The notes beneath the pieces are model-generated. The model ran no database searches. It worked only from the letters and a program-made list of their open reading frames with translations, and had not been told where the DNA came from. Below are positions 1 through 43,876 of a stretch of DNA of 43,876 nt, one piece after another. Where the stretch lies: NCBI GenBank assembly GCA_947443745.1, contig CANEXL010000005.1, positions 1 through 43,876 of the forward strand, written 5' to 3'. Each line of letters starts with the position of its first letter. Within the stretch, counting starts at the first letter, position 1. The position numbers and the translations under genes were made by a program. Origin of the DNA: Microbacteriaceae bacterium. GTDB taxonomy: Bacteria; Actinomycetota; Actinomycetes; Actinomycetales; Microbacteriaceae.

Positions 1-572
1 ACCGTGGCATCGATGCCCTTGCGGGTGAGCAAGAGCCCCAGCGGGCGACCGACGGTGAGACCGCGACCGACGATGGTGACGTGCTTGCCCGAGAGTTCAA
101 CGCCGTGACGTTGCAGCAACTCCACGATTCCGGCGGGGGTGCACGGAAGCGGTGAGGCTAACTCGCCTTCGATACTCATGACCAAGCGCCCCAAGTTCAT
201 GGGGTGCAGGCCATCGGCATCTTTCAGTGGATCAATGAGCTCCAGCGCAGCATGCTCGTCGAGGCCCTTGGGCAACGGCAGTTGCACGATGTACCCCGTA
301 ACAGCAGGGTCAGCGTTGAGTTTCTCGATGGCGGCGCGCACATCCGCATCCGTTGCCGTTACCGGCAAATCGACACGGATGGACTGGATGCCCACCTCGG
401 CACAGTCGCGGTGCTTGCCCGCAACGTAGGAACGGGATCCCGGGTCATCGCCCACCAGCAGCGTACCGAGCCCGGGCGTGATGCCCTGGGCGCGAAGTGC
501 TGCGATGCGCGATGCCAACTCACCCTTGATAGCCGACGCGGTTGCGATGCCATCCAGGGTGAGGGCTACCAC
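1..572 (-). CDS. folD: Bifunctional methylenetetrahydrofolate dehydrogenase/methenyltetrahydrofolate cyclohydrolase FolD, C-terminus beyond window start
   Basis: Reverse-strand reading from a GTG at 572 gives [57 protein letters not shown]...[14 protein letters not shown]...[48 protein letters not shown], diagnostic of FolD. The frame is open to the window edge. It overlaps the glyA stop. Confidence 0.95.
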
Positions 573-1839
573 TTTTCGAGGCCAGGGTAAAGAGGGAAGG
601 CTTCGGTGAGAACCTTGACACGAGCCTTGAGAGCGCTCACATCGGGGTTCGGCATCAGAGCCAAAGCGATGATCTCGGCAACCTCGGTGAACTCGACATC
701 GCCGAATCCGCGGGTGGCCAGAGCGGGCGTTCCGATGCGGAGCCCGGAGGTAACCATCGGGGGGCGAGGGTCGAAGGGAACCGAGTTGCGGTTGACCGTG
801 ATGCCCACCGAATGAAGAACATCTTCGGCTTGCTGGCCATCCAATGGTGAGGTGCGCAGATCGACGAGCACCAAGTGAACGTCGGTGCCTCCGGTGAGAA
901 CGTCAACCCCGGCGGCGCGGGTGTCTTCGGCCATCAGGCGCTCGGCCAGAATGTGGGCACCGCGAACGGTGCGCTCCTGGCGCTCCTTGAACTCTGGCTC
1001 CATGGCCAACTTGAACGCCGTCGCTTTGGCGGCAATCACGTGCATGAGCGGGCCACCCTGCTGACCGGGGAAGACGGCAGTATTCAGCTTCTTAGCGAGA
1101 GACCCGTCGCGGCTCAAGATCAAGCCCGCACGGGGGCCGTCGAGGGTCTTGTGAACCGTGGTGCTGACAACGTCGGCGAAGGGAACGGGGTTGGGATGCA
1201 GCCCGGCGGCAACAAGACCGGCGAAGTGCGCCATGTCGACCCACAGCTTGGCGCCGACCTCATCAGCGATGGCGCGGAAGGCCGCAAAGTCCATCTGACG
1301 CGAGTAGGCCGACCAGCCGGCGATGATGACGGTGGGCTTGTGCTCAATGGCGAGCGCGCGCACAACATCCATGTCAATCAAGAACGTTTCGGGGTCAACA
1401 CCGTACGACACGGGGTTGTAGACCTTGCCCGAGAAGTTCAGCTTCATACCGTGGGTGAGGTGCCCACCGTGGGCCAACTCGAGGCCCAAGATAGTGTCGC
1501 CAGGCTGGGCAATGGCGTGCAGAACCGCGGCGTTGGCCGTGGCACCGGAGTGGGGCTGAACGTTGGCATACGCGGCACCGAACAACTTCTTGGCGCGCTC
1601 GATGGCGAGGCTCTCGGCCACGTCAACGAATTCGCAGCCACCGTAGTAGCGCTTGCCGGGGTAGCCCTCGGCGTACTTGTTGGTCAGGACCGAGCCTTGC
1701 GACTCGAGAACAGCGCGCGGAACAAAGTTCTCGCTGGCAATCATCTCGAGAAAGTTGCGCTGGCGGTCAAGCTCGTTCTGAAGAACGGCCGCAATCTCTG
1801 GATCGACGCTGGACAGTGGCTCATTGAAAGTGGAAGACA
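566..1839 (-). CDS. glyA: Serine hydroxymethyltransferase
   Basis: ORF 566..1879 contains SHMT signatures ([54 protein letters not shown]). Likely TTG start near 1839 ([16 protein letters not shown]) preceded by AAAGGAG. Confidence 0.95.
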
Positions 1840-1892
1840 AGTGCTGGCTCCTTTGAGATAACCGGGCAGACCCCGGCACAATGGGTGTCGTT

Positions 1893-1975
1893 TCGGCCCA
1901 GGCGTTCGGCCAAATTCGCTCTCAAATCGCTCCCTGATGGAAACCCATCCAAACGCCAGTTGCGATGTGACCAGT
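1893..1975 (-). ncRNA. ZTP (pfl) riboswitch aptamer upstream of glyA
   Basis: Reverse strand reads ...ACTGGCGTTTGGATGGGTTTCCATCAGGGAGCG...GGCCGAACGCCTGGGCC. This matches the pfl/ZTP pattern (CUGGCG, stem GAUGG/CCAUC, GGGAGCG, then CCGnnCGCCUGGGC). glyA is a known target gene class. Confidence 0.86.
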
Positions 1976-2006
1976 CTACCCTCGTGGCAGGCAATAATCT
2001 GGAGAC

Positions 2007-2864
2007 ATGACTGCCGCTACAACCCACTGGGTTCTCACTTTTGTTTGCGCCGATCAGCCCGGAATCGTGCATGGCGTGAGTGGCGCCATCGTTGCCGCCG
2101 GCGGCAACATCACCGAGAGCCAGCAGTTCTCCAGCGACGACACGGGACGCTTCTTCATGCGCCTGCAAGTGGAGACCGCCGCCTCCCGTGAGGAATTCGA
2201 ACATACCCTTCGCCCGGTGACCGAAAAGTACGCCATGACCTGGCGTGTGGATGTGGTGGGCCGCCCCCTGCGCACCCTCGTGCTGGTCTCCACCGCCGCA
2301 CATTGTCTGAACGACCTGCTGTTTCGCCAGCGCGCCGGGCAGCTACCGATCGCGATTCCCCTCGTGCTGTCTAACCACGACACCCTGGCCGACTTGGCGG
2401 GCTTCTATGGGGTGCCGTTCGAAGCGCATCCTGTCACGGATGCCTCTTCCAAAGCAGCCTTCGAAGAGCGTGTCTTAGCCGCGGTGGAGGAACACGACAT
2501 CGAGCTCGTCGTACTCGCCCGTTACATGCAGATCCTCTCCCCCGAGCTGTGCGCGAAGCTCGACGGAAAAGTCATCAACATTCACCACTCGTTCCTTCCC
2601 GGTTTCAAGGGCGCCAACCCCTACAAGCAGGCGCACTCGCGTGGCGTGAAGCTCATTGGCGCCACCGCTCACTTCGTCACCACCGACCTCGATGAGGGGC
2701 CGATCATCGAGCAGAACGTCGTGCGCGTCGACCACTCCCGCACGGCCCGCGAACTCGTCGCGATTGGCCAAGATGAGGAAAGCCGCACGCTCACGCAGGC
2801 CGTGACCTGGTTTGCGGAGAATCGCGTGCTCCTCGACGGTCAGCGCACCATTATTTTTCGCTAG
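2007..2864 (+). CDS. purU: Formyltetrahydrofolate deformylase
   Basis: 285 aa: N-terminal ACT domain (WVLTFVCADQPGIVHGVSGAIVAAGGNITESQQF) plus formyltransferase-like domain (NIHHSFLPGFKGANPYKQAHSRGVKLIGATAHFVTTDLDEGPIIEQ). Confidence 0.95.
   Translation: MTAATTHWVLTFVCADQPGIVHGVSGAIVAAGGNITESQQFSSDDTGRFFMRLQVETAASREEFEHTLRPVTEKYAMTWRVDVVGRPLRTLVLVSTAAHCLNDLLFRQRAGQLPIAIPLVLSNHDTLADLAGFYGVPFEAHPVTDASSKAAFEERVLAAVEEHDIELVVLARYMQILSPELCAKLDGKVINIHHSFLPGFKGANPYKQAHSRGVKLIGATAHFVTTDLDEGPIIEQNVVRVDHSRTARELVAIGQDEESRTLTQAVTWFAENRVLLDGQRTIIFR
2829..2864 (+). repeat. Left copy of direct repeat: 3' end of purU (LLDGQRTIIFR*)
   Basis: CTCCTCGACGGTCAGCGCACCATTATTTTTCGCTAG. It matches 12725-12760 with 4 mismatches in 36 bp, all synonymous third positions. 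Identical 21-bp core at 2844-2864. Confidence 0.93.
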
Positions 2865-2932
2865 CCTTCTCGATTCGGGAGAAGTACGCGGCGATGTGTT
2901 CGCGGATTTTTGTCGCCCGGTCGGAGATCCCG

Positions 2933-3958
2933 TTAGAGCTTCTTCGAGAAGTTGTAACCGACAGGGAAAAGTTCTATTCGGCCCTTTCGGGAAATCAGGC
3001 CCCAAATCCCGCCCCTGACAAACAGCACGAAAACAATGCCGATGACGCCCAGCAAGATCAAGTACAGAGGGCCATAATCTGCCAGTAGTTGTTTGAGGAA
3101 CCAAAAAACAAGCACGCCAATAATCGGCCCCTCCAGTGTTCCGACGCCACCGACGACGACGATGAAGATCATGAAGGCAGACCACTGCACAGAAAACACA
3201 CTGTCGGGTTGAACACGCATTGTGGACACCGCGATGAGCGCTCCCGCTATCCCGGCTCCCGCACCAGCGAAGACGAAGACGAGTCGCTTCACGGCCGTCA
3301 CCATCACTCCTGAGGTCGAAGCAGCCGTCATGTCATCGCGAACCGCCGTGAGGGCGAGCCCCGCCCGCGAACGGATCAACAAGACGCAGGCGGCGACAAC
3401 GATGACCGTCGCCCCCAGTCCGATCCAATAGCTGGTTGCGATTCGCCAGTCCCTCGACAGGTCGCTCATGGCAGAAAAGGAAATGCCAGCGCCCCCTCCA
3501 ATCTGGGGAAATTGCACCACGAGGAGTCGCACGACTTCAGCGACGACCCAGGTACCAACGGCAAAATAACCGCCGACCAATCTGAAGACGAGAAATGAAA
3601 TGGGGATGGCAATCACCCCGCAGACAACGGCGGAAAGCGCAATTGCGGCGAAAATATTCAATCCGAGCGAGTCAGCCAGAACCACCATTGAATAGGCGCC
3701 GATGCCAATGTAGGCCTGCTGCCCTACCGACACCATGCCCCCGTACCCGGCGAGCATATTCCACGTCATGGCAAGGATCACCAGGATAAAGAGATCGATC
3801 ATCGAATAGACAAGAGATAAATTCACCATGAAAGGCAAAACAGCGAGGAGCGCTGCCACCACGAGGAATGACGAGCTTCCGATGATCGACGTTCGCGTCC
3901 AGCGTCGAACAAAATGCGTGCGTTGCTCAACTAATACCTGAGCTACGGAAGCGCTCAT
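2933..3958 (-). CDS. ABC transporter permease, HAAT family (LivM-like)
   Basis: 341-aa polytopic protein with LivM-type signature (ILVILAMTWNMLAGYGGMVSVGQQAYIGIGAYSMVVLAD; GLALTAVRDDMTAASTSGV). 4-bp overlap with the next gene. Confidence 0.88.
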   Translation of the reverse strand: MSASVAQVLVEQRTHFVRRWTRTSIIGSSSFLVVAALLAVLPFMVNLSLVYSMIDLFILVILAMTWNMLAGYGGMVSVGQQAYIGIGAYSMVVLADSLGLNIFAAIALSAVVCGVIAIPISFLVFRLVGGYFAVGTWVVAEVVRLLVVQFPQIGGGAGISFSAMSDLSRDWRIATSYWIGLGATVIVVAACVLLIRSRAGLALTAVRDDMTAASTSGVMVTAVKRLVFVFAGAGAGIAGALIAVSTMRVQPDSVFSVQWSAFMIFIVVVGGVGTLEGPIIGVLVFWFLKQLLADYGPLYLILLGVIGIVFVLFVRGGIWGLISRKGRIELFPVGYNFSKKL

Positions 3959-4824
3959 GCTCGAACCTTTCGTCGGGTCAAACCATTCGGGAGGAAAGCG
4001 AGGAACAAAAGAAAGACAAGGTGTCCCGCAAGGATTTGTTGCGCTGGCGCGAAAGCGGCGCCGACCGTTTGCGCAACGCCCAGAATCATGGCTCCGCCAA
4101 GGGTCCCCCAGAGACTCCCCAGCCCACCGATGATGACCGCCTCAAAAGCGAAAATCAACAACATCGAGCCCGACGTCGGATTAAATGACGTTTGGACACC
4201 GGCTGCCAGACCCGCAATCGCGACGAGCCCGAAGGCAATTGCCGTTGCCAGAGCATAGATCTGCTTCGGATTAACACCTTGAAGGTCGACCGTTGCCGGA
4301 TCGTCACTTACGGCACGAACGAGTCGGCCATATTGGGTCTTGGCCGTTACCCACGAAAGGATCGACAGAATCACAATCGCCAGCAGAAAAATGAAAAGGG
4401 GAAAAACACCAACCCGAATATCAAAGGGCAACGTTATTGATGCCGTGTCCACGCCGCCCAGAGAAAGTCGCTTCTGGTCAGCCGATCCAAACATGAGGAG
4501 AAGGTTCTGAATGATGATCGAGAGTCCGAAGGTGACAAGAAGTGATGGCAGCGGAGAAAGCCCGAGCGTTCTCTGCAGAATCGTTCGCTGCAGGATGTAA
4601 CCGAGGACTGCCATCGCCGGGGCAACGATGAGCAATGCGGCCAAGGGGCTGATCAAGGCCGCATTCACAACGATGAGCGTTCCGTAGGCAGCGAGAACAG
4701 CGAAGTCGCCGTACGCAAGGTTCACTATCCGCATCACACCGAACATGAGCGACAGCCCAGCAGCAAAGAGGGCGTACAGTCCGCCGAGAAGGATTCCCTG
4801 GATCAGAGGGTCAAGAAGATTCAT
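3955..4824 (-). CDS. ABC transporter permease, HAAT family (LivH-like)
   Basis: 289 aa; LIQGILLGGLYALFAAGLSLMFGVMRIVNLAYGDFAVLAAYG is typical of LivH. Confidence 0.88.
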   Translation of the reverse strand: MNLLDPLIQGILLGGLYALFAAGLSLMFGVMRIVNLAYGDFAVLAAYGTLIVVNAALISPLAALLIVAPAMAVLGYILQRTILQRTLGLSPLPSLLVTFGLSIIIQNLLLMFGSADQKRLSLGGVDTASITLPFDIRVGVFPLFIFLLAIVILSILSWVTAKTQYGRLVRAVSDDPATVDLQGVNPKQIYALATAIAFGLVAIAGLAAGVQTSFNPTSGSMLLIFAFEAVIIGGLGSLWGTLGGAMILGVAQTVGAAFAPAQQILAGHLVFLLFLAFLPNGLTRRKVRA

Positions 4825-5519
4825 GAGTCTCTCTCCGTACCGAAGTACGCGGCAGAAATTTCGGACAAGGCTATATTTTTGCCAGCGAGCGACGTTGCCC
4901 CTTGGAGGAGACAGTGGACCTCGTCAGAGACGTTCAGGGCCCGCGAGACATCCTGCTCAACGAGGAGGATTGCCGTCCCCTGCTCCAGAATGATGGGGAG
5001 GCTTGCGTACAGCTCTCCAATAATTGACGGGGCCAAACCAAGACTCACCTCGTCAAGCAGCAGAAGCCTGGGGTTAGCGACGAGTGCACGCGCAATTGCC
5101 GTGGCCTGCTGCTCACCGCCCGACAGGTTTCCTGCGCGGCGGTCTTTACGTTCCGCCACCAACGGGAAAAGATCATAGACCGCGTCAAGAGTCCACGCAC
5201 CTTTGCGTTTAGCGGAAAGCGCCGTCTGCAAATTCTCGTGAACCGTAAGGGAGGCGAAGAGTCGACGCCCCTCAGGCACCATGATGATGCCGCGACGGGC
5301 GCGCTCGTAGGCTGGAAGCCCTGAAACGTCGTCGCCGTCGAACACAATCGATCCGCTTTTGGTGGGTAGTTGTCCGGCAATGGTCTTCAGCAGCGTCGAC
5401 TTACCAGCGCCGTTTGCCCCGATGATTGCCAGAATTCCCCCTTCGGAAATGGCAAGGTCAATGTCCCGAATCGCCGTGACTTGGCCGTAGGCAGCGCTGA
5501 GCTTTGTGACGTCAAGCAT
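4821..5519 (-). CDS. ABC transporter ATP-binding protein (LivF-like)
   Basis: Start likely at MLDVTKLSAAYGQVTAI; Walker A GANGAGKSTLLKTIAG, LSGGEQQATAIARALVANPRLLLLDEVSLGLAP. Confidence 0.9.
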   Translation of the reverse strand: MLDVTKLSAAYGQVTAIRDIDLAISEGGILAIIGANGAGKSTLLKTIAGQLPTKSGSIVFDGDDVSGLPAYERARRGIIMVPEGRRLFASLTVHENLQTALSAKRKGAWTLDAVYDLFPLVAERKDRRAGNLSGGEQQATAIARALVANPRLLLLDEVSLGLAPSIIGELYASLPIILEQGTAILLVEQDVSRALNVSDEVHCLLQGATSLAGKNIALSEISAAYFGTERDS

Positions 5520-6315
5520 GAGTATTGGGTTCTTTCTGGACCTCGCTGGGGCGGTTCTTGACAAAGGACTCGGCTTCATTTTCTCCATCGGGATCAAGTC
5601 CGAGATAGACGGACCGAACTTCAGGAGAATTGAGAACGGCTTGTGGTTCGCCCTCGGCGAGAATCCTTCCGTAGGTCAAGCAGATGAGCCGTGTGGCGAC
5701 CGCCGTCAATGCGTGGACAACGTGTTCAATCCAAATAACAGTGACGCCCGATGCCGAAACATGCCGGATAAGGTCGACCAACTCCGGCACTTCGCTCTCC
5801 GTCAAGCCGCCGGCAATCTCGTCGAGGAGAAGAATGCGGGGGTTTGCTGCTAGCGCGCGGGCAACCTCGAGGCGTTTGCGATCGAGCAATCTCAGAGAGC
5901 TTGCGGGATTGTTTGCGTATCCCTCCAATCCGACGCTCTTCATGGCACCGATTGCGAGATCTTCTGCCTTTTTACCTCGAGCATTCGCGGCGAAGGTCGA
6001 TGCGACAAGCAGGTTCTCCAAAACCGTCATCTCAAGAAACGGTCGTGGAATTTGATAACTCGTCGCGATCCCATGACGCGCGCGCCAACTTGCTGACGTA
6101 CGTGTTATGTCTTCGTTGTCCAGAAGAATTCGCCCAGTCGAAGCCCCCACCGAACCACCAATGACACTGAGAAGGGTTGATTTTCCCGCGCCATTGGGGC
6201 CGATGATGCCGAGGACCTCTCCGGCTTCAACGCGAAGGTCAAAGTCGGAGAGGACCTGGAGCTGACCGAACTTTCGCCCCAAATTTTGGGTCTCAAGAAG
6301 CGGTGCTGATGACAT
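5512..6315 (-). CDS. ABC transporter ATP-binding protein (LivG-like)
   Basis: 267 aa; Walker A GPNGAGKSTLLSVIGG, Walker B LLLDEIAGGLTESEV, C-terminal YLGLDPDGENEAE. Confidence 0.9.
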   Translation of the reverse strand: MSSAPLLETQNLGRKFGQLQVLSDFDLRVEAGEVLGIIGPNGAGKSTLLSVIGGSVGASTGRILLDNEDITRTSASWRARHGIATSYQIPRPFLEMTVLENLLVASTFAANARGKKAEDLAIGAMKSVGLEGYANNPASSLRLLDRKRLEVARALAANPRILLLDEIAGGLTESEVPELVDLIRHVSASGVTVIWIEHVVHALTAVATRLICLTYGRILAEGEPQAVLNSPEVRSVYLGLDPDGENEAESFVKNRPSEVQKEPNTHA

Positions 6316-6317
6316 AA

Positions 6318-7631
6318 CTACTTAGACCAGTCCATCTTTTCCATCGTGCCGCCCGTGGGAATTTGAGGGGCTTCCGAGTTGGAGACGATGACGATCTTGT
6401 AGGTTCCATCGGGCTGGATTCTCCACTGACCGCCGACAAGAGGAGTCTTGGAGACGTTGGCCACGGGTCCAGATGTCCAGTCCACGGGGCCGACAATGGT
6501 GTCTGTCTTGAGGGTCGAGACTGCCTTCTGAAGGTCTGCCTCATCAAGCGACGCGGACTTCTGCAGAACAGCCGTTGCGACCTCGAAGAGTGCTTCAGCA
6601 AAACCAAGAGGTTGCGTCCACTGCTTTCCCGTGCCCTTTTCATAGGCTGTTGCAAGGTCAGCTGCCGTTTGCCCGGTCAGGGTGCTCGTGTAGGGGCTGG
6701 AGGGTGACCACCAGACCTCGGACGAAAGGTTATTGCCCGTCGTTCCGAGTGCTTCCAGCGCCGAGGGGAACAGAATAGCTTTTCCAATCGTTGCCACCTC
6801 AGGTTGGTAACCCTGCTGAACGGCCTGCTTCCAGAACGTGGTGAAATCGGGAGGGATAGGAACGCCCACCAGAATATTGCTGTTCTGTGCTTTGAACGCT
6901 GAGATCTGAGCGGAGAAGTCCGTCGTGCCGTTCGCGTAGAGTCCGGGGTCGTTTTGCGTTAGGCCCATCTTCTCGATGACAGGAGGGAAGCCCAAAGCCT
7001 TATCCGACCACGCTATGCCGTCGGGGTCATTTGGCCACAGTTCAGCAACGCTCGTCGACGTAGCTCCAGACTGCTTCCACATGTCCGCATAAACGGCACT
7101 GATGTCTTCCAGACCCCAGAAGAAGTGATACGTCCATTTGAAGGGCTTCGCGGGATCTCCGCCACGACCAAAGAAGTAGGCCTGCCACGGTGCGACCGTT
7201 GAAATACAGACCACCTGATTTGCCTCGCACTGATCCGAAACGGGGTTGACCGTGTCGGGCGTTGACGACACGAGGATCATGCTGACACCGTCTTTGAGGA
7301 TTAACTCGGATGCGACGTCTGAAGCCCGCTTCGAGTCTGACTGGGTGTCTTTCGAAATAATTTCGACGGAGTGCTTGCTTCCGTCCGCGAGTGTGACGCC
7401 GTTCGTTTTGTAATACGCAGCCATCTGGTCCAAGACGAAACTGTCAGCCTCGCCAAACGCCGCCAAGGGGCCCGTCTGAGGCGTGACATAGCCAATCTTG
7501 ATTACGTCACCGGTCGGCGTCGCTGCGCCGGAGCCCAGGCCGCCACTGCAGCCAACCAGCGAACCGGTAGCGGCCGCAGCAACAGCGACAAGACTTAGGC
7601 CACGCAGCCATTTTGCTTTGTTGTGTGTCAT
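6318..7631 (-). CDS. ABC transporter substrate-binding lipoprotein (Liv/HAAT family)
   Basis: Start MTHNKAKWLRGLSLVAVAAAATGSLVGCSGG (lipobox LVGC); periplasmic-binding features (IKIGYVTPQTGPLAAFGEADSFVLDQM). Confidence 0.9.
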   Translation of the reverse strand: MTHNKAKWLRGLSLVAVAAAATGSLVGCSGGLGSGAATPTGDVIKIGYVTPQTGPLAAFGEADSFVLDQMAAYYKTNGVTLADGSKHSVEIISKDTQSDSKRASDVASELILKDGVSMILVSSTPDTVNPVSDQCEANQVVCISTVAPWQAYFFGRGGDPAKPFKWTYHFFWGLEDISAVYADMWKQSGATSTSVAELWPNDPDGIAWSDKALGFPPVIEKMGLTQNDPGLYANGTTDFSAQISAFKAQNSNILVGVPIPPDFTTFWKQAVQQGYQPEVATIGKAILFPSALEALGTTGNNLSSEVWWSPSSPYTSTLTGQTAADLATAYEKGTGKQWTQPLGFAEALFEVATAVLQKSASLDEADLQKAVSTLKTDTIVGPVDWTSGPVANVSKTPLVGGQWRIQPDGTYKIVIVSNSEAPQIPTGGTMEKMDWSK

Positions 7632-7725
7632 GTGCAATTTCCTAACTTCATTGTGGGGATTTGCTAAGGATTGTTGATGATTTCTTGGTGAAGCACCTTG
7701 CACACCGAGGTGGCGAAGGAGGTGA

Positions 7726-7743
7726 CTCCGGATTACTCCGGAG
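7726..7743 (-). other. Intra-operon hairpin at the dioxygenase stop codon
   Basis: CTCCGGA-TTAC-TCCGGAG: 7-bp perfect stem, 4-nt loop, no U-tract. It lies before the ~100-bp gap to the binding-protein gene. Confidence 0.5.
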
Positions 7744-8620
7744 CCAAGATGATGTCGAAGCGCACACGGGACCAGGGGTGGCCACCGAGGTCTCGACCGT
7801 CAGGTGTCACGACATCGCCGGCCTGATAGTGGAAATGCTTGATGAGTGATTCCTTCACGCCAAAAACACTGTCGCTGGAAAGCAGCTCGTCTCCGGCTAC
7901 GAAGATGTGCGTCACAAGCTTGCGACGGTGGGGCGCGGTCACCATGAAATGCAGGTGAGACGCGCGCATGGGGGAACGACTAGTGGCCTCAAGCATCATG
8001 CCGACCGGGCCGTCATGAGGGATGGGATACGGCGTCGGTGTAAGCCCCCAAAAAGAGTAGTTTCCATCGGGGTCGGAATAGAGATGCGCGCGACCAGCAA
8101 CCCGGCCGTCGGTGTACTGCACATCGTAAAAGCCGTCGTCGTCGGCTTCCCAGACTTCGATTCGCGCGCCCCCAATCGGGTTACCCTCCGTGTCGCTGAC
8201 CGTTCCCTCAACCCAACAGGGTTGCCCTGGGGCATCCCCCGCAATATCGCCACCGATATCGATGAGGGGAGCATCATTGACGAAAAACGGGCCGAAGACA
8301 GTTGCCTCGGTTGCGGTGCCAAAAGCTTCGTTATTCACGGCAACTGTTTGCATTGAGATGCCAAGAACGTCCGACAAAAGAATGAATTCCTGACGGCGAT
8401 CATCGGTGATGTTGCCCACAGCGGTAAGAAATTCGATCATTTTCTCCCACTCCGATTCGCTCAACCGGATATCACGAACAAAGTTATGCAGGTGTTGCAC
8501 CAACTTCTGCATGATCTCTTTCAGCCGAGGGTCAGCAGTTTTGTCGAAGGAGGCAATGACCGTGCGAACGAGATCTTCCTCACGTTTCGTTTGCTCGGCA
8601 GAGATGGGGTTATTCGACAT
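7733..8620 (-). CDS. Intradiol ring-cleavage dioxygenase, probably hydroxyquinol 1,2-dioxygenase
   Basis: 295 aa; intradiol core ([10 protein letters not shown]...[42 protein letters not shown]...[10 protein letters not shown]...RASHLHFMV) with expected Tyr/His iron ligands. Confidence 0.88.
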
Positions 8621-8631
8621 TTTTGCCTTCC

Positions 8632-9699
8632 TCAGTTCGAACCGGGCGTGATGCCAGCCCAGGCGGCGTGCAGCAATGCGGTCAGATTTTCTTTCGTCGC
8701 TGGACGGGGGTTGCTTTCGGGGATTAACGGGAGAGCGATGCTGACCGCTTCGTCAATGTCAGATTCCTTGAAGCCATAGTCCTTGAGAGCCGCGGGCGCA
8801 TTGAGCTCGGCACGCAGGGCATTCAACCCCTCCAGTCCTGTCGATGCTCCAAAGGCCGCGGCCAGGCGCCTATCCGCGTCTGCGGCAAACGGTGCATTGA
8901 AGGCCAAAACATACGGCAATACGGTTGCGTGCGTCTGGGCATGAGGAAGGTTGTACGTTCCGCCGAGAACATGGCAAATTTTGTGATGCATGCCCGAGCC
9001 GGCCGAAGCGAAAGAAACGGCCGACAAATAGGCTCCGAAGAGCGCCTGCTCACGCCCCTTCTCATCCGTTGGATTCTTAACAATTAGTGGAAGGCCTGAA
9101 GCGAGAGCCCGGATGCCTTCCGCGGCCAAGGCCTGGTTGATGGGATCCGCGCGCGGCGCCCACATGGAGTCAACGCAATGAGCAAGAGCATTCATGCCTG
9201 ACGCCACAGAAAGCTCAACCGCTAAAGAGTACGTGAGTTCGGCGTCGTAAACGACGGTTACCGGGAGGACACGGTTGTCTACCCCCGTGGTCTTACGAGC
9301 GCCCTCGGTCAGCCCCCACACGTTCGTTGCTTCGGAACCGGCATAGGTTGTCGCGACAGCAAGAATAGGAATTCCCGTGGTGAGCGCGATTGCCTTCGCC
9401 AGACCCGTCGTTGACCCTCCGCCGACGCAAATCAGCAGATCGATTCCATTGTCGACGGCGGCTTTTCTTGCATCCTCCGCTTTTTCAATCGGAACATGTT
9501 GAACGACGTCGCCGAATGTTACGGTCACCGAGATGTCGGCCGTCACGGCCTTCGCAATTTCTGCTTCAAACTCCGCGGCGATCAGCATCACTCTTTTGGC
9601 GCCAAGACGAGCTACTTCCTCAGCCACGTTTCTCGCTGCGTGACCGCCACCAAAAAGTAAGCGTTGACCCAAGGTTTCATGCGCAAAGTTGAGGCCCAC
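8632..9699 (-). CDS. Maleylacetate reductase (iron-containing alcohol dehydrogenase superfamily)
   Basis: Likely GTG start at 9699 ([29 protein letters not shown]) after [81 protein letters not shown]. Confidence 0.9.
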
Positions 9700-9704
9700 T
9701 GCGG

Positions 9705-11498
9705 TTAGCCCTTTCGACTGAGAACAGCGTTGAGAGCCGTGGTGAGCGCTTGAGCAGGATCGGCGACGCTTCCTTGTGAACGCCACGCAATGATCTTGTC
9801 GGGACGCACCAAAATGACGCCATCCTCGTCGATCTCGCGGGTTCGCTCCCAATCAAAGTAAAGGTCGGTTGTCTCACGGCCTGGGCCAATCACAACCGCC
9901 TTGAGGGGAATACCAAGATCTGCCGCAACCTTTTCGGCGGCTTTTGCCCACGCCTCGCCAGAAATGCCGGTAATCAGAGTGAATTGAGAGCTGGGGCACA
10001 AATCAAGCGTTGAGTACTTGCTGTTGTTATCCCCGACCCACACGTGCGGCAACGGCGAGCCTGGCACAGTGGACGGCTGATAGTAAAGCTCCGGGTCTCG
10101 GGTCGGTGCGGGCTTGGACGACCCGTCCGACAGCACGGCACTGGATTCGTAGAATTGCCCCATTTCGACACCGTGACAATTGAACTCGTAATCCTTGAGT
10201 TTGAGCGCCTTCGCCAGCGCCGATCGCTTGGCGCGCGCGGCGGGAGTGTTGTCCTTTCGGCTGCGAATCTGTTCGGCCATCTCCTGCTCGTTCTTCGCGT
10301 CGTTGAAACCGAGAGCCGTGAAGATATCGGCAAACTCGCGAGAGGATTTGTTAGCACGCAGCACTATTTGCTTCGCAATGGGCGCGCGCTCATCCGTGTA
10401 CGTTTCCAGCAATTCCGGGCCTGCGTACCCTCTGATAACGGATGCCATTTTCCACGCGAGGTTGTAGGAGTCCTGAACCGACGTGTTCGAGCCAAGCCCG
10501 TTGCTGGGGGGATGACGGTGAATGGCGTCACCTCCACAGAAAACGCGCCCGTTCTGAAGCTTGGTCGCATACATCTCGTTGACGCCCCAGAGCGTGTATC
10601 CGGTAATTTCAACGTCCAAGTCGGGGATTCCGAGCAAGTTGCGAACAATGCCTCGGGCCATCTCTTCGTCAATATCCGGTGCGGGACCCGTAATGTCGTA
10701 GCCCCACACAATCAACCACTCGTTCCAGGGACGGACCATTCGCACGAGACCTGTCCCGATTCCTCCCACATTGGCACCCGGCTGAACAACCCAATACAAA
10801 ACCGAAGGACGGTGGTTCACTAACGGAGAAATATCGGCCTTGAACGTGATGTTGATCGAACCGGCGATGTCCATTTTGCCCTCGAAGGTGAGCCCAATTT
10901 CTTCAGCGACTTTAGATCGGGCGCCATCCGAAGCAAAAAGGTATTTGGCGCGAATCGTGTATTCCGTGCCCGAGACACGATCGAGAACCCTCACGGTGAC
11001 GCCATTGGCGTCTTGGGTGTGAGAAACATACTCGTTGGAGAAACGTGTTTGGGTTCCCAGCATGGTGGCGTTCTTCACCAAGATTGGTTCGAGATACGTC
11101 TGCGGAATGTCGCAGTTCAGAGTGGGAGAAGCGGCCTCATAGTCTGCGTGGCGAGCAGGACTGGTGCCCCACGTCAAAATTCGTCCGAGTTCTTCGCCGG
11201 CAATAGACGTGCAGAAGACGGTATCGCCAATCTTGTGGTGAGGCGTGGAGTCAGCTTTGACCTGCTCTTCAATGCCGAGCTCCCGAAAGAACTCCATCGA
11301 ACGCTGATTCGTGATGTGTGCGCGGGGAGTATTCGCTGTCCACCGATACTTCGTCAACATGATGTTGGGAATACCGAGCCGCGAAAGAGCGAGCGCCATG
11401 GAGGCCCCTGCGGGGCCGGAGCCGATAATTACGACATCGGTTTCGACGACGCCATCGGGGAGAGCTGTTTCGGCGATTCCATCATTAAAAATCGACAT
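9705..11498 (-). CDS. FAD-dependent aromatic hydroxylase (phenol/resorcinol/2,4-dichlorophenol monooxygenase family)
   Basis: 597 aa; VDVVIIGSGPAGASMALALSRLGI (GxGxxG), YLFASDGARSKVAEEIGL, GRVFCGGDAIHRHPPSNGLGSNTSVQDSYNLAWKMA. Confidence 0.9.
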   Translation of the reverse strand: MSIFNDGIAETALPDGVVETDVVIIGSGPAGASMALALSRLGIPNIMLTKYRWTANTPRAHITNQRSMEFFRELGIEEQVKADSTPHHKIGDTVFCTSIAGEELGRILTWGTSPARHADYEAASPTLNCDIPQTYLEPILVKNATMLGTQTRFSNEYVSHTQDANGVTVRVLDRVSGTEYTIRAKYLFASDGARSKVAEEIGLTFEGKMDIAGSINITFKADISPLVNHRPSVLYWVVQPGANVGGIGTGLVRMVRPWNEWLIVWGYDITGPAPDIDEEMARGIVRNLLGIPDLDVEITGYTLWGVNEMYATKLQNGRVFCGGDAIHRHPPSNGLGSNTSVQDSYNLAWKMASVIRGYAGPELLETYTDERAPIAKQIVLRANKSSREFADIFTALGFNDAKNEQEMAEQIRSRKDNTPAARAKRSALAKALKLKDYEFNCHGVEMGQFYESSAVLSDGSSKPAPTRDPELYYQPSTVPGSPLPHVWVGDNNSKYSTLDLCPSSQFTLITGISGEAWAKAAEKVAADLGIPLKAVVIGPGRETTDLYFDWERTREIDEDGVILVRPDKIIAWRSQGSVADPAQALTTALNAVLSRKG

Positions 11499-11519
11499 TG
11501 ATTTTCCTTTTCCTCAGCG

Positions 11520-11543
11520 CAGCGCACCATTGCTCTTTGCTTG
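11520..11543 (+). repeat. Possible degenerate third copy of the purU 3'-end core
   Basis: CAGCGCACCATTGCTCTTTGCTTG versus purU CAGCGCACCATTATTTTTCGCTAG (2841-2864): 12 identical bp, then 7/12. Confidence 0.35.
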
Positions 11544-11582
11544 TCACTGAGCGTGCCAGTTCGATGCATGGAAAAGGTTTAG

Positions 11583-11620
11583 ATGGCGAATTTCATCAAC
11601 CTAATGGCGATATTTATCAA
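11583..11620. promoter_or_regulatory. Direct-repeat operator candidate for the adjacent AraC-family regulator
   Basis: ATGGCGAATTTCATCAA (11583-11599) and ATGGCGATATTTATCAA (11604-11620): 14/17 identical, start-to-start distance exactly 21 bp, about 85-120 bp upstream of the hydroxylase ATG. Confidence 0.7.
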
Positions 11621-12666
11621 GGCGAGCGCGTCCCAACAGAGGGCCCCGTTCGCGCCTCCGACGGGGTCAACCCGAATCGATTCCGAAAGACCCGGGAAAA
11701 GTGCGCGTGAGAGTTAAACCCGCAGTGCTGGGAAACATCGTTCACTGTCATTTGATCACGTGTCGTTGACATCAAAAGCCGTCTCGCTAGGTCGAGTCTT
11801 TTGTCTAAGACAACGTTCACGATTCCCCTATTTTGGCTCGAGAAAACCCTCGAAAGTTGGCGTTCACTCACACCGATGGCGAGTGAGATCATGCTGGCCG
11901 AGAGATCCGGATTGCGTAAATGACGATCGATGAAGGCAAGCGCGATTCTGAACTGCGACGAAAGACTGGACGCGCTGGTGCTCGCAAAAATTCCCCGAAG
12001 GAGATCGAAAATATGGTCTTCGGTCTCGGTGAGAGGTTCATCTGCGGGATTCGACAATGCTTTCGACATATTGTCCGCGATCAAGGTCGCGAAATCATTC
12101 GCTTTGGTGGATTTGCCGAAGTTGAGGACGTGGGGTTCACCGCTCGCGGGGAGTTCGCCATCGGAAATTTCGGCAAATGAATTACGCGGAACCATCAAAA
12201 CAAGTTCTTTCAATCCTTTTGCGAAACCGCGCATGAACGGCCGATCAGAGTCATAGACCAGAACGCTTCCCGGGCCAAGGGTTCTCACTCCGTCTTTGTG
12301 ATAAAAAAACGAGTCGCCAAAAAGGGCAAAGTAGAGAACGACCGAGTCGGCGGGAGCAGAACGGATATGCGCCGACGACCTCTCTATTACATGCGCGTTG
12401 GCCGCCACGTGGGCAAAGTGCAATCGGGGGAGGTGAAGGTTTACCTCTGTTGCTTCAAGAGATGCCCCATGAATGGTTCGAGCCCCCAAGCTCACCAACG
12501 CCTTGGCGTTGTGATCTTCCCACTTCTCAACCCGGTCTGGGTCGTCTAAACCGCTGGTGGTGAAACGTTCCGAATTGACCTGAAATCGGGGAGACAAATC
12601 CCCCGAAGGCGTTGAGGCGATGACGGGCTCGCCCGTCGTGCTGAGAGAAAAACCACTGTGGGCCAC
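11617..12666 (-). CDS. AraC-family transcriptional regulator
   Basis: C-terminal double HTH (IDRHLRNPDLSASMISLAIGVSERQLSRVFSSQNRGIVNVVLDKRLDLARRLLMST...VNDVSQHCGFNSHAHFSRVFRNRFGLTPSEAR). GTG start at 12666 preceded by GGGGGAGG. The upstream extension in the ORF track reads through the purU repeat. Confidence 0.88.
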   Translation of the reverse strand: MAHSGFSLSTTGEPVIASTPSGDLSPRFQVNSERFTTSGLDDPDRVEKWEDHNAKALVSLGARTIHGASLEATEVNLHLPRLHFAHVAANAHVIERSSAHIRSAPADSVVLYFALFGDSFFYHKDGVRTLGPGSVLVYDSDRPFMRGFAKGLKELVLMVPRNSFAEISDGELPASGEPHVLNFGKSTKANDFATLIADNMSKALSNPADEPLTETEDHIFDLLRGIFASTSASSLSSQFRIALAFIDRHLRNPDLSASMISLAIGVSERQLSRVFSSQNRGIVNVVLDKRLDLARRLLMSTTRDQMTVNDVSQHCGFNSHAHFSRVFRNRFGLTPSEARTGPSVGTRSP

Positions 12667-12724
12667 CGCAAACCTCCCCCGCTCGACCCTGAAACTGAAG
12701 TTGTAGAAGACTACCAGCGACCAG

Positions 12725-12760
12725 CTTCTGGACGGGCAACGCACCATTATTTTTCGCTAG
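12725..12760 (+). repeat. Right copy of direct repeat: orphan fragment encoding purU C-terminus LLDGQRTIIFR*
   Basis: CTTCTGGACGGGCAACGCACCATTATTTTTCGCTAG; 32/36 identical to 2829-2864. Identical 21-bp core at 12740-12760. An in-frame stop lies a few codons upstream. Confidence 0.93.
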
Positions 12761-12850
12761 CTAGAAGCAATTCGGCCCCTCGTCTGGCTTCATAAGCAAT
12801 TCATAGAATTCGCCAATGATTCGCTCAGACGCGAGTGTCACAGTCATCTC

Positions 12851-14233
12851 ATGACCACCATCGACGCCACGCGCATCAAACGCCAGCACACCTCTCGGCT
12901 GCGCCGCGGCGACCTCCTTTCGACTCTGGTCTACTTCTCCGTTGCCATCGTTCTCGCCATCTTCTTGGCCGACGGAGGCGCTGTCTACTTCACGAACATC
13001 CGGGATGTCACGACCGGCATTGGCATTGTCGCGGGCCTCATCGGTAGCGACCTGTTGCTCGTCATGCTGCTGCTCGCCGCCCGAGTTCCGTATATTGACC
13101 GCACGTTCGGTCACGACACGGCGTTGGCCCAGCACCGCAAGCTCGGTAAGCCGGTCTTGTACCTGATTTTGGCCCACATGGGGTTGCTCCTCATCGGCTA
13201 CGGCATTTCGTCCGGTTTCAACCCCATCGACGAAGCCTTCAACATGATCAACACCATGGAACACATGTGGCTCGCCTTCATCGGCATGGCCCTCATGATC
13301 ATCGTCGTTGTCACCTCGCTCGTCATCGTTCGCAAGAAGCTGCCCTACCAGTTCTGGTACCTCGTGCACCTTCTCTCCTATGGCGCCGTCTTGGCCGCAC
13401 TCCCCCACCAATTCTCGACCGGCATGCTCTTCGCCGACGGAACCTGGGCGCGTTATTACTGGATGCTCTTCTACGTGGGCACGCTGGCCGCCATCACCAT
13501 CTTTCGCGTCATCATCCCCGTCGCCCTCTCCCTCAAGCATTCCCTCGTTGTCTCAGAGGTTCGCGTGGAAGCGCCCGGCGTCGTCTCCATCACGATGACC
13601 GGTCGCCGCCTGCACGAGCTCAAGGGCAAGGGCGGGCAGTTCATCAACTGGCGCTTCTGGGCTCCCAAGCTCTGGTGGGTGTCGCATCCCTTCTCCTTAT
13701 CTGCAGCACCGGATGGCAAGAGCCTGCGCATCACCGTGCGTGACCTCGGCGATACCAGTCACCGCCTGCTCACCATCGCCCCCGGCACCAAGGTCAGCTT
13801 CGAAGGCCCCTACGGGATCTTCTCCGACGCCGCCCGCACGACGACCAAAGCCGTGTTCATTGCTGCCGGTGTGGGAATAACCCCCATTCGGGCCATGCTG
13901 GAAGACCCTCAGTTGAAGGCAAACGATGCCACCGTCATTTTGCGCGGCACTACCGAGCAAGAGATATTTTTGTGGCAGGAAACGTACGACCTGTGCGTGG
14001 CCAAGCACGCCTCGCTGCGGGTGTTGGTTGGAAAACGCCCCCGCGGTGTGGCCACCTGGCTCTCGGCGGAGGCTTACTCCGGCGGCGAGCGCCTCTCCAC
14101 GCTGGCGCCCGATATCAAAAACTCTGACGTCTTCATCTGCGGCCCCATGCAGTGGACGGATCTCGTCGTTCGCGACGCCAAACGGGCTGGAGTGCCCGAC
14201 CACCAGATTCACGCGGAAAGGTTCGAATTCTAA
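12851..14233 (+). CDS. Ferric reductase-like transmembrane oxidoreductase with FAD/NAD(P)-binding domains
   Basis: 460 aa: N-terminal multi-TM segment with His residues, then ferredoxin-reductase-type domain (HPFSLSAAPDGKSLRITVRDLG, VSFEGPYGIF, AVFIAAGVGITPIRAML, VFICGPMQWTDLV). Confidence 0.88.
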   Translation: MTTIDATRIKRQHTSRLRRGDLLSTLVYFSVAIVLAIFLADGGAVYFTNIRDVTTGIGIVAGLIGSDLLLVMLLLAARVPYIDRTFGHDTALAQHRKLGKPVLYLILAHMGLLLIGYGISSGFNPIDEAFNMINTMEHMWLAFIGMALMIIVVVTSLVIVRKKLPYQFWYLVHLLSYGAVLAALPHQFSTGMLFADGTWARYYWMLFYVGTLAAITIFRVIIPVALSLKHSLVVSEVRVEAPGVVSITMTGRRLHELKGKGGQFINWRFWAPKLWWVSHPFSLSAAPDGKSLRITVRDLGDTSHRLLTIAPGTKVSFEGPYGIFSDAARTTTKAVFIAAGVGITPIRAMLEDPQLKANDATVILRGTTEQEIFLWQETYDLCVAKHASLRVLVGKRPRGVATWLSAEAYSGGERLSTLAPDIKNSDVFICGPMQWTDLVVRDAKRAGVPDHQIHAERFEF

Positions 14234-14811
14234 TGAGGGCACGCAGTGCATTTTTTGCCGGCGCCGGTTCGGTCGCCATTCTGGCCATCGGCTGGCAAGC
14301 CGGAGTGGGGTCGCTCATGTCCGCCCTCCCCACGAGCGCGCCGGCAGCATCCGGAACGAACGCTCCAGCGGGCACCGCCAATTCTGGAACGGCGAATTCT
14401 GGAACGGCGAATTCTGGAACGGCGACAGCGGGAAGCGCCGCCGGCACTGGGTCGACAGGAACCACGTCCAACACCAGCAATTCCCCCAGTGCTGCCGCTC
14501 CAGCGCCTGCTGCCGGTGGAGCCGTGGCCGACGGCACCTATAACGGCCAGACGTTCAACACCCGTTACGGAACGGTACAGGTGAATGCGGTCTTCGCCGG
14601 CGGCAAAATCACGGATGTCGTGGCCGTCAAACTGACCGACCAAGGCCGCCAATCGGTCAGCATCAGCAACCAAGCCGCTCCGATGATTCGCCGAGAAGTA
14701 CTCTCGGCGCAGTCCGCAAAGGTCAGCAACATTGGTGGCGCCACGTACACGTCGCAGGGCTACCTGGCATCGTTGCAGTCGGCACTCGATGCTGCCGGCT
14801 TCACCGGTTAG
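14233..14811 (+). CDS. FMN-binding domain protein, membrane/exported, predicted flavinylation substrate
   Basis: ATG at 14233 overlaps the preceding stop (TAATG). N-terminal hydrophobic segment, low-complexity linker, then DGTYNGQTFNTRYGTVQVNAVFAGGKITDVVAVKL...NIGGATYTSQGYLASLQSAL (GATYTS flavinylation-type motif). Confidence 0.86.
   Translation: MRARSAFFAGAGSVAILAIGWQAGVGSLMSALPTSAPAASGTNAPAGTANSGTANSGTANSGTATAGSAAGTGSTGTTSNTSNSPSAAAPAPAAGGAVADGTYNGQTFNTRYGTVQVNAVFAGGKITDVVAVKLTDQGRQSVSISNQAAPMIRREVLSAQSAKVSNIGGATYTSQGYLASLQSALDAAGFTG
14380..14424 (+). repeat. 3 x 15-bp perfect tandem repeat (AATTCTGGAACGGCG) encoding an NSGTA linker
   Basis: Three identical consecutive units in frame. Confidence 0.95.
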
Positions 14812-14823
14812 AACGTATTTCTC

Positions 14824-15660
14824 ATGACAGTGCACACTTTTGAATCGATGGGGACGGTTGTCAGCGTTCGCTTGAGCGCTCCAACGCCACATTCCGATGC
14901 CACTCGTGCATCGCTGTCAACGGAGGTCCTAGCCCTCCGCGAATCCGTCGCAATGGCCGCCGCCGAGCAGGTTTTTGACGGGCTAAACGAGCGCTTCAGT
15001 TTGTACCGAGAATCCTCGGAGATCTCGCAGATTGCCCGCGGCGAACTGCTTCTCTCAGCCTCCAGCGAGCGCATGCGGGACGCCTACGCCGAGGCGCTGC
15101 TCTGGCGAGAGGCGACGAACGGCGCTTTCACACCGCACCGCCCCGACGGGGTGCTCGATCTCTCGGGAACGATTAAGGCCGTGGCCATTGCAGAAGCGGC
15201 CGCGGCCATTCAGGCGTGTGGCTTTACCGATTTCTCCATCAACGCGGGGGGCGACATCCTGACGCACGGTTTCGCCACTGACGTTACGGCCTCAGACGAT
15301 TCCGCCTCAGATGACACACACATTGGCGACTGGATGACCGGCATCGTCGACCCGCAGAACCGCACCGAACTGCTGTCTGTCGTGGCGCTCACTCCTGAGT
15401 TGCCGGCGATGGCGACCTCGGGTTCGGCCGAACGCGGCGACCACATTTGGGCCCGGCCCGGTGCCACAAACGATTTTCTTCAAGCCACGGTTGTTGCTCA
15501 AGACATCATCACAGCGGATGTCTTTGCGACCGCCATTATTGCCGGCGGCCAAGAAACCCTCGATCACCTCACGTCACATTTTGAGATTGCGGTACTGGTG
15601 GTGAAAGCTGACGGTGAGCTTCTCGCGAACGCCCGGTTCCCAGAGCTCGTAGCGCATTAA
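14824..15660 (+). CDS. apbE: FAD:protein FMN transferase (ApbE family)
   Basis: 278 aa: HTFESMGTVVSVRLS start, DLSGTIKAVAIAEAAAAIQACGFTDFSINAGGDI, DIITADVFATAIIAGG. Confidence 0.9.
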   Translation: MTVHTFESMGTVVSVRLSAPTPHSDATRASLSTEVLALRESVAMAAAEQVFDGLNERFSLYRESSEISQIARGELLLSASSERMRDAYAEALLWREATNGAFTPHRPDGVLDLSGTIKAVAIAEAAAAIQACGFTDFSINAGGDILTHGFATDVTASDDSASDDTHIGDWMTGIVDPQNRTELLSVVALTPELPAMATSGSAERGDHIWARPGATNDFLQATVVAQDIITADVFATAIIAGGQETLDHLTSHFEIAVLVVKADGELLANARFPELVAH

Positions 15661-17452
15661 GGATGGTCAGGAGGTCGATGATCTCCTGAAAAGCGGCTCC
15701 GACAACGGCTGGGATGAGGCCGAAGACGGCAGCCACCATGAGCCCAAGGCTCAACACGATTCCCAGCCAAATACTCTGCAGGGCGATGCGAATCGTGAAT
15801 TGGCCCACCTCGACGGCGCGGGCAACGCGGGCAAGGTCATCCTTCATGATGACGACATCGGCGGACTCGCTCGCTGCGGTCGACCCCCGCGCCCCCATCG
15901 CGACCCCCACATCGGCAACGGCCAACACGGGGGCATCGTTGACGCCATCGCCGACCATCATGACGGGCCGTTCGGTGACGGCCTCGACCGCCCGAACTTT
16001 GTCAATGGGCAGGCATTCGGCACGAACATCCGTGACCCCCAGCCCGGCGGCGACATGCTCGGCCGTTGCCGTGGCATCACCGGTAAGCATGAGGGTGCGG
16101 CGCACGCCCAACTTTCGCAGCCACGCGAGAGTCTCGGCGGCATCCAAGCGCACCTCATCACGCAGGATGATCGCCCCGGCATACACGCCGTCCACCGACA
16201 GATAGATGGCCATTTCTCCAGCCTCGAGTTCGACGCGTTCCGCGTCGGGGGCCGCATCCAGAACAAACCCAAATTTGCCCACGACCACCACGCGACCGTC
16301 AATGGTGGCCGTCAGCCCGTGGGCTGTGGTCTCGACGACGTTATCGCAGGGAACAATGGTGAGGCCGCGAAAATGGGCGGAGCTCACCAGAGACTGGGCC
16401 AGTGTGTGGGCGGAATATTGCTCGGCAATCGCGGCCAGGCGCAGCAGTTCGTCTTCGGTCATTCCGTCCACGGTGTGGATGGCCGAGAGTTCGGGCTGAC
16501 CGTGCGTCAGCGTTCCCGTTTTGTCGAAGGCAACGGTCTTGACGCGGGCAAGCTTCTCGAGGGTGCCGCCGTTTTTGACGATGATGCCGTGACGGGCGGC
16601 GCGACTCATTCCCGCAATGAAGGCAACGGGAGTGGCGATGATCAGGGGGCACGGGGTAGCCACCACGAGCACCTCGGCGAAGCGCGCGGGATCGCCGCTG
16701 AAAATCCATCCGGCTGCCGCCATCAGGTAGGCCACGATCGTGAAGGGCACCGCATAGCGATCGGCCAACCGCACGAACGGCGCTTTGCTCTCGGCCGCCT
16801 CGGCAACGAGCGCCACAATGCGCTGATATTGGCTGTCCTCGGCCTTTGCCGTCACCCTCATGGTGAGTGCCAACGCGCCATTGACAGATCCGCTGATCAG
16901 AATGTCGCCCTGGTCTCGCTCGACCGGCAGACTCTCGCCCGTGAGAGAAGACTCGTCTAACGTCGCCTCCGCCGAGAGCAGGGTTCCGTCCACCGGCACG
17001 AGCTCGCCGGGTTTCACGATGACGGTGTCGCCAACCTCGAGCTCCCCCACCGGAACATCGGCGGTGTCGTTACCGCGTTGACGATGAGCGAATTGGGGAG
17101 ACCTGTCGAGCAAGGCCGTCAACTCGCGTTTGGCCCGCCCGGCCGCGTAATCTTCGAGGGCTTCCCCGCCGCTGAACATGAGCACAATGATGAGGCTGGC
17201 CCAGTATTCGCCCACGACAACGGTCGCGATGATGGCCGTAACGGCCAGAACATCAATGCCGAACGTTCCACGCAAGAGCGAACGCACCATGCTGACGGAT
17301 TCGATTGCTGCAATGACGAGTGCGAAAATGCTGATGGTCCAGCGGGCCCCCGCCTCCGCCCCCGTGAGGGCGAGCGAAACCCCCACAATGCCGATGATGA
17401 CGGTGATTGTGATGACCGGATACCGCGAGAGTCTTCCCCAAAGTACGTTCAC
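15569..17452 (-). CDS. Heavy-metal P1B-type ATPase with TPCPL motif and no N-terminal metal-binding domain
   Basis: 627 aa: DKTGTLTHG, LTGESLPVERDQGD, VVATPCPLIIATPVAFIAG, MVGDGVNDAPVLAVADVGVAMG. Its 3' end overlaps apbE convergently by 92 bp. Confidence 0.92.
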   Translation of the reverse strand: MNVLWGRLSRYPVITITVIIGIVGVSLALTGAEAGARWTISIFALVIAAIESVSMVRSLLRGTFGIDVLAVTAIIATVVVGEYWASLIIVLMFSGGEALEDYAAGRAKRELTALLDRSPQFAHRQRGNDTADVPVGELEVGDTVIVKPGELVPVDGTLLSAEATLDESSLTGESLPVERDQGDILISGSVNGALALTMRVTAKAEDSQYQRIVALVAEAAESKAPFVRLADRYAVPFTIVAYLMAAAGWIFSGDPARFAEVLVVATPCPLIIATPVAFIAGMSRAARHGIIVKNGGTLEKLARVKTVAFDKTGTLTHGQPELSAIHTVDGMTEDELLRLAAIAEQYSAHTLAQSLVSSAHFRGLTIVPCDNVVETTAHGLTATIDGRVVVVGKFGFVLDAAPDAERVELEAGEMAIYLSVDGVYAGAIILRDEVRLDAAETLAWLRKLGVRRTLMLTGDATATAEHVAAGLGVTDVRAECLPIDKVRAVEAVTERPVMMVGDGVNDAPVLAVADVGVAMGARGSTAASESADVVIMKDDLARVARAVEVGQFTIRIALQSIWLGIVLSLGLMVAAVFGLIPAVVGAAFQEIIDLLTILNALRALGTGRSREAHRQLSPPVPQSQNVT

Positions 17453-17487
17453 AAAACAAGCTTGGCACGAATGCCTAGAATTGGGTT

Positions 17488-17841
17488 ATGTCCGACGCGA
17501 ATGTTCCTGTGCCCGTTACCGCCCTCGATGTTATTCGGGCTCTCGTCGAAATTATCGCCGTCGTCAGCCTCATCCTTTGGGGGCTCTTGGGTTTCGCATT
17601 CCCCCTGCCCGGACTCATCATTGCGATTGTGGCTCCGGCCCTCGCGATTTTGTTGTGGGCACTCTTTCGCTCGCCTAAAGCGGTCTTCCGCGTGGACAAC
17701 TTTGTGAAAGCCCTCGTCGAGATTGTCGTCATGGCCACGGCCGCTTTCGCCTGGTTCGACCTTCAGCAGCCCATCATCGGGGTCGTCTTTTTGATCGTTG
17801 CCGCCGTCACGGGCCTCATCAACGGACTACGCGAAATCTAG
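17488..17841 (+). CDS. YrdB family (DUF2568) small membrane protein
   Basis: 117 aa with four hydrophobic segments; LWGLLGFAFPLPGLIIAIVAPALAILLWALFRSPKA is characteristic of YrdB/DUF2568. Confidence 0.75.
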   Translation: MSDANVPVPVTALDVIRALVEIIAVVSLILWGLLGFAFPLPGLIIAIVAPALAILLWALFRSPKAVFRVDNFVKALVEIVVMATAAFAWFDLQQPIIGVVFLIVAAVTGLINGLREI

Positions 17842-17849
17842 CCGCGAGA

Positions 17850-17894
17850 CACAAAAACAGCGCCTCCGTGGAATCAGTTTCCGGAAGCGCTGTT
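17850..17894. terminator. Bidirectional intrinsic terminator
   Basis: AAAACAGCGCCTCCG...CGGAAGCGCTGTTTTATT between convergent genes. Confidence 0.8.
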
Positions 17895-17906
17895 TTATTC
17901 TTTGAG

Positions 17907-19451
17907 CTAATGAGCGATGACGGGAATGTCGCCTTCGGCTGCCTCTTGGGCAGTGGCCGCTGGGTGACCGTGCGGGTTCCGAAGTGACACACCGTGCCCT
18001 ATCCGGCGGAATAACAGCGCCGAGATGATGGCTCCAACGGCAAAGAATCCGGCACCCCACCAGTACGCCGTTGCATAACTCTGCACGGCGGCTTGAGCAG
18101 CGACGTCGGCCGAGGCCGGTAGGTGCGAGGCGAGATAGCTTGTGGCGGCGGTGGCAGCCAGCGTGTTCAGCAGAGCGGTTCCGATCGAGCCACCGACCTG
18201 CTGGCTCGTGTTGACCATCGCGGAGGCGATCCCCGCGTATTGCCGATCGACACCGAGGGTCGCAATCTGCATCGAAGGGGGCATGATCGTCCCCATTCCA
18301 AAACCAATAATCATGAGGGGAGGCATGACGTCGCCGGCGTAGGAACTATCAAGGCCCAGGCGGGTGAGCAAGATCATGCCGGTCATAGCGAGCACCATTC
18401 CAATGGGAACCATGACCTTCGGGCCAAACTTCGGCGCGAAAATATTCGTCGAAAGTTGCGCGGCCAGAACGAGCATTCCAATCATCGGCAGGAACGAGTA
18501 TCCGGTTTGCGTCGGGCTGTAATGCAGTGAGGCCTGCAGGTAGTACGTCACGAACAGAAAGACGCCAAACATTCCGGCACCCGCAACAAGCACGGAGAGA
18601 TAGGCGGCGCCACGGTTACGATCCAAGACGATGAGCAACGGTAGCAACGGATGCGCGGCGCGGCGTTGCCACAAGACGAACGCCACGAGGAGCACGACAG
18701 AAGCCACCAACATGCCCCATGTCAAAGGAGAGTCCCAACCCTCTGTCTCCGCGTTGGAGAATCCGTAGACAAGGCTGAAGAGTGCACCGGAGACGAGGAG
18801 CGTTCCGGGAATGTCGAGCTTGGGGCGAGGGCCCGTGCGCGTTACCTGGCTGACGAAGATAATGGCGCCAATAATGGCGATGATGGCGATGAAGACGTTG
18901 ATGTACAGGTTCCAGCGCCAGTTAAAGTTCTCGGTGAGGTACCCACCGAGAAGCAGACCAACGGCTCCACCGGCACCGGCAATGGCACCAAAGATTCCGA
19001 ATGCGCGTGCGCGCTCCTTAGGGATGACGAATGTCGTGGTCAGAACGGCCAATGCCGTCGGCGCGAGGAGGGCACCAAACATGCCCTGTAATGCTCGGGC
19101 CGCGACGAGGGTTCCGAAACTGTCCGCAGCTCCTCCCAGAGCAGATGCCCCCGCAAACCCAATGAGACCAATGATGAAGGTGCGCTTGCGGCCGATGAGG
19201 TCTGAGACCCGACCGCCCAAGAGCAGCAGGCTGCCGAATGCGAGCGAGTACGCCGTGACGATCCACTGACGATCGCCGACGGAGAAGCCAAGGTCTGCCT
19301 GCGCCGAGGGCAGGGCAATGTTGACGACGGTGGAGTCGAGCACAACCATAAGCTGCGCGAGGGCAACCGTGGTGAGTGTCAACCAGCGACGGCGCGAGGG
19401 TGCAAGGGGAAGATCGGTTGCGGCCGCATCCGCAGGAAAAGTTTTAGGCAT
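17907..19451 (-). CDS. MFS drug-efflux transporter, DHA2/EmrB-QacA type (14 TMS)
   Basis: Likely start MPKTFPADAAATDLPLAPSRRRWLTL; VALAQLMVVLDSTVVNIALPSAQADLGFSVGDRQWIVTAYSLAFGSLLLLGGRVSDLIGRKR. Confidence 0.9.
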   Translation of the reverse strand: MPKTFPADAAATDLPLAPSRRRWLTLTTVALAQLMVVLDSTVVNIALPSAQADLGFSVGDRQWIVTAYSLAFGSLLLLGGRVSDLIGRKRTFIIGLIGFAGASALGGAADSFGTLVAARALQGMFGALLAPTALAVLTTTFVIPKERARAFGIFGAIAGAGGAVGLLLGGYLTENFNWRWNLYINVFIAIIAIIGAIIFVSQVTRTGPRPKLDIPGTLLVSGALFSLVYGFSNAETEGWDSPLTWGMLVASVVLLVAFVLWQRRAAHPLLPLLIVLDRNRGAAYLSVLVAGAGMFGVFLFVTYYLQASLHYSPTQTGYSFLPMIGMLVLAAQLSTNIFAPKFGPKVMVPIGMVLAMTGMILLTRLGLDSSYAGDVMPPLMIIGFGMGTIMPPSMQIATLGVDRQYAGIASAMVNTSQQVGGSIGTALLNTLAATAATSYLASHLPASADVAAQAAVQSYATAYWWGAGFFAVGAIISALLFRRIGHGVSLRNPHGHPAATAQEAAEGDIPVIAH

Positions 19452-19465
19452 AATCACGACTATAT

Positions 19466-19492
19466 ACGATACGCTGGAGTTCCGGATATCGT
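19466..19492. promoter_or_regulatory. Candidate TetR operator in divergent MFS/tetR intergenic region
   Basis: ACGATA-N15-TATCGT inverted repeat between divergently transcribed MFS and TetR genes. Confidence 0.45.
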
Positions 19493-19552
19493 GCGTACCA
19501 GAATTCACACTGGCGTAACATTGAATTCACCACCAACGAGAGAAACAGGGAT

Positions 19553-20209
19553 GTGAACGTGACAGCAACCATTGCGACTGTCGACGCTCTCGACCCCATC
19601 GTTGCCACTGATCATCACGCCAAGCTCGGCCGCAAGCGGGACTTTACCCGTGACCCCGAGATTCTCGAAGCCGCCCTCGATGTTCTCGCAGAAACCGGCT
19701 ACGACGGCATGACCATCGACATGGTCGCCAAACGAGCAAAGGCCGGGAAAGCCACCATCTACCGTCGGTGGCCCTCCAAAGCAGAGCTCATCATCGATGC
19801 TGTTGCGTGCATGAGAAAAAACAACCTTCCGGCGGCGGAGCTCCCCGATACAGGAACGCTGAGGGGAGATCTTGTCGCTCTCATCAAGCCACACTCCATT
19901 GAAGAAGGCGACCGCAAATTCCAAATCATGGCCGGCGTCTTGGCAATGATTTCGCAGGCTCCCGAGCTCGCCGAAGCTGCCAATGTTGCCATCATTCAGC
20001 CTCGAGCCCACGCCAATGTTCTGCTCATGCAACGAGCCATCGACCGCGGAGAAATCAGCGCAGACTGTGACATTCAGACTCTGGCGCTCGTTACTCCAGC
20101 GATGATCGCCCACCGCATCCTGATCTTGAGAAAGCCCATCAATCGAGAGTTTTTGCTGTCCCTTGTCGATGGAGTTCTGCTCCCCGCGGTCGGGCTTGCT
20201 CGCCCCTAG
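19553..20209 (+). CDS. TetR-family transcriptional regulator
   Basis: N-terminal HTH: DPEILEAALDVLAETGYDGMTIDMVAKRAKAGKATIYRRWPSKAELI; divergent from the MFS gene. Confidence 0.9.
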   Translation: MNVTATIATVDALDPIVATDHHAKLGRKRDFTRDPEILEAALDVLAETGYDGMTIDMVAKRAKAGKATIYRRWPSKAELIIDAVACMRKNNLPAAELPDTGTLRGDLVALIKPHSIEEGDRKFQIMAGVLAMISQAPELAEAANVAIIQPRAHANVLLMQRAIDRGEISADCDIQTLALVTPAMIAHRILILRKPINREFLLSLVDGVLLPAVGLARP

Positions 20210-20220
20210 GCACGCAAAGA

Positions 20221-20247
20221 CCCCGCCTCTCGAAGGAGAAGACGGGG
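20221..20247. terminator. Hairpin between convergent tetR and icd
   Basis: CCCCGCCTCTC-GAAG-GAGAAGACGGGG stem-loop. Confidence 0.6.
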
Positions 20248-20294
20248 CCTGGGCGAAGAACAAGTAGCTATGAACGAGTAGCCGGAACCGCTGA

Positions 20295-21509
20295 CTACGC
20301 CATACGGGTCTTGAGGTTCTCCGTGATCTGCGCCAAGAACTCGTCGGTCGTCAGGTACGCCTGATCGGGGCCGACCAGCAGGGCGAGGTCCTTGGTCATT
20401 CCGCCGGCTTCAACCGTCTTGATGACGACGTCTTCGAGGGCAAGAGTGAAGTCGATGAGTTCCTGATTGCCGTCCAACTTGCCACGGTGGGCAAGGCCAC
20501 GGGTCCAGGCAAAGATCGACGCAATGGGGTTCGTCGACGTGGGCTTTCCTTGCTGCCACTGGCGGTAGTGACGCGTGACGGTGCCGTGAGCAGCTTCCGC
20601 TTCCACGATCTTGCCGTCAGGAGTGGACAAGACGCTGGTCATGAGACCGAGCGAGCCGAAGCCCTGAGCCACGGTGTCGGACTGAACGTCGCCGTCGTAG
20701 TTCTTGCAGGCCCAGACGTAGCCGCCCTCCCACTTCATGGCCGAAGCGACCATGTCGTCAATGAGGCGGTGCTCGTAGGTCAGGCCCGCGGCGTCGTAGG
20801 CAGCCTTGAATTCGGCGTCGAAGATCTCCTGGAAGATGTCCTTGAAACGACCGTCGTAGGCCTTCAAAATGGTGTTCTTCGTCGAGAGGTACACGGGGTA
20901 TTTGCGCGCAAGACCGTAGTTCAGTGACGAACGCGCGAAGTCACGAATCGAGTCATCGAGGTTGTACATTCCCATGGCGACACCTGAACCGGGAGCCTTG
21001 AAAACCTCGAACGACTGAGGCTCGGATCCGTCTTTCGGAGTGAAGGTCATGCTGAGCGTGCCCTCTCCCTCGAAGCGGAAGTTGGTGGCCTTGTACTGGT
21101 CGCCATAGGCGTGACGGCCAATGATGATGGGCTTGTTCCAGCCGGGAACGAGGCGAGGAATGTTGGAGATGATGATGGGCTCACGGAAGATGGTGCCACC
21201 CAAAATGTTACGGATGGTGCCGTTAGGCGAGGCGTACATCTTCTTGAGGCCGAATTCTTCGACGCGAGCTTCGTCGGGGGTGATGGTCGCGCACTTGACG
21301 CCAACACCGTGCTTTTGGATGGCGTGAGCCGCATCGACCGTAATCTGGTCGTCGGTCTCGTCGCGCTTCTCAATGGAAAGGTCGTAGTACTCGAGATCAA
21401 CATCGAGATAGGGCTTGATCAAGGTGTCCTTGATGGACTGCCAGATGATGCGGGTCATCTCGTCGCCATCAAGCTCGACTACCGTGCCCACAACTTTGAT
21501 TTTCGACAC
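20295..21509 (-). CDS. icd: NADP-dependent isocitrate dehydrogenase (eukaryote-like homodimeric type)
   Basis: GTG start at 21509 with upstream [63 protein letters not shown]-type IDH signature region ([42 protein letters not shown]). Confidence 0.95.
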
Positions 21510-21583
21510 AGTGTCGCTCCTCAGATATGCGTAAATGACCACTTTTGACGGCCTTGACCACTTTACCGGAAAACAAGAAGTAT

Positions 21584-21602
21584 CTCGACGTCAAGACAAA
21601 TT
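21584..21602 (-). promoter_or_regulatory. Palindromic motif upstream of icd shared with sucC
   Basis: Reverse strand TCTTGACGTCGAGATACTT; compare the sucC upstream sequence TCTTGACGTCAAGGTACTT. Confidence 0.6.
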
Positions 21603-21634
21603 CAATTCACCTAACGGTTACCCACAGGACAACA

Positions 21635-21652
21635 TTTCGGGTTAACCTGAAA
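21635..21652. promoter_or_regulatory. 18-bp near-perfect palindrome immediately upstream of the GNAT gene start codon
   Basis: TTTCGGGTTAACCTGAAA, directly abutting ATG at 21654. Confidence 0.5.
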
Positions 21653-21653
21653 C

Positions 21654-22106
21654 ATGGGGAACTTTACGTTAGAAGAATTGTCGGCCAGCAACGCCGTAGC
21701 CGCAAATAGCCTGACCTTGAAGCCAGGGCAGGAGCAGTTCATCGTTCCCCCCTCGTACGCCATCACCGAGGGCGACATGAACCCCACCACCGCATGGCCT
21801 CGCGTCATCGTAGAAGATGACGTTGTCGTGGGCTTTGTTCGGGCCAATTTCGACGCCGAGAACACGCACGAAGAGTTTCGCAGCTGCCTCTGGCGCATCA
21901 ACGTTGCCGCCGACGCCCAGGGAAAAGGTGTCGGCGCATTTGCCGTTCGCGGCCTGGCGCTCGAGGCCCGTTCGCGTGGCTTTGAACGCCTCACCGTTTT
22001 GTGGGAGCCCGGCGACACTGGGCCCGGAACATTCTTTTCCCACATGGGATTTCGTGAATTCGGTCACACCCAGTACGGCGAGATCATCGGAGAGATGAAG
22101 CTCTAG
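21654..22106 (+). CDS. GNAT-family N-acetyltransferase
   Basis: 150 aa: VVGFVRANFD...LWRINVAADAQGKGVGAFAVRGLALEARSRGFERLTVLWEPGDTGPGTFFSHMGFREFG (acetyl-CoA site QGKGVG). Confidence 0.85.
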   Translation: MGNFTLEELSASNAVAANSLTLKPGQEQFIVPPSYAITEGDMNPTTAWPRVIVEDDVVVGFVRANFDAENTHEEFRSCLWRINVAADAQGKGVGAFAVRGLALEARSRGFERLTVLWEPGDTGPGTFFSHMGFREFGHTQYGEIIGEMKL

Positions 22107-22122
22107 CCACCCTTTTTCTTCA

Positions 22123-22161
22123 AAGAAAACCCCCAAAGATCGAATCTTTGGGGGTTTTCTT
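22123..22161. terminator. Strong bidirectional terminator
   Basis: AAGAAAACCCCCAAAGAT-CGA-ATCTTTGGGGGTTTTCTT, perfect 18-bp stem between convergent genes. Confidence 0.95.
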
Positions 22162-22191
22162 GACCCACGAAGCGGGCCGAAATAAGTGTTC

Positions 22192-23394
22192 TTAGCGAAT
22201 GCGAACCGAGAGGCACGTGACGCAACCCTCAAGCTTCTCGAACTCACTGATGTCTACCGTGACGACCCGGTAGCCCAGGCCACGAAAGAGCTCTGCTGAC
22301 TTGGGGGCCGCCGAAGACATGAGCAGCGTGTCGTCTTCGAGAACCACAACTGCGGTTCCCTCAGCCTCGGGAACAGGCAAGAAGCGATCGAAGATTGACG
22401 TGTTGTCAACCAAGGGTAGGTACCCGATGACGGTGCCGTCGGGGAGTGCTGTGACGGCGGTCTTCAAGTGAAGAGCCTTCGTGACGGGAACAGCAACCAC
22501 GGTGAAACCGAGAGGCTTCGCAATGGAGCGGAACTGACGGATGCCTTCACCGTTGGTACGGCCACCGAGACCGACGTAGACAGTGGTGCCGACCTTCAGC
22601 ACGTCTCCGCCATCCAAGGTTCCCGGCTGCAAGATGCGCTCAACGGGGAGGCCAAGCTGACGAACGGTTGCCTCTGTGGCGATGATCTCTGCCTGACGGC
22701 TTTCGGCACCGGGGCTCGTGATGACGGCAACGCCACCCAGCATGACAACAGAATCTTCAATGAAGACGGAGTCGGCGAGGTCATCGCGAGGCTCCACGAG
22801 CTCCGTGGTCCAGCCAGCGGCTTCAAGGGCCGCAACGTAGCCGTCCCACTGCTTGTCGGCCAACTCGAGGTCAACCTTCTTGCGCTTGATGTGCGTGACG
22901 AGGCCCTCGGCCAGAGAGGAGGCGGGGGCTCGAACGAGCGCGATGCGGCGAGCGACGGGCTTCACACGGAAGGCCAGGGCCATGCGGAACAGGTTGACAC
23001 CAACCGTGACGGTTGCCACGGTACCGGCGACCACGAAGATCAAGTTGAGGCTAACCAGCGTGCTGAAGAGTCCGGTGAGGATGTCGGCGGTCACGGGCTG
23101 ACCCTGAGCCACAACCTGCATTGTCGTTCCGACCAGCGTTCCGACGACGGCGGCAACAAGACCAACTAGCCAGGCGAAGCGACGCTTGGCGAGCCATCCC
23201 GCAATTCCGCCAAGGAAGACCAACACACCGAAGATCAAGACGGCGGGCAAGAAGTAGGAGGAGACCTGACCGAGGATTTCCACCTTGAGTTGGTTTCCTA
23301 CAGAGAAGGCCAAGAGGTTGGCAGCTTGAGTGACGGCTGTCACCACAATGGTGACAAAAAGCGAAGCGACAATGCGTCGGGAAAGAGGAGTCAT
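22192..23394 (-). CDS. Dimethylargininase/amidinotransferase-superfamily enzyme fused to N-terminal multi-TM domain
   Basis: 400-aa single ORF: about 150 aa of hydrophobic segments, then DDAH-like domain (RIALVRAPASSLAEGLVTHIKRKKVDLELADKQWDGYVAALEAAGW...FIEDSVVMLGGVAVITSPGAESRQAE...GTLDGGDVLKVGTTVYVGLGGRTN...LHLKTAVTALPDGTVIG...EGCVTCLSVRIR, terminal catalytic Cys). Confidence 0.85.
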   Translation of the reverse strand: MTPLSRRIVASLFVTIVVTAVTQAANLLAFSVGNQLKVEILGQVSSYFLPAVLIFGVLVFLGGIAGWLAKRRFAWLVGLVAAVVGTLVGTTMQVVAQGQPVTADILTGLFSTLVSLNLIFVVAGTVATVTVGVNLFRMALAFRVKPVARRIALVRAPASSLAEGLVTHIKRKKVDLELADKQWDGYVAALEAAGWTTELVEPRDDLADSVFIEDSVVMLGGVAVITSPGAESRQAEIIATEATVRQLGLPVERILQPGTLDGGDVLKVGTTVYVGLGGRTNGEGIRQFRSIAKPLGFTVVAVPVTKALHLKTAVTALPDGTVIGYLPLVDNTSIFDRFLPVPEAEGTAVVVLEDDTLLMSSAAPKSAELFRGLGYRVVTVDISEFEKLEGCVTCLSVRIR

Positions 23395-23463
23395 GGGAGC
23401 ACCTTATCGGTTTGGTTTATGAGGAGTCTATGAGTGAGCTGAGTGCGCGTTGGGCAAGGAGAA

Positions 23464-23478
23464 GCCCCGCACAGGGGC
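23464..23478 (-). terminator. Possible terminator downstream of purH
   Basis: Reverse strand GCCCC-TGTGC-GGGGC followed by TTCTCCTT. Confidence 0.4.
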
Positions 23479-23494
23479 CAATAAATCTAGCGAT

Positions 23495-25093
23495 CTAGTG
23501 GAAGAAGTGACGCTCGTTGGCGAAGTACATTGTGACGCCTGCCTTTTGAGCAGCCGCAATCACTTCGTCATCGCGAACCGAACCACCGGGCTGAACGACC
23601 GCCTTGATGCCAGCGGCAAGGAGAACTTCGAGCCCATCGGCGAACGGGAAGAACGCGTCAGAGGCGGCAACCGAACCCGCGGCACGCGACGCGGCGCGCT
23701 GCACAGCCAGCTGGCACGAGTCAACGCGGTTCACTTGCCCCATGCCCACACCAACGGAGGCTCCGTTGTGCGCGAGAAGAATGGCATTGGATTTCACCGA
23801 ACGACAGGCCTTCCACGCAAATTCGAGATCGACACGAGTCTCTGCATCAGCGGGCTCGCCCGAGACCAGTTCCCACTGATCAAAGAGAGCACCGACGGTG
23901 GCGTTGGAGTCAAAGAGGTCGGCATCCTGCATCAAGAAACCTCCCGAAATCTGTCGAACCTCGCAGTCCTCCCGCCCAAAGTTATCCGGAAGTTGAAGGA
24001 GGCGGAGGTTCTTCTTTGTTTTAAGAAGTGCCAACGCCGCGGGCTCGAACCCGGGAGCCACGAGAACCTCGGTGAAGATTTCGGTCACCTGCTCGGCCAT
24101 CTTGAGAGTGACAATCCGGTTGGCAGCGATGACGCCGCCAAAGGCTGAAACGGGGTCACACTCGTGGGCCTGACGGTGAGCGGAGGCAATCTGGTCAACG
24201 GCCTTGTCACGCCCGACGGCAATGCCGCAGGGGTTGGAGTGTTTGACGACGGCAACCGCCGGGTTGATGAAGTCGTAGGCGGCGCGCACGGCGGCGTCTG
24301 CATCCACAAAATTGTTATACGACATTTCTTTGCCGCCCAGAAGAGTAGATTGCGCGATACCGCGCCCGCCCTGTTCGAGGTACAGAGCCGCCTCTTGGTG
24401 CGAATTTTCGCCATACCGCAGCACGGATGCCCGCTCGGCACTAATGGTGAAGCTCTGCGGAAACTTCTGCTCGCGCACAAACCACGCGGCCACAGCCGAA
24501 TCGTAGGCGGCGGTGTGGGCGAACGCTTCGGCAGCGAGCGAACCGCGTTGGGCCAGGTTTGTGCCGCCCGCGACGACGGCCGCGCGCAACTCCTCGTACC
24601 GCGAAGGAGAGACAACGATGGCAACGTTGGCGTGGTTCTTGGCTGCCGCACGAACGAGTGCTGGCCCACCGATGTCGATTTGCTCGATGATGTCGGCATC
24701 CGGGGCGCCCGAAGCTACTGTTTCCCTGAACGGGTACAGGTTGACCACAACGAGTTCGAAGGGAGAAATACCCAGCTCTTGCAGTTGCAGGTCATGCGAG
24801 GCGAGGCGAAGGTCTGCCAAGATTCCCGCGTGCACGCCGGGGTGCAACGTCTTTACCCGGCCATCAAGCGACTCGGGAAACCCGGTGACGGAACTCACGT
24901 CGGTCACGGCAAAGCCGGCGTCCCGAATAGTCGACGCCGTCGAACCCGTGGAGACCAGCTCGATGCCGGCCTCACTCAGGGTCTCGGCAAGTTCAATGAG
25001 CCCCGTCTTGTCACTTACGGAGATGAGCGCGCGGCGAATAGTGACGACGTCACGCGAGATGTAGAGGCTGGGATCGTGGCTGGGACCGCTCAT
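23495..25093 (-). CDS. purH: Bifunctional AICAR formyltransferase/IMP cyclohydrolase
   Basis: 532 aa: [41 protein letters not shown]...[28 protein letters not shown]-terminal [30 protein letters not shown]. Confidence 0.97.
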
Positions 25094-25683
25094 GAACGGG
25101 CAAGCTCCTTGAGATTGATGTGGGCGAGGGCGATATCGCGAACGGTCTGCACGAGAAGTGCCCGTTCGACAATTTTGATGCGTTCGTGCAGCGTGGCCTC
25201 GGTGTCTCCGGGCTCAACAGCAACGACGGTTTGGGTGATGACGGGACCCGTGTCGATACCTTCGTCGACAATGTGCATGGTGGCACCGGTTTCGGTCACC
25301 CCTGCGGCAAGGGCCTCGCGCACGGCGTGAGCGCCAGGAAAAAGGGGCAATAGCGCCGGATGAACATTGATCAGATTGGGAGACAACGCCCGCACCGCAT
25401 TGGCAGGCAGGATGCGCATGAACCCCGCACACACGACGAGATCTGGCGTCCAGCCCTGAATATTCGTGACGAGTTCTGTGCCCCACGCCTCGCGGGAGTC
25501 AAAGGAGCCGGGGGGAACCACGAAGGTCGGAACACCAAACTCTTCGGCGTGAGCGAGACCGTCGGCGTCATTGTCGGAACCCACAGCCACGATGCGTGCG
25601 GGGAAGGCAACATCGGCGGCAGCTTCCAGCAGCGCGCGCACATTTGAGCCCGATCCGGAGATCAAGACGACGATTTTCAGCAC
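25090..25683 (-). CDS. purN: Phosphoribosylglycinamide formyltransferase
   Basis: 197 aa: [20 protein letters not shown]...[46 protein letters not shown]; 4-bp overlap with purH. Confidence 0.96.
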
Positions 25684-25692
25684 TGGTTCAGC

Positions 25693-26928
25693 TTATCGGC
25701 TCCCAGACGGCGAGCTTGAGGGTCGTCTCGGCACCAACATGCCAATCAGGGCGCCGATTGTCAGCTCCAAGGCGCCCCAACCGCCGACAAGGAACGGATT
25801 GGGGCCGACGTCGACGAGACGGCCAGGGCCGGCCGCGCCGCCCGACGCCCAGGCGAGAATCCCGAGCAGCATCCCCCCGATGAGCCCCATGCCGACCGCG
25901 GTGATGACCAGCCAACGGGTGTGCGGGAGGCCGCCCAACATCTGAACCAGTCGGGGACGCATAAAGATGGCGACAGCGACGGCAGCGAGAACGGGCACGG
26001 CCAAACCGATAAAACCATAGGTCAAGGTTCCGGCGGGAAGTGCTCCCAAAATAGGCAATGCGGGCACCGGGCCAAGCTGCGTTCCTAGCGGTGAAACAGA
26101 AGATCCCGTTCCGAGAGCAAAGCCAGGGCCAATCAACCACGAGACAACCCACGCCACAAAGTTCGGCATGAACGACAGCTGGGCCGCGGTCAGCACAAGC
26201 CCACCGCCACCACCACCTTGAAGCCCCTCATAGAGACGCACGATCGCGGGAAAGTTTGCAAAGACAAGGATGGAAAGCAGGAGCGCCGCTACGGCCACAA
26301 CGATGGCTACCGCCGCCGTTCCTCCCGCCGCCGCCGCACGGATAGCGCGACGAATGTGAGTGGGGAGCTCCCCCGCCCATCCGGCAACACTTTGTTGAAC
26401 GCGTTCGGCGCGGCCACCCGCATGCCCGATTTCACCGCGCGTGCCAATGAGAACTCCGGCAGCGAAGATGAGTGCCGGAAGAAAGAACGCCAGCCACAGG
26501 TTCGGCATGGCGTTGGGATGAACCGATGAGAGAGCAATCAGAATCGTCAGGCCGGCGAAGGTGGCGATACCGGCAGCGGGGCCAATAAAGCGTGCCCCCG
26601 ATTCCACTGATTTGCGGCCGAGGCGCACGCCCATGAGAACGGTGATGAACGCAAAACTGAGGGGTGCCAATGCCAGCACAAACGGAACCTCAGCTCCGGG
26701 CAATGCAATGGCCGCAACAAGTTTCGGATCAAGCGTGAGCCTCAGGTCAACGCCGTGCCCCAGCATCCAAATATCAGCGGATGCCCGCCAAAAGACATCC
26801 CAGCCGAGCCCCAGGTCCAGACGCGTGGCCCACATGATGCTCAGGGGAACCAATGAAATACCGACGCCAATGGCGACGGCCAGAAAAGCCTCGAGGGCGG
26901 CCAGAGCGGCGACAAGTGAGCGGTTCAT
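25693..26928 (-). CDS. Polytopic membrane protein, DUF6350-like
   Basis: Many hydrophobic segments (MNRSLVAALAALEAFLAVAIGVGISLVPLSIMWATRLDLGLGWDVFWRASADIWMLGHGVDL). Position next to purN/purH is as commonly seen for this actinobacterial family. Confidence 0.65.
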   Translation of the reverse strand: MNRSLVAALAALEAFLAVAIGVGISLVPLSIMWATRLDLGLGWDVFWRASADIWMLGHGVDLRLTLDPKLVAAIALPGAEVPFVLALAPLSFAFITVLMGVRLGRKSVESGARFIGPAAGIATFAGLTILIALSSVHPNAMPNLWLAFFLPALIFAAGVLIGTRGEIGHAGGRAERVQQSVAGWAGELPTHIRRAIRAAAAGGTAAVAIVVAVAALLLSILVFANFPAIVRLYEGLQGGGGGGLVLTAAQLSFMPNFVAWVVSWLIGPGFALGTGSSVSPLGTQLGPVPALPILGALPAGTLTYGFIGLAVPVLAAVAVAIFMRPRLVQMLGGLPHTRWLVITAVGMGLIGGMLLGILAWASGGAAGPGRLVDVGPNPFLVGGWGALELTIGALIGMLVPRRPSSSPSGSR

Positions 26929-27011
26929 TACGCACCCGAGCCTAGCGTTTGAGGTCGCGCCACCCGCGTAAGGCGGCGCGACCATTCACACATCCGTGAA
27001 CCGGCGGAGCA

Positions 27012-28382
27012 CTACTCCGTTGGTTTTTTGGGGGGTGTCTTTCGAGCAGGCGGTGTCTTTCGCGCAGGCGGCGTCGTTGCTTTTTTAGCCGGGGCCACAA
27101 CGGGCACCTCGGCCCACACCTCGACTGGCACCTCGACCCGCACCTCGGCTGGCACCTGGACAACGGAGCGCTGCAGAATCTCGTAGGCACCCAGGACGAT
27201 GACCCCGAGAACCGTGAATCCGACAACGGCTCCAACGTTGAGCGGATTCGCCCCAATGATTCCGAGCGCCATCAGAACGATAATGACGACGCGCGCTAGC
27301 ACCCGAAAGCGGTGCATCACAGGGCTGACGGCGTTGAAGGGAAGGTTGGTCTGCCCGAGGGATCCGCGAATCGCATCGATGTTCTTGTTGATGTTGGCAC
27401 GGAATTTACTGGCAAGCGAGGATTCACCGAATGCCCACCCAATAAACCCGACGACAACGGCAAGCGTGATGAGGGCGGCGACAATCTGCAAGACGTATGC
27501 GACGAGGGCCCCGTACACGACGGCCGCAGCGGCCGCGAAGGCCGGTTCGATACTCGCGGCAATCACAATGCCACCCGTGCCGAAACCAATCGCGAGAATA
27601 CCGAGCAAGACACCCAGGGCAATGCTGGTGCCCAATAACGCGCGTGGACGACGATTTGCGGCAAATATTCCGGCCGTGAGGAGCCCCAGGACGAGCCACG
27701 GTAGCCACAGGCCCACGCCGACGCCGACCTGATAAATCACGCGCGCGAGTGCCAATTCAGGAACTTTCGCAATCACAACGGAGGTATCAATTTCAGGGAT
27801 GGCGCTCGCGAACGAAACCCCCTGCTCGATGAGGGCTGCCTTGACATCCTGAATCAAGGGCTTCAACGGAAGGCTAATTGTGCCGTCATTTGCCAGCGTC
27901 AACATGGAGTTGGGATTCCCCTCCAATAGCGCCACAACCTGCGTCTGCGTCAGTGTCAGCGTTCGCGTCCACGCTTGCTGGAACGGATCGGAGGCGACAA
28001 CGTCGGCGACAACGTTATGGATTAACGAGGTGACTCCAGAGGCGACGGGGCCGGAGACCAGACCGAGTGCGTCTTTGGCAGCTTTGGGGAGGCCTAGTGC
28101 CTCGCCCAATCCGCTGAGAAGGGAGTCGGTGACCGCGGGAATATCAACCTGCTCGCTAATCAGGCCGGTCACCTCGGTGACAATCAGTTCCTGCACGGCA
28201 GGGTCTTTGATGAGCGGGCCGAGAGTATCGACGAATTGCTTGGTGTTGGTAATTTCAACGGTTGCCCAGTGGGCCACAATTGCGGTGGGAGCTAAGAGAA
28301 CCCCCAGGGTGATAAGCACGCCGGCAAGCCACGCCCGGGAGGCGTTTGTCGGTTTGCGCGCAGAAATTGTCGGTGTCGTCAT
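27012..28382 (-). CDS. Membrane protein with low-complexity basic/proline-rich C-terminal tail
   Basis: 456 aa; N-terminal TM, large extracytoplasmic region, central TMs, tail EVRVEVPVEVWAEVPVVAPAKKATTPPARKTPPARKTPPKKPTE. Confidence 0.75.
   Translation of the reverse strand: MTTPTISARKPTNASRAWLAGVLITLGVLLAPTAIVAHWATVEITNTKQFVDTLGPLIKDPAVQELIVTEVTGLISEQVDIPAVTDSLLSGLGEALGLPKAAKDALGLVSGPVASGVTSLIHNVVADVVASDPFQQAWTRTLTLTQTQVVALLEGNPNSMLTLANDGTISLPLKPLIQDVKAALIEQGVSFASAIPEIDTSVVIAKVPELALARVIYQVGVGVGLWLPWLVLGLLTAGIFAANRRPRALLGTSIALGVLLGILAIGFGTGGIVIAASIEPAFAAAAAVVYGALVAYVLQIVAALITLAVVVGFIGWAFGESSLASKFRANINKNIDAIRGSLGQTNLPFNAVSPVMHRFRVLARVVIIVLMALGIIGANPLNVGAVVGFTVLGVIVLGAYEILQRSVVQVPAEVRVEVPVEVWAEVPVVAPAKKATTPPARKTPPARKTPPKKPTE
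27034..27069 (-). repeat. Two tandem 18-bp units encoding the RKTPPA tail repeat
   Basis: Forward-strand GGTGTCTTTCGAGCAGGC followed by GGTGTCTTTCGCGCAGGC, 17/18 identical. Confidence 0.85.
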
Positions 28383-28560
28383 GAGTCGTTCCCCCTAGAA
28401 CTGATGTGATGCGATCGTGCACAGTCTGCCAGCACGGACTCCCGGAGCATCGACATTTCGCTCGCTAAACGCACAATATTTGTGACGAATGACAGATATT
28501 ACCCTGTCAATATGCCCAATTTAGTGGAAAACCCCTACAGCGATGCAAAATAATAGGGAT

Positions 28561-29223
28561 ATGGGCGGTGCGAAAGAAATTCGAGTTGCAATTGTAGAAG
28601 ACCACGATTTGTATCGTGAGTTACTCACGACGAGTTTGGCTTCGACAGAGGGTATTTCTATCGTTGGCTCGTTCTCCGGGGTGACCGCCGCCAAGAACGG
28701 GCTCAAGCCAGGATCAGTGGACGTTGCCATCCTCGACATTGAACTGGGCGATGGCAACGGTGTCGCCTTGGGAATCACCCTGCGCCGCGCCGACCCCGAT
28801 CTCGGTATTGTCCTCCTCTCGGCCCGCAACATGGTGGAGCTTCTCCTGGGACTCCCCGAAGATGTCCGCAGCGGCTGGAGCTACCTCTCCAAGACGTCCG
28901 TGACATCCCTCGAAACCTTGGTCAACACGATTCGCGTGACCAACGACGGCGAAACCGTCATCGACCCCACCCTCGTTGCCCGCTCGTCAGCTCGCCGCGG
29001 AACGCCCGTGTCGACATTGACGAACCGCCAATTTGAGATCTTGCGCATGGTTGCCCGCGGACTGGCGAACCAGACCATTGCCGACGAACTCGGCATTGCC
29101 AACAATTCGGTCGTCAACCACCTCAGCGCCATCTACGCGTCGCTGAACATTCCCGAAGGTCAAAACGCCCGCGTCTCCGCCGTGTTGGAGTTCTTGAACG
29201 ACACGTCGCGACCGAGCTCCTGA
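28561..29223 (+). CDS. NarL/LuxR-family response regulator (no adjacent histidine kinase)
   Basis: REC domain (IRVAIVEDHDLYRELLTTSL...DVAILDIELGDGNGVALG...LLSARN...YLSKTSVTSLETL) plus LuxR HTH (LTNRQFEILRMVARGLANQTIADELGIANNSVVNHLSAIYASL). A start at 28543 is possible. Confidence 0.88.
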   Translation: MGGAKEIRVAIVEDHDLYRELLTTSLASTEGISIVGSFSGVTAAKNGLKPGSVDVAILDIELGDGNGVALGITLRRADPDLGIVLLSARNMVELLLGLPEDVRSGWSYLSKTSVTSLETLVNTIRVTNDGETVIDPTLVARSSARRGTPVSTLTNRQFEILRMVARGLANQTIADELGIANNSVVNHLSAIYASLNIPEGQNARVSAVLEFLNDTSRPSS

Positions 29224-29250
29224 CGCGGCTCGCGCGTCCTACGGTTTAAC

Positions 29251-29289
29251 AAAAAAGCCGGCCCTCCATCAAGGAGAGCCGGCTTTTTT
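29251..29289. terminator. Bidirectional intrinsic terminator
   Basis: AAAAAAGCCGGCCCTCC-ATCAA-GGAGAGCCGGCTTTTTT between convergent genes. Confidence 0.95.
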
Positions 29290-29297
29290 GATACGTC

Positions 29298-30185
29298 CTA
29301 GAGGTTCGCGAGAATCTCACGCATGAGGCGAGCGGCCTCAGAGGGAGTCTTACCAACCTTGACACCGGCGGCCTCGAGGGCCTCCTGCTTTGCCTGTGCC
29401 GTTCCCGCGGAGCCAGAAACGATGGCGCCAGCGTGGCCCATTGTCTTGCCCTCGGGAGCGGTGAAGCCGGCAACATAACCCACAACGGGCTTCGTGACGT
29501 GGGCCTTGATGTAGTCGGCGGCGCGCTCTTCAGCGTCTCCCCCGATTTCACCAATCATGACGATTGCCTTGGTCTCGGGGTCGGCCTCGAAAGCAGCAAG
29601 CGCATCGATGTGCGTGGTACCCACGATGGGGTCACCACCAATTCCGATGGCGGTCGAGAAACCGAGATCGCGCAACTCGAACATCATCTGGTAGGTCAAG
29701 GTACCCGACTTGGAAACCAAGCCAATGGGGCCCTTGCCCGTGATGTTTGCGGGCGTGATTCCCACGAGGCATTCGCCGGGGGTGATGATGCCAGGGCAGT
29801 TGGGGCCAATCAGACGAGTCTTGTTGCCCTTCTCCTGCGCGTAGGCCCAGAACTCGGCGGAGTCTTGAACGGGGATGCCCTCGGTGATGATAACGAGAAG
29901 GGGAATCTCGGCGTCAATGGCTTCCATGACGGCATCCTTGGAGAAGGCCGGAGGAACGAAGGCAATCGAAACGTCGGCGCCCGTGGCAGCCATTGCTTCG
30001 GCTACCGTCGCGAAAACGGGAAGCTCAACATCACCGTGAGTAACCGTGGTGCCCGCCTTGCGAGCGTTGACACCGCCCACAACATTGGTGCCAGCGGCGA
30101 GCATGCGGCCGGTGTGCTTGGAACCCTCGCCACCGGTGATGCCCTGAACGATGACCTTGGAGTCTTTATTTACAAAGATCGACAT
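29298..30185 (-). CDS. sucD: Succinyl-CoA synthetase alpha subunit
   Basis: [99 protein letters not shown]. Confidence 0.97.
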
Positions 30186-30214
30186 ATTTTGTCCTTAGGT
30201 TTTTTCAGCGGCGC

Positions 30215-31378
30215 TTAGCGCGCAGCCAGCTCGGCGGCCTTGTCGGCACCCTCATCCATGCCACTGGCAATGGTGATGAGGGGGTGGTTGGCAGCAGCCA
30301 AGATGCGGCGGCCCTCTTCGACGTTGTTACCGTCGAGGCGAACGACCAGAGGCTTCGTTGCAGCCGAACCCAGCATTTCAAGGGCCTTGACAATACCGTT
30401 GGCAACGGCGTCACACGCGGTGATGCCCCCAAAGACGTTGACGAAAACGCTCTTTACCTGAGGGTCACCGAGAATAACATCGAGGCCGGCAGCCATGACC
30501 TCAGCGGATGCTCCGCCGCCAATGTCCAAGAAGTTTGCGGGGCGAACACCACCGTGGTTTTCGCCGGCGTAGGCCACAACATCCAACGTGCTCATCACAA
30601 GTCCGGCACCGTTACCGATGATTCCGACCTGACCGTCGAGCTTGACGTAGTTGAGGTTCGCAGCCTTGGCCTTTGCCTCGAGAGGATCTGCCGCGGCAGC
30701 GTCTTCGAGAGCAGCGTGGTGAGCGTGACGGAATTCGGCGTTCTCATCAAGCGAAACCTTGCCATCGAGCGCAACAATGTCGCCGGCGGCGGTCAGAACG
30801 AGAGGGTTGACCTCCACGAGCGTGGCGTCCTCACCCTTGTAGACCTCGTAGAGCTTGACGAAGACGGGAGCAACCTTGTCGACCAGTTCAGCGGGGAACT
30901 TGGCTTCGATGGCGATGCGCTTGGCTTCGGCAAGGTCGATTCCCTTGATGGGGTTGACCTCAATGCGAGCCAAAGCGTCGGGGCGCTCGACGGCGAGAAC
31001 TTCAATTTCTACGCCACCCTCGTAGCTGGCAAGACACAGGTACGAGCGGTTTGCGCGGTCAAGCAGAACGGAGAAGTAGAACTCCTCTTCAATCTGTGCA
31101 CCAGCGGCAACCATGACGCGCTTGACGATGTGGCCTTTGATGTCGAGTCCGAGAATTGCTTCGGCGGCAGCCTGCGCTTCATCGGCGTTCTTGGCAACCT
31201 TGACGCCGCCAGCCTTGCCGCGACCGCCAACCTTTACCTGAGCCTTGACGACAACAACGCCACCGATTTTCTCGGCGGCGGCGCGAGCCTCAGCAGGAGT
31301 GTCGGCAATGATGCCAGCGAGTACGGGAACGCCGTAGCTCTCGAATATGTCTCTAGCTTGGTATTCGTACAGATCCAC
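30215..31378 (-). CDS. sucC: Succinyl-CoA synthetase beta subunit
   Basis: GTG start at 31378 ([22 protein letters not shown]); [55 protein letters not shown]. Confidence 0.97.
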
Positions 31379-31442
31379 GTGATTTCCCAATCAGCATTCA
31401 GCGATAAGAGAGTCGAACGGTCTCGCGCTACAGCGCAAAAGT

Positions 31443-31461
31443 ACCTTGACGTCAAGATAAT
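31443..31461 (-). promoter_or_regulatory. Palindromic motif upstream of sucC shared with icd
   Basis: Reverse strand TCTTGACGTCAAGGTACTT; 17/19 identical to the icd upstream motif. Confidence 0.6.
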
Positions 31462-31553
31462 TTGACCGAGTACGACTTTACCGGTTTTTTGGGCGGCGGG
31501 GGTGCCGATGCCTTTCGCCGGTTGGCGCACAAGAGCGACACTAAAACGTAAAC

Positions 31554-31572
31554 AAAGCTTTGCCTTACCTTG
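31554..31572 (+). promoter_or_regulatory. Weak DtxR/IdeR-like iron-box candidate upstream of VIT-family gene
   Basis: AAAGCTTTGCCTTACCTTG; the right half resembles the GCCTTACCTAA half of iron boxes, the left half is poor. Confidence 0.25.
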
Positions 31573-31608
31573 GTGGCGAAACATCGACCTGTCTGGTTGA
31601 GTAAAAAC

Positions 31609-32316
31609 ATGACTGAACATGGTTTTGAGCCCCACGAGGCTGCCTTTGCTTCAAAACTGAATTGGCTCCGGGCCGGAGTGCTCGGCGCTAACGACGGCAT
31701 CGTCTCCGTTGCCGCCCTCGTTGTTGGTGTGGCAGCTGCGACATCCGACGCTGGCGTCATCCTGCTCACGGCAACCGCTGCCCTCGTCGCCGGCGCGATT
31801 TCGATGGCTCTCGGGGAATATGTCTCGGTCAGCAGCCAACGCGACAGCGAAATTGCCCTGATTGCCAAGGAACGCCAGGAACTCGCCGACGAGCCCGAGG
31901 CCGAACTTCTTGAGCTTGCCGAGATCTACCAAGCCAAGGGCCTTTCGGCCGAGACGGCGCACACGGTTGCGCTCGAGCTGACCGCTCACGATGCTCTTCG
32001 CGCGCACCTCGAGGCCGAACTGAACATCAGCGGCGAGCACCTCACCAATCCTTTGCACGCGGCCATGTCCTCTGCCATTGCCTTCGTCGTGGGAGCCGCG
32101 CTTCCACTGGTCACCGTGTTGTTGGCCCCGGTCGAGTGGCGCATTGGCGCAACTTTCATCTCCGTCATTGTGGCGCTCGCCCTCACCGGTGGACTCGGTG
32201 CGTACATCGGCGGAAGCCCGATGCCGCGCTCCATCTTGCGGGTCACCATCGGCGGCGCTGCGGCGCTTATCGTCACCTTCGCCATCGGAAAGCTCATTGG
32301 CGGGGTCGCGCTCTAA
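31609..32316 (+). CDS. VIT1/CCC1-family Fe/Mn transporter
   Basis: 235 aa: LNWLRAGVLGANDGIVSVAALVVGVAAATSDAGVILLTATAALVAGAISMALGEYVSVSSQRDSE is diagnostic of the VIT family. Confidence 0.92.
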   Translation: MTEHGFEPHEAAFASKLNWLRAGVLGANDGIVSVAALVVGVAAATSDAGVILLTATAALVAGAISMALGEYVSVSSQRDSEIALIAKERQELADEPEAELLELAEIYQAKGLSAETAHTVALELTAHDALRAHLEAELNISGEHLTNPLHAAMSSAIAFVVGAALPLVTVLLAPVEWRIGATFISVIVALALTGGLGAYIGGSPMPRSILRVTIGGAAALIVTFAIGKLIGGVAL

Positions 32317-32358
32317 CCGACCAGCGCGCGCCAACCAGCGCTCGACGGCGTCAACATG

Positions 32359-34719
32359 CTAAATCTTTTCGATTGGCGCAATCTTGATGAGCAGTTTCTT
32401 GGCGCCGGCCGCATCGAACTTCACGTGTGCGACACGCTTGGCACCGTCACCGGTGACCTGAGAAACCAATCCTTCGCCAAAATCAGCGTGACGGATGCGG
32501 TCCCCCGCAGCCAGCTCGAGGTCACCGTTGTCGCGCACCTTGTTGGTGATGCGATTGGCCCACTCGCTCTTGGGGCGCGGTGCTGCCTCCAAGGAGTTCC
32601 AGCCGCCTTCCGTGGATCCCCATCCGTTCGATTCACTCGAGGTTCCCGAGCGGCCGTAGCCGCCGTTACTGCTGTAGCCGCTCGAGCCCGCTCCGAAGCG
32701 ACCTGACCCCGTCAAGCCGCGCCCGTCGGAACCAAAGCCCGCGCCGTTGCCGGGTGACTGGCGCCAGTCCATGAGCTCCGCCGGAATCTCCTGGAGGTAG
32801 CGGCTGGGCAGTGCGCTGTTGGTCTGGCCAAACTGAGCGCGGCTCATCGCCAACGAAATGAAGAGTCTCTGGCGTGCCCGCGTAATGCCCACATAGAAGA
32901 GGCGTCGCTCTTCGGCGGGGCCACCGGGCTCCCCCGCCGACATGCGGTGGGGAAGAAGTTCTTCTTCAACACCCGTGATGAACACGGCTTCGTACTCGAG
33001 ACCTTTGGCCGTGTGCAGTGTCATGAGGCTGACCGTGCCGCTGGCATCATCTAGATCATCGGCTGCCGCCACGAGGGCGACCTCCGTCAGAAAATCAATC
33101 AGGGTGCCATCGGGGTTGTTCTTGTCGAACTCCTTGGTCACCGCCAAGAGCTCATCGACGTTCTCCGCCCTCGCCTCATCTTGCGCATCCCGCGACGCCC
33201 GCAACAGAGTGGTGTAACCGGTCTCTTCGAGCAGCTTGGCCAAAACCTCGCCGACCGAGCCCGCCTCCAAGAGAACCGTGGCCTCGTCGAGCAGCGCCGA
33301 CAGGCGCGCGATCGCCCCAGATACTTTGGGACCGAACCCCAGAGAATCAGCGGAGCGCAAAGACTCCCGCAGGCTGATCTCGTTCTGGTCGGCATAGTTT
33401 TGAAGCTGAGTCTCGGTGGCCGGGCCGATGCCCCGCTTGGGAACGTTCAGAATGCGCCGAACCGCGAGTGCATCCGCCGGGTTGGCAATGGCCACAAGGT
33501 ACGACAGCACGTCTTTTATCTCAGCACGCTCGTAGAACTTGGTACCGCCCAGAATTCGATAGGGCAACGCGGAGCGGATGAAGATTTCTTCCAACGCACG
33601 CGTCTGAGCGTTGGTTCGATAGAAGACGGCCATCTTGTTGTAGTCCATGCCGGCGGCGCGCAGGGCGCTGATCTCATCGACGACAAACTGCGCTTCGTCG
33701 TGAGCGGAGTACCCCGTGAAACCAACGATCTTCTCGCCCCCACCGACCGCGGTCCACAGCTTCTTGTCTTTGCGATCGAAGTTGTTGGAGATGACGCCGT
33801 TCGCGGCATCCAGAATGTTCTGCGTCGAGCGATAGTTCTGCTCGAGCATGACCACTTTGGCCCCGGGGAAGTCCCGCTCGAACTCCGAGATGTTGCGCAT
33901 GTCGGCGCCGCGAAAAGCGTAGATTGACTGATCCGAGTCGCCCACGACGGTGAGCGATGCTCCCGGTTGGCCATCTTCTGTCTCGCGGGTCAGCTCATGG
34001 ATGAGCGAGTACTGCGCGTGATTGGTGTCTTGGTACTCATCGACCAAGATGTGGCGGAACTTGCGTCGGTACACATCCGCGACATGGGGGAAGGCGCGGA
34101 AGAGAAAGACGGTCTGTGCCAGCAAGTCGTCGAAGTCGAAGGCATTGGCCGATTGCAGCGCCCGCGAGTAGGCCCGAAAAACCTCGAGAAACTTGCGTTC
34201 GCTCGGGTCACTCATGTTGGCATTGCGCGCGTAGCTGTCGGCGTCGCTCAACTCATTCTTGAGCCGAGAAATCTTGCCCGATACCCCAGAGACGGTGAGC
34301 CCATAAGTATCGGCCTCGTGCTCTTTGATAATGCGCTTGATCAAGGTACGAGAGTCATGGGAATCGTAGATGGTGAAGTTTTTGGTGAAGCCAAAGTTTT
34401 CGGCCTCTCGGCGAAGAATGCGCACGCACGAAGAGTGGAACGTTGAAATCCACATGCCCTCTGTCGCTGCCCCCAGCAGCACCTCAGCGCGCTCACGCAT
34501 TTCGGCGGCAGCCTTGTTCGTAAAAGTGATGGCAAGAATCTGGCTCGGCCACGCTTCTTGGGCGCGAATTAAGCTGGCGATGCGCCGCGTGAGAACGCTG
34601 GTTTTACCGGAACCGGCGCCCGCCACAATCAGAAGGGCGGGGCCACGATATTGAACGGCCTCGAGCTGTTCCGGGTTCAACCCATCGAGCAGCGGATCGG
34701 AAGGCATAAGAAGGCTCAT
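32359..34719 (-). CDS. pcrA: ATP-dependent DNA helicase UvrD/PcrA
   Basis: 786 aa: LNPEQLEAVQYRGPALLIVAGAGSGKTSVLTRRIA, VDEYQDTNHAQY, GDSDQSIYAFRGAD, LMTLHTAKGLEYEAVFITGVEEELLPH; Gly/Ser-rich linker then C-terminal domain. Confidence 0.95.
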   Translation of the reverse strand: MSLLMPSDPLLDGLNPEQLEAVQYRGPALLIVAGAGSGKTSVLTRRIASLIRAQEAWPSQILAITFTNKAAAEMRERAEVLLGAATEGMWISTFHSSCVRILRREAENFGFTKNFTIYDSHDSRTLIKRIIKEHEADTYGLTVSGVSGKISRLKNELSDADSYARNANMSDPSERKFLEVFRAYSRALQSANAFDFDDLLAQTVFLFRAFPHVADVYRRKFRHILVDEYQDTNHAQYSLIHELTRETEDGQPGASLTVVGDSDQSIYAFRGADMRNISEFERDFPGAKVVMLEQNYRSTQNILDAANGVISNNFDRKDKKLWTAVGGGEKIVGFTGYSAHDEAQFVVDEISALRAAGMDYNKMAVFYRTNAQTRALEEIFIRSALPYRILGGTKFYERAEIKDVLSYLVAIANPADALAVRRILNVPKRGIGPATETQLQNYADQNEISLRESLRSADSLGFGPKVSGAIARLSALLDEATVLLEAGSVGEVLAKLLEETGYTTLLRASRDAQDEARAENVDELLAVTKEFDKNNPDGTLIDFLTEVALVAAADDLDDASGTVSLMTLHTAKGLEYEAVFITGVEEELLPHRMSAGEPGGPAEERRLFYVGITRARQRLFISLAMSRAQFGQTNSALPSRYLQEIPAELMDWRQSPGNGAGFGSDGRGLTGSGRFGAGSSGYSSNGGYGRSGTSSESNGWGSTEGGWNSLEAAPRPKSEWANRITNKVRDNGDLELAAGDRIRHADFGEGLVSQVTGDGAKRVAHVKFDAAGAKKLLIKIAPIEKI

Positions 34720-34731
34720 AACCTCTCAATT

Positions 34732-35757
34732 CTACGGCCGCGGTGTGACACTCTCGCGGGCCACAATGGCCAAGTCAGGATGATCGGCAAAGACCCCGTC
34801 AACACCGGTCGACAAGATGGCCTCGTAATAGCCCTGCCAATCACCCCACGACGTCACATCCAACCCGCCATGCCATTTCGCGGGTAAAAAGGTGTTTTCC
34901 GGGCGAAGAGTCCACACGAAAACCTCGAGCCCATAATTCTGAGCCATCTCGACAAGCCGCTTGCCGGCCGCTACATTTCCCGTGAGAATGTCCACCAGAT
35001 AACGAGCGTCGACGCTGATGCCATCAAAGAATCCACCGAGAACTTCGAGTCCCGCGTCAGAGAGCTCCTCCGCATTTCCGAGCGAAGGCACACCCTGCGC
35101 CTCGGCCCATTTGCGCTCATCCCACGCGACGTAGCCAAACTCGAGAATATAAAAGTGTCGCGCCCCGATGCCGCGCTCCCGCAGCGTACCCAAAATGGTT
35201 TTCTCGAAGCTCTCGACGGTCAGACGAGGATCGTCGTGCGCCCAACCGGCTGCTGACAGCTCGTTGGCGAGAAGGTCATCGAGCGGCAAACCGACATCCG
35301 CAAAATTGGTGGCGTGCTTCAATTCCAACATCAGAGCGACATCCATGCCCGGATGCTCATCCACAATGCCCAATAAATCTCTCAGCCTCAAAATGGGCTC
35401 GCTGTCGTCCAAAGCGGCGTTCACCGGACGCACGGCCGGAAGTCGTTCACGACACCGCAGCGTCGAGAGCTCCGCCCACGTGAAATCTTCGGTGAAGAAT
35501 CCCGACGTCGATTTTCCGTTGATGAGTTTGGTCGCATAGCGGTCGGCAAATTCCGGATGCTCGGTCACATCTGTTGTTCCCGACAACTCGTTCTCGTGCC
35601 GAATCACGAGCACGCCGTCGCTGGACGCAACAAGATCGGGCTCGAGGGCATCCGCGCCCAACTCGATGGCAAGGAGGTACGCCGACCGAGTGTGCTCGGG
35701 GCGGTATCCACTGGCTCCCCGATGGGCAATTACGACAGGATTCAGGCGAGGATTCAT
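34732..35757 (-). CDS. Glycerophosphodiester phosphodiesterase
   Basis: MNPRLNPVVIAHRGASGYRPEHTRSAYLLAIELGADALEPDLVASSDGVLVIRHENELSGTTDV is typical of the GDPD family. Confidence 0.93.
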   Translation of the reverse strand: MNPRLNPVVIAHRGASGYRPEHTRSAYLLAIELGADALEPDLVASSDGVLVIRHENELSGTTDVTEHPEFADRYATKLINGKSTSGFFTEDFTWAELSTLRCRERLPAVRPVNAALDDSEPILRLRDLLGIVDEHPGMDVALMLELKHATNFADVGLPLDDLLANELSAAGWAHDDPRLTVESFEKTILGTLRERGIGARHFYILEFGYVAWDERKWAEAQGVPSLGNAEELSDAGLEVLGGFFDGISVDARYLVDILTGNVAAGKRLVEMAQNYGLEVFVWTLRPENTFLPAKWHGGLDVTSWGDWQGYYEAILSTGVDGVFADHPDLAIVARESVTPRP

Positions 35758-35881
35758 CGTCACACCGCTAGATTACCGGGGCATTCCCATAGGGCTCTCA
35801 GGCAACGCTCGGTGATTGCTCGATATATTTGAAGGTGTCTCACCGACGAGTGTATTTTCCTGAAAGGAACCCCTCACCGCC

Positions 35882-36712
35882 ATGGCCATGAACAACCCCG
35901 CCTACAACCGCAACAAAGGCTTCACCTCTGACAAAGGGACGCTCAGCGCTACGGAGCTTCAGGCGATGTACGACGCCTCGCCCAACACCGTGACCCGCAA
36001 CGCCGGGGGCACCAACACGGTAGCTGAAACCCCCATGAGCATTGAGGGTTCCGTCGGAAAATCTGTCGGACTTTTTGCGGTTCTTGTGGTCGGAGCGGTC
36101 GTCGGATGGTTTTTGACAAGCGCGAATCCTGACCTCGGGATGAGTCTGATGTTCGTCACCATGCTGGTAGGTTTCGGCCTCGCTATGGTGAACATCTTCA
36201 AAAAGGAGCCGTCTCCCGGCCTCATCCTGGCGTACGCGCTCGTGCAGGGATTCTTCTTGGGCATCATCTCGATGGTCTACAACACCATGTGGAACGGCAT
36301 CGTTTTGCAGGCCGTCCTCGCAACGCTCACCGTCGTTGGTGTGACCCTGGCCCTCTTCGCCAGTGGCAAAGTGCGCGCCTCCGCCAAAGCCACCAAGGTC
36401 TTCATGATTGCCATGGTCGGCTACCTGGTCTTTAGCGTGGTCAACGTCTTACTCGTGTCCTTTGGTGCCATTAGCAACCCGTGGGGAATCAGCGGAATAT
36501 CCTTCTTCGGTATCCCCCTCGGTGCTCTCATCGGAATAGTCGCCATTCTCCTCGGGGCATACTCCCTCGTCCTCGACTTCGACTTCATCCAGAAGGGTGT
36601 TGCGAACCGAATTCCCGCGAAGTATGAATGGACCGGCGCGTTCGGCATCATGGTTACGGTCATCTGGTTGTACCTCGAGATCTTGCGACTTTTGGCTATT
36701 ACTCGAAACTAG
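35882..36712 (+). CDS. Bax inhibitor-1/YccA family membrane protein
   Basis: 276 aa; N-terminal MNNPAYNRNKGF, multiple TMs, LVLDFDFIQKGVANRIPAKYEWTGAFGIMVTVIWLYLEILRLLAI. Confidence 0.9.
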   Translation: MAMNNPAYNRNKGFTSDKGTLSATELQAMYDASPNTVTRNAGGTNTVAETPMSIEGSVGKSVGLFAVLVVGAVVGWFLTSANPDLGMSLMFVTMLVGFGLAMVNIFKKEPSPGLILAYALVQGFFLGIISMVYNTMWNGIVLQAVLATLTVVGVTLALFASGKVRASAKATKVFMIAMVGYLVFSVVNVLLVSFGAISNPWGISGISFFGIPLGALIGIVAILLGAYSLVLDFDFIQKGVANRIPAKYEWTGAFGIMVTVIWLYLEILRLLAITRN

Positions 36713-36733
36713 TTTTGTCACAGCTAACATGGT

Positions 36734-36746
36734 TATAATCTTGGTA
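36734..36746 (+). promoter_or_regulatory. -10 box implying a leaderless transcript of the TetR-like gene
   Basis: TATAAT at 36734-36739 with ATG at 36746, so transcription would start at or next to the A of ATG. No clear -35 at standard spacing. Confidence 0.5.
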
Positions 36747-37528
36747 TGACCCAAGAAAACATGTTGGCCCCAAAGCCCGTGTCTCGGCGGGCAAAGACGC
36801 GGCCGGATGTAAGCAACCAGGTACCGGTGAACCGCATTTTGGACGAGGCCTTCTGGCTGACATTCGGCACGAACCCCAAGCCGAAGACCCGTCAGAAAAT
36901 GCTGTATGTCGCCATTGACGACATCCGTCGCGTGGGTCCCGCGTCTTTCAACGCGCTCACCCTGTGTGACGTCTTAGAAGTTTCGTACAGCCTGTTGAAC
37001 TTCCACTTCGGAAGCCGTGACGAGCTCGTCGCCGAAGCTCTTGTCATCGTCTACGGCACCCTCGTCAACGACATTCGGGCCGCTGTTGTGGCGGCAAAGA
37101 ACGAACCCGAAGCTCGTCTCCGCGCCTACGTCAACGGAACCGCGAAGGCGTTCTCCGACGTCGGCGGCTGGGGTGTGTTGATCAACTACCCCTTGGCTTC
37201 TCGTGAAGTGACGGAGCTCATCCGCATTCGTTACGGTCAGGAGATGGTTGACCTCGCCGAGGTGAATCTTGCGCGCCTACTGCAGCTCGTTTCCGACGTG
37301 CAAAATGGCACAGTCCGCGACGTCAACTTCGAGGCCGGCAACCTCCCCACCGACCTCTTCACCGCCGACCCCGACATCGTTGCCCTCACACTGAGCGTCG
37401 GGCTGGCGATTAGCGGTCTGGCCGTCTGGCGGGGCGGGCGCGATCCGGCGCAATCGAAGCGCGCCGGATCAGAGCTGGATGCCGTCGTCGAAAAACTTCA
37501 TATCGATCGCATCCTCGCCAGTATCTAG
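36746..37528 (+). CDS. TetR-family transcriptional regulator
   Basis: 260 aa; HTH region MLYVAIDDIRRVGPASFNALTLCDVLEVSYSLLNFHFGSRDELVAEAL. Confidence 0.8.
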   Translation: MTQENMLAPKPVSRRAKTRPDVSNQVPVNRILDEAFWLTFGTNPKPKTRQKMLYVAIDDIRRVGPASFNALTLCDVLEVSYSLLNFHFGSRDELVAEALVIVYGTLVNDIRAAVVAAKNEPEARLRAYVNGTAKAFSDVGGWGVLINYPLASREVTELIRIRYGQEMVDLAEVNLARLLQLVSDVQNGTVRDVNFEAGNLPTDLFTADPDIVALTLSVGLAISGLAVWRGGRDPAQSKRAGSELDAVVEKLHIDRILASI

Positions 37529-37531
37529 AGC

Positions 37532-37561
37532 GAGTAAGACTGTGCGTTCACAGTCTTACTC
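37532..37561. terminator. Hairpin overlapping guaA stop codon (bidirectional terminator candidate)
   Basis: GAGTAAGACTGTG-CGTT-CACAGTCTTACTC, perfect 13-bp stem between convergent tetR and guaA. Confidence 0.7.
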
Positions 37562-39115
37562 CCACTCGATGGTTCCTGGTGGCTTGCTCGTGACGTCGAG
37601 CACGACACGGTTGACGCCGGCAACCTCATTCGTGATGCGGTTGGAGATCTTCGCCAGCACGTCATAGGGCAACCGTGTCCAGTCGGCCGTCATGGCGTCT
37701 TCACTTGAGACGGGGCGCAGCACGATCGGGTGACCGTAGGTGCGTCCATCCCCCATGACGCCGACGGAGCGAACATCCGCCAGCAACACCACGGGGCACT
37801 GCCAAATCTCGTCATCAAGGCCCGCTGCCGTGAGCTCGAAGCGCACGATGGCATCGGCTTCGCGCAGCAGATCGAGACGCTCTTGCGTGATGTCACCAAC
37901 GATACGGATTCCGAGGCCGGGGCCAGGGAAGGGCTGACGTCCCACGATTTCGTGAGGCAGGCCGAGCTCGCGGCCAATGGCCCGAACTTCGTCCTTGAAC
38001 AACGCGCGCAGGGGCTCAACGAGCTCGAATTGCAGGTCATCGGGAAGACCGCCCACGTTGTGGTGGCTCTTGATGTTGGCGGTGCCACTGCCCCCACCAG
38101 ACTCCACGACGTCGGGGTACAGGGTTCCCTGCACCAAGAACTTGATGGGCTGACCGTCGGCGTCAGCTTCGGCGATGAGGTCGCGCTCGGCCTGCTCGAA
38201 GGTGCGAATGAACTCGCGACCAATAATCTTGCGCTTGGTTTCGGGATCACTGACGCCGGCGAGCGCGGTCAGGAACTGCTCGCGAACATCGACGGTAACC
38301 AGACGGATGCCCGTGATGCGCACGTAGTCCTCTTCGACCTGGCGGCGCTCATCCTGACGGAGCAGACCGTGGTCAACGAAGATGCAGACGAGTTGATCGC
38401 CGACGGCCTTGTGCACGAGGGCGGCGGCAACGGCGGAGTCGACCCCACCGGAGAGACCGCAGATGACCCGCGCGGTACCAATCTGCTTGCGGATCAAGGC
38501 GACCTGGGTCTCTATGACGTTTTCGCTGTTCCAGTCCGCCGGGATGTTGGCACAGTCGTGCAAAAAGTTTTCGAGAACGCGCTGGCCGAACTCGGAGTGC
38601 TTGACCTCGGGGTGCCATTGCACGCCATACAGCTGGCGCTCGTCATTTGCAAAGGCAGCGACGGGAGTTGCTTCCGTGCTCGCGACGACGGTAAAGCCCT
38701 CGGGCGCCTGGGAGACCTGATCGCCGTGACTCATCCACACCGTCTGGTCCTCGGGCTGCCCTGCGACGAGGGGATGTCCCGACGCGATGTGCATGGGGGT
38801 CGCACCGTACTCGCGGCCACCGGTCTGAGCGACGGTGCCGCCAAGCGCCTGCGCCATGACCTGAAAACCGTAGCAAATGCCGAAGACAGGAATGCCGAGT
38901 TCAAGAATGGCGGGATCGAGCGTGGGTGAGCCGGGCTCATACACGCTGGACGGGCCTCCGCTGAGCACAATGCCCACGGGGTTCTTCGCTTTTACTTCGG
39001 CAGCCGTGATGGAGTGCGCCACGATTTCGGAGTACACCCCGGCCTCGCGAACGCGACGGGCAATCAGTTGGGCGTATTGCGCGCCAAAATCAACGACGAG
39101 GACGGGCTGGCTCAC
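37556..39115 (-). CDS. guaA: GMP synthase (glutamine-hydrolysing)
   Basis: GTG start at 39115 ([32 protein letters not shown]); [51 protein letters not shown]-terminal [13 protein letters not shown]. Confidence 0.97.
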
Positions 39116-39555
39116 GCGGCCGCTCCTTTGGTGGCGAGGGCGTCCGAGGCGGCACGCTGAACAAGGTAGGCGCGAACGCGCTTGGTGAAGATGCTCTCCA
39201 GGAAGAAGGAGAGAACGGGGATAACGCCACCGGATGCCAGCACGACGAACGTCAGCAGGTTCCAGCGCATTGCGGACCACAGTCGGAAGCAGGTGATGAG
39301 GTACAACACGTAGAGCCAGCCATGCACGATCAAAATGATGGTGGAGAGATTGACGGCCTGCACGCTGTCGCGCGCCACGAGGGCAATGAAACCGTAGGCG
39401 CCGCCGAGCTCAAGCTCATAGCCGAGCTCCCACTTGGTGATGACTTCAGCCACCAGCAGCAGCAAAAAGGATCCCGTCACGAAGGACATGACCTGATAGA
39501 GCTTGAGCACCCGAGGAATGCGAGGAATATCAATGGCGCGGGGCTCTAAGGTCAT
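39112..39555 (-). CDS. DUF3817 family membrane protein
   Basis: 147 aa with [26 protein letters not shown]...[26 protein letters not shown], typical DUF3817; overlaps the guaA start. Confidence 0.82.
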
Positions 39556-39568
39556 GCCTCTAGTTTAC

Positions 39569-40402
39569 TTATCCGGTGAGAAGGAGTTTTTCCTCTTCTT
39601 CACGCTCGTAGGCGTCACGCACGAGGCGGTACCAGAAGTACACCGCGAAGCCCGCGAAGACGGTCCACTCGATGGCATAGAAGATGTTGAGCCAGTTCAA
39701 ATTGGTGGAATTCTCTGGCGGAGCGGACTCGATTGTGGTCAGGCCGTCGGGCGCGTTGTCGCTGATGAGGTACGCGCCAAAAGCGGTCCCTGAGTAGTTG
39801 GGCCATTCATTCACGAGCGACGCGACAGAGAGCGTGGAAACCTCAAAGGGGTCGCTGGCGGGCAACGGAACGATCGGAGCCTCCGTAGGCATGAGTCGGC
39901 CACTGAGCTCGATGGTCTTCCAGGCTGATGCCGATACCCCCGCTGTCGCCCCTGCCGAGGCCTTGGCTTTTTCGCTCGCGAGAGCGGTGTCAAATGCTTG
40001 CTTTGTCGGCGCCCAGCCCAGCGCAACGGGCAGCGAGACAGATTCGGGGCCGGGGCTGGCGACGGAGTTACCGTTGACGCCAGAATTCGTCACGAGCAAA
40101 CGCCCGACGAGCCAATAGCCGGCCTGGTCGTGGTTGAGGCGCCCCGTGAGGACAACAAATCCGTCAGGGTCAAAGGCCCCACTGACGCTTGTTAGATGGC
40201 CTCCCGCAATAATCGGAATCGGACCGCCCGGTTGGGCCAGCTCCGTGAGGGCCTTGGGGACCTCGGTGGGAGCAGACGCCGTTTGCGAGTCGATCACAGC
40301 CCGCTCAACTTGCCATTTACCAAGCCACGCAAAGACAGCGGCAAGCACGAGGGCGAAGAGCAGAAGGGCAATCCACTTGGGTTGACGAGCAATACGAATC
40401 AC
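39569..40402 (-). CDS. SURF1 family protein (cytochrome oxidase biogenesis)
   Basis: 277 aa; N-terminal PKWIALLLFALVLAAVFAWLGKWQVERAV, C-terminal NLNWLNIFYAIEWTVFAGFAVYFWYRLVRDAYERE. Confidence 0.9.
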   Translation of the reverse strand: MIRIARQPKWIALLLFALVLAAVFAWLGKWQVERAVIDSQTASAPTEVPKALTELAQPGGPIPIIAGGHLTSVSGAFDPDGFVVLTGRLNHDQAGYWLVGRLLVTNSGVNGNSVASPGPESVSLPVALGWAPTKQAFDTALASEKAKASAGATAGVSASAWKTIELSGRLMPTEAPIVPLPASDPFEVSTLSVASLVNEWPNYSGTAFGAYLISDNAPDGLTTIESAPPENSTNLNWLNIFYAIEWTVFAGFAVYFWYRLVRDAYEREEEEKLLLTG

Positions 40403-42162
40403 GAACGGGCAACCTGACTAATCTCGGGAACGGTAAGACTCAATGCGTTCGCCATCTCATCATCGTGTTGGCGTTGGCTGGCCAGTTCTGCGTCGACCAT
40501 CGCCAGATAATTCGCGATTTCCGCCGCCACGCGGTCAGCCTTCCAGCCGAGGACACGACCCATAATAGAGGCCACCACAGGAGCCGCGGCGGCACCACGA
40601 TCGGACGTCTCCAGCGAGATTCGCGTTCGACGGTCGAGCACGTCTTCAATGTGCAGGGCGCCCTCATGGGTAGCAGCGTAGATCACTTCCGCTTCGACGT
40701 AGTCGGTGGTTCCGGGCAAAAAAGCCGCCAACTTGGAATCAGCCACGATGAGATCGAGAACGTCGTGCGCCATAGATCCAAACCGGTTGAGCAAATGTGA
40801 CACCAGCGTCACGGGCACGGATGTCGTGGCTGCTGTGCCTGCGCGACGCGCGAATTCGGCGGCATATTCGGATGCTCCAAGCAGCGGCACCTGTTCGGTG
40901 GTACTCGCGGGAATCGACATTCCGAGGCTCTCGGCAGCGGCGTCCACGGCATCTTTTGCCATGATTCGGTATGTCGTCCACTTGCCGCCGGCAATCAGCA
41001 CGAGTCCGGGAGCGGGGTTCGCCACGACGTGCTCACGCGACAGTTTCGACGTGTCGTCAGACTCCCCCGCCAGCAGCGGGCGAAGACCAACGTAGACCCC
41101 CTCGATGTCATCGCGGGTCAGCGGGGTTTCCATGACGGTGTTGACGTGATCCAAGATGTAATCGATGTCGGCGGCTGTGGCCGACGGATGCGCCTTGTCG
41201 AGGTGCCAATCCGTATCAGTCGTGCCGATGATCCAATGTTTGCCCCATGGGATGACAAACAGCACGCTTTTTTCTGTGCGCAGCAGAAGCCCCATGATGG
41301 ATTTGAACTTGGATCGGGGGATCAGGATGTGAACGCCCTTGGAGGCCCGCACGCGCAAGCGCCCGCCGTCGGCCACCATCGCCTGGGTCTCGCCGGTCCA
41401 CACGCCCGTGGAGTTGATGACGACCTTGGCGCGAATCTCGAAGCGCTCATCAGTAAGAAGGTCACGCGCGGTCACGCCGACAATGCGGGTCCCCTCCGTG
41501 AGCATGCCTTCTACCCGCACGCGATTGGCCGCGTGGGCGCCGAACGATGCGGCCGTGCGCACCAGGTTGACCACATAGCGGGCGTCATCGACCTGACCGT
41601 CGTAGTACGACAGGCCGCCAATGATGTTGGAGGAGCGCAGGCTGGGGGCGGCGAGCGCCACCTGACGTTTGGAGAGGTGACGGTGGTGGGGCACTCCGGG
41701 GGTGCGGCCGCCGGTGTAGGAGAGGAAGTCGTAGAGCATCATTCCGGCGCCGATATAGAACCGTTCCCAGACGCGGTGATGCAGCGGGTAGAGAAAGCGG
41801 ATGGGGCGCACGAGGTGGGGAGCAATGTGCTGAAGAAGAAGGCCGCGTTCGGTCAGAGCTTCTTGCACGAGAGGAAAATCGAGCTGTTCCAGATAACGGA
41901 TGCCCCCATGCACCAGCTTCGATGACCGGCTCGAGGTACCGCTCGCCCAATCTTGAGCCTCCAGAATGCCCACGTTCAGGCCGCGGGTCACGGCATCCAA
42001 TGCCGATCCGGCGCCAACGATGCCGCCACCGATCACGAGCACATCGAGCTCTCCGGCACGCATGGCGCCCAGCGCCGTTTCCCGCGCCGCAGGGTCCAAT
42101 CGCGCAGGATCTACTCGCCCAGAACCTAAGCGGGCAGAATTGGACGCGGCGAGCGGGGTCAT
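40399..42162 (-). CDS. glpD: Glycerol-3-phosphate dehydrogenase
   Basis: 587 aa: LDVLVIGGGIVGAGSALDAVTRGLNVGILEAQDWASGTSSRSSKLVHGGIRYLEQLDFPLVQEAL; GTTDTDWHLDKAHPSATAADIDYILDHVN. Confidence 0.95.
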   Translation of the reverse strand: MTPLAASNSARLGSGRVDPARLDPAARETALGAMRAGELDVLVIGGGIVGAGSALDAVTRGLNVGILEAQDWASGTSSRSSKLVHGGIRYLEQLDFPLVQEALTERGLLLQHIAPHLVRPIRFLYPLHHRVWERFYIGAGMMLYDFLSYTGGRTPGVPHHRHLSKRQVALAAPSLRSSNIIGGLSYYDGQVDDARYVVNLVRTAASFGAHAANRVRVEGMLTEGTRIVGVTARDLLTDERFEIRAKVVINSTGVWTGETQAMVADGGRLRVRASKGVHILIPRSKFKSIMGLLLRTEKSVLFVIPWGKHWIIGTTDTDWHLDKAHPSATAADIDYILDHVNTVMETPLTRDDIEGVYVGLRPLLAGESDDTSKLSREHVVANPAPGLVLIAGGKWTTYRIMAKDAVDAAAESLGMSIPASTTEQVPLLGASEYAAEFARRAGTAATTSVPVTLVSHLLNRFGSMAHDVLDLIVADSKLAAFLPGTTDYVEAEVIYAATHEGALHIEDVLDRRTRISLETSDRGAAAAPVVASIMGRVLGWKADRVAAEIANYLAMVDAELASQRQHDDEMANALSLTVPEISQVARS

Positions 42163-42172
42163 GGGGTCACGG

Positions 42173-43339
42173 TCACAGCGTCGTCGTTACCGCGCCGGCT
42201 GTCTCGGTGGGAGAACTGGCAGCACTTCCATAGGGAGCAATGACAACCTCAACGCGTTGGAACTCCTTGAGATCTGAGTAGCCGGTGGTGGCCATCGAGC
42301 GACGCAAGGCGCCCACGAGGTTTGCCGTTCCGTCGGAGACAGCAGCGGGTCCAAAGAGAATCTCGTTGAGCGGGGCAACCTGACCCACGTGCACGCGGCT
42401 TCCGCGAGGAAGCTCGTTGTGGTGCGCCTCGTGACCCCAGTGCCAACCGCCGCCGGGAGCATCCGTTGCACGAGCCAGAGCAGAACCAAGCATGACAGCG
42501 TCGGCGCCACAGGCCACAGCCTTGACGATGTCGCCGGAGGTGCCGAGTCCGCCATCAGCGATGACGTGAACATAACGCCCGCCCGACTCGTCCATGTAGT
42601 CGCGGCGAGCGCCGGCCACATCGGCAACCGCCGTCGCCATCGGGGCGTGGATGCCGAGCGTTGCCCGCGTGGTCGAGGCAGCACCGCCGCCGAAACCAAC
42701 GAGAACACCGGCGGCGCCCGTGCGCATCAAGTGCAGGGCTGCCGTGTAGGTCGCTGCCCCTCCCACGATGACGGGAACATCCAGCTCGTAGATGAACTTC
42801 TTGAGGTTGAGCGACTCGGTCTCTTTCGAGACGTGCTCGGCCGACACTGTCATGCCACGGATGACAAAGAGATCCACGCCGGCTTTAACCACCGTCTCGT
42901 AAAATTCCTGGGTGCGTTGAGGCGAAAGCGCCGCGGCAACCGTTACACCGGCCGCACGAATTTCCGCGAGACGAGCCGTGATGAGCTCGGCCTTGACGGG
43001 CTCGGAATAGATCTCCTGCATGCGACGTGTGGCGCGGTTGGCGGGGAGCGAGCGAATTTCAGAGAGAACGGGAAGAGGGTTCTCGTACCGAGTCCACAGA
43101 CCCTCGAGATTGAGAACGCCGACCCCACCGAGCTTGCCGATGGCGATAGCCGTCTCCGGAGAGACGACGGAATCCATGGGCGCCGCCAAGATGGGAATCT
43201 CAAACTGGTAGGCGTCGATGCCCCAGGACACGGAGACGTCCCGCGGGTCGCGCGTGCGACGGCTGGGAACGACAGCAATGTCATCGAAGGCGAAAGCGCG
43301 GCGAGCTCGCTTGGAGCGGCCAATCTCAAGTTCAGTCAC
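42173..43339 (-). CDS. guaB3: GuaB3 family IMP dehydrogenase-related protein
   Basis: 388 aa: EIGRSKRARRAFAFDDIAVVPSRRTRDPRDVSVSWGIDAYQFEIPILAAPMDSVVSPE matches the actinobacterial GuaB3 pattern. Confidence 0.92.
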   Translation of the reverse strand: MTELEIGRSKRARRAFAFDDIAVVPSRRTRDPRDVSVSWGIDAYQFEIPILAAPMDSVVSPETAIAIGKLGGVGVLNLEGLWTRYENPLPVLSEIRSLPANRATRRMQEIYSEPVKAELITARLAEIRAAGVTVAAALSPQRTQEFYETVVKAGVDLFVIRGMTVSAEHVSKETESLNLKKFIYELDVPVIVGGAATYTAALHLMRTGAAGVLVGFGGGAASTTRATLGIHAPMATAVADVAGARRDYMDESGGRYVHVIADGGLGTSGDIVKAVACGADAVMLGSALARATDAPGGGWHWGHEAHHNELPRGSRVHVGQVAPLNEILFGPAAVSDGTANLVGALRRSMATTGYSDLKEFQRVEVVIAPYGSAASSPTETAGAVTTTL

Positions 43340-43355
43340 GGTATTTTCCCTCGCT

Positions 43356-43876
<521 letters not shown>

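Follow-up and report, generated by a model that had tools for sequence, protein, structure and literature searches.

The DNA that we analyzed, a 43,876-nucleotide stretch from a Microbacteriaceae bacterium (contig CANEXL010000005.1; "the window"), encodes an AraC/XylS-family regulator, followed by catabolic genes and transporter genes. A pair of direct repeats lies between the regulator and the first catabolic gene. The features of interest, listed in the direction of transcription, are all on the minus strand:

11617..12666, minus: AraC/XylS-family regulator (Pfam HTH_18), the presumed binder of the repeats
11604..11620, minus: promoter-distal half-site TTGATAAATATCGCCAT, read directly and conserved in relatives
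11583..11599, minus: promoter-proximal half-site TTGATGAAATTCGCCAT, read directly and conserved in relatives
11552..11557, minus: weak -10-like element GGCACG (predicted), 26 bp after the proximal B-box and at a similar position in relatives
9705..11498, minus: FAD-dependent phenolic hydroxylase, the first gene of the operon (FAD_binding_3 and Rng_hyd_C)
8632..9852 (longest open reading frame), minus: maleylacetate reductase-like Fe-ADH (Fe-ADH Pfam)
7733..8620, minus: hydroxyquinol 1,2-dioxygenase (478 bits to 1tmx, a hydroxyquinol 1,2-dioxygenase)
2933..7703, minus: branched-chain-amino-acid-type ABC importer (SBP, LivG, LivF, LivH, and LivM; Pfam)

The longest open reading frame for the regulator extends to 12747. 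Pfam identifies HTH_18 (1.4e-17) and also an HTH_AraC domain in this protein, and the C-terminal helix-turn-helix region is conserved among its homologues. At the N terminus, there is a weak match to AraC_binding_2, below that family's cut-off; the matches to NCBIfam are also below their cut-offs. The nearest solved structures to the hydroxylase are of 2-hydroxybiphenyl 3-monooxygenase. The true start of the Fe-ADH is probably inside the open reading frame given above, and its counterpart on plasmid pACHL02 of Pseudarthrobacter chlorophenolicus A6, which is next in the gene order there, is annotated as maleylacetate reductase. The five-gene ABC importer probably belongs to the same operon as the catabolic genes, at its distal end; the importer is also found downstream of these genes in three related loci (L030, L031, and L033). 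We take this gene set to be a route from a phenolic compound via hydroxyquinol and maleylacetate to 3-oxoadipate, and our best guess for the phenolic compound is resorcinol.

A 38-bp direct repeat (2828-2865 and 12724-12761; 89% identical) places a second copy of the 3' end of purU, which encodes formyl-tetrahydrofolate deformylase, beyond the catabolic segment. In the one other genome of the genus that we examined (L070 in G083), positions 1-2874 and 12724 onward of the window are adjacent, with a 47-bp overlap. This adjacency implies that the roughly 9.9-kb segment from AraC to LivM has been inserted at the 3' end of purU and that its flanks are att-like. We saw no integrase within the segment.

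The tandem repeat

The two copies of the repeat are ATGGCGAATTTCATCAA (11583-11599) and ATGGCGATATTTATCAA (11604-11620). These 17-base copies are identical at 14 positions and start exactly 21 bp apart. On the minus strand, the full element is TTGATAAATATCGCCAT-TAGG-TTGATGAAATTCGCCAT, which can be written as TTGAT-N5-TCGCCAT-N4-TTGAT-N5-TCGCCAT. Each half-site is TGAT-N6-CGCCA: in the distal half-site, TGAT is the A-box and CGCCA is the B-box, and the proximal half-site lies 21 bp downstream. About 85 bp separate the end of the pair from the ATG of the hydroxylase. The initial annotation had described the identity and the offset of the copies, had placed them between the 3' end of the AraC gene (11617-12666) and the start of the hydroxylase (from 11498, also on the minus strand), and had noted an overlap of one half-site with the stop codon of AraC. 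On re-reading, every detail was correct: letters 2-4 of the distal half-site, inside copy 2, form the stop codon TGA (11619-11617).

Such a repeat could be a chance resemblance, or the functionless remnant of a local tandem duplication. Short two-copy repeats are indeed frequent if all spacings from 17 to 30 are allowed, with a mean of 1.3 tandems per shuffled window. However, for dinucleotide-shuffled versions of the 142-bp intergenic segment, a tandem with at least 14 of 17 identities at 21 bp has P = 0.00015, or P = 0.0011 for any spacing from 17 to 30. When the whole window was shuffled, the mean count at 21 bp was 0.055, versus one observed. We found the two-half-site pattern once in the window and in none of 100 shuffles. 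There is no second tandem elsewhere in the window, such as before the transporter genes (the next best score is 8.7, versus 36.1 for the tandem). Across the 2.0-Mb draft assembly, which is 88% complete, the full pattern has a single match, and every other match has three mismatches. As shown below, it is the boxes and not the spacers that relatives share, at the 21-bp period, and this contradicts the explanation. We consider it barely credible.

A generic repeat finder did not list a direct repeat at 11583-11620, probably because the copies share no exact 9-base seed. We also considered a known riboswitch or another known RNA family, which was ruled out by an Rfam scan without any match.

Conservation in homologous operons

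The initial annotation proposed a motif search upstream of homologous operons and named a lack of conservation as evidence against an operator. Family- and order-wide searches gave 18 loci, including the window, that encode homologues of both the regulator and the hydroxylase; L027, L032, L093, and L094 are cut at contig ends and were not counted. Using a leave-one-out half-site matrix, for which 11 of the 18 loci were seeds, and a threshold of P < 0.01, we found a tandem match with a 21-bp period in 15 of the 18 upstream regions, always at -103 to -137 from the hydroxylase. In a 16th locus (L053), an additional, glyoxalase-like gene comes first in the operon, and it is this gene that the tandem precedes (TGGCCTGGTCCCGCCG-TCCTC-TGGCCCGGGACGGCCA), with GACACT another 28 bp beyond. 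The tandem is the best-scoring match of the entire locus in most cases. Thus, the search bore out the conservation of the repeats.

Because 11 of the 18 loci were seeds, the support from the matrix is partly circular. Four of the seven non-seed loci pass (L030, L045, L051, and L052). A motif-free test, which is not circular, gave a mean best self-identity of 10.56/16 at 21 bp across the 18 upstream regions; no other spacing exceeded 8.39, and the maximum over 500 shuffles was 9.11. So the 21-bp spacing, which had been likened to that of AraC/XylS-type half-sites, is a property of the relatives as well as of the window.

The pooled half-site consensus is TTGMSnATTYCSGCCA. G13 and C15 are invariant; T1, T2, G3, C14, and A16 are strong; and the information is highest at positions 1-4 and 13-16. 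The positions of the boxes are conserved across relatives, at a period of 21 bp, and the spacers are not. The nearest relative is Aurantimicrobium minutum (L001), with 67% identity in the regulator and 88% in the hydroxylase, and it has TTGATTATTCTCGCCAT-TTAG-ATGATTTATTCCGCCAC at the equivalent place. Two loci with diverged regulators, L039 (40% identical) and L044 (35%), have no clear tandem. We did not find the motif in more distant homologues from Streptomyces (L096), Kocuria (L097), and Citricoccus (L098) or in a relative from a Pseudomonas plasmid, and regulator homologues without an adjacent hydroxylase (L035, L040, L042, L054, and L055) have no tandem.

As a side observation, the AraC stop codon is the TGA of the distal TTGA in 6 of the 13 loci that we checked (the window, L026, L028, L029, L030, and L045).

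Association with the operon start and with the regulator

In L034 and L052, the gene order is hydroxylase-reductase-dioxygenase-AraC, with the regulator last, and the tandem is still found before the hydroxylase. (By eye, an apparent tRNA gene precedes the tandem in L034.) Because the tandem is upstream of the first gene where AraC sits elsewhere (L034, L052, and L053), the comparison of sequences indicates that it belongs to the start of the operon and not to the end of the AraC gene.

The promoter itself is less distinct. A consensus scan of the window found no passing sigma-70 promoter, which fits a promoter that would depend on an activator. In about 13 loci, the relatives have a -10-like element, GAYACT or CATACT, that is 26-29 bp past the proximal B-box; the window's GGCACG is a poor match but lies at a distance that matches the relatives. 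If GGCACG is the -10 element, then transcription would start near 11545, and the half-sites would be at about -74/-60 and -53/-39. Since most loci have the -10-like element 26-29 bp past the tandem, the proximal repeat may overlap or adjoin the -35 region of the predicted promoter.

We considered whether the AraC protein might bind the repeats as a repressor or for autoregulation, either by blocking read-through or by DNA looping that tunes the expression of araC. In 6 of 13 loci, the AraC stop codon is overlapped by a half-site, which would suit such a role, and read-through is conceivable, since the consensus scan found no terminator between the AraC and hydroxylase genes. However, the site is upstream of the hydroxylase or of the first gene even when AraC is at the far end (L034, L052, and L053), and the -10-like element follows it at an almost fixed distance (26-29 bp), as would be expected of an activator site. 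Repression or autoregulation therefore seems unlikely.

The tandem also goes with the presence of the regulator. Four loci contain the hydroxylase without an AraC homologue in 15-16 kb (L089, L090, L091, and L092), and none of these has a tandem upstream of the hydroxylase. The difference (15/18 versus 0/4; Fisher P = 0.005) is indicative, as related genomes are not fully independent. One of these hydroxylases (L089, 7790-9577), from the same family, is 81% identical to the window's; with neither an AraC homologue nor a nearby tandem, its operon is therefore presumably regulated differently. Conversely, L043 has a regulator homologue and then sugar-ABC genes, and a strong tandem lies directly downstream of the regulator (8391-8428; score 29.3). 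L041 has one strong half-site (at about 1275-1291) between the regulator and the genes of an ABC transporter with a sugar-binding protein. These two loci suggest a wider regulator subfamily that shares one type of operator.

Another possibility is that a different regulator, encoded elsewhere in the genome, binds the repeats. The binding protein cannot be named from sequence alone, and the boxes differ from the XylS consensus of TGCA/GGNTA. But this AraC subfamily and the motif occur together, and the motif is missing from loci in which the same hydroxylase has no AraC homologue. It is also found beside the related regulator that adjoins a different operon in L043. Also, direct repeats of about 21 bp with two boxes are the AraC/XylS pattern. 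We view binding by a different regulator as very improbable.

Known operators and the proposed mechanism

Operators of the AraC/XylS family are direct repeats with a spacing of about 21 bp and two boxes per repeat (PMC5481539, PMC6205950). XylS binds two 15-bp repeats, each TGCA-N6-GGTA (PMC5481539), and CphR from Rhodococcus sp. YH-5B binds TGCA-N6-GGNTA twice, at -35/-49 and -55/-69 (PMC6205950). The site in the window has the same layout, with repeats of about 15-17 bp, a period of 20-21 bp, two boxes about 6 bp apart, and a double-helix-turn-helix protein of the AraC/XylS family encoded nearby. It is not of the same sequence class: its boxes are TTGAT and CGCCA, and those of the consensus are TTGMS and SGCCA. 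By analogy, a site with the same layout and other letters may work like the XylS and CphR operators, yet it lies outside the TGCA/GGNTA class.

The XylS/Pm operator of the TOL plasmid (PMC5481539) resembles the window's site in having two direct repeats of A-box, six bases, and B-box, and also in the role that we predict, in which an AraC/XylS activator binds ahead of an operon for aromatic catabolism. They differ in their boxes (TGCA/GGTA versus TGAT/CGCCA) and in position, as the window's site is predicted to be a few bp further upstream; also, compared to XylS, the regulator's effector domain is weakly recognized by Pfam. The CphR site of cphA2A1 (PMC6205950) is likewise a pair of imperfect direct repeats, spanning -35 to -69, for an actinobacterial AraC-type regulator that adjoins a phenol-hydroxylating operon. 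However, the CphR genes are divergent and the target is a two-component monooxygenase, whereas the window's genes are co-directional; the CphR consensus is TGCA-N6-GGNTA, versus half-sites of TTGMSnATTYCSGCCA; and the window's site would be about 4 bp further upstream, if the start that we inferred is right. Plasmid pACHL02 has the same order of genes as the window (AraC-hydroxylase-maleylacetate reductase-dioxygenase), with a regulator that is 40% identical and a hydroxylase that is 68% identical. The best tandem of its 19-kb stretch is at the equivalent place, but it is much weaker (score 13.7 versus 36.1). Unlike the window's cluster, this one is on a conjugative plasmid and does not have an ABC importer directly downstream.

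Overall, we estimate a probability of roughly 87% that the tandem repeat is the operator at which the AraC/XylS-type regulator activates the hydroxylase-reductase-dioxygenase-transporter operon. The prediction of a likely AraC operator for this operon in the initial annotation is thus supported by the 15 of 18 loci and the 16th, by the position at the operon's promoter, by the absence of the tandem from all four AraC-less loci, and by the architecture of two boxes, N6, and about 21 bp that was published for XylS and CphR. At each half-site, the regulator's two helix-turn-helix motifs would read the A-box (TTGAT) and the B-box (CGCCA), six bases apart. The promoter would be weak, with its -10 element predicted at 11557-11552, and the bound regulator would sit beside its -35 position. 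It would then activate transcription of the minus-strand operon, presumably with a phenolic inducer present. We infer activation as the direction of regulation.

This kind of site is ordinary and the mechanism is textbook, but the recognition sequence appears to be unreported. In a limited search of the open-access literature, the half-site consensus was absent, and the only work on an AraC regulator of resorcinol or hydroxyquinol operons was that on CphR. We think it probable that the Microbacteriaceae and neighboring families of the same order share a regulator subfamily with an unreported operator (TTGMSnATTYCSGCCA twice, 21 bp apart) that controls hydroxyquinol-pathway operons and, in related members, sugar-type ABC operons, with the distal half-site doubling as the regulator's stop codon in several lineages. 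If so, this is a candidate recognition sequence for the AraC subfamily over the breakdown of phenolic compounds in microbacteria, including Aurantimicrobium, and it could be used to find members of the regulon by sequence or to build inducible promoters for these hosts.

Finally, by eye, several loci have in common a CACGACGACGTGGCGC-like stretch downstream of the -10-like element and upstream of the ribosome-binding site. It is at about 11515-11540 (minus strand) in the window, with equivalents in L001, L030, L033, L037, L038, and L045, and it may be a further control element, within the 5' untranslated region.
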